Assembly (NCBI GenBank): GCA_015486055.1
Contig: WFSJ01000057.1
Coordinates: 1-48,414, forward strand
DNA: 48,414 nucleotides
Source: Acidobacteriota bacterium
Lineage (GTDB): Bacteria; Acidobacteriota; Aminicenantia; S016-38
Reading direction: 5' to 3'
Under the pieces are notes generated by a model that saw only the letters and a program-made list of their open reading frames with translations, searched no databases and was not told where the DNA came from. Below, piece by piece: positions 1 through 48,414 of the stretch. Positions within the stretch are counted from its first letter, which is position 1, and each line of letters starts with the position of its first letter. Both the position numbers and the translations under genes were made by a program.

Positions 1-17
1 CTGTAAATTTCCTCCAT
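1..17 (-). CDS. 5' end of a truncated gene (start codon plus first codons)
   Basis: An ATG at 17-15 on the minus strand is preceded by a near-perfect Shine-Dalgarno (AGGAGGTGA, 21-29) and by a good sigma-70-type promoter at 46-74. The first codons read M-E-E-I-Y and then leave the window. Nothing can be said about function. The start is credible because SD, spacing and promoter all agree. Confidence 0.55.
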
Positions 18-45
18 TGTTCACCTCCTATTTTTATTTATATTT

Positions 46-74
46 ATTCTAACCCCATTTAGAGCGATTTTCAA
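46..74 (-). promoter_or_regulatory. sigma-70-like promoter for the gene leaving the left edge
   Basis: On the minus strand TTGAAA (69-74) is followed after exactly 17 nt by TAGAAT (46-51), a 4/6 and 5/6 match to the -35 and -10 consensus at ideal spacing. An SD lies at 21-29. It shows that the truncated gene at the left edge has its own promoter, separate from the long run ending at 84. Confidence 0.5.
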
Positions 75-83
75 GGAAAAATC

Positions 84-1064
84 TCATTTTCTCAGGAATT
101 TAAGGGTTGTTTTCAGGAATTCTTTCCTCAATTTACCCATGGATGAGAGCTCTACATGCGGATGAGTTCTACTGAGATATAGGAAAGCTCCCTTCCCATT
201 TAATGGATTTATTGCAAGTGTTCCTCCCGTAAAACCGTGGTGAAAGATCACATCCCCCTTAGTCTCCCATCCGAAGCTCCTGGTTCCTGAAATGGGTTTA
301 CGGACCAGTTCTGCGTAATCTTCGAGTTCTTCGATTAGTGCGGGAAATTTCGTCATCTCCGCTGATGTTAAAAAGGCCCCTGCGTTGCCGGCGTCTCCTC
401 CCCAGAAGAAGGAGTTTCCGTCGTGAACTTCTCCCCATATGATTTCATCCCTCATCTTGACTTTTACTTTTCCTGCTTTGTTTTTCTCGTATTCATTCCC
501 AAGTTCTGTAGGAACTGATTCCTCTTTGGGAATCCTTCCGAAGCGGATTTCAATCTTCCTTTCTCTGAAGAATTCTTCTGCAATCTTACCAAGTCTTTTC
601 CCTAAAACTCTTTCTATTAAAAGACCAAGTGCTATGTAGCCGGGGCAGCTGTAAATTGTCTTGCCTTTTTCTTCGGGCTTGATCCTTGAAAGCTCTTTTA
701 CCATTTTTTCTCTTCCTGCGCCGCTTATGTAAAGTGGGGCCCAGGAAGGAAGGCCGGAAGAATGGGTTGCAAGTTCCATTATCGTCCTTTTCCAGAGGGA
801 AAGCTCGGGTATGTATTTTCCTATATCCTCGTTCAGATCTATTTCTCCTTTTTTTGCAAGGTAAAGGAGGATATAAGCAGTTACTAGAGGTTTTGTTATG
901 GATGCAAGATCAAGGAGTTTTCCCTCCTTCCATGGAATTTTCTTTGGGTAAACAGAAAGATATCCAAAATTCCCATAATAAACCAAATCATCCCTCCTGA
1001 AGAATATGCCTTCACCCCCGAGGATACCAGCTTCCTCAGCCTTTTTAAAGAGAGTTCTCAGCAA
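84..1064 (-). CDS. beta-lactamase-family serine hydrolase (PF00144-like)
   Basis: A 326-residue protein of the serine beta-lactamase/penicillin-binding-like fold (class C beta-lactamase, EstB esterase and D-aminopeptidase relatives). Visible motifs are SITK at 55-58 (the SxxK nucleophile and general base), a YSCPGY stretch at 138-143 where the usual YxN has Cys instead of Asn, VHDGN at 213-217 and HHGFTG at 275-280 (replacing the KTG/HxG box). No signal peptide is evident, so it is probably cytoplasmic. The start is TTG at 1064, preceded by GAGGAG within the preceding oxidoreductase gene, and the two genes overlap by 20 nt. It is the last gene of the long minus-strand run that includes lipid A genes; whether it edits a cell-wall or lipid substrate is unknown. 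The fold is reasonably certain, the substrate is not. Confidence 0.75.
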   Translation of the reverse strand: MLRTLFKKAEEAGILGGEGIFFRRDDLVYYGNFGYLSVYPKKIPWKEGKLLDLASITKPLVTAYILLYLAKKGEIDLNEDIGKYIPELSLWKRTIMELATHSSGLPSWAPLYISGAGREKMVKELSRIKPEEKGKTIYSCPGYIALGLLIERVLGKRLGKIAEEFFRERKIEIRFGRIPKEESVPTELGNEYEKNKAGKVKVKMRDEIIWGEVHDGNSFFWGGDAGNAGAFLTSAEMTKFPALIEELEDYAELVRKPISGTRSFGWETKGDVIFHHGFTGGTLAINPLNGKGAFLYLSRTHPHVELSSMGKLRKEFLKTTLKFLRK

Positions 1065-1956
1065 CCTTGGAAATCTCCTCTGCGAGCTTCAGAGCCTTAA
1101 CTGCTGAATAATCTATTCTGTTTGTTTCCCTTCTTATTGCCTTAGAGAAATTCTCAAGCTGCCTCATCAGAGGTTCTGTTGTTACGCTTTTTGTCCATTC
1201 CTGCTCTATTCCATCGCCCTTGGGCAAGAATTTTGCAAACACTGCCTCTGCAAAGTCAACCTTTGCATAAAGGCCTGATGGAAAGAACACATCCAGCCTT
1301 CTTAATTTTCTATCGTAGACTCTGCTGGAGGTAAGTTCTGCTGTGCATCCGTTGAACTTAAGAGTCGCCGTTGCGAAGTCAAGTTTCCCTGTTATAAAAG
1401 AAAAACCTAAGGCATGATGAAGCTTTGGCTCGCCGTCAAGGAGGGAAATTATTATTTCAAGGTCGTGAATCATAAGGTCAAATACAACATTAATGTCAGT
1501 TGATCTTCCGGTAAACTGGCTCATTCTCTGAGCTCTTATGTATTTTGGTCTTTCACTTATTGAAAATAATCTCTGGACCGCAGGATTAAACCTTTCCACA
1601 TGACCTACAATAAGAACAGAACCTTTCTTTTCTGCTATAGATAGAAGAGATTTAGCTTCTCTAAAAGATAAGGATATTGGCTTTTCAACAAGAATATTTA
1701 CACCCTTTTTTAGAAAGTAGGAGGCTATCTCGTAATGGGTGAATGTTGGTGTTGCGATTATCACCCCATCAACATCCTTTACATCCTTATAGTCAATCAA
1801 AGGCTCTGCAGAATAGGCTGAGGCTATCTCCTCCGCTCTTTCCTTAATTATGTCGACTGCATAGATTAGTTCGGTAAAGTCCGAGCTCGAAACCACCCTT
1901 GAGTGCAGGGAGCCGAGCTTACCAACGCCAACAACCGCCAGCTTCAATTTTTCCAT
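1045..1956 (-). CDS. Gfo/Idh/MocA-family NAD(P)-dependent oxidoreductase
   Basis: A 303-residue dehydrogenase with an N-terminal Rossmann fold (GVGKLG at 10-15) and the family hallmark EKP at 91-93, where Lys is the usual catalytic/cofactor residue. A C-terminal alpha/beta substrate domain follows. Family members oxidise sugars or nucleotide sugars. Its start overlaps the lpxI stop by 13 nt, so it is translationally coupled to lipid A genes. In Leptospira and Acidithiobacillus a protein of this family (GnnA) oxidises UDP-GlcNAc so that an aminotransferase (GnnB) can make UDP-GlcNAc3N for LpxA. No GnnB-like gene is in this window, so that role here is only a suggestion. Confidence 0.82.
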   Translation of the reverse strand: MEKLKLAVVGVGKLGSLHSRVVSSSDFTELIYAVDIIKERAEEIASAYSAEPLIDYKDVKDVDGVIIATPTFTHYEIASYFLKKGVNILVEKPISLSFREAKSLLSIAEKKGSVLIVGHVERFNPAVQRLFSISERPKYIRAQRMSQFTGRSTDINVVFDLMIHDLEIIISLLDGEPKLHHALGFSFITGKLDFATATLKFNGCTAELTSSRVYDRKLRRLDVFFPSGLYAKVDFAEAVFAKFLPKGDGIEQEWTKSVTTEPLMRQLENFSKAIRRETNRIDYSAVKALKLAEEISKVAENSL

Positions 1957-2726
1957 GATATCACCTTTATTCCTTTCTCCTTGGCAAATTTCACCGCCTC
2001 TTCCCTTTGGAGAAATATGGTGTTTTCAGCTTCAAATATTAAGCCCTTTCCTCCGTTATTATATATGTTTTTAATGGTTTTTAATCCTATAACAGGAAGG
2101 TCAAATTTAAGATCCTGGTCAGGCCTTGAGACCTTAAAAACATAAAATCCTCTTGAGAACCTCCCAGCCCTTCTTACCATTTCATCTGTGCCTTCAACCG
2201 CCTCAACTGAGATCACGGCCCCATCCATCCATGCGATTGAAAGTCCAATATCCATGGAAGCTATTCGCTTAGCGATGCCAAAGGCTATTTTTATCTCTTC
2301 CTGTTCCTCCTTTTTTAGATTTCCCACGAGAATGCCTTCTTTGACAGTGAGATGGGAGACAAATTTCAAGGGGGAAACCAGTTTCACTCCCCTTTCCTCT
2401 ATCATTTCACCTATTGACTTGAGAATCCCCATTGGGCTCTTGTTTTTGATTCTTTTTGCTATTTTCAAAAAAGATGGGTGCTTGATAAGAGAAGAAAAAG
2501 CAAGACTGTGTTCTATTTTTCCTGCAAGGACTGCTTCGTCTGCTTCGCTCTTTTCTATTTTATTCAGAGCCTTTTGGGCTTCTTCAATGCTGAGATTCAG
2601 AGTTTCATCTGCTTCTATTTTCCGTTCCGAAAAGTTTATTACCTCAACCTCATAACTTTTATTTTTTGCTCCCTTTACAATTTCCTGAGGAAGCTCCCCT
2701 GATCCCGCCACCACTATGAGTTTCAT
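1944..2726 (-). CDS. lpxI: UDP-2,3-diacylglucosamine pyrophosphatase LpxI (DUF1009)
   Basis: At 260 residues this matches the usual size of LpxI, which hydrolyses UDP-2,3-diacylglucosamine to lipid X and UMP, the fourth step of lipid A synthesis, in bacteria lacking LpxH. The N-terminus (MKLIVVAGSGELP) forms the family's Rossmann-like domain. The C-terminal half carries the conserved stretches VRRAGRF and FDLPVIGLKTI. The ATG overlaps the lpxA stop as ATGA. Its place directly after fabZ-lpxA is the typical LpxI context. lpxD and lpxB, often in the same cluster, are absent from the window. Confidence 0.9.
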   Translation of the reverse strand: MKLIVVAGSGELPQEIVKGAKNKSYEVEVINFSERKIEADETLNLSIEEAQKALNKIEKSEADEAVLAGKIEHSLAFSSLIKHPSFLKIAKRIKNKSPMGILKSIGEMIEERGVKLVSPLKFVSHLTVKEGILVGNLKKEEQEEIKIAFGIAKRIASMDIGLSIAWMDGAVISVEAVEGTDEMVRRAGRFSRGFYVFKVSRPDQDLKFDLPVIGLKTIKNIYNNGGKGLIFEAENTIFLQREEAVKFAKEKGIKVISWKN

Positions 2727-3538
2727 TTACCTTCCCTGAACTTCCTGTGAAATCCCCTCCTCGAGTCGAGTGTTTTGAGAAATTCAAGGAGAACTTTTAT
2801 CTCTTGTTCATTTCCCATTTCTTTCTCAATTTCCTGGATTGCATCCTTTAAAAGGAGACTTGAGCGTAAAAGAAGTCTAAAGGCTCTATCTATTTTCCTT
2901 ATCTGTTCCCTTGAAAATCCCCTTCTCGTAAGGCCAACTGTGTTTATTCCTATTACCTCAAGAGGTCTTGTTCCCACTACTTTTGCATAGGGAAGAACAT
3001 CCTGGGTTACTCCGCTATATCCTCCGATGAAGGAGTGAGCCCCTATTCTGCAGAACTGTTGAACTCCAACAAAGGCACTGAGAATTGCGTAATCCTGAAC
3101 TTCTACATGACCAGCCACTGAGGCTCCGTTTGTGAAAACAACATTATTTCCAATTTTACAATCGTGAGCTATATGAGAATAAGCCATGAAATAATCATCG
3201 TTTCCTATAAGAGTTTTACCCTTATCCTGGACAGTCCCTTTATTGATTGTGGTATATTCCCTGATTATGTTCCTTTCCCCTATGTATATCTCTGTGGGCT
3301 CCTCTTTGTAACCTATATCTTGGGGTCCTCCCCCTATGGAAGCGAAAGGGAAAACTTTGTTCTCCTTTCCGAAGAATGCAGGCCCTTGAATCCACGAGTG
3401 CCCGAGAATTACTGTCCCGTCCCCTATTATTACCTTCCCCTTTATTCCATCTATTACCGTGTAAGGCCCTATCTCAACTCCATCGCCTAATTCCACATTC
3501 CCTTTAATAGAAGCAGTGGGGTGAATTCTATTGCTCAT
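2723..3538 (-). CDS. lpxA: UDP-N-acetylglucosamine acyltransferase LpxA
   Basis: LpxA transfers a 3-hydroxyacyl chain from ACP to UDP-GlcNAc (or UDP-GlcNAc3N), the first step of lipid A synthesis. The protein (271 residues) begins [11 protein letters not shown] and runs through hexapeptide repeats of a left-handed beta-helix. It contains the catalytic-His context HIAHDCKIG and the SGVTQDVLPY stretch found in LpxA, then a C-terminal helical domain. I chose ATG 3538 because LpxA proteins normally begin this way; an in-frame TTG at 3550 would add MLLK. The gene overlaps fabZ by 11 nt and lpxI by 4 nt. Confidence 0.92.
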   Translation of the reverse strand: MSNRIHPTASIKGNVELGDGVEIGPYTVIDGIKGKVIIGDGTVILGHSWIQGPAFFGKENKVFPFASIGGGPQDIGYKEEPTEIYIGERNIIREYTTINKGTVQDKGKTLIGNDDYFMAYSHIAHDCKIGNNVVFTNGASVAGHVEVQDYAILSAFVGVQQFCRIGAHSFIGGYSGVTQDVLPYAKVVGTRPLEVIGINTVGLTRRGFSREQIRKIDRAFRLLLRSSLLLKDAIQEIEKEMGNEQEIKVLLEFLKTLDSRRGFHRKFREGK

Positions 3539-3962
3539 CTTCAACAGCAAAGGCCTGAATTACAGCCTCTGCTACAATTTTTCCGTTAACGCTGGAGGTT
3601 CCCCTCATTGAGACATAGTTCTTTCTCATCCTTTCCAACACAAGTTCCATTTTAAGAGTATCGCCAGGGAGAACAGGTTTCCTGAATTTTGCCTCCTTTA
3701 TGCCAGCAAGATAGAAAAGCTTGTTTCTTGAATTAGGGAAGGAATGTAGAAGAAGGACGGCTCCAGCTTGGCCCATTGCCTCAATTATAAGAACGCCTGG
3801 CATCACTGGCTTTCCGGGAAAATGTCCTTGGAAGAAAGGTTCATTAAAGGTTACATTCTTTATAGCTACGATTCTCTTTTCCTTCTCTATCTCTTCAACC
3901 CTATCAACAAGGAGAAAAGGATAACGATGAGGTAGGAGCGAGAGAATGTCCTCTATATTCAT
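3528..3962 (-). CDS. fabZ: 3-hydroxyacyl-ACP dehydratase FabZ
   Basis: A 144-residue hot-dog-fold dehydratase that converts (R)-3-hydroxyacyl-ACP to trans-2-enoyl-ACP. It competes with LpxA for the same hydroxyacyl-ACP pool, which is why the two are commonly adjacent. [13 protein letters not shown] opens the fold. The catalytic His is H47 in [12 protein letters not shown] and the catalytic Glu is E61 in IEAMGQ. It overlaps skp by ATGA (4 nt) and lpxA by 11 nt. Confidence 0.95.
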
Positions 3963-4486
3963 TTCCCGATTCCCAGCTTTTTGTCAAAAATTTTGTCAAG
4001 TTCTCCAATTACCTCAGTTGATACATCTACAATAGGGTCCGAATATATAAGTTGCCTCTTGTCAAGTATGACTAAAAGCGCCTTGGCTTTTGCCACTTTA
4101 CCTATTACATTAACCATTTCCCTCTGGAAAGAAGCAAGCTTTTCCTGTTTTAACCTGTTCATTTCATCATTAGCGTCGGCTATATATCTTTTTAGGTCTT
4201 TCTGTTTTTTATCTAATTGGTCTGCCATTTTCTGAAGCGCTGTCTGACTGAGAATTCCTTGCTGAGTTTGTATCTTTTGATTCAAGTCTTCCACCTCTTT
4301 TGTTCTACGGTTTATTTCTACCTGTTTCCTTTGGTGAAAGGATTTGAGCTCACTGAGGATTTTCCTACCCTCTTTTGATTCGCTGAGCACTCTGTCAGGA
4401 TCAACAACACCTACTCTTATTTTCTGGGCAAACAGGAAACCTCCAAAGGTTAGAATCACTAAAGCAAGAATAATTTTCTTTTTCAT
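3959..4486 (-). CDS. skp: periplasmic chaperone Skp/OmpH
   Basis: A 175-residue Skp/OmpH-family protein with a signal peptide (MKKKIILALVILTFGGFLFA, cleavage after about residue 20), a short beta segment containing RVGVVDPDRVL, and a long charged coiled coil (about 45-130) that in Skp forms the tentacles gripping unfolded outer-membrane proteins. It lies 16 nt downstream of bamA, the classic pairing: Skp delivers clients to the BAM complex. An SD-like GGAGG precedes the start. In many genomes lpxD follows this gene; here fabZ follows directly. Confidence 0.88.
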   Translation of the reverse strand: MKKKIILALVILTFGGFLFAQKIRVGVVDPDRVLSESKEGRKILSELKSFHQRKQVEINRRTKEVEDLNQKIQTQQGILSQTALQKMADQLDKKQKDLKRYIADANDEMNRLKQEKLASFQREMVNVIGKVAKAKALLVILDKRQLIYSDPIVDVSTEVIGELDKIFDKKLGIGK

Positions 4487-4502
4487 TTCTTTCCTCCTTA
4501 AA

Positions 4503-6824
4503 TTAGAATGTTCTTCCCATTCCTATTCTTATTGTAAAATTTTTATCATAGCTTGTAGGAAGTTTTGGGTTATATGAAAATATCAACCTGAATGGCATTC
4601 TCAGCATCTCAACGAAGACTCTTCCTTCAATTCCCGTGCAGTAGTAAAGATTGCCAAGGCTAATTTTTTCATCCTCTGAAAAGGCATTGCCTGCATCAAG
4701 GAAGAAAACAACAGACATGGGAGACTCTCTCATTCTTATCTCATATTCAAGATTGAACAATATGGATTTTGTCCCCCCTATCCTTACCCCATTATTTACA
4801 GGACTCACTCTATAGAAGTCAAATCCTCTCAGGCTCTGTTCTCCGCCCAAAAATATCCTTTCATATATTGGAATTGAACTATTCCCGAAGGCCTTTATAT
4901 ACTGCCCTCTAAAATGAATTCCAAGAATGTGACCCCATTTGAACTTGTGATAATGGGTAAATTCAAGCCAGTTGCTGAGGAAATCTGTCTCACTTCCAAG
5001 GGACTTTGAAGCTAACTTGAAACCCATCATATAGAGCGTCCCAGATGTGGGCCATATTGGAGAATCAACACTTGTGCGGTAAACAGAGGGTGAAATTCCG
5101 GCAACCCTCATATTTGAGAGCCAGAGCATCTTATAATATTCTGGAAGACCCTTTATGTAATCTTCATTCACATCAGTCAGGGACATGTAATCGTTGGAAT
5201 AAGAAAGGTCCGCATGCCAGAACCTTCTTTTCCAGCCTATGCTGAGCAAACCTCCCTTCATCTTTCTTGTGAACATATATGGATAAATTGATAAATTGTT
5301 GTGAAAGTTCAGGGTAAGGAAAAAAGGTTTATCTAAAAAATAAGGCTCTGTAAACCCAAGGCTGTAACTTTTATACCGTGAACCATACTGGAGGGCCAGG
5401 GATATATTCTCACCCCTGCCCATGAAATTCGTTGTAGAAAGGGAACCCCCAATGAAATATCCGAAGTATCCACCGTATCCCCCGTTAAAAAATATCTGGT
5501 TCCTGTGCATTTCCTCTACATTCACAACCACGTCCATTTTATCTTCGCCAACAGGCTTAAAATCGGGGTTCTTCTTTATTTCAACTACACCAAGCTGCCT
5601 TATCCTCAAAAGGCTGTCCTTGAAGGCCTTAACATTGAAATAATCCCCTTCTCCTATGAGAAATTCCCTCCTCATTACTTTATCCAGGGTATAAGTATTT
5701 CCCTTAAATTCAAGCCTGTGAAGCCTTACTCTCTTGTTTTCTATGATCCTGAAGGTTATATCAACTCTGTGCGCCTCTGGCTTTGGTTCTTCAACAGGGA
5801 TTATCTGGGAATATATAAAGCCCAATGTCCCGTAAATATCCTGAAAGTTCTTTACTGACTCCTCTCTTTTTTGAAGAGAATATATCTGATTTTTCTTGAA
5901 AACCACCAATCTGCGGAGAATTTTCTTGGGGAAGGCCTTATTCCCTTCTATTTTTATCTTTCCTATTCTATAGAGGTTTCCCTCGTCTACAGTGAATATT
6001 GCCTTGATCATTTTCTTCTTCATCCCAAAGAGGCCCTTACCTTCAACAACTTCAATCCTCGCATCCTTTACATCCACATCAAGGAAACCTAAGTTCAAGT
6101 ACTTTTCCCTTATCTCGTTCTTTGCTTTTTTTATTGCCTCAGAGGAATAAACGGTTTTCTTCAAGAATGGAAGGTTCAAAAGAGAAAATTTCTTAATTGA
6201 TTTTATGCTTCTTATAAGAACCTCATCAGGGATCGAATTGTTTCCCACTATCTCTATCTTGCTTATCCTCAGCTTCCCCCCACCTTTGACATGGAAAATA
6301 AGGTTTACTTCCCCATTCTGAATTTTTTTCTCTACTTCCACATTTCCTAAGGCATAGCCTTTATCCTGAAGAAAATTTTCTATGACCTTTTTAGCATTGC
6401 TCACTTTAATGGGATCGTAATAGGAGAAGGGAATTATCTCTGCTCCTTTTTCCTTGAGTTTATCATCTATGTCCTTCTTTTTAACATATCTATCTGTTTT
6501 TATTTTTACTTCTTTTATTATAGGCCTTTCCTTAACTTCAAATTTTAATACCTTATCCTCTCCCTCATCTTTAACCCAAACCCTTATGTCAGAAAAGAAA
6601 CCTGTCTTCCAAAGACTCTCTATGTCCCTTCTAACATTTTCAGGGTTGAATTCCATACCCTTTGTAGAAATAAGATAATATTTTATTGTCTCAGGAGAGA
6701 GCTTTTTTGCCCCTTTTATTTCTACTTTTTTTATAACAGCGGAAAAAAGAGGGATAACCATGATCAGAGCTATCAGATAAGCTCTAATTGCCCTTTTCAA
6801 CCACAAGTCTTCCATTTTCTTCAT
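4503..6824 (-). CDS. bamA: outer-membrane protein assembly factor BamA (Omp85)
   Basis: A 773-residue Omp85 protein: N-terminal signal region (about 9-29), POTRA repeats to about residue 420 (for example VKKVEIKGAKKLSP-like openings and IEGNKAFPKKILRR) and a C-terminal 16-strand barrel including the LRGFDFYRV segment of the conserved L6 loop and a terminal aromatic (GRTF). It inserts beta-barrel proteins in the outer membrane. Start choice is open: ATG 6824 has no good SD, whereas in-frame TTG at 6800 has GGAAG 8 nt upstream, overlaps clpC by only 17 nt and gives a cleaner signal peptide (MKRAIRAYLIALIMV...). The gene overlaps the clpC 3' end. Confidence 0.93.
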   Translation of the reverse strand: MKKMEDLWLKRAIRAYLIALIMVIPLFSAVIKKVEIKGAKKLSPETIKYYLISTKGMEFNPENVRRDIESLWKTGFFSDIRVWVKDEGEDKVLKFEVKERPIIKEVKIKTDRYVKKKDIDDKLKEKGAEIIPFSYYDPIKVSNAKKVIENFLQDKGYALGNVEVEKKIQNGEVNLIFHVKGGGKLRISKIEIVGNNSIPDEVLIRSIKSIKKFSLLNLPFLKKTVYSSEAIKKAKNEIREKYLNLGFLDVDVKDARIEVVEGKGLFGMKKKMIKAIFTVDEGNLYRIGKIKIEGNKAFPKKILRRLVVFKKNQIYSLQKREESVKNFQDIYGTLGFIYSQIIPVEEPKPEAHRVDITFRIIENKRVRLHRLEFKGNTYTLDKVMRREFLIGEGDYFNVKAFKDSLLRIRQLGVVEIKKNPDFKPVGEDKMDVVVNVEEMHRNQIFFNGGYGGYFGYFIGGSLSTTNFMGRGENISLALQYGSRYKSYSLGFTEPYFLDKPFFLTLNFHNNLSIYPYMFTRKMKGGLLSIGWKRRFWHADLSYSNDYMSLTDVNEDYIKGLPEYYKMLWLSNMRVAGISPSVYRTSVDSPIWPTSGTLYMMGFKLASKSLGSETDFLSNWLEFTHYHKFKWGHILGIHFRGQYIKAFGNSSIPIYERIFLGGEQSLRGFDFYRVSPVNNGVRIGGTKSILFNLEYEIRMRESPMSVVFFLDAGNAFSEDEKISLGNLYYCTGIEGRVFVEMLRMPFRLIFSYNPKLPTSYDKNFTIRIGMGRTF

Positions 6825-8991
6825 GAATTTTTATTATAACCCTTTTTGTCCCTTTATTTAAAATAAGATTTGATGCTCTGTCAAGGATTTCCCTTTCAAT
6901 TATTCTTCTCACAGGTCTTGCTCCAAAATATCTCTGTTTAAGAGCTTGCTTTGCTATATATTTAGTTGCAGATTTGTCAAGTTTTATGCTCCATCTGTAT
7001 TGAGAACTTTCACTGTTTACCTCATCCACTTGGAGTTTTACGATCTTTTCGAGTTCCTTTTCGCCGAGTTCCCCAAAAAATACTATCTCATCTATTCTGT
7101 TCAGAAATTCCGGGGGAAAAAACCTTTTCATTTCTTCTCCTATGATCTTTTTCCTTTCAAGTTGGGAAAGAGATGCAAAGCCAATTTTCTTTTTTTCTCC
7201 CATTTCCTTTGTTCCTATATTAGAGGTCATTATTATTATTGTATTGGAGAAATCTGCTGTCCTGCTCATGCTGTCGGTTAGCTTGCCGTCCTCAAAAACC
7301 TGAAGAAAAACATGAAAGAGAGATGGATGAGCTTTCTCTATCTCATCAAGAAGAACAATTGAATAGGGCTTATTCCTTACCTTTTCAGTCAGGTAACCTC
7401 CTTCTCCATAACCGACATATCCAGGAGGAGCTCCTATTAACTTTGAAATGCTGTGTTCTTCCTTGAATTCGGACATATCCATCTTGATTAGCCTGTCCTC
7501 GTTTCCCATAAGATATTTAGCAAGCATTCTCGCAGTATGGGTCTTTCCAACTCCTGTTGGGCCAACAAAGAGAAAAACCCCCCATGGTCTATTTCCCCTT
7601 CTTATCCCAACCCTTTGCCTTTTTATGGCAGAAACGAGGAGGTTAATTGCCCCTCCTTGACCAATAACTTTGCTGAAAAGCCTTTCCCTCAGCTTCTCGA
7701 TTTTTTCCTTTTCCCCTTCCTTTATAGACGGAAGAGGAATCCCTGTTTTTAACGAGACAAGAAGTTCTACATCGTTTTTTCTTACGGTTTTCCGATCTGA
7801 TAACCTGACCTTAGCTCCTACTTCGTCAAGGATATCCACTGCCTTATCTGGAAAATACCTATCGCTTATGTAAACTTGGGAAAGAAGAATGATGGATTTT
7901 ATAGCTTCCTTAGTGTATTTAACCCTATGATGTTCTTCGTATTTCCATTTTATTCCACTCAATATCTTAAAAACTTCTTCTTTATCCGGAGGGTCAACGA
8001 CTATTTTCTGAAATCTCCTTTCAAGGGCAGGATCCTGCTCAAGATATTTCCTGTAATCCTGTGGGATTGTTGCTCCTATGACTCTTATTTTTCCCTCTGT
8101 AAGAAAAGGCTTAAGGATTGATGATGCATCGATTGAGCCCTCTGCCGCACCGGCTCCTACTATTGAGTGAAGTTCATCTATAAAAAGAATAGTATCTTCC
8201 CTGTCTTCTATTTCATCGATGATATCCCTCATCCTCTCCTCAAAATCCCCCCTGTACCTTGTGCCTGCAACAACTTGAGGGATGGAAAGCATTATTATTG
8301 TCTTGTCCTTAGCGAAATCTGGAACCTTTCCTGATGCGATTCTTTGAGCAAATCCCTCAACTATAGCTGTTTTACCAACCCCAGGTTCTCCGACAAGGAG
8401 AGGATTATTCTTTTTCCTTCTGGCAAGAACATTAATTAGAAGGGCAAGTTCCCTTTCCCTGCCTATTAAGGGATCAAGTTTGCCTTTTCTTGCAAGAGAT
8501 ACAAGGTCAACCCCAAAGTCGTCAAGAACGCTTGGAAATGGTTCGAATTCCTCATCCGGGAAACCTTTTATTATAAATCTGGTTATTCTTTCAAGGGTTA
8601 AACCATAACTATTCAGCACCTCTGCTGCTACGCTGTTCTTCAATCTCAGAATCCCCATGAGAATATGTTCTATCCCAACAACAGGAGATGCAAGGGCATC
8701 GGCCTCCTCCTCTGCAAAATTGAGGACTTTGTTTGATACTGAACTCAGGGAAATCTCATCAATTCTTGTTCTTATATGACTCCTTGATAAGCTGAGGAAA
8801 TCTATTTCTTCCTTAACCTGCGCGGGGTCAATGTGAAAGGAATTCAGAATTTTAGTGACGACGCTAACCTTAACTCTCATTATCCCAAGCGTAAGATGTT
8901 CGGGTTCAATCTTGGAATGACCATAATCAAAAGCTATATGTCTGGCAAAATTTATGACCTGTTTTGCCCCTTCTGTTAATCTATGCAACAT
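6784..8991 (-). CDS. clpC: ClpC/ClpA-type AAA+ unfoldase subunit of Clp protease
   Basis: A 735-residue Hsp100 ATPase. It has two Clp-N repeats (about 1-140), AAA-1 with Walker A GEPGVGKT (201-208), and AAA-2 with Walker A GPTGVGKT (477-484). An IGF tripeptide at 603-605, in the position of the ClpP-docking loop, argues for a partner of ClpP rather than a ClpB disaggregase. Only a short linker (about 395-440) joins the two ATPase domains, so there is no ClpB-size coiled middle domain and little room for a full ClpC M-domain. It lies between lolD (16-nt overlap) and bamA, an unusual location for a clp gene that could allow co-expression with envelope biogenesis. Confidence 0.9.
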   Translation of the reverse strand: MLHRLTEGAKQVINFARHIAFDYGHSKIEPEHLTLGIMRVKVSVVTKILNSFHIDPAQVKEEIDFLSLSRSHIRTRIDEISLSSVSNKVLNFAEEEADALASPVVGIEHILMGILRLKNSVAAEVLNSYGLTLERITRFIIKGFPDEEFEPFPSVLDDFGVDLVSLARKGKLDPLIGRERELALLINVLARRKKNNPLLVGEPGVGKTAIVEGFAQRIASGKVPDFAKDKTIIMLSIPQVVAGTRYRGDFEERMRDIIDEIEDREDTILFIDELHSIVGAGAAEGSIDASSILKPFLTEGKIRVIGATIPQDYRKYLEQDPALERRFQKIVVDPPDKEEVFKILSGIKWKYEEHHRVKYTKEAIKSIILLSQVYISDRYFPDKAVDILDEVGAKVRLSDRKTVRKNDVELLVSLKTGIPLPSIKEGEKEKIEKLRERLFSKVIGQGGAINLLVSAIKRQRVGIRRGNRPWGVFLFVGPTGVGKTHTARMLAKYLMGNEDRLIKMDMSEFKEEHSISKLIGAPPGYVGYGEGGYLTEKVRNKPYSIVLLDEIEKAHPSLFHVFLQVFEDGKLTDSMSRTADFSNTIIIMTSNIGTKEMGEKKKIGFASLSQLERKKIIGEEMKRFFPPEFLNRIDEIVFFGELGEKELEKIVKLQVDEVNSESSQYRWSIKLDKSATKYIAKQALKQRYFGARPVRRIIEREILDRASNLILNKGTKRVIIKIHEENGRLVVEKGN

Positions 8992-9650
8992 GTTAATTTA
9001 CCCCTATCTAACAAGTATATTTTACCGCATTTTTCTGCGACTTTCCTGCTATGGGAAACGATTACAGTGGTCATTGATAATTTCTTGTGGATTTTAAGGA
9101 GAAGTGACAAGAGCTTTTCAGAGGTTTTCCAGTCAAGATTTCCTGTTGGCTCGTCTGCAAGGAGAATTGAGGGCCTTCCAACAATTGCCCTTGCAACTGC
9201 TACTCTCTGGCGTTCACCACCTGAAAGTTGGGAAGGCCTGTGATTTTCCCGTCCTTTAAGGCCAACGAGTTCGAGGCTTTCTTTTGCCCTTTCCTCAGCT
9301 CCTTTTTCTCCCTTTATTATGAGGGGCATCATGACATTCTCAAGAGACGTGAATTCAGGAAGAAGATGATGAAATTGGAAAACGAAACCTATTTTTTCAT
9401 TCCGCAGGCTGGCCAGGCTTTCATCATCCATTGATGAAACTTCAATCCCATCTATGAAAACTTTGCCTTCAGTGGGCTTAAGGATCGTTCCCATTATATG
9501 GAGCAAAGTAGTTTTTCCTGCCCCTGATGGTCCCATGACGGCTATTTTTTCCCCTTCTTCAATATCTATGTTTATCTCTTTAAACACCTCGATCTCCTCG
9601 TTCCCTATCCTGTATCTCTTTGAAATTTTCTTCAGGGATAAGCTATTCAT
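8976..9650 (-). CDS. lolD: lipoprotein-releasing ABC transporter ATPase LolD
   Basis: A 224-residue ABC ATPase: Walker A GPSGAGKTT at 40-48, Q-loop near FQFHHLLPEFT (91-101), signature LSGGERQ at 142-148 and Walker B ILLADEPTGNLD at 162-173. FQFHHLLPEF with LADEPTGNLD is characteristic of the LolD/MacB subgroup. With the adjacent permease it would extract outer-membrane lipoproteins from the inner membrane for hand-over to LolA. It overlaps the permease gene by 8 nt and clpC by 16 nt. Distinguishing LolD from MacB-type ATPases relies on the LolC/E-like neighbour. Confidence 0.9.
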   Translation of the reverse strand: MNSLSLKKISKRYRIGNEEIEVFKEINIDIEEGEKIAVMGPSGAGKTTLLHIMGTILKPTEGKVFIDGIEVSSMDDESLASLRNEKIGFVFQFHHLLPEFTSLENVMMPLIIKGEKGAEERAKESLELVGLKGRENHRPSQLSGGERQRVAVARAIVGRPSILLADEPTGNLDWKTSEKLLSLLLKIHKKLSMTTVIVSHSRKVAEKCGKIYLLDRGKLTCCID

Positions 9651-10821
9651 ATCTTATGGCCTCCGATGGATCCACCTGAGAGGCTTTAAGGGAGGGATAA
9701 ATTGTGGAAATAATGCTTATAAAAATTGCGAATGCTGCAACGAGAAGGGCTTCAAAGGGTCTCACTTTGAATGGGACATAACTTATCTGATAGATATCCG
9801 CTGGAATTCTTACAAGCTTGAAAGTATTAGCTGCCTTGGACATCAATATACCGAGTATCTCTCCTGAAAGAACGCCTATTATTCCGATTATAGTGCCCTG
9901 AAGGATAAATATCCTTGCAATTTCTTTTCTTTTTGCTCCCATTGTCATGAGAATTCCGATATCCCTTATCTTTTCCATAACGAGGAGAATAAGAGAGGCG
10001 ATTATGTTAAGAGCTGCGACAACCACGATAAGACCAATAACAAGGAAAATAACCTTTTTCTCGAGTTTCAAGGACTCAAAAAGAGTCCTGTTTATAACAT
10101 TCCAAGGGGTAAAAACGAGATCAGGGAATTCCTTGTTAAGTCTCCCTGCATATTTTCCTGCTTTGTATATATCATCCACATCTATATTTATGTAGTTAAC
10201 CTCAGGCTTAAAGGAGAGAATTTCCTTTCCTCCTGTTAAAGAGAGAGCACCACTAGTGTGATCCAGCACAAAAAGTCCGGATGAAAAACTCCCTGAGATT
10301 ATCACTTTCTTTGCCTTTGCTCTTGGCCCAAAAGGCGTAAGCTCCACCTCGGGGATGTAAATTGTTATAGAGTCGCCTTCCTGAACTCCAAGCTCGTCCA
10401 TAAGGCTTTTGCCAAGAACAATTCCATTCTCAGGAAGTTTTCCCACCCATGAGGGATAATTTTTGGGGTCAAAACTCCTCAACATAATGGGCTGGATGGA
10501 AAACCTTGAAGAGGCAAGGGCTTGAACAATGGCTTGGGGATATGCCCTTTTTACGAAGGCGAAATTCTTTAACTTTTTGCAAACTTCTCTCCAGTCTTTT
10601 ATTCCTCCAGGAGAAACCGCCGATGCCATAATTGCAGAGGTAGCCTTTAGAACCTTGCCTTGGATGTCTCTTTGGAATCCGCTCATAAGAGCAAGGGCTA
10701 TTACAAGTGAGGCGACTCCTATTGTTATGCCTAATATTGAAACAGTAGAGATAAGGGAGATAAAAGCCTGTCTTCTTCTGCTAAAGAGATACCGAAGGGC
10801 AACGAAAAGGGGGAATTTCAT
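9643..10821 (-). CDS. lolC: lipoprotein-releasing permease LolC/LolE (FtsX/MacB type)
   Basis: A 392-residue inner-membrane permease. One membrane span lies near residues 20-47, followed by a large periplasmic MacB-like domain (about 50-245) and three C-terminal spans (about 260-385), the LolC/LolE topology. A single permease gene with one ATPase gene suggests a homodimer (a LolF-like arrangement) rather than separate LolC and LolE, unless the second copy lies elsewhere. ATGA overlap with lysS upstream; overlaps lolD by 8 nt downstream. Confidence 0.88.
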   Translation of the reverse strand: MKFPLFVALRYLFSRRRQAFISLISTVSILGITIGVASLVIALALMSGFQRDIQGKVLKATSAIMASAVSPGGIKDWREVCKKLKNFAFVKRAYPQAIVQALASSRFSIQPIMLRSFDPKNYPSWVGKLPENGIVLGKSLMDELGVQEGDSITIYIPEVELTPFGPRAKAKKVIISGSFSSGLFVLDHTSGALSLTGGKEILSFKPEVNYINIDVDDIYKAGKYAGRLNKEFPDLVFTPWNVINRTLFESLKLEKKVIFLVIGLIVVVAALNIIASLILLVMEKIRDIGILMTMGAKRKEIARIFILQGTIIGIIGVLSGEILGILMSKAANTFKLVRIPADIYQISYVPFKVRPFEALLVAAFAIFISIISTIYPSLKASQVDPSEAIRYE

Positions 10822-12269
10822 TTTTTTCTTAAAAGCGGGAATAATATGACCTCCCTTATATTAGGCGAATCTGTGAAAATCATAATTGTTCTATCTATTC
10901 CTATACCTTCTCCTGCTGTTGGAGGAAGTCCATACTTCAATGCCTCTATGTAATCGAGGTCAACTTCTGCTCCCTCTTCCTTTCTTTTGACTTGTTCCTC
11001 AAATCTATTTTTTTGTTCCTCTGGATCGGTAAGCTCAGAGAATGCATTAGCAAGTTCCATACCTCCAATGAAAAGCTCAAATCTTTCGGTTAGCCTACCA
11101 TCTTGCCTGTGCTCCTTGGCTAAAGGAGAGAGAACCTTTGGAAGATCTATCACGAAGGTAGGTTGAAAAAGTTCTCCCCTCACGAACTTATCAAAGAGAA
11201 AATCAAGTGATTTACTGTAAGTTGAAGGTAGAACCTCTTCTTCAGGGAAAAGCTCATTAGCCTTTTTTATCACGAATTCCTCATCCCATAAACTTTCCTC
11301 TCTTATTCCAGAAGCATTGCTGATGGAGTCCATAAACTTTAGCTTCTTCCATGGGGAGGAAAGGTTAATCTTTTTTCCCTGATATTCTCCCTCAAGCTTT
11401 CCCCATATTTTCATTGCTATTTCCTGGAATATTTCCTCAGTGAGGCCCATGAGGAAATTGTAGTCCCTATAAGCCCAGTAGAATTCAAGCATGGTGAATT
11501 CGGGATTATGGAATGGGGAGATCCCTTCGTTCCTGAAATTCCTCCCGATTTCAAAAACCCTTTCCATTCCCCCAACCACCAATCTCTTCAGATACAATTC
11601 AGGAGCTATCCTGAGGTAAAGGTCCATGTCAAGGGAGTTATGATGGGTTACAAAAGGTTTTGCAGCAGCCCCTCCAAGGACAGGATGCATCATCGGAGTT
11701 TCGACTTCTATAAATCCCTTTCTCTGAAAGAATTCCCTTAATTTGCTTATTATCTCAGCCCTTTTTTCAAAAATTTCCCTTGTTCTTCTATTTACTAAGA
11801 GATCAAGATATCTTTTCCTGAATCTTACTTCAACATCCTGGAGTCCATGCCATTTCTCAGGAAGAGGGAGAAGGGATTTGGCAAGGAAGCTGAAATCTTC
11901 ACATAGGATAGTTAATTCCCCGGTTTTTGTTCTGAAGAGACTTCCTTTAACCCCTATCCAGTCCCCTGTATTAAAGAGCTTAAAATCCGAATATTTCTTC
12001 TTGCCCAAGCTATTTTCCCCCATGAAGATTTGAAGCTTTTCCTTTCCGTCTGATATATGAAGGAAGGTTGCCCTGCCCATTCTTCTTATAGTAAGAATCC
12101 TTCCTGCTGTAGAGACATTAAACTTCTCTAATTCTTCTCCTTGTTTTTCCCTGAATTTCTCAACAATAGAAGATATAGTTTCCTCTGAGGGATAGGAATA
12201 AGGGTGCGAGCTATATCCGAGGTCTTTAAGTTGTTTGAGTCTTTCTTTTCTTATCTCCTTTTCCTCCAT
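10818..12269 (-). CDS. lysS: lysyl-tRNA synthetase, class II
   Basis: A 483-residue class II LysRS charging tRNA-Lys. An N-terminal OB-fold anticodon-binding domain (about 45-150) precedes the catalytic core with motif 1 (RKGFIEVETPMMHPV), motif 2 (FEIGRNFRNEGIS...NPEFTMLEFYWAY) and motif 3 (GEGIGIDRTIMIFT...FPLLR) at the extreme C-terminus. Length is normal. GGAGG precedes the ATG. It sits 8 nt downstream of the transglutaminase gene and overlaps the Lol permease by 4 nt, so a housekeeping translation gene is embedded in an envelope-assembly operon. Confidence 0.96.
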   Translation of the reverse strand: MEEKEIRKERLKQLKDLGYSSHPYSYPSEETISSIVEKFREKQGEELEKFNVSTAGRILTIRRMGRATFLHISDGKEKLQIFMGENSLGKKKYSDFKLFNTGDWIGVKGSLFRTKTGELTILCEDFSFLAKSLLPLPEKWHGLQDVEVRFRKRYLDLLVNRRTREIFEKRAEIISKLREFFQRKGFIEVETPMMHPVLGGAAAKPFVTHHNSLDMDLYLRIAPELYLKRLVVGGMERVFEIGRNFRNEGISPFHNPEFTMLEFYWAYRDYNFLMGLTEEIFQEIAMKIWGKLEGEYQGKKINLSSPWKKLKFMDSISNASGIREESLWDEEFVIKKANELFPEEEVLPSTYSKSLDFLFDKFVRGELFQPTFVIDLPKVLSPLAKEHRQDGRLTERFELFIGGMELANAFSELTDPEEQKNRFEEQVKRKEEGAEVDLDYIEALKYGLPPTAGEGIGIDRTIMIFTDSPNIREVILFPLLRKK

Positions 12270-12277
12270 TTTTCCTC

Positions 12278-12901
12278 CTAATTTCTTATTTCCTTTTTGA
12301 CGCTCAGTGTTTTAAGTGAAAAGATAGGCCAATTTCTGAGTTGATTGTACCCCATAAATATGTAATCAGGACCTTCTATTTCTCTTTGAGGATCAAAAAA
12401 AACCCATCCCTGCCCTGGGAAATGAATCTCTATCCATCTATGAGGAATAGGTCTTTTATTCCTTATTATATACCCTGTCGTAATTTTCGTAGGTATCCCT
12501 ATTGATTGTAATAGGGAAGAGGACAGTGAGGATAATCCTATACAGCTTGCCCTCTTTCTCCTCAATATTTTCAGAGGGTCTTCCTCCTTATCATTTAAAT
12601 CATATTTTATGTTTTTCCTTACCCAGAGCAAGGTCCTATTTATCCTTTCAAGATAGGTTCCCTTGCCTGAGATTTTTCTCACCAACGGGAGCAGAGCAGG
12701 CTCTGCTTTTGTCTTTATGGAATTCATAGCCATGGCTTTTTTGAAAGGCATATCCTGAACGACTCCTTGCCTGAGGATAATCACAAGCTTTTCCCCTTCC
12801 ATCTTCTGAGAATAATTGAGATTCTCAAAATAGGGTATAGAAAACATAGGGAAGATGAGGCTTATTCTTAATAGAGAAATTACAAAAGGGCTAAGAAGCA
12901 T
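12278..12901 (-). CDS. transglutaminase-like cysteine protease-fold protein
   Basis: A 207-residue protein with a transglutaminase-like core (PF01841 type). The Cys-His-Asp triad is visible as C120 in RASCIGLSS, H154 in PHRWIEIHFP and D170 in WVFFDPQ. A hydrophobic N-terminus (about 1-23) may be a signal peptide or anchor, which would place the domain in the periplasm. Bacterial members act as peptidases or amide-modifying enzymes; the substrate cannot be inferred. It overlaps nusB by 11 nt and precedes lysS by 8 nt. The fold and triad are clear and the role is unknown. Confidence 0.78.
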   Translation of the reverse strand: MLLSPFVISLLRISLIFPMFSIPYFENLNYSQKMEGEKLVIILRQGVVQDMPFKKAMAMNSIKTKAEPALLPLVRKISGKGTYLERINRTLLWVRKNIKYDLNDKEEDPLKILRRKRASCIGLSSLSSSLLQSIGIPTKITTGYIIRNKRPIPHRWIEIHFPGQGWVFFDPQREIEGPDYIFMGYNQLRNWPIFSLKTLSVKKEIRN

Positions 12902-13289
12902 AATTTTTTGAGAACTGGTCCAGTATTCCGTTTACAACCCTGTAAGAATTTTCCTCCCCATATTTTTTCGCAAGCTCAACGGCTTCGTCTATGGCTATCG
13001 CTGGTTCAATACCATGGGTTATTTCAAAGGCAGCGATTCTGAGAATTGTTTTTTCCATTGGAGAGAGTGAGGAAAAATCTCTCTTTGAACTTGAGGAGAG
13101 TTCTCTATCAATAATCTTAAGATTTTCCATAATCCCCTTTACGAGAAATTCTGAGTATTCCTTGATATCTTTTGGTAGTTTCCTGTTTTCTATAAAGTAC
13201 CCTGACCTATCTTCTCTATTCCCTCTTATTTCTACTTGGAACATAACTTTTAAGGCTGTTTCTCTTGCAGTCCTTCTTCCTCTTTTCAT
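12891..13289 (-). CDS. nusB: transcription antitermination factor NusB
   Basis: A 132-residue all-helical NusB, starting with the family opening ([16 protein letters not shown]) and ending with the second helical bundle ([38 protein letters not shown]). NusB with NusE (S10) binds boxA RNA in the rRNA antitermination complex. It overlaps ribH by 4 nt; ribH-nusB is one of the most conserved bacterial pairs. Confidence 0.95.
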
Positions 13290-13753
13290 AATCCCGAGGT
13301 CCTGAGAAGATTTGCCATTTCAATAGCTGAAAGAGCGGCATCAAATCCTCTATTACCCATCTTTCCCCCTGCTCTATCTATGGCTTGTTCCATGTTATCC
13401 GCGGTAACTACGCCGAAGGCTACAGGAATTCCGTGCTGGAGAGAAGTTTGGGCTATGCCCTTGGCTACCTCCGAAGCGACTAAGTCGAAATGAGGGGTTT
13501 CTCCCCTTATAATTGCCCCAAGGCAAATTATGGCATCGTATTTTTCTGAGGCGGCAAGCTTTGAAGCAATAAGGGAAAGTTCAAATGAACCAGGAACCTT
13601 CCAGACTTCAACTGTTTCCTCAACTATGCCTGTTTTCTTGATGGCATTCACTGCTCCCTCAAGAAGCTTTGATGTTATTTGCTCGTTAAACCTTGAAAGG
13701 ACTATTGCGATTGAAAGCCCTTCTCCTCTGAGGTTTCCTTCAAATACCCTCAT
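13286..13753 (-). CDS. ribH: 6,7-dimethyl-8-ribityllumazine synthase
   Basis: A 155-residue lumazine synthase that condenses 5-amino-6-ribitylaminouracil with dihydroxybutanone phosphate in riboflavin synthesis. Visible are [15 protein letters not shown] at the N-terminus, [21 protein letters not shown] with the catalytic-region His, and [17 protein letters not shown] near the C-terminus. An SD (AAGGAAGGTGA) precedes ATG 13753. It is the first gene of the long minus-strand run, with a -10 box at 13777-13782. No FMN riboswitch fits in the 100-nt upstream gap. Confidence 0.95.
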
Positions 13754-13776
13754 TTTTTCACCTTCCTTTTCTCTAA

Positions 13777-13782
13777 ATTATA
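13777..13782 (-). promoter_or_regulatory. -10 box (TATAAT) upstream of ribH
   Basis: A perfect TATAAT on the minus strand lies 23 nt upstream of the ribH ATG, leaving a leader of about 17 nt that holds the SD. No good -35 is found at 16-18 nt spacing. It is the most likely promoter for the minus-strand run from ribH onward. The divergent bactofilin gene starts 73 nt away. Confidence 0.4.
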
Positions 13783-13855
13783 ACAGGGTTGAGATTTGAA
13801 CTCCTTGGGATTTTGTTCTAAAATTTTTCTGAAAAATAAATAACTGGAGGATGAT

Positions 13856-14278
13856 ATGGCTGTGATAGGAAACAAAAAAATCGAAGGGGAAAGCTATTCC
13901 CCTCCTTCTTATATGGGAAACAAAACAAGGAGTATTATTGGGAAAACGGTGGTTATCAAGGGGAACATTTCTACAAAGGAGGAAATTGAAATCCACGGTA
14001 AGATAGAGGGTAACATAGAATCGGACAAAATGGTTGATATTAAGACAGAAGGAGGCGTTAAAGGAAATGTTAAGGCAGAGGAAGTTATAGTTGAGGGGAA
14101 GATAGATGGGGACATAGATGCGAAGGTGAGAACTACAATAACTCCTCAGGGCAAGGTATCAGGAAAGATTATAACTGACAGGCTCGTTATTGAGGAGGGA
14201 GCGGTATTCAGAGGAACAGTGGAAATGGGAGGCTCCCCAAGAATAGAATCTAAACCTAAGGAGGTCAAGAATGCCTGA
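13856..14278 (+). CDS. bactofilin (polymer-forming cytoskeletal protein)
   Basis: A 140-residue bactofilin (DUF583). A short disordered N-terminus with a [15 protein letters not shown] start leads into a repeated beta-helix core (about 28-120, e.g. [54 protein letters not shown]) and a short basic tail. Bactofilins self-assemble into filaments at the membrane and scaffold cell-wall or polarity proteins. GGAGG lies 6 nt before the ATG. The last 8 nt overlap the aldehyde dehydrogenase start, so the two may be translated together, although no functional link is known. Confidence 0.88.
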
Positions 14279-15773
14279 AATCTATAAGAACTACATTAAC
14301 GGAGAATGGGTTGAATCATCCGGGGAGAAATATGAGAACAGGAACCCTGCTAACTGGGATGAGGTGATTGGGATTTTCCAGAAATCCACAAAGGAAGATG
14401 CTATTGCAGCAGTTGAGGCAGCCCAGAGGGCATACGAAAGATGGAGACTTTTCCCTGCGCCCAAGAGAGCGGAAATAATATTTAAAGCTGCTCAGATGCT
14501 CGTTGAAAGGAAGGAAACTTTTGCAAGGGACGAGACGAGGGAGATGGGAAAAATCCTTCCTGAGACAAGGGGAGATGTTCAGGAAGCCATAGATATGAGT
14601 TTCTTTATAGCAGGTGAGGGAAGAAGGCTCTACGGTTTCACTACCCCATCAGAGCTCCCACTGAAATTCCAGATGTCGGTAAGAATTCCAATGGGTGTAG
14701 CTGCGATAATAACGCCCTGGAATTTTCCCATGGCCATTCCATCGTGGAAAATAGTCCCAGCTCTTGTTGCAGGAAATACAGTTGTTTTCAAACCTGCCAC
14801 TGATACTCCTCTTTCGGCTTACAATTTTGTGAAAACTCTCATAGATGCAGGAATTCCAAAGGGGGTTGTAAACTTAGTAACAGGTTCGGGAGCGGTTGTA
14901 GGGGAAAGCCTCATAGCCCATCCTCATGTAAAGGTTATTTCTTTTACAGGTTCCTCGGAGGTTGGGAAAAGAATAGGTTCCAAGGGAGCGAGTCTTTTCA
15001 AGAAGGTATCTCTCGAGATGGGCGGCAAGAATGCACAGATAGTGATGGAAGATGCGAATCTAGAGCTTGCAGTGGATGGGGCAGTGTGGGGAGGATTCGG
15101 AACCACCGGCCAGCGCTGCACAGCTACATCAAGGATTGTTGTTCACAAAAAAGTATATAAGGAATTCCTTGATCGCTTTGTTGAAAGGGTAAAAGCCCTT
15201 AAAATAGGAAATGGTATCGACCCATCCACAGATGTTGGACCACTTATAAATGAAGCCCAGATGAATAAAGTCCTATCCTACATTGAAATAGGAAAGAAGG
15301 AGGGAGCAAAAATGCTTATAGGCGGTTTCCGTCTGACAGGTGGTGATTATGATAAGGGATGGTTCATTGCTCCAACAATTTTCGCCGATGTTGACCAGAA
15401 CATGAGAATAGCTCAAGAGGAAATTTTCGGTCCGGTAGTTTCAGTGATTCCCGCTGATTCCTTGGAAGAAGCCATTGAGATTGTGAACAACTCTAAATAT
15501 GGCCTTTCGTCCTCAATATATACAAACGATGTAAAGAATGCGTTCTTAGCCATCAGGGACATATATACAGGCATAACATATGTCAATGCTCCTACTATAG
15601 GGGCAGAGGTTCATCTTCCTTTTGGAGGAGTAAACCAGACTGGAAATGGCCACAGGGAAGGGGGAAATACTGTGATAGACATATTCTCAGAATGGAAATC
15701 AGTTTACATTGACTTCAGCGGAAGGCTTCAAAGAGCACAAATAGACACCGATAAGATAGTTAAGAAAGAATAA
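14271..15773 (+). CDS. NAD(P)-dependent aldehyde dehydrogenase
   Basis: A 500-residue ALDH-superfamily enzyme oxidising an aldehyde or semialdehyde to the acid. Catalytic features: N151 in TPWNFPM, the nucleotide-binding FTGSSEVGK at 225-233, general base E249 in LEMGGKN, and nucleophile C283 in GQRCTATSR. The C-terminal [16 protein letters not shown] and [11 protein letters not shown] resemble the semialdehyde dehydrogenase branch (ketoglutarate- or aminoadipate-semialdehyde-type), but I cannot fix the substrate. It starts inside the bactofilin gene (8-nt overlap, AAGGAGG upstream), and its stop codon abuts the TTG start of the next gene. Confidence 0.9.
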
Positions 15774-16547
15774 TTGGAGATTCACTTTTATAGAGATGGG
15801 GCTTTTCCAGGTCCACTTAATATGGCAGCAGATGAGTATCTTATTGAAAAAAGCAGGGAGGGTGGAATTCATCTCAGGTTATATGATTGGTGTTGTCCAA
15901 CAATTACAATAGGTTATCCTCAGTCCGTTGAAAGAGCTCTTAATCTTTCTTACCTTAAAAAGGAGAAAATTCCCTTTGTAAGAAGAATAACAGGTGGAAA
16001 AGCTGTTCTTCACCACAACGAAATTACTTATGCGGTTTCAAGCAGAGAGAGGATTTTTTTTTCAGGTTCTTCCCCTTATTATCCATATTTACTGGTATCA
16101 GAAGCCCTTGCGATGTTTCTTGAAGGACTTGGACTTGAGGTGAATCTTGCTAATAATCGCTATGGTGAGCTTTCAAGAAAGGATATAGCCTGCTTTTCCT
16201 TTCCAGGAAGATGGGAAGTTAAAGTGAAAGGAAGAAAATTGATCTCAGGGGCAATGAAGAAGAAAAGAGATGTTTTTATGGTTCATGGAACAATTCCAAT
16301 AAACTACAACAGGGAAAAGATAGCAAGGGCAACGAGAACCCCTGTAGAAATGCTCCGAGAGAGCTTTTACTCTCTTTCCGAACTTCTCAGGAGAATTCCT
16401 GAGAGGGGAAAACTCATTGAAGAAATAATAAGCGCATTTTCGGAAAAATTCAGGGCAGAAGTCATAGAGGATAAACTTGATTTAAAGGATTTCGAGAGCC
16501 TTTATGAGAAGTACTCAAGCAGAGAATGGAACTATAGGAGGGAATGA
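15774..16547 (+). CDS. lipoate-protein ligase/octanoyltransferase (LplA/LipM family)
   Basis: A 257-residue member of the biotin/lipoate protein ligase fold. The lipoyl/octanoyl-binding motif is RRITGGKAVLHHNEITYAV (70-88). C140 in ACFSFPG is in the position of the acyl-carrying Cys of LipM octanoyltransferases, and K155 in KGRKLISGAMKKK corresponds to the conserved Lys. The family moves octanoyl or lipoyl groups onto lipoyl domains. Presence of the Cys favours LipM-type transfer from octanoyl-ACP, but LplA-like ligase activity cannot be excluded. The start is TTG immediately after the aldehyde dehydrogenase TAA (TAATTG), with a weak purine-rich upstream region. The tRNA-Arg gene follows 14 nt after the stop. 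Confidence 0.82.
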   Translation: MEIHFYRDGAFPGPLNMAADEYLIEKSREGGIHLRLYDWCCPTITIGYPQSVERALNLSYLKKEKIPFVRRITGGKAVLHHNEITYAVSSRERIFFSGSSPYYPYLLVSEALAMFLEGLGLEVNLANNRYGELSRKDIACFSFPGRWEVKVKGRKLISGAMKKKRDVFMVHGTIPINYNREKIARATRTPVEMLRESFYSLSELLRRIPERGKLIEEIISAFSEKFRAEVIEDKLDLKDFESLYEKYSSREWNYRRE

Positions 16548-16561
16548 TATAATTGATTGGG

Positions 16562-16635
16562 GCGCCCGTAGCTCAACAGGATAGAGCGGCTGACTACGAA
16601 TCAGTTGGCTGGGGGTTCGAATCCCTCCGGGCGTG
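16562..16635 (+). tRNA. tRNA-Arg (anticodon ACG)
   Basis: A complete cloverleaf: 7-bp acceptor stem (16562-16568 with 16628-16634, first pair G-U), D arm with AGCTCAACAGGATAGAGC, anticodon arm GCTGA-CTACGAA-TCAGT giving anticodon ACG, and T arm GGGGG-TTCGAAT-CCCTC. The discriminator is G16635 and CCA is not encoded. ACG (inosine-modified by TadA) reads CGU/CGC/CGA, which are rare codons here compared with AGA/AGG. The folE2 ATG begins 8 nt after the tRNA end. Confidence 0.93.
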
Positions 16636-16643
16636 TTTTTTTT

Positions 16644-17417
16644 ATGAAGGATGTTCAATCTGAAATAGATACAAGAGAGATTCCTCTCCATAAAGTGGGA
16701 ATAAAGGAACTCCTTTATCCAATAAGGGTTCTTGACAGAAAGAACAAGTATCAGAGCACAGTAGCTAAGGTGAATATGTTCGTGGACCTTCCGAAGGAGT
16801 TCAGAGGAACACACATGTCAAGATTTATTGAAGTTCTGGAGCGCCACAGAAATACAATGGCGATTCAAAACATTGAGAAGATTCTGAATGAGATAAGGAA
16901 AGCTTTCTCTGCATCAACTTCGCACATTGAATTGAGATTTCCTTATTTCCTGAAGAAAAAGACCCCTGTCTCAGGAATAGAAAGTTACATGAATTATGAA
17001 TGCGCTCTTATAGGGCTTAAGAATGAAAGAAAATTTGATCTCATAGTTGAAGTGTCTATCCCCATCCACAATCTTTGCCCTTGCTCAAAGGAAATTTCCA
17101 AGGAAGGAGCACATAATCAGAGGGGAATTGCTAAAATCTCTGTAAGGATGAAAAAACTCGTCTGGTTTGAAGAACTCATTAATGTGGCAGAGGTGTCCGC
17201 AAGCGCTCCGGTTTTTTCTCTCCTTAAAAGGGAGGATGAAAAATACATAACAGAGAAAGCCTACGAAAACCCAAGGTTTGTTGAGGATGTGGCAAGGGAG
17301 ATTGCCCTTTTGTTGAAGAAGGATAATAGAATAAAATGGTTCAGGGTAGAAGTGGAGAATTTTGAATCAATCCACAATCACAACGCCTATGCTTGTGTTG
17401 AAAGCAATGGTATATAA
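16644..17417 (+). CDS. folE2: GTP cyclohydrolase I type B (FolE2)
   Basis: A 257-residue GCYH-IB that converts GTP to dihydroneopterin triphosphate, first step of folate synthesis. It begins with the family signature (KDVQSEIDTREIPLHKVGI). The metal/catalytic region NLCPCSKE has C145 and C147, followed by GAHNQRGIAKISV (157-165). The MKDVQ start at 16644 is chosen because longer in-frame versions would begin inside the tRNA. No SD exists between tRNA and ATG (only a T run), so the message may be made leaderless by tRNA 3' processing. FolE2 replaces zinc-dependent FolE in many bacteria. folP overlaps its end. Confidence 0.93.
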   Translation: MKDVQSEIDTREIPLHKVGIKELLYPIRVLDRKNKYQSTVAKVNMFVDLPKEFRGTHMSRFIEVLERHRNTMAIQNIEKILNEIRKAFSASTSHIELRFPYFLKKKTPVSGIESYMNYECALIGLKNERKFDLIVEVSIPIHNLCPCSKEISKEGAHNQRGIAKISVRMKKLVWFEELINVAEVSASAPVFSLLKREDEKYITEKAYENPRFVEDVAREIALLLKKDNRIKWFRVEVENFESIHNHNAYACVESNGI

Positions 17418-18582
17418 AATTCCCAAGGGAAATTTAATTGAGGAAATTAGAAAGACAGGAGTCGCACCTGAATCTCTGCCGATCTTCAGGAAGAAGTCAA
17501 ATTTTCTCGCTCTGAAACTAACGTTCATTCCTTCTCCTGCTGCTAACATAATTAAACAGGAAATGCTCTCAGCGGGAGGTGATGCTGCGGTCCACAGAAA
17601 TGTTGTAAACTGCAAGGCCGAAAAGAGCAATGTTATAGTATTTGGAACAGAGGCCCAGATCGAAAAGGTCGGGGGAAAATTTCTCCAGATGGATTATTGG
17701 GGATTGAGGGAGACAGGAAGAGAAATTCTTGATATTTTGAAAAATGGGGAGAGGATGAGGATAGAGATAAGGAAGAGAAAATATGATTTTAGTTCTAAGA
17801 CATACATAATGGGAGTGATAAATGTCACTCCTGATTCCTTTTTCCAGGGCTCAAGAGTCAAGCCGCAAAGAGCTGGGGAAATAGCCGAGAAAATGGTAGA
17901 AGATGGGGCAGACTTTTTAGATATAGGTGGCGAGTCATCAAGGCCTGGCGCAGAGCCAGTTCCATTGGAAGAAGAGCTTAAAAGGGTCATCCCTTCAATA
18001 AAGGAAACAAGAAAGAGGGTAGATGTTCCGATTTCCATAGATACATACAAGGCAAAAGTTGCAGAGGCAGCCATAGAAAATGGAGCTGACATAATAAATG
18101 ATATATCAGCTCTAAGATTTGACCCTGAAATGGGGAAACTTGCAGGGGAAAGGAAGGTTCCTGTAATTCTCATGCATATGAAGGGGACACCGAGGGATAT
18201 GCAGAGAAACCCTTACTATGAGGATGTTGTTGCGGAAATTTCATCTTTTCTTCTTCAGAGGGCAAATTTCGCAGAGGAACTCGGCATAAAGGATATTATT
18301 CTTGACCCTGGAATAGGCTTTGGAAAAAGGGTTAAGGATAATATAGCCATAATAAATTCCATTGAGTCGTTTCTTTCCCTTGGATATCCTCTTCTTATGG
18401 GCCATTCAAGGAAAAGTTTCATGGAGAAGACCACAGGGGCAAACATAGAAGACAGGATTTATCCAACAGTTTCCCTTTCCTTTTATTTTTCCCTTAAAGG
18501 GGTGTCAATTATAAGGGTGCATGATGTAAAGGAAAACAGACTGAGCTTAAAATTGGTGGAGGCTTTGAAATGGAATACATAA
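17407..18582 (+). CDS. folP: dihydropteroate synthase with N-terminal extension
   Basis: A 391-residue long-form DHPS joining p-aminobenzoate to dihydropterin pyrophosphate. The TIM barrel occupies about 130-390: MGVINVTPDSF (135-145), DIGGESSRPGAE, IDTYKAKVAEAA, NDISALRFD, LDPGIGFGK and GHSRKSF. The first ~125 residues form an extra domain with NIIKQEMLSAGGDAAVHRNV and VIVFGT, seen in DHPS of several deep-branching and deltaproteobacterial lineages, function unknown. I start at ATG 17407 (11-nt overlap with folE2); an upstream ATG at 17362 lies deep in folE2. It overlaps folK by 13 nt. Confidence 0.93.
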   Translation: MVYKIPKGNLIEEIRKTGVAPESLPIFRKKSNFLALKLTFIPSPAANIIKQEMLSAGGDAAVHRNVVNCKAEKSNVIVFGTEAQIEKVGGKFLQMDYWGLRETGREILDILKNGERMRIEIRKRKYDFSSKTYIMGVINVTPDSFFQGSRVKPQRAGEIAEKMVEDGADFLDIGGESSRPGAEPVPLEEELKRVIPSIKETRKRVDVPISIDTYKAKVAEAAIENGADIINDISALRFDPEMGKLAGERKVPVILMHMKGTPRDMQRNPYYEDVVAEISSFLLQRANFAEELGIKDIILDPGIGFGKRVKDNIAIINSIESFLSLGYPLLMGHSRKSFMEKTTGANIEDRIYPTVSLSFYFSLKGVSIIRVHDVKENRLSLKLVEALKWNT

Positions 18583-19049
18583 TAGGAGTTGGGACAAACA
18601 TAGATAGGGAAAACAAAATCAGCTTTGCAGTTAAGAGATTAAGGGAAGAGTTTAAGGTGGTTTCTATCTCATCCGTATACGAGACTTCTCCTTATGGTTA
18701 CCAAAATCAACCTAATTTTTACAATATGGCAGTAAAGATAAGGTCAGAGCTGGCACCAGAAAATCTCCTTTCAAAACTTCAGAGAATTGAGAAAGAGGCA
18801 GGGAGAGAAAGAAAAATGAAATGGGGACCAAGGTCCCTTGACCTTGACATAATACTCTGGGAGGGTGGAAACTTCAGGAGTGAGAATCTTACAATTCCTC
18901 ATTATGACATAAAAAATAGGGTCTTCTTCCTTATTCCATTGCTTGAGATAGAGGGTGACATTGAACTGGATGGGGGGAACCTTTCCCATCTTGCCAATCG
19001 TCTTTTACCATATCAATCCATAAGAAAAGTTGACTTCTCTCTCCTTTGA
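18570..19049 (+). CDS. folK: 2-amino-4-hydroxy-6-hydroxymethyldihydropteridine pyrophosphokinase
   Basis: A 159-residue HPPK that pyrophosphorylates hydroxymethyldihydropterin using ATP, supplying FolP. Diagnostic segments are GVGTNIDRENKI at the N-terminus, SSVYETSPYGYQNQPNFYNM, KWGPRSLDLDIILW (Mg/ATP-binding Asp pair) and IPHYDIKNRVFFLIPLLEI. It is translated in overlap with folP, completing a folE2-folP-folK unit. FolB, FolC and FolA are not in the window. Confidence 0.94.
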   Translation: MEYIIGVGTNIDRENKISFAVKRLREEFKVVSISSVYETSPYGYQNQPNFYNMAVKIRSELAPENLLSKLQRIEKEAGRERKMKWGPRSLDLDIILWEGGNFRSENLTIPHYDIKNRVFFLIPLLEIEGDIELDGGNLSHLANRLLPYQSIRKVDFSLL

Positions 19050-19074
19050 GATATCATATTAATGGAGGGAAAAA

Positions 19075-19560
19075 ATGGAAATTCCTGTGATTCTTTACGG
19101 CGTAGTTCTTGACCCTACTTCAAATTCGCCCATAGTGATACTCAAGGATGAAATGACCAAGAGAATTCTTCCAATCTGGATAGGAATATTTGAGGCAAAT
19201 GCCATAGCAATGAAGCTTGAAGGTGTTTCAACTCCGAGACCTATGACCCATGACTTATTGAAAAGTACAATTGAAGCCCTCGGGGGAAAGATTGAGAGAA
19301 TTGTGGTTGATGATCTTGATGGAGGGACATTTTACGGGAAAATATACATAAAGAGAGATGATGAGGTGATTAAGATAGATTCGAGGCCTTCTGATGCTAT
19401 TGCCCTTGCCGTAAGGACATCAGTTCCCATGTTCGTTGAGGAGAAAGTGTTCAAGGAAGCATCTATAGTGGAAACCGGAGGAGAAGCTATAGAAGGGGGT
19501 AGCTTAAAAGATTGGCTTGAGAACCTTTCCCCTGAGAAACTCGGGAAATACAAAATGTAA
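19075..19560 (+). CDS. DUF151 (bifunctional nuclease) family protein
   Basis: A 161-residue protein of the DUF151/BFN family. Conserved stretches: YGVVLDPTSNSPIVILKD, LPIWIGIFEANAIAMKLEG, PRPMTHDLLKSTIEALGG and IDSRPSDAIALAVRTSVPMFVEE. Members include the plant bifunctional nuclease and abundant uncharacterised bacterial proteins; nuclease activity in bacteria is largely untested. GGAGGG lies 9 nt before the ATG. It is the last gene of the folate run and converges on pspC with a 16-nt gap. Confidence 0.87.
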   Translation: MEIPVILYGVVLDPTSNSPIVILKDEMTKRILPIWIGIFEANAIAMKLEGVSTPRPMTHDLLKSTIEALGGKIERIVVDDLDGGTFYGKIYIKRDDEVIKIDSRPSDAIALAVRTSVPMFVEEKVFKEASIVETGGEAIEGGSLKDWLENLSPEKLGKYKM

Positions 19561-19576
19561 CTTTCCTATCCTGGCA

Positions 19577-19777
19577 TTAAGATTTTTTCTCTTCTTCAAT
19601 TGGTATTATGGCCCATCCGATCAAATAGGTAAGCAAAAAAGGAACCAAACCAGTTAAAAAAGTCAAAAATATCAGGAGCAATCTTATGATAGTTGAGTCC
19701 ACATTGAGATATTCCCCTAAACCCCCGCAGACTCCAGCTATTTTCTTGTCCTTTTTACTTCTATACAGCTTTTTCAT
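19577..19777 (-). CDS. PspC-domain membrane protein
   Basis: A 66-residue protein consisting of one PspC domain: KLYRSKKDKKIAGVCGGLGEYLNVDSTIIR, then a hydrophobic pair of spans (RLLLIFLTFLTGLVPFLLTYLIGWAIIP). PspC proteins sit in the inner membrane and take part in phage-shock or envelope-stress signalling; short stand-alone copies are common and their roles unclear. I start at ATG 19777, which has a GGAGG 5 nt upstream; the in-frame TTG at 19789 overlaps that SD. It may be the last gene of the envC operon or have its own promoter (TATAAT near 19835-19840). Confidence 0.85.
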   Translation of the reverse strand: MKKLYRSKKDKKIAGVCGGLGEYLNVDSTIIRLLLIFLTFLTGLVPFLLTYLIGWAIIPIEEEKKS

Positions 19778-19832
19778 TTTTACCTCCAATCTATTAAACG
19801 GTGAAAATACAAGGAAGTTCTAAAAAAGAGAA

Positions 19833-20687
19833 TTATAAGGCAAGGTTTTTTACCCTTATGAGGGTGTATTTTTTTGGGAGTTTATTCATTAATATCTTAA
19901 GAGACTTAAGGGTTTGCAATCTTGCGTGTCCAATGCCTATGGCCTGGCCTTTCTCCTCTGCAATTTTTAACAATTCTTCCCACTGTCCATTTATGTAAGC
20001 AAAGTCCTCTCTATTATCAAGAAAAATATCCCTCTTGCAGGACTTTATTCCCATCTTCCTTGCAATCGGGTAAGCCACTGAATGCGAACTTGTCCTGCTG
20101 TCGAGGAAGAAAATACCCATCTTCTTTATTAGCGGTAGAAACTCTCTCATCGATTCTGAATCTGAGGTGAAAAGCGAGCCTTCGTGATTGTTGATTCCCG
20201 AAGGTAAGGGGACATCCCTTAAAGCCATTTTAAGAAAATTTCTCATCTCTTCCCTTCCCATTCCCTTTGTCAGCATTTTCCTATCCCGAAGTTCTGGATT
20301 TTCAGGTTCCATTGGGAGATGAATCATCACATCATACCCTTTGGCCTTCAAATATGTAGAAGCCCACTTTGAGTATTTTCTGAATGGAAGGACTGAAGGG
20401 GTTACTTCCCTCGGGAGTTTTGCAATTTCATATACCATTTCTTTGCTATCTCCCACATCGTCTATTACAATAGCAAGCTTGAATTTCTCAACTTTTCTGA
20501 GGGCCTGTTTTACTTTTACTTTGGGTTTTCTCTTTCTTAATTTTTTTTTGAGGGTCTTCCTATGAATGTATTTTATTTTCTTTCCCTCAACAGAGGGATG
20601 AAAATTCTTTCTTTCAAGATAAATTAGGGAGAAGAGGGCCAAAATAAGGAAGAAAAGGGAGAGGAATTTTCTATATTCTTCTTTCAA
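19833..20687 (-). CDS. divergent polysaccharide deacetylase (YibQ family)
   Basis: A 284-residue protein with an N-terminal signal-anchor (about 10-26), a Lys/Arg-rich linker, and a divergent polysaccharide-deacetylase domain (about 72-284). Hallmarks are LAIVIDDVGDS, DVMIHLPMEP, SGINNHEGSLFTSD, FFLDSRTSSHSVAYPIA and AIGIGHARLQTL. In E. coli yibQ follows envC, and in many diderms an S41 protease gene lies between them, exactly the order seen here. It overlaps the S41-like gene by 17 nt. The enzymatic activity of the family is not established; periplasmic glycan processing is the usual inference. Confidence 0.88.
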   Translation of the reverse strand: MKEEYRKFLSLFFLILALFSLIYLERKNFHPSVEGKKIKYIHRKTLKKKLRKRKPKVKVKQALRKVEKFKLAIVIDDVGDSKEMVYEIAKLPREVTPSVLPFRKYSKWASTYLKAKGYDVMIHLPMEPENPELRDRKMLTKGMGREEMRNFLKMALRDVPLPSGINNHEGSLFTSDSESMREFLPLIKKMGIFFLDSRTSSHSVAYPIARKMGIKSCKRDIFLDNREDFAYINGQWEELLKIAEEKGQAIGIGHARLQTLKSLKILMNKLPKKYTLIRVKNLAL

Positions 20688-21684
20688 GTCTTAATTTTGC
20701 CTCCTTAAGAAGCTGGTCATTTTTTGTTTTCACAACCTCAATTTCCCCCCTGCATGGGTCTTGGCCATTTATTTTTATACCGAATGCAGGGATAAGTAGT
20801 ATCTTTCCTTCCTCAAAGCTGAATGGAAAAAGGGCGCATCCGTGGCTCAATTTCTCCGGAGATAAAATGGGATGATTTCCCGCTTTAAGTGAAGAGGCTA
20901 AAATTGAACATGCCCCTTCGCATGAGCCATCCGTTATAATTACAAATTTTCCCTTAAACCCTCCTTGAGTAACTATAGTTTTCTCAGCTTTCCTGTAATT
21001 TATATTGACCTTAACGCCTTTGGTCAGGAAGGATGCAAGAGAGAGAGCTGATTTCCAATCGCCATCAATAAAATATCTGAGGTCAAGTATGAATTTTCCC
21101 TTTCTATTTACGCTCTTTTTTATTTTGTTGAGAGAATTTCTGAAAAGCCTGTAAATTATAAGTCTGTCCTTCTCCCACCTAAAATTCTTGGATGGGAAAT
21201 CTCTTATAATCTTAAAATCCATTATTTTCATTTTCCTCAGTCCTCTAAGCCTGATATAGCTGCCCTCCTCCCCGTAAAGTCTCCATAAAACCTCTTTTGA
21301 GGAGGCAAGCCTCAGGGGAAAATCGTCCACCTCCACGATAAGGTCCCCTGGTCTTACTCCTTTTTTATGAGCGCTTGTTCCTTTAAAAACCCATTTCACA
21401 AAGAGGGAGTTCTGAATATAAACTCCTTCTATACCAGGAAGTTTTAGCTTGTATCTCCCAAGGTATTCCTCTTTTTTTGCCTCTATAAAAGCAGAATTCG
21501 ATTCCTTTGCCATTCCCCTGATTCCGTCATCCACCACCTCAGAGGGATTAGGCTCCTCTACATAATTTGCTAAGATGTCATAAAGAGCTCTTCCCAGGAA
21601 CTCGATATTATTTTTTTTAACTGAAAGCCCAAGAAATAAAAGACTTATAACAAAGATGATAAAGACTATCCATATTTTCTTCAT
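20671..21684 (-). CDS. CtpA-like S41/PDZ protein, probably proteolytically inactive
   Basis: A 337-residue membrane-anchored protein (span about 3-21) with a PDZ domain (about 80-155, containing KKGVRPGDLIVEVDDFPL) and a reduced S41 core (about 190-300). Aligning VIITDGSCEGACSILASSL (248-266) on the CtpA/Prc motif GSASASEI...GAL puts Gly/Cys where the nucleophilic Ser should be. The GKG Lys is replaced in LSHGCALF (279-286). Context is conserved: ctpA lies between envC and yibQ in many genomes, suggesting it once was the processing protease or now acts as a scaffold. Fold call good; loss of catalysis inferred from a manual alignment. Confidence 0.75.
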   Translation of the reverse strand: MKKIWIVFIIFVISLLFLGLSVKKNNIEFLGRALYDILANYVEEPNPSEVVDDGIRGMAKESNSAFIEAKKEEYLGRYKLKLPGIEGVYIQNSLFVKWVFKGTSAHKKGVRPGDLIVEVDDFPLRLASSKEVLWRLYGEEGSYIRLRGLRKMKIMDFKIIRDFPSKNFRWEKDRLIIYRLFRNSLNKIKKSVNRKGKFILDLRYFIDGDWKSALSLASFLTKGVKVNINYRKAEKTIVTQGGFKGKFVIITDGSCEGACSILASSLKAGNHPILSPEKLSHGCALFPFSFEEGKILLIPAFGIKINGQDPCRGEIEVVKTKNDQLLKEAKLRLERRI

Positions 21685-21697
21685 GGTTAAGATAATA

Positions 21698-22780
21698 TCA
21701 TTTATTTTTGAGCCACCTCAAGGGATTGAGAGGTTCCTCTCCATGCCTTACTTCAAAGTAAAGGGTCCTTCCCTTCCAGAAGTTTCCCTCTCCAAGGGAG
21801 CCTATTTCCTGACCTTCTTTTACTATGTCCCCCTTCTTTACAAAAACATCAAGGAGATGGCCATATATAGTATAATATCTGCCCCCATGGTTAATTATCA
21901 CTACCCTTCCGTAACCCATAAACCTTGAAATATATGAGATTTTTCCGCTCGCAGAAGCTCTCACTTTTTCTTTTCTATTATAAGGCTCAATCTCGATGCC
22001 GTTGCTCTTTATCTTGGTTTTGAATACAGGATGAATTTGAATACCAAATTTCCTGACTATTTTCCCTTTCAAAGGCCAGAAAAGCTTTCCTTTTAAGAAA
22101 GCTGGAATTTTTTCTGAGCTTTCTTCGTTTTCAGGACTTTCTATTCTTACCTCCAAAAGTTCCTTAAGGAGTTTCGCTTTCATTCCTTTGTTTTTCATGA
22201 TCTTACTCATCTCTGTACTCAGTTTTTCCTTCTTCCATTCCAGATTTCTCTTTTCCCTTTTCAGCTTTTTCAAAATTTCTTTCCTTTCGGCTATCTTTTT
22301 TTTGAGCTCATTTTCCTCATTCTCTTTTTTTCTCAAACTTTGCTTATACGCCGAAAGCACTTTTCTTCCCGTGTTGCCAAGGAAAGAAAGGTAAGAATAC
22401 GATGGGAAAATATAGGAATATTCTGATACACTGAGGAAAAATTCTGTCTTTCCTCTTACACCTATTTTATATAGGAATTTTAATATACTTAAAAGTTCCT
22501 TCCTCTTCCTGAGGACTTTTCCCTTTAAGTCTTCAATCCTGCCTTGCTTCTCCATTATTTCTCTATCCAGAGTTAAGACTTTTTCTCTCTCTAAATCTAC
22601 CTTGGCCTGAATTATTTTCACCTCACTGGAAGTTCTTTCCAAAGCAGCTGCTGTGTTTCCCTTCATTATCTCGAGCTTCCTTATATCCCTCTGGAGTATT
22701 TTTATCCTCAATTTTAGTTCTTTTACATCTCCTGAAAAGAGTTGAAAAACCAAAACTATAGCCAGTGCTACCCTTTTCAT
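21698..22780 (-). CDS. envC: EnvC-type amidase activator (degenerate LytM/M23 domain)
   Basis: A 360-residue exported protein: signal peptide (1-16), a long coiled coil (about 17-215) and a C-terminal LytM domain (about 230-357: WPLKGKIVRKFG...GRVVIINHGGRYYTIYGHL...LYFEVRHG). The zinc ligands of M23 peptidases are lost: HxxxD reads S259-N-G-I-E263 and HxH reads T339-L-Y341. That matches EnvC, which does not cut peptidoglycan but activates septal amidases (AmiA/B) during daughter-cell separation under FtsEX control. ATGA overlap with the upstream membrane protein gene; 13 nt to the S41-like gene. Confidence 0.85.
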   Translation of the reverse strand: MKRVALAIVLVFQLFSGDVKELKLRIKILQRDIRKLEIMKGNTAAALERTSSEVKIIQAKVDLEREKVLTLDREIMEKQGRIEDLKGKVLRKRKELLSILKFLYKIGVRGKTEFFLSVSEYSYIFPSYSYLSFLGNTGRKVLSAYKQSLRKKENEENELKKKIAERKEILKKLKREKRNLEWKKEKLSTEMSKIMKNKGMKAKLLKELLEVRIESPENEESSEKIPAFLKGKLFWPLKGKIVRKFGIQIHPVFKTKIKSNGIEIEPYNRKEKVRASASGKISYISRFMGYGRVVIINHGGRYYTIYGHLLDVFVKKGDIVKEGQEIGSLGEGNFWKGRTLYFEVRHGEEPLNPLRWLKNK

Positions 22781-23670
22781 CTTCTAAACAAGTATACGAA
22801 AAATCCAATAGCTGCAAGGATAATCGCTATGAAGAGATCAGCCGAAGCAAACAAAAAACCCTGCTCAGTTGTTGCCCCATAAAGGGGAAAAACTGAGACT
22901 GAGAAGTAATCCCTTACCCCTATCCCTTGAAAACTTATGGGAATCGCCATCAATATCAACATCGTAGGGATAAGAAAGAAATAAACTAATAGAGGTGCTT
23001 TTATGCTTGCTGATTTTCCTATGGCCCAATAGTGTAGAATCACATTTAACTGAAGCAGGAGACTCCACCCGAAGGTTTTAAGGAAAAGCTTAGATGATCT
23101 TAGACCTGAAAATGAATTGTATACTTCCTTAATCTTTTCTCCTACCTTTCCTTTTATAGGAATCAGGAGAAGGATTTTCGGCTCAAAAAGCAGGGTAAAT
23201 GTTAGCAGAAGCACAATTGCAAGGATGAAAATGCAAAAAAATAGAAGGTTTTTTACCTTAGGGGGGGAAGCAAGAATAGAAAAAATCCCAAGGATGACAA
23301 GCGAGAAAAGCCCTACAATCCTTTCATAGAAAACCGTTGAAACGCCCGAAATTGTTTTTCCTTTGAAGTCCCCTATTCTTACTATATCTCCTCCGAACCT
23401 TGAGGGGAGAAAAAATCCGAAAAAGGTGGAAACAAGGTATGATTTTATAAAGAAAGAAAGGGGCAACTTTATTTTCAGTTCCTTTGCTATGGCTTTCCAT
23501 CTAACCCCGCTTATTAAGTATCCAAAGGCATGGAGGGAGAGCGCCAGGAAGAGCCATCTCAGGTCCACAGCGCCTACCATCTTTATGAATTTTCCAAGGT
23601 CTATTTTAAATATAAAAATATAGAGAATTGCCACTAAGCTTATTCCTAATTTTATAGCTAATTTACCCAT
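22777..23670 (-). CDS. flippase-like membrane protein (LPG synthase TM/UPF0104 family)
   Basis: A 297-residue integral membrane protein with about eight hydrophobic spans. The family signature lies near 50-100 (SGVRWKAIAKELKI, FFGFFLPSRFGGDIVRIGDF), and FQGIGVRDYF near 240 is typical of the AglD/MprF transmembrane domain (PF03706). Such proteins move or transfer lipids or lipid-linked sugars; no soluble MprF synthase domain is attached. It heads the minus-strand envelope operon and is translationally coupled to envC. SD (AGGA) is weak. The specific substrate is unknown. Confidence 0.82.
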   Translation of the reverse strand: MGKLAIKLGISLVAILYIFIFKIDLGKFIKMVGAVDLRWLFLALSLHAFGYLISGVRWKAIAKELKIKLPLSFFIKSYLVSTFFGFFLPSRFGGDIVRIGDFKGKTISGVSTVFYERIVGLFSLVILGIFSILASPPKVKNLLFFCIFILAIVLLLTFTLLFEPKILLLIPIKGKVGEKIKEVYNSFSGLRSSKLFLKTFGWSLLLQLNVILHYWAIGKSASIKAPLLVYFFLIPTMLILMAIPISFQGIGVRDYFSVSVFPLYGATTEQGFLFASADLFIAIILAAIGFFVYLFRR

Positions 23671-23723
23671 TTAATTCCTATTAATTAAATGATAAAATTT
23701 ATTTGGAGGTATAGGTAAAAAAA

Positions 23724-25544
23724 ATGGCGAATAAAAGAGGAATGAATTCAAGTTCCTTGATTGCATGGCTTATTATAGGACTGATTATAATATTCCTTTA
23801 TGGTCTGGCAAATTATTCTGAGAAGCCTAAGGAAATAGATTTCTCAAGTTTTGTGGAAATGATAAACGGAGGGGGTGTAAAAGAAGCTGAGCTGAAAGGA
23901 CAGGTTGTAAACTTTAAAGACAGCAGGGGAAAATCCTATAGAACAATAGTTCCTGAGGGGTATACGAAAATAGTAGATGCTTTACAGCAGCACAAGGTAA
24001 GGATAAGCGTGAAAGAAAAATCAGCAGGGTTTTGGTCAATAGTATTTTCGTGGCTTCCTTTAGTAGTTCTGGTAGTTTTATGGTTTATTTTTATGAGACA
24101 GATGCAGGCAGGTGGCAACAAAGCCTTTTCCTTCGGTAAAAGCAAGGCTAGACTTTTCACTTCTTCGGACAAGAAGATTACATTTGAAGATGTAGCTGGA
24201 GTTGAGGAAGCCAAGGAAGAACTGAAGGACATTGTGGAATTCCTCAAGAATCCAAAGAGGTTTTCAAAACTTGGAGGAAGAATGCCCAGAGGACTTCTCC
24301 TGGTCGGTCCTCCTGGTACAGGAAAGACTTTACTTGCAAAAGCAGTGGCAGGGGAGGCAAATGTTCCTTACCTTTCCATAAGTGGGTCTGATTTTGTAGA
24401 GCTTTTCGTCGGTGTTGGTGCCTCAAGGGTAAGGGACCTTTTCTCTCAGGCTTCAAGGCTTGCCCCATGCGTAATTTTTATAGATGAGATAGATGCTGTT
24501 GGAAGACAGAGGGGGGCTGGTATCGGTGGGGGCCACGATGAAAGGGAACAGACTCTAAATCAGCTTTTAGTTGAAATGGATGGGTTTGACCCCAATGAGG
24601 GGATAATAGTCCTTTCTGCGACGAACAGGCCTGATATTCTTGATCCCGCCTTGCTCAGACCTGGAAGATTTGACAGAACAGTGTATGTGCCGAAGCCCGA
24701 TCTTAAAGGAAGAGAAGCCATCTTGAAAGTTCATGTAAGAGAGCTTCCGTTGAGTGAAGATGTTGACCTCAAAGTCATTGCAAGAGGCACGCCGGGCCTC
24801 ACAGGCGCAGATCTTGCCAATATGGTGAATGAAGCAGCTCTGATAGGTGCCAGGAAGAACAAGGACAGGATAGAAATGGAGGATTTTGAGGAAGCAAAGG
24901 ACAAAATACTCATGGGAAAAGAAAGAAAGAGCATGGTACTTTCCGAAGAGGAAAAGAAATTAACTGCGTATCATGAAGCCGGGCATGCTCTCCTTGCAAC
25001 CTTGCTTCCCCATTCAGACCCTATACATAAAGTTACAATTATTCCAAGGGGTCTTGCCCTGGGTGTTACGCAGCAGCTTCCAGAGGATGACAGATATACT
25101 TATACGAAGGAGTACCTTGAGGACCAGATAGCTGTTCTTATGGGTGGGAGAATAGGAGAGGAGATAGCCCTTGGGAAAATAACAACTGGAGCAGGATCTG
25201 ATATGGAGAAAGCCACCGAAATAGCGAGGAGAATGGTCTGTGAGTGGGGAATGAGCGAACTCGGTCCTCTCAATTTTGGAGAAAAGCAAGGTGCCATTTT
25301 CCTTGGAAAATCCCTTACATTGAAAAAGGAAATTTCAGAGCAAACGGCTAAACAGATTGATAGTGAAACTGAAAAAATAGTTCTCAGGAATTACGAGAGG
25401 GCAAAGAAGATAATTTCAGAAAATAGGGATAAACTTGAAGCCATAGCAAAAGGTTTGCTCGAAAGGGAAGTCCTATCCTCTGAAGAGATAAATGCGATTA
25501 TAAACATAAGGGAGGTGGCTTCTAAAGGGGAAGAGAAACCCTGA
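23724..25544 (+). CDS. ftsH: ATP-dependent zinc metalloprotease FtsH
   Basis: A 606-residue membrane AAA protease. Spans at about 10-28 and 105-125 flank a small periplasmic domain. The AAA module has Walker A GPPGTGKT (195-202), Walker B IFIDEID (251-257) and [23 protein letters not shown]. The protease site is HEAGH (417-421), with a third Zn ligand Asp in [12 protein letters not shown]. It degrades membrane and short-lived regulatory proteins, classically LpxC and sigma-32 in E. coli. GGAGG lies 14 nt before ATG. Its TGA shares one base with the cdaA ATG (TGATG), joining proteolysis and c-di-AMP genes. Confidence 0.97.
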
Positions 25545-26317
25545 TGCTTGAGCTTCTTAAAAACGCTCTCCATAATTTCACGGTTGCGGATGCTGTAGAT
25601 ATTGTTTTAGTTTCAATCATCGTCTACTGGTTTTTGAACCTTATGAAAGGTTCAAGAGCTTACCAGATGACAGTGGGTCTTTTAACTGTAGTGGGAGTTT
25701 ATATCCTGAGCCTTTACCTCAAGTTAAATACGCTAAACTGGTTGTTAAAGGAGTTTCTCACATATTTGATAATAGCAATTATCGTCCTATATCAGGGAGA
25801 ACTCAGAAAATTGCTTGCTGAAATCGGGTCCAGGGGCTTTTTCAGGAGAAGAGGGATAAAAACATCAAAAGAAGCCATAGGAACTATAGCATTAGCTTCA
25901 AAATACTTGGCGAATCAGAAAATCGGTGCTCTCATTGCAATAGAAAAGGAAATATCCCTTAAAAACTATGCTGAAAAAGGGGTTGCTATTGATGCAAGGA
26001 TTTCAAGGGATCTGATAGTATCAATATTTTATCCTAACAGTCCTCTTCATGATGGGGGCATGATAATAGCAGGGGAAAGGATAAGAGCTGTGGCATGTCT
26101 TTTTCCCCACCCCTCCGAACATCCATTCCTTGAGAAATTTGGAACAAAAACCAGACATCTTGCAGCGATTGGATTATCCATGGAAACAGATAGTGCTGTG
26201 ATCGTGGTATCTGAGGAAAAAGGGACCATTTCTCTCGCTATTGGAGGGAGACTTTTCATGAATCTCGATAGGGAAACTCTTGAAAAGAGAATATCCGAAT
26301 ATCTGGAGAGAAGATGA
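25544..26317 (+). CDS. cdaA: membrane diadenylate cyclase CdaA
   Basis: A 257-residue CdaA that makes cyclic di-AMP from two ATP. Three N-terminal spans (about 18-36, 42-60, 70-85) are followed by a DAC domain (about 100-250) with NSPLHDGGMII (DGA motif here D170-G-G172), FLEKFGTKTRHLAAIGLS (RHR motif here R204-H-L206) and DSAVIVVSEEKGTISLA. Both catalytic motifs thus depart by one residue from the usual DGA and RHR. cdaA-cdaR-glmM is the canonical gene order, in which CdaR and GlmM modulate the cyclase. Translationally coupled to ftsH and to ybbR (4-nt overlap). Confidence 0.92.
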   Translation: MLELLKNALHNFTVADAVDIVLVSIIVYWFLNLMKGSRAYQMTVGLLTVVGVYILSLYLKLNTLNWLLKEFLTYLIIAIIVLYQGELRKLLAEIGSRGFFRRRGIKTSKEAIGTIALASKYLANQKIGALIAIEKEISLKNYAEKGVAIDARISRDLIVSIFYPNSPLHDGGMIIAGERIRAVACLFPHPSEHPFLEKFGTKTRHLAAIGLSMETDSAVIVVSEEKGTISLAIGGRLFMNLDRETLEKRISEYLERR

Positions 26318-27174
26318 AGAGTTTATTTAGGAAATTCGTTTTAAATAACTTCTGGCTGAAGCTTTTTTCATTTTCTTTGGCCTTACTCCTTTGGGTTGTT
26401 ATCTCAGGAGAGAAGAAACAGATGATTGAGATAATGGTTAACACCCAGATAGGGTTCCAGAATCTTCCAAATAACCTTGAAATAATCAGCTTTTCTCCCA
26501 AGCAAGCCAGGGTGAGACTCAAGGTTCAGAAAAACTTACAGTTCTCAGTGAATTCAAGGACTGTTTCCCTGAGGGTCGATTTGTTAAATGCAAAAGAGGG
26601 TGAGGAGATATTCCCCTTAAGAAAGGATCTTGTGGTATATCCTGTTCCTGCAAAGGTTCAGAGTATATCACCTTCCTTTGTAAAAGTAAATTTAGAGGCG
26701 ATTGTAAGAAAGACAGTGAGGATAAAGCCTGTTCTAATAGGAACTCCGCCAAAATGGCTGATTTACAAAGGTTATAAGTTCAATCCTAATGTTGCAGTGA
26801 TTTCAGGCACCAGACACAGGATGCAGAACATAAGAATGGTTTATTCTGAACCATTTAACTTATCAAATGTAGAGATAGACAGGGCATTTAAGTTAAATTT
26901 AATTCCACCAAGGGAAGATATTTCAATAATTAGCCCTGAGGATGGTGCTATTCTCCTGAATTTTATAGGGCAGGAGAAGGAGCTTAAAAAGGATATAAGG
27001 GGTGAAAAAGAGAAATATAAAATTTGGGTGAGAGTTGAGGGACCTTACAGAATTGCAAATGCTCTTGACAAGTCAATAATACTGGAAATCAGGAGGAAAG
27101 GGAAAGCCTTTGTTCCTATTCTTAATTTGCCTGAAGGGGTAAAATTAGTAAAATATAGGATCTGGAGAAAATGA
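26314..27174 (+). CDS. cdaR: YbbR/CdaR-like regulator of the diadenylate cyclase
   Basis: A 286-residue protein with an N-terminal membrane span (about 12-31, FWLKLFSFSLALLLWVV) and an extracytoplasmic part of about three YbbR repeats (e.g. EIMVNTQIGFQNLPNNLEI, VKVNLEAIVRKTVRIKP, KIWVRVEGPYRIANAL). In Firmicutes CdaR binds CdaA across the membrane and tunes c-di-AMP output. Here it overlaps cdaA by 4 nt and glmM by 4 nt. The repeats are recognisable from spacing and hydrophobic pattern, and the neighbours make the call safe. Confidence 0.86.
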   Translation: MKSLFRKFVLNNFWLKLFSFSLALLLWVVISGEKKQMIEIMVNTQIGFQNLPNNLEIISFSPKQARVRLKVQKNLQFSVNSRTVSLRVDLLNAKEGEEIFPLRKDLVVYPVPAKVQSISPSFVKVNLEAIVRKTVRIKPVLIGTPPKWLIYKGYKFNPNVAVISGTRHRMQNIRMVYSEPFNLSNVEIDRAFKLNLIPPREDISIISPEDGAILLNFIGQEKELKKDIRGEKEKYKIWVRVEGPYRIANALDKSIILEIRRKGKAFVPILNLPEGVKLVKYRIWRK

Positions 27175-28490
27175 GACTTTTCGGAACAGATGGAATTAGA
27201 GGCAAACCCTGGGAAGAACCCTTAGATAGGGATACTATAATAAAAATTGGATATGTAGTAGCCAAAAGATATCCTAAGATGCTTTTGATCAGGGATACAA
27301 GAAATACAGGGGAGGAGATAGAAAAATTTCTCTCGTTTGGTATTGGCGAAGCAGGGGGAGAAGCAATAAGTTCGGGAGTGCTTCCCACTTCTTCTCTTTC
27401 TTTTCTGGTCCCAAAATTCGGATTCTCAGGGGGAATCTCAATTTCAGCCTCTCATAATCCATTCTGGGATAATGGTATAAAGATATTTGGACCGAAGGGG
27501 AAGAAACTTTCCGAAAGAGAAGAGATGGAAATTGAGGAGGAAATACTGTCCTTAAAGCTTCTTAGAGTGAAAAGGTCACGCTTGAAGAGGAAGAATTTTC
27601 AGGAGGAATATGAAAATTTCTTGGTGAAATTGGTGGAAGGGGATTTCAAAGGCCTAAAAGTTGTTCTTGATAGTGGAAATGGAGCAAATTACATTGTAGC
27701 AAAAGAAGTTTTCTCAAGATTAGGAGCAACAGTGAAGGATATAGGGGAGAAGCCTGATGGGAGGAATATAAATATAACAGGGGCAATAAAACCCTCCAAG
27801 CTATCCTGGAAAGTAAAATCAAAGGGAGCTTTTATAGGTTTTGGATACGATGGAGACGGGGATAGATGTATATGGGTTGACGAAAAGGGAAGAGTTCTGA
27901 GCGGTGACCATACATTATATCTTTTCTCAAGGGATTTTTCAGAGAACAAAAAAGTCTGGAATAAATTAGTCATAGGGACAATAATGTCCAATCTTGCACT
28001 TGAAAAGGAGCTGAGGAAAATGGGGGTGAACTTCCTGAGGACAAAGGTTGGAGATAGATACGTGCTGAAAGAAATGGAGAGGAGAAAATCCATACTTGGA
28101 GGGGAACAATCTGGTCATACCATATTCAGAGAGCATCTTTCAACAGGAGATGGACTTCTAACCTCCCTATTGATATTATCAACCTTGCTGAGGAGAGGGG
28201 AAAAACCATCGGTTTGGTATAAGATGCTCAAACCTTTTCCACAATGTGACATGAATTTGCCTGTGAGAAGGAAGGAAAACTTAAAAAGAATAAAAGGATT
28301 CTCTGAAGCAGTGGAAAATATTAAAAGGAGGTTCAAGGGTATGTACTTTGTCGTAAGATTCTCAGGAACAGAAAACCTTTTAAGATTGATGGTTCAGGGA
28401 AAAGATAAGGAAAAAGCGGCAGAGGCTATAAGAGAACTTTCTGAGGGAATAAAAGAAATTCTTAAAAAGGAAAAAATTTTGGAGGAATAA
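27171..28490 (+). CDS. glmM: phosphoglucosamine mutase GlmM
   Basis: A 439-residue phosphohexomutase converting glucosamine-6-P to glucosamine-1-P for UDP-GlcNAc, feeding both peptidoglycan and lipid A. Motifs: [11 protein letters not shown] at the N-terminus, the phosphoserine loop [15 protein letters not shown] with S94, the metal site GYDGDGDR (about 221-228), substrate loop GGEQSGH (about 308-314) and phosphate loop [10 protein letters not shown] near the C-terminus. Overlaps cdaR by 4 nt. In other bacteria GlmM binds and inhibits CdaA, tying wall precursor synthesis to c-di-AMP. Confidence 0.95.
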
Positions 28491-28491
28491 T

Positions 28492-29202
28492 ATGAAGCTC
28501 GGAGTCAATTTAGATCATATTGGAACTATAAGGGAAGTGAGAAAGGCGAAGGAACCCGATCCTGTTCAAGCAGCCCTTCTTGCAGAACTTGGTGGTGCAG
28601 ATGGCATAACTGTTCATCTGCGGGGCGATAAGAGACATATAAAGGAAAGGGATGTTGAGCTTCTAAGAAAGGTTGTAAAGACAAGGCTAAATCTCGAGAT
28701 GGCAGCTACAGAACAGGCAGCAGAGTTAGCCTTGAGGTTTATGCCCGATCAAGCAACCCTTGTTCCCGAAAGGAGAGAGGAAGTGACAACAGAAGGAGGA
28801 CTTGATGTAATACTCCAGGGAGAATTCATAAAGCCACAGATTTCCAATCTTCTATCTGCCGGTATAGAGGTTTCCATTTTCGTGGACCCGGACCCTGACC
28901 AGGTAAGAGCCTGTGCAAAGGTCGGAGTCAGAGCCATTGAGATAAACACGGGAAAATACGCAGATGGGGAAAACCCTGAAAGGGAGTTAGAAAACATTGA
29001 AAAATCTGCAAAACTTGCTTGTAAGCTTGGACTGAGGGTTCTGGCAGGACACGGTCTTAATTACCGGAATGTTACGCCAATTGTCAGGGTAGAAGAAATT
29101 GAAGAATTAAATATAGGACATTCCATAATCTCAAGGGCTGTTTATGTTGGTTTGGAAAGAGCTGTAAGGGAAATGAAGGAGTTAGTAGGGAAATACAGAT
29201 GA
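28492..29202 (+). CDS. pdxJ: pyridoxine 5'-phosphate synthase PdxJ
   Basis: A 236-residue TIM-barrel enzyme that closes the pyridoxine ring from 1-deoxyxylulose-5-P and aminoacetone-P in the DXP-dependent vitamin B6 route. It is strongly conserved: [91 protein letters not shown] and [14 protein letters not shown]. An SD GGAGG overlaps the end of glmM; 1 nt separates the genes. The ackA ATG overlaps its stop by 4 nt. Confidence 0.96.
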
Positions 29203-30410
29203 AGATTCTGGTCCTTAACACGGGAAGTTCCTCTGTCAAATACCAAGTTATAGAAATGGAGGGAGAGGTAGTGCTTGCTAAAGGGATTGTGGAGAGAATA
29301 GGCCTTCCAGGCTCAAGACTTAAACACAGAAAAGGAACGGATGATGTTGTAGTTGAGAAGGATGTAAAGGACCACAATGAAGCTATAAACCTTATATTCA
29401 CCTATCTTACCCACGAAGAATATGGAGTAATAAGTAGCCCTGAGGAGATAGATGCAGTTGGCCACAGGGTTGTCCATGGAGGAGAGAAATTTACTTCCTC
29501 TGTGCTCATAACAGATGAAGTGCTCGAAATGATAAGGGACTGTATCCCTCTTGCTCCTCTTCATAATCCCGCAAACCTTGCGGGAATAGAGGCCATAAAG
29601 AGGGCTCTTCCGCAAGTTCCTATGGTTGCAGTCTTTGATACCGCGTTTCACCAGACGATGCTTCCCTTTAGCTATATGTACGCTTTGCCCTATGAGCTAT
29701 ATGAGAAATATAAAATAAGAAGATACGGATTCCACGGCACATCTCATAGATATGTTTCCCAGAAAGCCGCACGGCTGATGGGGGAAAGGATAGAGAGGTT
29801 GAAAATAATAACAGTTCACCTTGGAAACGGAGCTTCAATGGCAGCGATAAAATTTGGGAAATCAATAGACACGACAATGGGTTATACTCCACTTGAAGGA
29901 CTTTATATGGGCACAAGGTGTGGGAACCTTGACCCTGCAATTCCTTTAGCCATACAAAGGGAATTGAAGATAAATTATACCCAAGTTGACCATCTCCTGA
30001 ACAAGAAGAGCGGAATGATAGGAATTTCAGGTCTGTCATCGGATATGAGAGATCTTGAAGAAGCATCATCTAAGGGGAACCAGAGAGCAAAGCTTGCCCT
30101 GGAAATGTACACTTACATGGTAAAAAAATACATAGGGGCATATTCTGCTGCCATGGGAGGGCTGGATGTTCTCGTTTTTACTGCCGGGATAGGGGAAAAT
30201 TCCTCCTTCGTAAGGGAGAAAAGCTGTGAAGGGCTGAATTACCTTGGGGTTGTCATTGACAAAGAGAGGAACAGAGAAGTTGTAGGCGGAAAAGAAGGGG
30301 AAATATCAAGTAAAGGATCAAAAATAAAGGTTCTTGTTGTGCCAACAAACGAAGAACTTGTAATAGCGAGGGATACGAAGGCCATAATGGACGGTAAGAC
30401 CCCGGACTAA
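29199..30410 (+). CDS. ackA: acetate kinase
   Basis: A 403-residue acetate kinase of normal length interconverting acetate plus ATP with acetyl phosphate plus ADP. Visible motifs: [80 protein letters not shown] and [14 protein letters not shown]. No pta gene is adjacent, so it is unclear whether it works in acetate production or activation; acetate-yielding fermentation is plausible. It overlaps pdxJ by 4 nt. Its stop lies 2 nt from the convergent mutL stop. Confidence 0.97.
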
Positions 30411-30412
30411 GT

Positions 30413-32017
30413 TTATTTGTCCTTTCTTCCCACCATTTTTCCTATCTCGTTCCAGGTCAATTTGACCATGGTTGGCCTTCCATGGGGACATAACTCAGGA
30501 GCTTCAAGAGCGAAAATTTCATCAACTATGCTTTTCATTCTTTCAGGGGAAAGCACCTGCCCTCTTTTTACAGCAGATTTACAGGCTATAGTAGCAAGCA
30601 CTTTATCCTTTCCTCTCAGAGCTTCAATAAAAGTTTTCTCAGCATCATCAAAATCAAGAAATACTGGTATTCCTTTTATTATTACACTATCACCAGAGAA
30701 GAGCTCAAAATCAAATCCTGCCTTTTTAAGTTCCTCCATTCTGGCATTGAAAAGGATCCTATCATCTTTACCAAGGTCTATAACAAAAGGGATAAGTAAG
30801 GGTTTGCTTGCTTCTTTCAACTTTTTCAGCCTTTCATATATAACTCTTTCTTCTGCATTGTGTTGATCTATTAGGTAAAGCCCATCCTGGTCTTCAACAA
30901 CTATGTAAAGATTCCTTATCTGACCGAGCACCCTTTTGTTTGTTTCATCTTTACCGAATTCAATCTCTTGGTTAAGCTTTTTCCCTGAGGTTTCCCCATA
31001 GAACTTGCCCCGTTCCATTACGAAAGTTTTAGTGGTGAAACTCTTCTTATTCCCTGAAACAGCCGTGGAAAAAAGGCGAAAGAGCACATCTTTGTTTTTG
31101 AATCTTACCTCTTTCTTTGAAGGATGAACATTTACATCGTAGCTATCCACTGGGGCCTTAACAAAGATGATTGCCTCAGGAAGTCTGGGTTTTTCCATTA
31201 TCTTTGAGTAGGAGTTGTTAAGAGCAATCGGAAATTCTCTGTTTTTTACAGGTCTTCCGTTGAGGAAAAAAATTTGAGATGGTCGCACTCTCCCGGCTGA
31301 AGGTACTGAGGAATAGCCGTAAAGTGAAAATTCCCCTGCTTCTGCTCTTATTTCCATAAGTGAGGATAGGAAGTTTTTTCCCATCACCTGCGATATCCTT
31401 TCTTTCAGAGAATTTACCCCTGGGAAATTAACAACCTCTCTACCATCCCTTATCATAACAAAATGGATAGAAGGTTTACTCAATGCTCCCTGCTGGAAAA
31501 TTTTCGTTATCTCTCTGAAAAGGGATGAGACTGATGGGAGAAATTTCTTCCTGGCAGGGAGGTTAAAGAAAAGGTCTCTTACCTCAACTGTCGTTCCCTC
31601 AGAGTGTGGGGATTGAAGAATTTCGTTCCTTTGCCCGCCTTCTGAAGTTATGGAGTATCCTTCCTTGCCTTTCCTTTTAGAGGTTATTTTCATTTTGCTT
31701 ACGGCAGCTATACTCGCAAGAGCTTCTCCCCTGAAACCAAAGGTCTTTATTCTACAAAGATCATCTTCATTCCTAATCTTGCTCGTAGAGAATCGCTCAA
31801 GAGCTAAGGGAAGGTCCTCAGGGAAGATGCCTTCTCCATTGTCCCTGAGAAGAATTTCTTTTAACCCTCCTTCCTTTATCTCTAAAGTTATGGAGTTTGC
31901 CCCTGCATCCATTGAATTTTCCATGAGTTCCTTAACTACTGAGGCTGGAGTTTCAATTACTTCTCCAGCTGCTATCTTTAGCTTAACTTTTTCCGGAAGA
32001 GATATAATTTTACCCAT
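30413..32017 (-). CDS. mutL: DNA mismatch repair protein MutL (endonuclease type)
   Basis: A 534-residue MutL. The N-terminal GHKL ATPase shows IAAGEVIETPASVVKELMENSMDAG, LRDNGEGI and KTFGFRGEALASIAAVS. The C-terminal domain has LIDQHNAEERVIYERL, equivalent to the DQHA(X)2E(X)4E metal site, plus ACKSAVKRGQ and CPHGRPTMV, all features of nicking MutL proteins in bacteria lacking MutH. It is on the short side because the linker between domains is brief. A TATAAT ends 8 nt before the ATG with no SD, so the transcript may be leaderless. mutS is not in this window. Confidence 0.95.
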   Translation of the reverse strand: MGKIISLPEKVKLKIAAGEVIETPASVVKELMENSMDAGANSITLEIKEGGLKEILLRDNGEGIFPEDLPLALERFSTSKIRNEDDLCRIKTFGFRGEALASIAAVSKMKITSKRKGKEGYSITSEGGQRNEILQSPHSEGTTVEVRDLFFNLPARKKFLPSVSSLFREITKIFQQGALSKPSIHFVMIRDGREVVNFPGVNSLKERISQVMGKNFLSSLMEIRAEAGEFSLYGYSSVPSAGRVRPSQIFFLNGRPVKNREFPIALNNSYSKIMEKPRLPEAIIFVKAPVDSYDVNVHPSKKEVRFKNKDVLFRLFSTAVSGNKKSFTTKTFVMERGKFYGETSGKKLNQEIEFGKDETNKRVLGQIRNLYIVVEDQDGLYLIDQHNAEERVIYERLKKLKEASKPLLIPFVIDLGKDDRILFNARMEELKKAGFDFELFSGDSVIIKGIPVFLDFDDAEKTFIEALRGKDKVLATIACKSAVKRGQVLSPERMKSIVDEIFALEAPELCPHGRPTMVKLTWNEIGKMVGRKDK

Positions 32018-32024
32018 CTTCTAA

Positions 32025-32053
32025 ATTATATTAGACTTTTAAAGCAATGAAAA
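32025..32053 (-). promoter_or_regulatory. putative mutL promoter giving a leaderless mRNA
   Basis: On the minus strand TTTTCA (32048-32053) and a perfect TATAAT (32025-32030) are 17 nt apart. The -10 box ends only 7 nt from the mutL ATG (32017), so transcription would start at or next to the start codon. A TATATT for the divergent lipoprotein gene overlaps it on the plus strand (32027-32032), so the two promoters would compete for the same DNA. Confidence 0.35.
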
Positions 32054-33063
32054 AAGTCCTCCTTTTATTTATTCTTCTTATTCCATCATGTGCACCGAGG
32101 ATAACTCCTCAAGAATTTTCTTTTCCCCTTAATGAAAAAAAGAGGATTGAGCTTGAGGGAAGCCCTGTATCTTTTAGAGATGGACTATGTATAACTGATA
32201 AAGGTTGGTCTGCGGATATCAAAAATGATAGGGTGAGCTTTGGATACAAGGCCCAAGCTATAAGTCTTCCTAAGAGGCCCGAGAAAATAAAGGGAACGAA
32301 GGGAAATGTCTGGGGAAAACTCATGGAGGGGGATAGAATTTATTTTGGCACTGATACAGGATTCTTATACTGTATGAGGAGAAGGAAAACCCTATGGAAA
32401 AGAAGAATAGGAGGAGGGGTGGTTTCCTCCCCAGCAATGCTTAAGAATTTGGTATTATTTTCATCCCTTGATGGTCATATATACTGTTTGAAGAAAACGA
32501 CGGGATCAATTCTATGGATAAAGGACCTTCCAGGAAGGGGAAAATTCAGTCCTATAGTGATAGGTGAGGTAATTTTAATTCCTTCCCTCTCCAATAAGAT
32601 AATAGGACTGGACGAAAAGGGGAATAAGGAAGGGGAATTTGAAATAGATGGGACCCTTAGATTTCCCCTCTATAGGCTTGGAAACTCTATGGTGGCCGTA
32701 AGCTATGATTGGGAAGATGAAAAAACTATAATTCAGGAATTAGAAAAAAAATTTGGTGTTGAGATAACCTTTGAGCCTGAATCCCCTATAAACCTGAATG
32801 ATACAGTGGAAATAACGGCGAAAACCTATGGATTTTCAAGCCCTGTGGTTGAGTTCTTAGTGGATGGGAAATCCGTGCAGGAAGGAGAGGAGAAAAAACT
32901 TATGTGGATGGCAGAGAAAGCTGGGGAACATAGGATTAAAGTTATAGCAAAGGGAGCCGAAGGGGAAAAAGAGGCAGAGGAAACTCTAAATGTTTTGGAC
33001 CCTGAGGAGGAATGGTTGAAACAAGCTCTCAAGGTGAGGAAAAATTGCTATTGGAAGAGGTAG
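32047..33063 (+). CDS. PQQ-repeat lipoprotein with C-terminal Ig-like domain
   Basis: A 338-residue predicted lipoprotein: signal sequence ending in a lipobox-like IPSC with C15 as the lipidated residue. Beta-propeller-type PQQ repeats span about 85-230 (GDRIYFGTDTGFLYCM, SSLDGHIYCLKKTTGSILW, VILIPSLSNKIIGLD). An Ig-like module lies at about 240-320 (ITFEPESPINLNDTVEITAKT). It recalls BamB-like propellers but has fewer repeats and an extra Ig domain, so the BAM role is only a possibility. No clear SD precedes the ATG. The gene is divergent from mutL with 29 nt between, and followed after 17 nt by the TMTC-like gene. Confidence 0.72.
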   Translation: MKKVLLLFILLIPSCAPRITPQEFSFPLNEKKRIELEGSPVSFRDGLCITDKGWSADIKNDRVSFGYKAQAISLPKRPEKIKGTKGNVWGKLMEGDRIYFGTDTGFLYCMRRRKTLWKRRIGGGVVSSPAMLKNLVLFSSLDGHIYCLKKTTGSILWIKDLPGRGKFSPIVIGEVILIPSLSNKIIGLDEKGNKEGEFEIDGTLRFPLYRLGNSMVAVSYDWEDEKTIIQELEKKFGVEITFEPESPINLNDTVEITAKTYGFSSPVVEFLVDGKSVQEGEEKKLMWMAEKAGEHRIKVIAKGAEGEKEAEETLNVLDPEEEWLKQALKVRKNCYWKR

Positions 33064-33080
33064 TTTGTTAAAATAAACCA

Positions 33081-35141
33081 ATGAATGAAAGAAGGCTGAT
33101 CCTTCTCCTGGCTTTAGCCTTAATAACCGTCGTTCTTGCTATAAATATATCTCTTATAGGAGGGGGATTTCTCTGGGATGATTATCAGCTTGTTAGTTTT
33201 AACTCAAGGATAAGGTCTCTTAAAAACACCCCGAATTTTTTCACTAAAGGTTTTTGGGAAAATACGCAGAGAAATGGGAAAAGGGGAGGATATTACAGGC
33301 CCTTAATTCTTCTTTCATATGCAGTTGATTATCAGCTTTATAGATTGAGGCCGTGGGGATACCATCTTACAAATGTTTTGGTGCATATTTTTGTGGTGCT
33401 CCTTTCTTTCTTCCTGTTTTTGAAGCTTGAGAAAAGTACTCTGCTCGCTTTTGCATCGTCTCTCATATTTGGAGTAAGCCCGATTGTAAAGGAACCTGTT
33501 GGATGGGTAGCTGGAAGAACAGACCTTTTCGCCGCTTTTTTTGCGATATCCTCTCTTCTTGCCTTGGTAAGTTATCTCCAGAAGAAAAGCCTATGGAAAC
33601 TTGTAATTTTTTACTTGCTTTTTATCTTTTCCTTGCTGAGCAAAGAGAGTGCATACATTCTTCCCCTTTTGGTGCTGCTTATACTTCTGTATATGAATAA
33701 ATTTAAGGAGGGGCTAGTTCCGTGGCTCATTATGGATTTTATCTGGGGTACCTTCCTTTCTATTGCTTTATTTATCAGCTTAAAGCCAGGGAGTTTTTAT
33801 CCTCCAAGAGCATATAATTTCCCTTCTTATTCTCTGAAGGCTTTAGGTTATTATTTCTCAAGGATAATATTTCCTTATGATCTTCCCCCTGTTCCTGATT
33901 ACCCAACGATCTTTTCTTCCCTACCCCTCTTAATTCTTGGGGGAATTTTCCTGCTCCTTCTTTTAACCTTTCCATTTAAGCCCACGAGAAAGTTTGGGTT
34001 TTACATGTCAGCATCCTTCATTTGTTTAATTCCTGCTCTTGCTCCGATAATCCTGAGCTCTCCGACTCCCATTGCGAATAGATTCGCATATTTAAGCAGC
34101 ATCTTCTTGTACCCAGCAATATTTCTGTTCTTTAAAGCCCTTACAAATGAACGTCTCTCTTTTATCCTGCTCCTTCTTCTTGCCGTTCCTATTGGAAAGA
34201 ATTCAATGAGGATGAACAATTTATACACAAACGAAGGAATGTTCTGGACTAAAACCTATAGGCTTTCCCCAAATTCTGTAGTTGTTGGCTTGGACTATGG
34301 AATATATCTTGTTTCAGTTGAAAAATATGAAAAGGGATTGCAAATCTTGGACAGAGTTCTTGAGAGGGGGAACTTGCCCTTATCTGTATATATTCTCCTT
34401 TATAACTCTGAAGCAGCAGCCTATATTAAACTTGGGAAGGAGAAGAAAGGGGAGAGGATTCTCAAGGACCTTCTTAGATATCCGCTTATAATATCCAGAG
34501 ACTCTTATGAAGAGCTGCACACCTTCTATTTTTTAAGGGGGAATTTAAAAGCCTTGGAGGAACTTTCAAAAATGGCGATACGAAGGGAAAAAGACAATCC
34601 TGCATTCTACTCAGATCTTGCAAGGGCTCAAGCGCTTCAGGGCAAATTCAAAGAGGCTGAGGAAACACTAAAGAAGATAAAAAAGCATGGGGGGAAGAGG
34701 GGAGATATAAAAAATGCAGAGGGACTAATTGAATATATGCAGAGATTAAAGAAAAGAGCTGAAAAGGACAGATACGCAGAGGCGTTGTTTCTTTATATGG
34801 GTGGTGACCTTAAGAAAAGCGAGGAAAAAATCAATCGGCTCCTTCAGGAAGAGCCTGACAATAATTTTTATATGTTCCTTCTTTTCAGAATAAAAATGAA
34901 GGAAGGAGAAAAGGAAGAGGCCTCCAATATTCTTAAGTATCTTGAGGATAATTCAAGAGACTACAAGCTCCTCGGGGAAATCTTTAGATCTCTCTGGTAT
35001 ACCTTCGAGGAAAAAAGGATGGCAGCCAAAGTTCTTGAATATTCCCTTCGCAGGTTTCCAGATCAACCCAAGAAAAAGTTAAAATACTTATTACTGGAGA
35101 ATATAAGAGAAGAATTAAATGGAGGAGAAAATGGAACTTAG
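33081..35141 (+). CDS. TMTC-like membrane protein with TPR repeats (GT-C fold)
   Basis: A 686-residue protein. The N-terminal half (about 5-390) has roughly ten membrane spans and early acidic motif FLWDDYQL (D33, D34), then YYRPLILLSYAVDYQL...WGYHLTNVLVHI and VKEPVGWVAGRTDLFAAFF. These match DUF1736/TMTC proteins, GT-C-type O-mannosyltransferase relatives using lipid-linked sugars. The C-terminal 290 residues are TPR-like helices (e.g. NSVVVGLDYGIYLVSVEKYEKGL, NPAFYSDLARAQALQGKFKEAEETL). It may glycosylate exported proteins, but bacterial members are uncharacterised. The 3' end overlaps the apt SD region. Confidence 0.75.
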   Translation: MNERRLILLLALALITVVLAINISLIGGGFLWDDYQLVSFNSRIRSLKNTPNFFTKGFWENTQRNGKRGGYYRPLILLSYAVDYQLYRLRPWGYHLTNVLVHIFVVLLSFFLFLKLEKSTLLAFASSLIFGVSPIVKEPVGWVAGRTDLFAAFFAISSLLALVSYLQKKSLWKLVIFYLLFIFSLLSKESAYILPLLVLLILLYMNKFKEGLVPWLIMDFIWGTFLSIALFISLKPGSFYPPRAYNFPSYSLKALGYYFSRIIFPYDLPPVPDYPTIFSSLPLLILGGIFLLLLLTFPFKPTRKFGFYMSASFICLIPALAPIILSSPTPIANRFAYLSSIFLYPAIFLFFKALTNERLSFILLLLLAVPIGKNSMRMNNLYTNEGMFWTKTYRLSPNSVVVGLDYGIYLVSVEKYEKGLQILDRVLERGNLPLSVYILLYNSEAAAYIKLGKEKKGERILKDLLRYPLIISRDSYEELHTFYFLRGNLKALEELSKMAIRREKDNPAFYSDLARAQALQGKFKEAEETLKKIKKHGGKRGDIKNAEGLIEYMQRLKKRAEKDRYAEALFLYMGGDLKKSEEKINRLLQEEPDNNFYMFLLFRIKMKEGEKEEASNILKYLEDNSRDYKLLGEIFRSLWYTFEEKRMAAKVLEYSLRRFPDQPKKKLKYLLLENIREELNGGENGT

Positions 35142-35643
35142 GAATTTCATCAGAGATGTGCCTGATTTTCCCAAGGAAGGGATAGTCTTTAAGGATATAA
35201 CCCCTCTTCTCCTGGATGGAGAAGCCTTCAGAGCAGCTGTTAATGAAATGCTGTCCCCTTACAGGAACTCAGATTTTGATAGAATTCTGGCAATAGAATC
35301 AAGGGGGTTTATTTTTGGTGCAGCGATGGCATGTTCCCTTGGTAAAGGGTTAATAATAGCCAGAAAAAGGGGGAAACTTCCGTGGAATAAGAAAAGAGTC
35401 AGCTATTCTCTTGAATATGGGGAGGAAATATTGGAGGTCCATGAGGATTCCATTGCTTCAGGAGATAGGATATTGATCGTTGATGACCTTATAGCAACAG
35501 GGGGAACCGCAAAGGCCATGGCTGAACTTGTGGAAGAAATGGGGGGAACTGTGGTAGGATTTTCATTTCTCATAGAATTAACATTTCTTAAGGGAAGGGA
35601 AGCTCTGAATGGCTACAGGGTAAATGCAACAATAAAATTCTAA
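35131..35643 (+). CDS. apt: adenine phosphoribosyltransferase
   Basis: A 170-residue type I phosphoribosyltransferase salvaging adenine to AMP with PRPP. MELRNFIRDVPDFPKEGIVFKDITPLL is the Apt opening; AIESRGFIFGAAMA, the flexible loop RKRGKLPWNKK and the PRPP motif ILIVDDLIATGGTAKAM follow. I start at ATG 35131 because GGAGGA sits 4 nt upstream. An in-frame ATG at 35119 would put that SD inside the gene. It overlaps the end of the TPR protein by 11 nt. Confidence 0.95.
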   Translation: MELRNFIRDVPDFPKEGIVFKDITPLLLDGEAFRAAVNEMLSPYRNSDFDRILAIESRGFIFGAAMACSLGKGLIIARKRGKLPWNKKRVSYSLEYGEEILEVHEDSIASGDRILIVDDLIATGGTAKAMAELVEEMGGTVVGFSFLIELTFLKGREALNGYRVNATIKF

Positions 35644-35652
35644 GGAGGAAAC

Positions 35653-37728
35653 ATGAGGGATTCAGAAAAAATAAGGAATATCGCTTTTGTTGGGCATGGA
35701 AATTCGGGAAAGACTTCTTTGATCTCAGCAATACTGTTTGCAACAGGGAAAACAAACAGACTTTTAAAAGTGGATCAGGGGAACACAATCACGGATTTTG
35801 ACCCTGAAGAAATAGAGCGGAAAATAACCCTATCCGCCTCTGTAGCATTTACAGATTGGGAAAAATACAGGATAAATTTAATAGACACCCCGGGGTTTCC
35901 AAATTTCTTCTGGGACACGGAAGCTTCACTTTCAGCGGTGGACGGAGCGATTGTCCTTTTAGATGGTGGAGCAGGAGTGGAAGTTCAGACAGAGAAGGCG
36001 TGGGAAATTATTGAGAAAAATGGGCTGCCGAGAATTCTCGCTGTGAATAAGCTTGATAAGGAAAATTCTGACTTTTTCAATTCCATGAACTCCATCAGAG
36101 AAAGCTTCGGCAGGAAAGCAGTCCCAATTCATATTCCGATAGGGAAGGAGGGGAATTTTACCGGAATTATTGACCTTGTGAAAGGGGAAGCTTACATATA
36201 TGAAAAGGACGGTAGTGGAAAATTTAAGGAGGAAGAAATTCCTGGAGATTTGAAGGATTCCTACGAGAAGTATAGAAACGAGCTCATTGAAATGGTGGCA
36301 GAATCAGATGAGGAACTTATGGAAAAATACCTTGAGGATTCAATGAATGAGGAGGATTTTGCAGCAGGGCTTAAGAAAGCCATCTCTTCATCGGAAATTT
36401 ATCCTGTGGCATCTGTTTCCGCCCTATCAAATATAGGAATCCATAACTTGCTTCAGGCTATAGTGGATTATTTTCCTTCTCCCGAAGAGAGAGGCTCTAT
36501 AAAAATGGATGAAATGGAGGTAAAACCTGTGTCATCTGAGCCCTTTTCTGGCCTTGTTTTCAAGACCATTTCAGACCCATTTGCTGGGAGAATAAGCTTG
36601 ATGAGAGTTTTTTCAGGAAAGTTATCCCCTGATTCAAGCGTTGTGAATTCAACAAGGGGAACAGAGGAAAGGATTTCAAATATATTTTATCTCATGGGAA
36701 AGGAGCAGGTCTCGGCTGAGGAAGCCGTAGCTGGAGAGATAATAGCAACAGCGAAGCTAAAAAATACATTAACAGGAGATACCCTCTGTTCAAAAGATAG
36801 GTCGGTGAAATTTCCCTTCCCTCTTCCCCATGAACCTACCATTTCTTTCGCCATAGAACCAAGGACTAAAAAAGACGAAGATAAAATTTCGAATGCTCTT
36901 CGCAGGCTTCAGGAAGAAGATCCAACATTTAAAGCAGAGAGGGACCCAGAGACAAAGGAATTGATTCTTTCGGGCAACGGCCAGCTCCACATTGAGGTTC
37001 TCGTATCGAAGCTGAAGAGGGAATATGGAGTTGAAGTTACGCTTAAAACTCCAAAGATCCCTTATAGGGAAACTATAAAAGGAACTGCCGATGTCCAGGG
37101 TAAATACAAGAAACAAACAGGAGGAAGAGGTCAATACGGGGATGTGAAGATAAAAATGGAGCCGATGAAGGGAGAAAAGGAGTTTGAATTTGTAGATAAA
37201 ATATTCGGAGGTGCAATACCCAAGAACTTTATTCCTTCAGTGGAAAAGGGGATACAGGAAGCAAGAAAGAAAGGGGTAATTGCAGGATATCCTGCGGTTA
37301 ATTTCAGAGTGATTCTTTATGATGGCTCATTCCATCCTGTAGATTCTTCAGATATAGCCTTTCAAATTGCTGCTTCCATGGCTTTCAAGAAGGGGGCAAA
37401 GATGGCTAAGCCAACCCTTCTTGAGCCAATTATGAATGTTGAAATCCTCGTCCCAGAAGAGTATATGGGAGATATTATGGGAAATCTCAATGGGAGAAGA
37501 GGGAAGATTCTCGGTATGGAAACAAAAGGGAAAAAAGCCGTAATAAAAGCTTATGTTCCTATGGCTGAGATGCTCACCTTTGAACCTGATCTCACCTCAA
37601 TAACAGGGGGGAGGGGAACTTACAGTATGAAGTTTGACCATTACGATGAAGTCCCAACTCAGCTGCAGGAGAAAATCATAGAAGAGGCAAGGTCAGAGGG
37701 AAGGATACCCTCTGAAGAAGAAGAATAA
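35653..37728 (+). CDS. elongation factor G-like translational GTPase (second EF-G type)
   Basis: A 691-residue EF-G/Tet-family GTPase. G1 is VGHGNSGKT (15-23), G3 DTPGF, G4 NKLDKE; domains II-V follow with GQLHIEVLVSKLKREYGVEV, TGGRGQYGDVKIKMEP, EPIMNVEILVPEEYMGDIMGNLNGRRGKI and ITGGRGTYSMKFDHYDEVP. The switch region reads EIERKITLSAS instead of the RGITI of canonical EF-G, and the DQGNTITDFDPEE opening is that of the EF-G-like paralogue group (EF-G2/FusB-like). Its task is uncertain: ribosome recycling, stress translation or a ribosome-associated function. GGAGG 4 nt before ATG; 9 nt after apt. Confidence 0.88.
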   Translation: MRDSEKIRNIAFVGHGNSGKTSLISAILFATGKTNRLLKVDQGNTITDFDPEEIERKITLSASVAFTDWEKYRINLIDTPGFPNFFWDTEASLSAVDGAIVLLDGGAGVEVQTEKAWEIIEKNGLPRILAVNKLDKENSDFFNSMNSIRESFGRKAVPIHIPIGKEGNFTGIIDLVKGEAYIYEKDGSGKFKEEEIPGDLKDSYEKYRNELIEMVAESDEELMEKYLEDSMNEEDFAAGLKKAISSSEIYPVASVSALSNIGIHNLLQAIVDYFPSPEERGSIKMDEMEVKPVSSEPFSGLVFKTISDPFAGRISLMRVFSGKLSPDSSVVNSTRGTEERISNIFYLMGKEQVSAEEAVAGEIIATAKLKNTLTGDTLCSKDRSVKFPFPLPHEPTISFAIEPRTKKDEDKISNALRRLQEEDPTFKAERDPETKELILSGNGQLHIEVLVSKLKREYGVEVTLKTPKIPYRETIKGTADVQGKYKKQTGGRGQYGDVKIKMEPMKGEKEFEFVDKIFGGAIPKNFIPSVEKGIQEARKKGVIAGYPAVNFRVILYDGSFHPVDSSDIAFQIAASMAFKKGAKMAKPTLLEPIMNVEILVPEEYMGDIMGNLNGRRGKILGMETKGKKAVIKAYVPMAEMLTFEPDLTSITGGRGTYSMKFDHYDEVPTQLQEKIIEEARSEGRIPSEEEE

Positions 37729-37933
37729 AACTCCGAAAGTCTGTGCAATTGTTGTAGGCAATGCATCAAGATGAATTTTTAATGAGAATAAGCCAAAGAG
37801 AATAAAGACAAATTTCCATTCCATTGCTCATAGTCTATCGGGAAGAACAGGAAATTCACTTAGACCGAGATTTGAGATAGAGTCAGAAGGGAAGTGCTTG
37901 AAATATTATGTATGACTTTTTTGGTTAGTTAAT
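37729..37933 (+). other. 205-nt convergent intergenic gap without a recognisable gene
   Basis: This is the longest ordinary gap in the host-type DNA. It lies between the converging EF-G-like gene and recN. A plus-strand frame from about 37782 to 37914 is open but has no start codon with SD and resembles no protein I know. No hairpin with a U tract is present. Only an inverted repeat at its right edge (37921-37941) stands out. Confidence 0.6.
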
Positions 37934-37941
37934 TTAACCAA
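37921..37941. repeat. perfect 7-bp inverted repeat over the recN stop codon
   Basis: TTGGTTA (37921-37927) and TAACCAA (37935-37941) flank a 7-nt loop. The recN stop (TAA at 37936-37934) lies in the loop and right arm. On neither strand is the stem followed by a T run, so it is not a standard intrinsic terminator; it might be a 3'-end stabiliser for recN mRNA or a protein site. Confidence 0.4.
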
Positions 37942-39526
37942 ATGCGCTGGCTTTCTGAAGAAGTTCCTCTGCGCTTTTCAGGCCTGATTCGCTCTCCTCT
38001 CCTACCAGCATCCTTGATATTTCCCCCACTCTCTTCTTGCCCTTCACTTCCTTCACATAAGTGAATGTTCTTTCCCCGACGACCTTCTTTTCAATTAGAA
38101 AATGTTGATCAGCAAAGGCTGCAACATGAGGGAGGTGGGTTACAACAATAGTCTGGTTCTTTTTAGAAAGAGCCTTGAGCATTTTCCCAAGGGTGTATGC
38201 AGTTTTCCCCCCTATTCCAGAGTCTATCTCGTCAAATACGAAGGTTTTTCCTTCCTCTGCATTGAGGCTTTTTAAAGAGAGCATGATCCTTGAAAGCTCT
38301 CCACCAGAAGCTACTTTTTTAAGTGGTCTTGGTTCTTCCCCTGGGTTTGCTGAAAAGAAGAACTCCCCTTCTTCAATACCGAATTCATAGGGTTCCTTTT
38401 CCTTTAATTCAATATTAAATTGAGGTTTTTCAACAGAGAGGTTCTTAAGTCTTTTCTCAACCTCCTTTTTAAGCTTCACTGCTCCCTTGGCCCTCTTTTC
38501 TGAAAGCCTCTTTGCTACTTCCTTGTAATTATTCCAGAGCTCCTCAAGCTCTTTTTCCAATCTTTCCTCAATTTCACTTTCCTCAATTTCCTTCAGTTTT
38601 TCCTCTGCACTTTTCCCGTATCTAACTATGTCCTCAATGGAATTTCCATATTTTTTCTTAAGGCTCTCTATAAGAGAAAGCCTTTGCTCTATATCTTCTA
38701 TATTTCCTTCTGTATCTTCAATGAGGGAGGTTTTCTCCCCAATGGCATAGCTGAGATCGGAAAGAACTGATAGAAATGACTCAAGCTCCGAAGAGTAAGG
38801 CTTTATACTTTTAAAAGTTAAACTTAACTCTTGGAGATCCCTACTCATTTCCCATAGCCTTTCCTTCGCTCCTCGTTCCCCTTCAAGTTCATTGGAAAGC
38901 CTTCCTATTATTTCCCTCAACCTTTCCCTTTTGAGAATCAATTCTCTTTTTTCCCTCAGTTTTTCCTCTTCCCCTATCTTAAGTTTTGCCCTATCTATCT
39001 CATCTATCTGAAACCTTAGAAATTCCTTTTTCCTTTCTCTTTCCTCCCTTTCCTTGCGAGCTTTTGTTAGGGTATCCTGCTTTTCCCTTATTGCTTCCCA
39101 GAGACTACTAACCTTTTTCCTTAAATCTTCTAAACCGAGGAATCTGTCAAGGAAAAGGAGATGATTTCCGGAATCAAGGAGGAAATAATGGTCCCTCTGC
39201 CCAAAAATATCTATTTTTGAAGAAAGTTCCGAGGCTATTTTCTTCAGGGGTACGAGTTCGCCGTTCAAGTATCCCCTTGACCTTTTTCTTCCTATTTCTA
39301 CTGCTGCTGTGGTCTCTTCATCTATTATTCCTTCTATCTTTCCTGCTTCTTCTCCACTTCTTATCATATCAGGGTCGCCTTTGCCACTGAGAAGAAGTTT
39401 GAATCCGCCAACTATAATGGATTTTCCCGCTCCCGTTTCCCCTGTAAGAACGATAAACCCTTTTTCGAGATTAAGTTCTGCCTTTTCTATTACAGCTATA
39501 TTCCTTATTCTCAGGTAATTTATCAT
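37934..39526 (-). CDS. recN: DNA repair protein RecN
   Basis: A 530-residue SMC-like ATPase for double-strand break repair. N-terminal MINYLRIRNIAVIEKAELNLEKG with Walker A GETGAGKS at 29-36 and FGQRDHYFLLD; a central coiled coil (about 140-360); C-terminal signature ASGGELSRIML, Walker B FVFDEIDSGIGG and THLPHVAAFADQHFLIEK. This is the usual RecN layout, with the shorter coiled coil that distinguishes it from SMC. It lies 7 nt downstream of the glycosyltransferase cluster, so DNA repair may be read through from the glycan operon. No LexA box was seen, since no promoter gap exists. Confidence 0.94.
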   Translation of the reverse strand: MINYLRIRNIAVIEKAELNLEKGFIVLTGETGAGKSIIVGGFKLLLSGKGDPDMIRSGEEAGKIEGIIDEETTAAVEIGRKRSRGYLNGELVPLKKIASELSSKIDIFGQRDHYFLLDSGNHLLFLDRFLGLEDLRKKVSSLWEAIREKQDTLTKARKEREERERKKEFLRFQIDEIDRAKLKIGEEEKLREKRELILKRERLREIIGRLSNELEGERGAKERLWEMSRDLQELSLTFKSIKPYSSELESFLSVLSDLSYAIGEKTSLIEDTEGNIEDIEQRLSLIESLKKKYGNSIEDIVRYGKSAEEKLKEIEESEIEERLEKELEELWNNYKEVAKRLSEKRAKGAVKLKKEVEKRLKNLSVEKPQFNIELKEKEPYEFGIEEGEFFFSANPGEEPRPLKKVASGGELSRIMLSLKSLNAEEGKTFVFDEIDSGIGGKTAYTLGKMLKALSKKNQTIVVTHLPHVAAFADQHFLIEKKVVGERTFTYVKEVKGKKRVGEISRMLVGEESESGLKSAEELLQKASAFG

Positions 39527-39533
39527 TGAAAAA

Positions 39534-40682
39534 TTATATCACCTTGAGGAATCCTGAAATAATAGTTTCCCAGGAAAAGTTTTTCTTTACATATTTGCTT
39601 CCTTTCTCGCTCATATAGTTGTAAAGTTCCTTGTCAAGGAGAAGAAGTTCGGCAGCGGATGCGAAGCTGAGGCAATCTCTATAAGTTAGCCCTGCCCCTG
39701 ATTTTTCTATATGCCCTCTGAGCACAGGGGATGCCTCGTTAACTATTGCAGGGACCCCAAGGGAAAGGGATTCAAGAAGGGAATAGGAAAAGCTTTCAAG
39801 AAATGAAGGATGTACTGTGATTGTAGAGGCCTTAATTGCATCCCATTTTGCCTGTTCAGGCAGAAAGCCAAGATATCTCACCCTTGGGTCCTGGGGAAGT
39901 GCCATATTAAGCTTTCCAGCGAGGGCAAGGGAGGAATTTCTGTAGGAAGAATACGGGATAAAACATTCCATCATTCGTCCGCATCCCTTTCCCTCATCTA
40001 TTCTACCCATGTATAAGAAAATTGGCGGGAATAGAAGAAACCTTGAGAGGAAAAGCTTGGGGAAAAACTGAGGAGGAGGTTCAACGCCAGCACCGACAAC
40101 AATTCTCTTGTTCTTCCCGGGATAATATTTATCCACAAGTTTTGCTTCCTCTTCTGAAAGGAATAAAAGAATGCTTGGGGTGGAGAATACCTCCTTCATT
40201 ATATCCATGTGGAATGGAGACTCATCGTGAGCAGTGGGAAAAAGGAGAGCATTTTTGCCCGCTTCCTTAAGGCCATAATAGGTAGGATAGTAAAGATAGG
40301 TGAAGAAAAGTACGAAGTCATAATCCTTCTGTTCCTTTCTTATGGCATCAATCAGAGCAGGGGAGAGGGGACCCTGAAGCTCTAACCATTCTCGCTCCTC
40401 ATCAGGGTTCCGCTTCTCATTGAAAAATTCCTCTGAGTATCTATTGAATTCCTCAATATTTCTTTCCCTCTCTACAGGGAATCTTTTTATATTGACTCCG
40501 CGGAGAATGCTCTCCCCAGGAGGATAATAATTTGCCCAGGTTATGTAATCTAAGGCCGTTGTGGTGTAAACGGTTATGTCCCAGCCTATCCGATAGAGTC
40601 TTTCAGCATAATCTCTTGCAAGCTTTTCAGCTCCTCCCACCACTTCTTTTCCATAACGCTGTAAAACAAAGGCTGCTCTCAT
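39534..40682 (-). CDS. GT4-family glycosyltransferase (group A, copy 2)
   Basis: A 382-residue GT-B fold, GT4-type glycosyltransferase. N-terminal LQRYGKEVVGGAEKLARDYAERL (acceptor domain), a middle YMGRIDEGKGCGRMM and the donor-binding HPSFLESFSYSLLESLSLGVPAIVNE, with the E-x7-E pair of retaining GT4 enzymes. It is clearly related along its whole length to the gene at 42801-43949 (shared QRYG...GGAE, VEREREP-like, YYP, FPTA/VPTA, VVVG.G). Cytoplasmic, probably building an O-antigen or capsule chain. 4-nt overlap with the upstream GT gene. Sugar and acceptor unknown. Confidence 0.85.
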   Translation of the reverse strand: MRAAFVLQRYGKEVVGGAEKLARDYAERLYRIGWDITVYTTTALDYITWANYYPPGESILRGVNIKRFPVERERNIEEFNRYSEEFFNEKRNPDEEREWLELQGPLSPALIDAIRKEQKDYDFVLFFTYLYYPTYYGLKEAGKNALLFPTAHDESPFHMDIMKEVFSTPSILLFLSEEEAKLVDKYYPGKNKRIVVGAGVEPPPQFFPKLFLSRFLLFPPIFLYMGRIDEGKGCGRMMECFIPYSSYRNSSLALAGKLNMALPQDPRVRYLGFLPEQAKWDAIKASTITVHPSFLESFSYSLLESLSLGVPAIVNEASPVLRGHIEKSGAGLTYRDCLSFASAAELLLLDKELYNYMSEKGSKYVKKNFSWETIISGFLKVI

Positions 40683-41749
40683 AGCTTAATTATAAGTTCA
40701 AATAGCTTTTTTTCTGGCTCCATGCTCTTAAGCTCCTTCATCCTCTTTTTCCCTTTTTCCACGAGTTTTCTCCTTAATTCTTTATCGGAAACCATAATAT
40801 TAGCTACTTCCCCCCATATATCAGGTCTTTTAGTATTCAGGATTATTCCCGCATCTTTTACAGTCTCCTTCACTGCCCCACCATTGTAAGCGAGGACAGG
40901 AACCCCAAAATAGAAAGCCTCGACAAAGGGCACCCCGAAGCCTTCGTGCTCGCTTGCTGAGACGAAAAGGTCAGCAAGCTTATAAAGGGAGATGAGCTCA
41001 TCCTCCTCCACCCATCCTGTAAAAACAACTTCGTCTGTGTTAAGGTGGAATCTGTAGGCGAGGTCGTAAAGTGTATATGTGTATTTTGGTAAGGAATTTT
41101 TATTTCCTGCGATTATGAGCCTCACAGCGGGTGAGACCATCTCTCTATAATAAAAAACAAATTTTATAAGGTCCTCAATTTTCTTGTTTGGAACAATCCT
41201 GCCAACGAATAGAAAATTCTTTTTTCCATCCCTGAATATCTTCCCGAAATATGCTCTTTCCCTCTCTTTGAATTTTTTCCAATCTATTACAAGCGGCACT
41301 GTTACTGTCTTTGCTCCAAGTTCTCTCAGCATGTTTGAGTTATAATCTGAATCCCCAACAAAAAGCTCTATTTTACCCCTGTTTTCTACGAAGAATTTAA
41401 CCTCTTCAATGGTTTTCTCAAGTAGTTCGGCAATTTCTGGAGAGAATGGCATGTAAAAATCCGGAGGGGTTACATTATGGCTTATTATTATCTTCTTTGC
41501 TTTAAGCTCAAGGAAAGACTCTGCATAGGGGGACGCAACTGCAATGTGGTAGATTACGGAATCTTTCCTGCTTAAATTTTTGAGGCCTTTTAGGTCAAGC
41601 TCTTTAACAAAAGGATGAGGGGTTTTTATGTCGGCTGTCTCTATCCAGGAGTCCGTTCCCATTTTTCTGAAATACTTGCAGAGGGCTAAGGCACTTTCCC
41701 CTATTGCGTCTCCAGTTGAGAAGGCCGGTGTAAGTTGAATTATTCTCAT
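40679..41749 (-). CDS. GT4-family glycosyltransferase (group B, copy 2)
   Basis: A 356-residue GT-B glycosyltransferase: N-terminal RIIQLTPAFSTGDAIGESALALCKYF, IISHNVTPPDFY, GDSDYNSNMLRELGAK, then FLFVGRIVPNKKIEDLIKFVFYY and the donor site SASEHEGFGVPFVEAFYFGVPVLAYNGGAVKETV (E-x7-E). It is a close paralogue of the next gene (41746-42804) over its full length. Both flanks overlap by 4 nt (ATGA type). The specificity cannot be read from sequence. Confidence 0.86.
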   Translation of the reverse strand: MRIIQLTPAFSTGDAIGESALALCKYFRKMGTDSWIETADIKTPHPFVKELDLKGLKNLSRKDSVIYHIAVASPYAESFLELKAKKIIISHNVTPPDFYMPFSPEIAELLEKTIEEVKFFVENRGKIELFVGDSDYNSNMLRELGAKTVTVPLVIDWKKFKERERAYFGKIFRDGKKNFLFVGRIVPNKKIEDLIKFVFYYREMVSPAVRLIIAGNKNSLPKYTYTLYDLAYRFHLNTDEVVFTGWVEEDELISLYKLADLFVSASEHEGFGVPFVEAFYFGVPVLAYNGGAVKETVKDAGIILNTKRPDIWGEVANIMVSDKELRRKLVEKGKKRMKELKSMEPEKKLFELIIKL

Positions 41750-42804
41750 AAGCTGCCTATATAATCAAGAAGGATTTTTTCAATTTTTTTCTTTTCGTAT
41801 CTCTTGAGGGCGTTCTTCTGGGATTTCAGAATCTTATCCCTGAAGCCTTTATCCTCAAGAATTTCATTTGCAAGGGATGCTAATAGAGGAAAATCCTTTT
41901 TATTGAAGAGTATCCCGCCTCCATTGGCGGTTTCCTCTACGGCGCAGCAATTATATGCAAGCACGGGAACATTGAAGAAAAAGGCCTCAACAATTGGAAC
42001 ACAGAACCCTTCGTGTTCGCTCATAGAAATGAAAATGTGTGCCTTTCTGTAGAGGGAAACTAACTCTCTGAAGCTAATATGTCCTGTGAAGATGACATCC
42101 TTGAGTCCAAGTTTTCCGATAAGTTCCTGAAGAGCCATGTAATATCTTTCAAATCCCCTGTACTGGCCTGCAAAGATTAGCCTTGAGTCCTTGTTGTAGT
42201 ATTTTTTGTAGTAATAGAAAATCTTTATTATATCCTCAAATTTCTTGTTGTTTATAACCCTGCCGACAAAAAGAAAATTTTTCTTCCCATCGTCAAAAGC
42301 ATGGGAATAGGATGGACTTGGCTTTCTCGAAAGCCTCTTAAAATCTATAATTATTGGAAGGACACCTGTTTTCTTAAAGCCCGCATCCTTTAACTCAGCC
42401 TCATTGTAAGAGGAATCCCCGAGGGCAAGTTCAGTAAATGGGGCAAGGTCTGGAAGGAATCTTCTTCCCATATAGCACTCCTTTGCAAGGGCAACATTTG
42501 TATCATAGAAGAAATGATAAGGGGTAACATTGTGGTAAATGAGGAGTTTCTTTGAGGATAATTCTTTATAGAGAATAGAAAGGGGTGAAGAAAGGGAATA
42601 ATGATATATTATTATGTCCTGCGGTCCCATGCTTCCCTCAAGTTCAGCAAAGTATCTGGCTTCAGCGGCAAGTCTTGGATCGTGATTGTAGCAAAAAATT
42701 TCAGAGTGATAACCTGCCTTTCTCAGGATTTCTCTTATCTCAAGAACATGGTTACCTATTGCATCCCCATAGCTGAATGTTGGGAGCATCTGGTGAACCT
42801 TCAA
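41746..42804 (-). CDS. GT4-family glycosyltransferase (group B, copy 1)
   Basis: A 352-residue GT-B glycosyltransferase beginning KVHQMLPTFSYGDAIGNHVLEIREIL, with IYHNVTPYHFFYD, LGDSSYNEAELKDAGFKKTGVLPIIIDF, NFLFVGRVINNKKFEDIIKIFYYY and SMSEHEGFCVPIVEAFFFNVPVLAYN. The GDAIG motif, HNVTP and donor site are shared with 40679-41749, indicating tandem duplication of this group. 4-nt overlaps on both sides. Probably adds a sugar to the same surface glycan as its neighbours. Confidence 0.86.
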   Translation of the reverse strand: MKVHQMLPTFSYGDAIGNHVLEIREILRKAGYHSEIFCYNHDPRLAAEARYFAELEGSMGPQDIIIYHYSLSSPLSILYKELSSKKLLIYHNVTPYHFFYDTNVALAKECYMGRRFLPDLAPFTELALGDSSYNEAELKDAGFKKTGVLPIIIDFKRLSRKPSPSYSHAFDDGKKNFLFVGRVINNKKFEDIIKIFYYYKKYYNKDSRLIFAGQYRGFERYYMALQELIGKLGLKDVIFTGHISFRELVSLYRKAHIFISMSEHEGFCVPIVEAFFFNVPVLAYNCCAVEETANGGGILFNKKDFPLLASLANEILEDKGFRDKILKSQKNALKRYEKKKIEKILLDYIGSL

Positions 42805-43949
42805 CTCAGGACCTCTTTTGCAAGTTTGAGATATTTATTCTCTATTACTTCCCATCTGTAGTTCTCGTGATAGTACAACCTACCATTTTTTCCAAGTTCC
42901 TTTCTGAGCCCATGATCATTTCTGAGCATCTCCACAGTTTCCTCAAATTCGTAATAATCTTTGAAATAAAGCCCTCCGGAGCTCCTCTGGACCTGCCCCT
43001 TGAGAACTTCACATCCACCATATACGAGAACAGGCTTTGATATTGACCATGCCTCGAGCAGGATCATTGAGAGACTTTCAAAATGAGAAGGGTTTACAAG
43101 GAAAAGAGAATCAGATAGGGCCTCCCATTTGTCCTGCTCGGACAAAAAACCAAGGTGAATTATCTGCGGGTCATCAGGGATATTGAGGATGGGCTTTCCA
43201 ACAAGAAGGAGACTGAGGCCAGGATGTCTCCTTTTGTAAAGTTTAAAATATGAAAAAAGCCTATGAGCTCCCTTGTTTTTATCTATTCTTCCTATGTAAA
43301 TCATGTATGGGGAATATTGTGAAAACCTCCCTCCGCTGGTTTCCCTTTCCTGAATGCCCACGCCTACAACCACACTCGGCTTTTTTACTCCGTGTATTTT
43401 TTGAATTAATTCCTTCTCTTCATGAGAGTTGTAAAGATATCCAGCAGGCATACGGAGAAGTTTTCTTGTAAGATTAAAGTAGAGGACAGGGTCATGTTCT
43501 GCTGTGGGAACAAGGAGGGCCTTATCCTTCACCCACGGGATTCCCTTAATAGCAGGATAATATCTATAGGAAAAGAATATGAAAAGGTCATAATCATCCT
43601 TATGTTTCCTTATGTAATTAACAAGGGAAGGCACATAGGGTCCTTCTTTGGCGATCCATTCTTTTTCTTCCTCAGGGTTGTGCTCATCAAGCTGAATTTT
43701 TTTCTGAAGTCTCCCAAAATTTACTGGTTCCCTTTCTCTCTCAACCCTGAATCTTCTGACAGGTATCCCGTTAATTACTTCTTTCTTTGGGAAATTTCCG
43801 CTTCTCCATTTCAAATAATCCTCTGCATCACTTGCAAGAACCTCAATATTCCAGTGTTTTGCCATATGTTCTGCTATTAGCCTCGCATGATATTCTGCAC
43901 CTCCTGCTATAGCAAGGCCGTATCTCTGAACGACTATAGCAACCTTCAT
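42801..43949 (-). CDS. GT4-family glycosyltransferase (group A, copy 1)
   Basis: A 382-residue GT-B glycosyltransferase: VVQRYGLAIAGGAEYHARLIAEHMAKHWNIEVLASDAEDY, FRVEREREPVNF, LVPTAEHDPVLYFN, YMIYIGRIDKNKGAHRLFSYFKLY and NPSHFESLSMILLEAWSISKPVLVYGG (E-x7-E). It is the full-length paralogue, of identical length, of 39534-40682. The two group A genes bracket the two group B genes. It overlaps the coiled-coil gene (43946-44389) by 4 nt. Confidence 0.86.
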   Translation of the reverse strand: MKVAIVVQRYGLAIAGGAEYHARLIAEHMAKHWNIEVLASDAEDYLKWRSGNFPKKEVINGIPVRRFRVEREREPVNFGRLQKKIQLDEHNPEEEKEWIAKEGPYVPSLVNYIRKHKDDYDLFIFFSYRYYPAIKGIPWVKDKALLVPTAEHDPVLYFNLTRKLLRMPAGYLYNSHEEKELIQKIHGVKKPSVVVGVGIQERETSGGRFSQYSPYMIYIGRIDKNKGAHRLFSYFKLYKRRHPGLSLLLVGKPILNIPDDPQIIHLGFLSEQDKWEALSDSLFLVNPSHFESLSMILLEAWSISKPVLVYGGCEVLKGQVQRSSGGLYFKDYYEFEETVEMLRNDHGLRKELGKNGRLYYHENYRWEVIENKYLKLAKEVLS

Positions 43950-44389
43950 TCCTTTTCGTAGGTCCTTATTCTCCTCTCAAGGATTTCTATCTTTTCCTCA
44001 AGTCCCTTAACCCGTGCCTCAAGCTCAAGGGCCCTTATCTTCTCCTTTGAGATCTCAAGGACGAGATTGTGGGATATATTGTGAAGGAGCTTTATGTATT
44101 CAATAAACTCCAGTTTTTCCGGGGAAAGAAGGGGCCTCATGAAGAAAAAGAAGAACTTAAGGAATTTATCCCTGAATTTGTCCCTGAGGAATTTTTTTAT
44201 GCCGTGGTAGGAAACTGGCTCTTCTCTGAAAAGATGAGCCTCATAGAAAGAATGAACCTCAGATACATCAGGAAGAATCTTAAGTTCCATCTCCTCTATA
44301 TCTTTTATGTCTTCCTCGGTGAATATCCCCTTTCTTTTCTTTTCTTCTATGCTTGCCCTTGCCTTTTCCATTATCTCTTCAATATTCAT
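43946..44389 (-). CDS. hypothetical protein with C-terminal coiled coil in the glycosyltransferase cluster
   Basis: A 147-residue protein of unknown function, rich in Glu, Lys and Arg, without signal peptide. A Phe-rich patch (FRDKFLKFFFFFMRPL, about 73-88) could be an amphipathic or membrane-touching helix; residues about 110-147 form a heptad-like coiled coil (ALELEARVKGLEEKIEILERRI). Overlaps of 11 nt with the GT2 gene and 4 nt with the next GT4 gene fix it in the operon. A chain-length ruler, scaffold or membrane tether for the glycosyltransferases are possibilities only. Confidence 0.7.
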   Translation of the reverse strand: MNIEEIMEKARASIEEKKRKGIFTEEDIKDIEEMELKILPDVSEVHSFYEAHLFREEPVSYHGIKKFLRDKFRDKFLKFFFFFMRPLLSPEKLEFIEYIKLLHNISHNLVLEISKEKIRALELEARVKGLEEKIEILERRIRTYEKE

Positions 44390-45110
44390 CAGTCCCTCCT
44401 TTTAGAAGGAAATATTTTAAAAAAGAATAATAAGCCTGCGCAAAGGATATGGTAAATCCTCTCCACCCATATAGGAAACCTTTTTTGAGGAGAGAATCCC
44501 TTAAAAATGTTCCTATCGGCTCTGCGCAAACCCTTGCCCATGAAGGCTTTCTTCCCTTCTCCCTTCCAGCCCATAGTTTAGCATATTTTCCCATTCTCTC
44601 AAATAACTCCCTTACATCAGAGAATGGATAATGGAGAACTTTTCCCCTCAGTCTTTCTATCTTTCCCTGAAAGATCAGGCTTTCGTGGACTTTCTCGCCT
44701 TCCCATTTTGCCTTTTCCCTTTTGAAGAGTCTAACACCCCAGTCTGGCCACCATCCGCAGCAATGCATCGGTTTTCCATAGAAGAAGCTTTCCCTTCTTA
44801 TGAGGTAGCCATCCGCTTTAAATTTGAGTGATTTTATTTCCTTCCTAAGTTCAGGAGATACCTCCTCATCCGCATCCATTGAGAAAATCCAGGAATTGGA
44901 GGCAAGGGATATTCCATAATTCCTCTGGGAAGCGTATCCCTCCCACTTTCTCTGAAAAACTTTTGCCCCGAGCGAACGGGCTATCTCAACTGTCCTGTCA
45001 GGTGAAAAGCTGTCTACAAGGATTGTTTCATTTGTAAAATCTAAGCTCTTTATTACCCTTTTTATATTCTTCTCTTCATTGTATGAGATTATAACCGCCG
45101 AAATCTTCAT
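44379..45110 (-). CDS. GT2-family glycosyltransferase (WaaE/KdtX-like)
   Basis: A 243-residue GT-A fold enzyme: ISAVIISYNEEKNIKRVIKSL, TILVDSFSPDRTVEIARSLGAKVFQRKWEGYASQRN, and the metal-binding DADEE at 79-83. CCGWWPDWGVRLFKREKAKWEGEKVHE is typical of WaaE/KdtX beta-1,4-glucosyltransferases that decorate the LPS inner core. The C-terminal aromatic stretch (about 215-240) may associate with the membrane. It overlaps the tolC 3' end by 35 nt, the longest overlap in the cluster. A role in LPS core or O-chain start is likely. Confidence 0.87.
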   Translation of the reverse strand: MKISAVIISYNEEKNIKRVIKSLDFTNETILVDSFSPDRTVEIARSLGAKVFQRKWEGYASQRNYGISLASNSWIFSMDADEEVSPELRKEIKSLKFKADGYLIRRESFFYGKPMHCCGWWPDWGVRLFKREKAKWEGEKVHESLIFQGKIERLRGKVLHYPFSDVRELFERMGKYAKLWAGREKGRKPSWARVCAEPIGTFLRDSLLKKGFLYGWRGFTISFAQAYYSFLKYFLLKGGTDEY

Positions 45111-46614
45111 CCGCTTTTATTTTAACCCCAAAATAGGGGATTATGGAACCAGTCGATTTCCTCAGATTATAAAGGGCTATATTATAATCCATTATTGCCT
45201 TCAGGGCATTTATCTTTGCGTTTGCAAGGTCCCTCTGGTATGTGAGAACCATATAGTTGGTGGAGGCACCATGGGAAAATTTTTCCAGTTCAGCTTTGAG
45301 TTTTTCTTCTGCAAGCTCTTCTGCTTTCTTTGTGGCCTTTATTCTCTGGAAGGCCGACATTGCATTTCTCCATGCCTGTTTTACTTCATATCTAACCTGT
45401 GATCTTATCATCTCATAGTTTCTTTTTGCCTGATAGTATTCTGCAACTGCTGCCTGAAATTCTCCAATTTCTTTTTTTCTTTTTATGGGCATGGTATAAA
45501 TGAGCTGAAGCTCAACTGAGTTATAATTTGCCTTTAGTGCTTCGTTCAAGGAGTCAATGGGGGAACCTGGCACTTTCCCAATAATTTTGCCTCCGAATGG
45601 GTTGTTGTTTTCATATAGGACCTTATCTCCTCCTCTTCCTATAGTTGAAAGGACAAGCTGGAGGTTAAGTTCGGGTTTAAGGGCATTCTTTTTTACCTTC
45701 ATTTTAAAATTTGCTGTTTCCATATCTTTCCTTGCACCAAGTATCTGGGGATTTTCCTTCATTGCGAGGTTTATCATTGAATTAAGGTCCATCTCCTCCT
45801 TTGCAACCCTTGGAACTTCAAGAAGGGAAGGGTCCTGAGGGATGTCCACTATCCCTGTTTCCCTTGCCAGTTCTTCCCTTGAGTTTTCAATAGTGTTTCT
45901 TGCATCTATTAGTTCAGCCTTCCTGCTTTCAACCTCTGACTCTGCCTCTATTATGTCTATGGGAGCTTTTGTTCCAACTTTTACCATCTCCCTGTTTTGG
46001 TTATAAAGATTCTGGGCAAGCCTAAGGGATTCCCCCTTCACTCTGTAAACTTCAATGTTATAGAGATAGTTCCAGTAGGACTGGACAACCTGAAATATAA
46101 TATCCGAGGCCTTGGACTTGAAGTCGAAGAGGCTTTTCTCGTAGCCCTTTTTCGCTATTATTATGCTCTGCTTTGTCACAGAGGAGCCGAAATTCTTGAG
46201 AAGAGGATGGGAAATTGTAAGTTGGAATATGCTGGTATAGCTGGGGTTGAGATTGTAGAAGATATTTGTTGTGTAGTTTCTGTCCTGGGTTATTCCAAAG
46301 TTTATCTGTCCGCCTGAGGGGAGGTTTTGAACAATGGAAATTCCTCCTGCTTCATGGTTGGTTTTTACCTCCTCGCCTCTTCCTCCGAAGATAGAGTTCG
46401 GTTTTTGCTGGTCCCTTGAAGCTGATGTGGTCAGGGAGAAAGTGGGAATAAAAAGGCTTTTTGTGGCTTCAAACTGGCTCTTTGCCTGAACCGGTGCATA
46501 TTTGTAAACAAGGATTTCTGGATTTTTCTCCATAGCATGGAGAACAGCATTTTTAAGCGGGAGTTTCCCTGCAAGTAATGGTATAACTGCAAACAGAAGA
46601 AGAATTTTTCTCAT
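45076..46614 (-). CDS. TolC-family outer-membrane efflux/export protein
   Basis: A 512-residue outer-membrane efflux protein. The signal peptide (MRKILLLFAVIPLLAG) is followed by two OEP repeats (about 20-250 and 270-495) of long alpha-helices and short strands, e.g. QNLPSGGQINFGITQDR, KVGTKAPIDIIEAESEVESRKAELIDARNTIENS, and LEKFSHGASTNYMVLTYQRDLANAKINALKAIMDYNIALYNL. It would form a trimeric export duct. No membrane-fusion or inner-membrane pump gene is adjacent; instead glycosyltransferases follow, so it may serve polysaccharide export or an unlinked pump. SD GGAGGTGA is 4 nt before ATG. The first three codons and upstream region are duplicated at 48270-48414. Confidence 0.9.
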   Translation of the reverse strand: MRKILLLFAVIPLLAGKLPLKNAVLHAMEKNPEILVYKYAPVQAKSQFEATKSLFIPTFSLTTSASRDQQKPNSIFGGRGEEVKTNHEAGGISIVQNLPSGGQINFGITQDRNYTTNIFYNLNPSYTSIFQLTISHPLLKNFGSSVTKQSIIIAKKGYEKSLFDFKSKASDIIFQVVQSYWNYLYNIEVYRVKGESLRLAQNLYNQNREMVKVGTKAPIDIIEAESEVESRKAELIDARNTIENSREELARETGIVDIPQDPSLLEVPRVAKEEMDLNSMINLAMKENPQILGARKDMETANFKMKVKKNALKPELNLQLVLSTIGRGGDKVLYENNNPFGGKIIGKVPGSPIDSLNEALKANYNSVELQLIYTMPIKRKKEIGEFQAAVAEYYQAKRNYEMIRSQVRYEVKQAWRNAMSAFQRIKATKKAEELAEEKLKAELEKFSHGASTNYMVLTYQRDLANAKINALKAIMDYNIALYNLRKSTGSIIPYFGVKIKADEDFGGYNLIQ

Positions 46615-46750
46615 TTTTCACCTCCTTTTTTTATACGAGATTAAAGGTGTATTGTTAGCTGTATAATAAAAATTTCCTTCTAATATTAAGATAATCTCCC
46701 GTAGATAAAAGTTCATAGATTTCTTCCTCCTCTCCGTTTTCTATCCAGTC
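46606..46750 (+). repeat. direct repeat R, copy 1 (tolC start, promoter, end of upstream gene)
   Basis: These 145 nt recur at 48270-48414 in the same orientation with a single mismatch (46659 C versus 48323 T). The copy holds the first three tolC codons, its SD, the presumed promoter and the last 31 codons of the gene upstream. Copy 1 is the native one since tolC continues intact from it. The repeat may be longer than 145 nt because copy 2 runs into the window end. Confidence 0.95.
46630..46658 (-). promoter_or_regulatory. putative promoter of the tolC-glycosyltransferase operon
   Basis: On the minus strand CTAACA (46653-46658, 4/6 to the -35 consensus) and TATAAA (46630-46635, 5/6 to -10) are 17 nt apart. 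Transcription would begin about 10 nt before the SD of tolC. The -35 box overlaps the stop codon of the upstream gene. The single mismatch with copy 2 of the repeat falls one base outside the -35. Confidence 0.4.
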
Positions 46751-46954
46751 TCTGAAAGAAGGACTGCCGGTTATTATGTCGAAGGGGAATTTCTGGTGCT
46801 CATATTCATAAGGAGGAGGAAGGAACCTGGACTTTTTGTAAAAGGAAAAAATCCTTTTTGCAAGGAGAAGCCCTGTCTTTAAAGGCCTAAACCTTTTATC
46901 AAAACAACAGAGTTCAACCCCGAAACAGAGCTGCCCTTTATATTTATATATAAT
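46655..46954 (-). pseudogene. 3' fragment of a host-type gene, cut off at the GC-rich block
   Basis: A minus-strand frame encodes 99 residues ending FLLYS before the stop at 46657-46655. It contains GQLCFGVELCCFDKRFRP, LAKRIFSFYKKSRFLPPPYE and FPFDIITGSPSFRDWIENG. Codon choice (AGG/AGA, TTT, GAG/GAA) is that of the host genes. There is no usable start: the frame runs into GC-rich DNA at about 46955, where composition changes abruptly. I take it as the C-terminal part of a longer protein whose 5' part is missing here; I do not recognise the family. Its last 31 codons recur at 48319-48414 (final residue Asn instead of Ser). Confidence 0.6.
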
Positions 46955-47085
46955 CCGCGTCGCCGTCGGGATAGAACACGTTAAAGACCTGATTGCCGTC
47001 TGCGAAAGGGAATTTGCAGCGATTTAATTGCCAGCATGGGTTGTTATCCTGACGAGAAGATGTGTGCCGCCTTAAACTTGAAAAC

Positions 47086-47739
47086 TCACTCCCCCAGCAG
47101 GGAAACATAAATCTCCACGCGGCGGTTTTTCGCCCGGCCTTGCGGGTTGTCCGAGCCGTCAGGATTCGTATTCGGAGCAATAGGCTTCGATTCCCCGTGC
47201 CCTTTCGTGATGATTTTTGTGCCCTCGAGTCCACCCTTCTCGATCAGCCAGGCCTTGACCGCATCGGCCCGTCGCTGGGAGAGGGCAAGATTGTATTCCT
47301 CCGAGCCCTTGGCGTCGGTATGTCCTTCAATGAGGATCTCTTTTACTCTGAGTCCTTTGATGGCCTTGACCAGCTTGTAAAGGGTTTTCTCCGCAGCTTT
47401 CTTGATATTCCACTTGTCAAAATCGAAAAGGACATCTCCGGAAAGGGAGACCTGAATTTTTTCCCCCACCTTCTTGGCGCCCAAGTCGGTCAGCATCTTA
47501 TTAACCTCGACCGATATGCCCTTAATCTGGACACTTTTCAAGCCTACGATTCCTAAAATCTCACCCTTGACAGATATTGCCCCGCGGTCGGGCCCCAGGC
47601 GATTGACGGCTTCCTGTGCGGCCTTCACCGCTGCGGGATCATCGGGACCCTTGTATCCCTCCTCCGCGCTGACTGTCTGCACGCACAGGAAGAGTACCAT
47701 CCCCGTTCCCAGCGCCGCCCATATTTTTCTCTTTTTCAT
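47086..47739 (-). CDS. OmpA-family peptidoglycan-binding protein
   Basis: A 217-residue exported protein: signal peptide (1-25, ending VSAEE), a region of about 70 residues including a BON-like stretch (SVKGEILGIVGLKSVQIKG), and an OmpA C-terminal domain (about 98-215). GDVLFDFDKWNIKKAAEKTL, EGHTDAKGSEEYNLALSQRRADAV (D142 and R156/R157 for diaminopimelate contact) and KNRRVEIYV are visible. It would tether the outer membrane to peptidoglycan. Codon use is GC-rich and foreign to this window, resembling deltaproteobacterial-type genes. It starts 2 nt after the preceding gene's stop, with a poor SD. Confidence 0.9.
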   Translation of the reverse strand: MKKRKIWAALGTGMVLFLCVQTVSAEEGYKGPDDPAAVKAAQEAVNRLGPDRGAISVKGEILGIVGLKSVQIKGISVEVNKMLTDLGAKKVGEKIQVSLSGDVLFDFDKWNIKKAAEKTLYKLVKAIKGLRVKEILIEGHTDAKGSEEYNLALSQRRADAVKAWLIEKGGLEGTKIITKGHGESKPIAPNTNPDGSDNPQGRAKNRRVEIYVSLLGE

Positions 47740-47741
47740 AG

Positions 47742-48203
47742 TTAACGGGAGATTTTAATGCCTTCAAAGGGCAGTATATAGGGGATATAGAGATCAACGG
47801 TCTCCGTTGACTGCGGAGGAGCGGGAAACTTTATCCAGAAAATTCGCTTCTCCCCAGGGTTCATCCACTGCCGAAACTCTCCTCCCCCAATCCAGTAATG
47901 TACGGGTCCCGCAATAAAGTTTCCATTGGTATCCTTGAGGCCGTAATACTTCTTTTTCGCCTTGATGTCTGTGTAATAGACGTCAGCGAAATTGAAGCCG
48001 AAACTATCCCTCGCCGACGAAACATTTTTGAAAAGCACCTGAAATGTGAGCACTTCTCCCCTGACTCGGGCACTAATGACGGAGGCCTCGAACTTTCCAT
48101 CCGACGACATCTGGGTCTGGATGACATTACTCCCCCAGCCTGTGGATGCCCCCATCATGACGAGCGAAACGACCAAAGACAACCGTGCAACCTTCTTTTT
48201 CAT
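47742..48203 (-). CDS. exported hypothetical protein paired with the OmpA-family gene
   Basis: A 153-residue protein with signal peptide (KVARLSLVVSLVMMGASTGWG, cleavage after about 24) and a predicted all-beta body (FEASVISARVRGEVLTFQVLFKNVSSARDSFGFNF... VHYWIGGGEFRQWMNPGEKRIFWIKFPAP) like a periplasmic immunoglobulin-like sandwich. I do not recognise a named family. SD AGGAGGAT lies 4 nt before the ATG. It is co-directional with the OmpA-family gene (2-nt gap) and shares its GC-rich codon use, so the pair probably arrived together. Confidence 0.8.
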   Translation of the reverse strand: MKKKVARLSLVVSLVMMGASTGWGSNVIQTQMSSDGKFEASVISARVRGEVLTFQVLFKNVSSARDSFGFNFADVYYTDIKAKKKYYGLKDTNGNFIAGPVHYWIGGGEFRQWMNPGEKRIFWIKFPAPPQSTETVDLYIPYILPFEGIKISR

Positions 48204-48269
48204 ATAATCCTCCTCTCTGTTAAGTATCTATTCGAACTATTTTAACACAAACTTAAGTGGTGGACGAAA

Positions 48270-48414
48270 TTTTCTCATTTTTCACCTCCTTTTTTTATAC
48301 GAGATTAAAGGTGTATTGTTAGTTGTATAATAAAAATTTCCTTCTAATATTAAGATAATCTCCCGTAGATAAAAGTTCATAGATTTCTTCCTCCTCTCCG
48401 TTTTCTATCCAGTC
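48270..48414 (+). repeat. direct repeat R, copy 2 (truncated tolC start) at the window end
   Basis: Matches 46606-46750 with one mismatch. Here the tolC ATG and next two codons (48278-48270) are fused to unrelated sequence, giving a dead reading frame of 13 codons (MRKFRPPLKFVLK, then stop). The SD and promoter of tolC are intact, so this copy would drive transcription toward the GC-rich genes, whose first ATG is at 48203. The C-terminal coding piece at 48319-48414 continues to the window edge. Confidence 0.95.

Follow-up and report, generated by a model that had tools for sequence, protein, structure and literature searches.

A foreign gene fragment at the end of an Aminicenantia contig, most likely misjoined rather than carried by a mobile element

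One end of a contig assigned to an Aminicenantia bacterium carries a GC-rich block of about 1.32 kb (about 46948-48269) between two direct copies of the stretch in which tolC and its upstream gene meet, which raises the question of whether foreign DNA was integrated at this locus or was joined to it in the laboratory or by the assembler. The window analyzed, of 48,414 nt, is the entire contig C57 of a bin of 60 contigs (1.86 Mb, 98.9% complete), and the block together with the second repeat copy forms its last 1.5 kb. The sequence-only reading had proposed either single-crossover (Campbell-type) integration of a circle or a misjoin. We favor the misjoin, with a probability of roughly 0.84, in the form of an assembly or sequencing-library chimera at a contig end, in a region where at least two differing host strains are represented; the anatomy of a Campbell integration was formally present and the other tests favored the misjoin. 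The features discussed are collected in Table 1.

Table 1 Features at the tolC end of contig C57.
Feature	Start	End	Strand	Remarks
tolC-family outer membrane efflux protein gene	45076	46614	-	512 aa, native, intact; Pfam OEP 1.2e-48
Repeat copy 1	46602	46750		tolC start, intergenic region and upstream gene 3' end; native position
Native upstream gene, 3' end	46655	46947	-	last ~95 codons, stop near 46655; C24 match
Left junction zone	46948	46952		not C24-like, not clearly L039-like; no long shared sequence
Foreign cystathionine gamma-synthase (CGS) family gene	46953	47024	+	last ~23 codons, 5' side missing; L039 match, frame seen directly
Foreign OmpA-domain protein gene	47086	47739	-	217 aa; Pfam OmpA 2.1e-24
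Foreign 153-aa gene	47742	48203	-	upstream partner of OmpA gene; no family match
Foreign region upstream of 153-aa gene	48204	48257	-	colinear with L039 to 48257
Right junction zone	48258	48269		L039 colinearity runs to 48257
Repeat copy 2	48266	48414		three tolC codons, intergenic region and first part of the upstream gene's 3' end; reaches contig end

The tolC gene also matched TIGR01844 (type_I_sec_TolC, 1.9e-41), under the curated cut-off. Its upstream neighbor reads as NamZ/DUF1343-like from the sequence and had no match in NCBIfam. Bases 1-249 of contig C24 match 46699-46947 at 96%, the first 70 bases being identical, and C24 runs on into a complete upstream gene of 361 aa (C24:2-1084; L007:2-1084). 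In a congener (G001) only about 100 bases, and no insert, separate this upstream gene from the tolC gene that follows it; four same-family genomes of another genus have the upstream gene, with no tolC found closer than 1.5 kb to it. Because the congener has both genes adjacent and C24 completes the upstream one, the arrangement expected in the host genus is the upstream gene followed by tolC, with C57 and C24 carrying its two halves.

The two repeat copies lie in the same orientation with a spacing of 1664 bases and share 147 of 149 bases (two mismatches), an alternative alignment giving 152 bp at 98%; the earlier description of a 145-bp direct repeat with one mismatch holds for 48270-48414. 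The last 52 bases of copy 2 are identical to C24:1-52. The truncations proposed earlier were also found: in copy 2 tolC is cut after three codons (ATG AGA AAA, then TTT CGT instead of ATT CTT), and the upstream gene is truncated on the tolC side, with the cut now placed at 46947 instead of about 46955, the left junction at 46947-46952 and the right one at 48257-48269. Native identity to C24 stops at 46947 and foreign homology begins by 46953. On the far side, where the upstream gene was first described as continuing intact to the edge, the contig stops after only about 95 bases of it, and the full gene is on C24. C24 thus carries the complete upstream gene into which copy 2 was expected to lead; copy 1, being 5% diverged, does not match it over the full segment. 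The extra bases at 48263-48269 were considered as strain-specific host sequence and set aside; this needs two substitutions in tolC codons 4-5, and a chance match is likelier. No inverted repeats were found around the block. No run of Ns occurs at its junctions, nor can a long sequence common to host and foreign relatives be seen at either of them, so a misjoin induced simply by a repeat does not explain them.

That the GC-rich stretch of about 1.3 kb is foreign, as first suspected from its letters, was confirmed by colinear relatives and by composition. Its G+C content is 51% versus 40% in the host, and the comparison of tetranucleotide profiles inside and outside, as suggested earlier, showed an outlier against 398 of 398 equally long host windows, as did G+C. 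The block's OmpA protein shares 85% amino acid identity over 189 residues with one encoded on JALTEW010000238.1 (L039), the best OmpA relative returned when 84,980 species genomes were scanned, and the block is colinear with that sequence (L039/G060) over 1.2 kb at 72% nucleotide identity. The CGS fragment has a 76% nucleotide match over 67 bases to L039, whose gene has CGS family hits in NCBIfam, and a protein match at L008:6900-7025. The 153-aa gene had no match in Pfam, NCBIfam or PHROGs and shares 54-56% amino acid identity with the gene at the same position in L039 and L201. The order CGS, OmpA, 150-aa gene, ilvE, nth also occurs in G417; G419 has the same CGS-OmpA-ilvE-nth order with no 150-aa gene detected, and in G415 CGS and OmpA are adjacent. 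The block begins inside CGS and ends just short of the expected ilvE position. Because this conserved gene order recurs in other genomes and the cut falls inside CGS, the block is a slice of the ordinary chromosome of an unrelated bacterium.

Neither the 60 genomes closest to the host (0/60) nor 396 genomes drawn across the host phylum carry the block. Vertical inheritance, or a region common to the host genus or family, was rejected, the relatives having only OmpA-domain paralogues at ~40%. Elsewhere in the host class, OmpA-domain proteins at 42-54% identity to that of the block occur in L030 (G008), L031 (G034) and L032 (G029), and these are closer to it than the domain-only paralogues of the host family. 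The remark that the block holds no mobility gene was borne out with Pfam, NCBIfam and PHROGs; a plasmid collection gave no match, and a phage collection and PHROGs gave only generic OmpA-domain matches.

Copy 1 past 46768 (46769-46947) is about 5% diverged from C24. Nine codons differ, seven synonymously and two nonsynonymously, and so few nonsynonymous changes in an unconstrained fragment have a P of about 0.001 if three quarters of random changes are taken to be nonsynonymous. Given this excess of synonymous differences, the copy 1 segment appears to be an allele of a working gene and not an old relic. Other contig ends in the bin overlap each other at 92-98%, much as copy 1 does with C24, so mixed strains probably break the assembly elsewhere in the bin also.

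Six contig-end pairs of the bin overlap by exactly 151 bases. De Bruijn assemblers leave overlaps of the largest k (maxK) at contig ends, and strain-variant reads can be involved (PMC10914622). Copy 2, which spans 145 to 152 bases depending on the alignment, has the length of these recurrent terminal overlaps; its length is for this reason uninformative on any biological repeat and probably marks where the assembler stopped. A survey of G+C over the last 1.5 kb of the readable contig ends, five masked contigs of <3 kb being left out, revealed no systematic pattern of foreign tails on other contigs, with only C57, C26 and C19 exceeding 46%. The C26 end is rRNA, and the C19 end, for which Rfam gave no match, overlaps the C26 start. 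The host 23S rRNA gene on C26 (L149, G000:C26:50981-53980) contains a group I intron (Rfam RF00028, 64.2 bits) at 930-1617, with a 149-aa ORF (1136-1585) that, judged by eye, resembles a LAGLIDADG homing endonuclease. Between the 3' end of C41 (L162) and the 5' end of C43 (L108) there are many diverged repeat matches, at 67-78% along hundreds of bases, which point to one long, internally repetitive region split across both contigs.

The misjoin is favored because the block was cut at random from another bacterium's chromosome, is absent from relatives and sits at a contig end, and because copy 2 has the overlap length and copy 1 is 5% diverged. The two sides of the join come from different organisms, and the native sequence continues uninterrupted elsewhere, on C24. 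Chimeras of two organisms are described as rare and as recognizable by missing read-pair support, different coverage or a different phylogenetic profile (PMC7111523), the last of which is seen across this join. We infer a laboratory or assembler origin for the junctions. Coming from tolC, the assembler would have left the main path onto the other strain's allele of the upstream gene (46769-46947), which would then have been joined to a 1.3-kb piece of an unrelated bacterium's chromosome; this piece would then have been linked to that host locus again, where the contig would have stopped about one overlap length further on (about 151 bases). The real host locus would be the upstream gene followed by tolC with nothing between them, the remainder of the gene lying on C24.

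Several points count against such a chimera. Besides the rarity described for joins of two organisms and the lack of Ns or a long shared sequence at the junctions, the block meets one and the same 350-bp host locus at both of its ends, in one orientation, and a real tandem insertion gives the same assembly graph with the same terminal copy of ~151 bases. Since two independent random misjoins would not produce this, the explanation needs a circular or tandem chimera, and a single molecule of this kind (0.35 kb of host and 1.3 kb of foreign DNA) could supply both junctions in one event. Chimeric contigs and strain-variant ends described in metagenome-assembled genomes (PMC7111523; PMC10914622) are similar in having two organisms per contig with differing composition and phylogenetic profile, a terminal overlap of fixed length and strain alleles at contig ends, but in C57 both ends of the foreign piece meet one host locus, which gives a Campbell-like picture. 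Chimeras from multiple displacement amplification (MDA; PMC1855051) likewise join unrelated segments with little or no homology; 85% of those joins are inverted, whereas the host segment recurs directly here, so that the usual MDA mechanism is a poor fit.

Against the misjoin stands a real insertion in one strain, by Campbell-type or illegitimate recombination, which would make this an Aminicenantia strain with a recently integrated random foreign chromosomal fragment, a host duplication of ~350 bp and no mobility gene; taken together, such readings are unlikely. In the Campbell-type version, itself a slim prospect, a circle with ~350 bp of host sequence, in another strain's allele, and the foreign 1.3 kb would have crossed over at the tolC/upstream-gene locus, duplicating the shared segment and leaving the intact upstream gene (C24) behind copy 2. 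Direct repeats in the same orientation, 1664 bases apart, do lie on both sides, with two genes complementarily truncated as in known single-crossover integrations, and the anatomy is formally satisfied because the complete upstream gene is on C24, whose start equals the last 52 bases of copy 2; divergence of the donor segment would also account for the 5% difference. However, unlike in those integrations, plasmid or phage functions are lacking and the copies are not identical. There is one mismatch in 145 bases and then 5% divergence between copy 1 and C24, whose sole tie to copy 2 is the 52-base overlap. Moreover, the circle itself requires an earlier illegitimate joining of host and foreign DNA, and it would have brought no replication, relaxase, integrase or selectable gene, only the CGS fragment, the OmpA gene and the 153-aa gene. 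No relative carries the block, and the block and copy 2 are terminal on the contig, with a terminal length that is usual for this assembly.

Ranking after it, and improbable, is a reading in which a linear piece of foreign DNA, taken up by one strain, entered the locus through illegitimate or homology-facilitated illegitimate recombination and the target was duplicated. Non-homologous junctions around a randomly cut piece of foreign chromosome fit such events, a process documented in bacteria with one homologous and one illegitimate end (PMC3240628). The outcome described there is nevertheless not a direct target duplication of ~346 bp, the copies differ (1 in 145, then 5% versus C24) in a way unlike a recent duplication, and the contig-end objections to the Campbell-type integration apply equally. 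A mobile element or integron-like cassette, suggested by foreign DNA flanked by direct repeats, is very improbable and appears already largely refuted by the chromosomal colinearity of the block, which is cut inside a gene and has only generic OmpA-domain matches in the phage libraries, and by the host origin of the repeats, these being the host's own tolC/upstream-gene junction at a locus that in the congener has no insert, with neither a transposase or integrase gene nor inverted repeats present.

The stretch is thus most likely a misjoined foreign gene fragment at a contig end and not a mobile element, and its significance lies mainly in data quality. Annotation of this bin would list about 1.3 kb of outer-membrane genes from another organism as acquired horizontally, and the upstream gene would be miscalled as truncated though it is intact on C24. 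The terminal-overlap and allele tests are an inexpensive way to screen contig ends for comparable cases. Were the insertion real, the locus would illustrate that environmental DNA can be captured illegitimately in nature.
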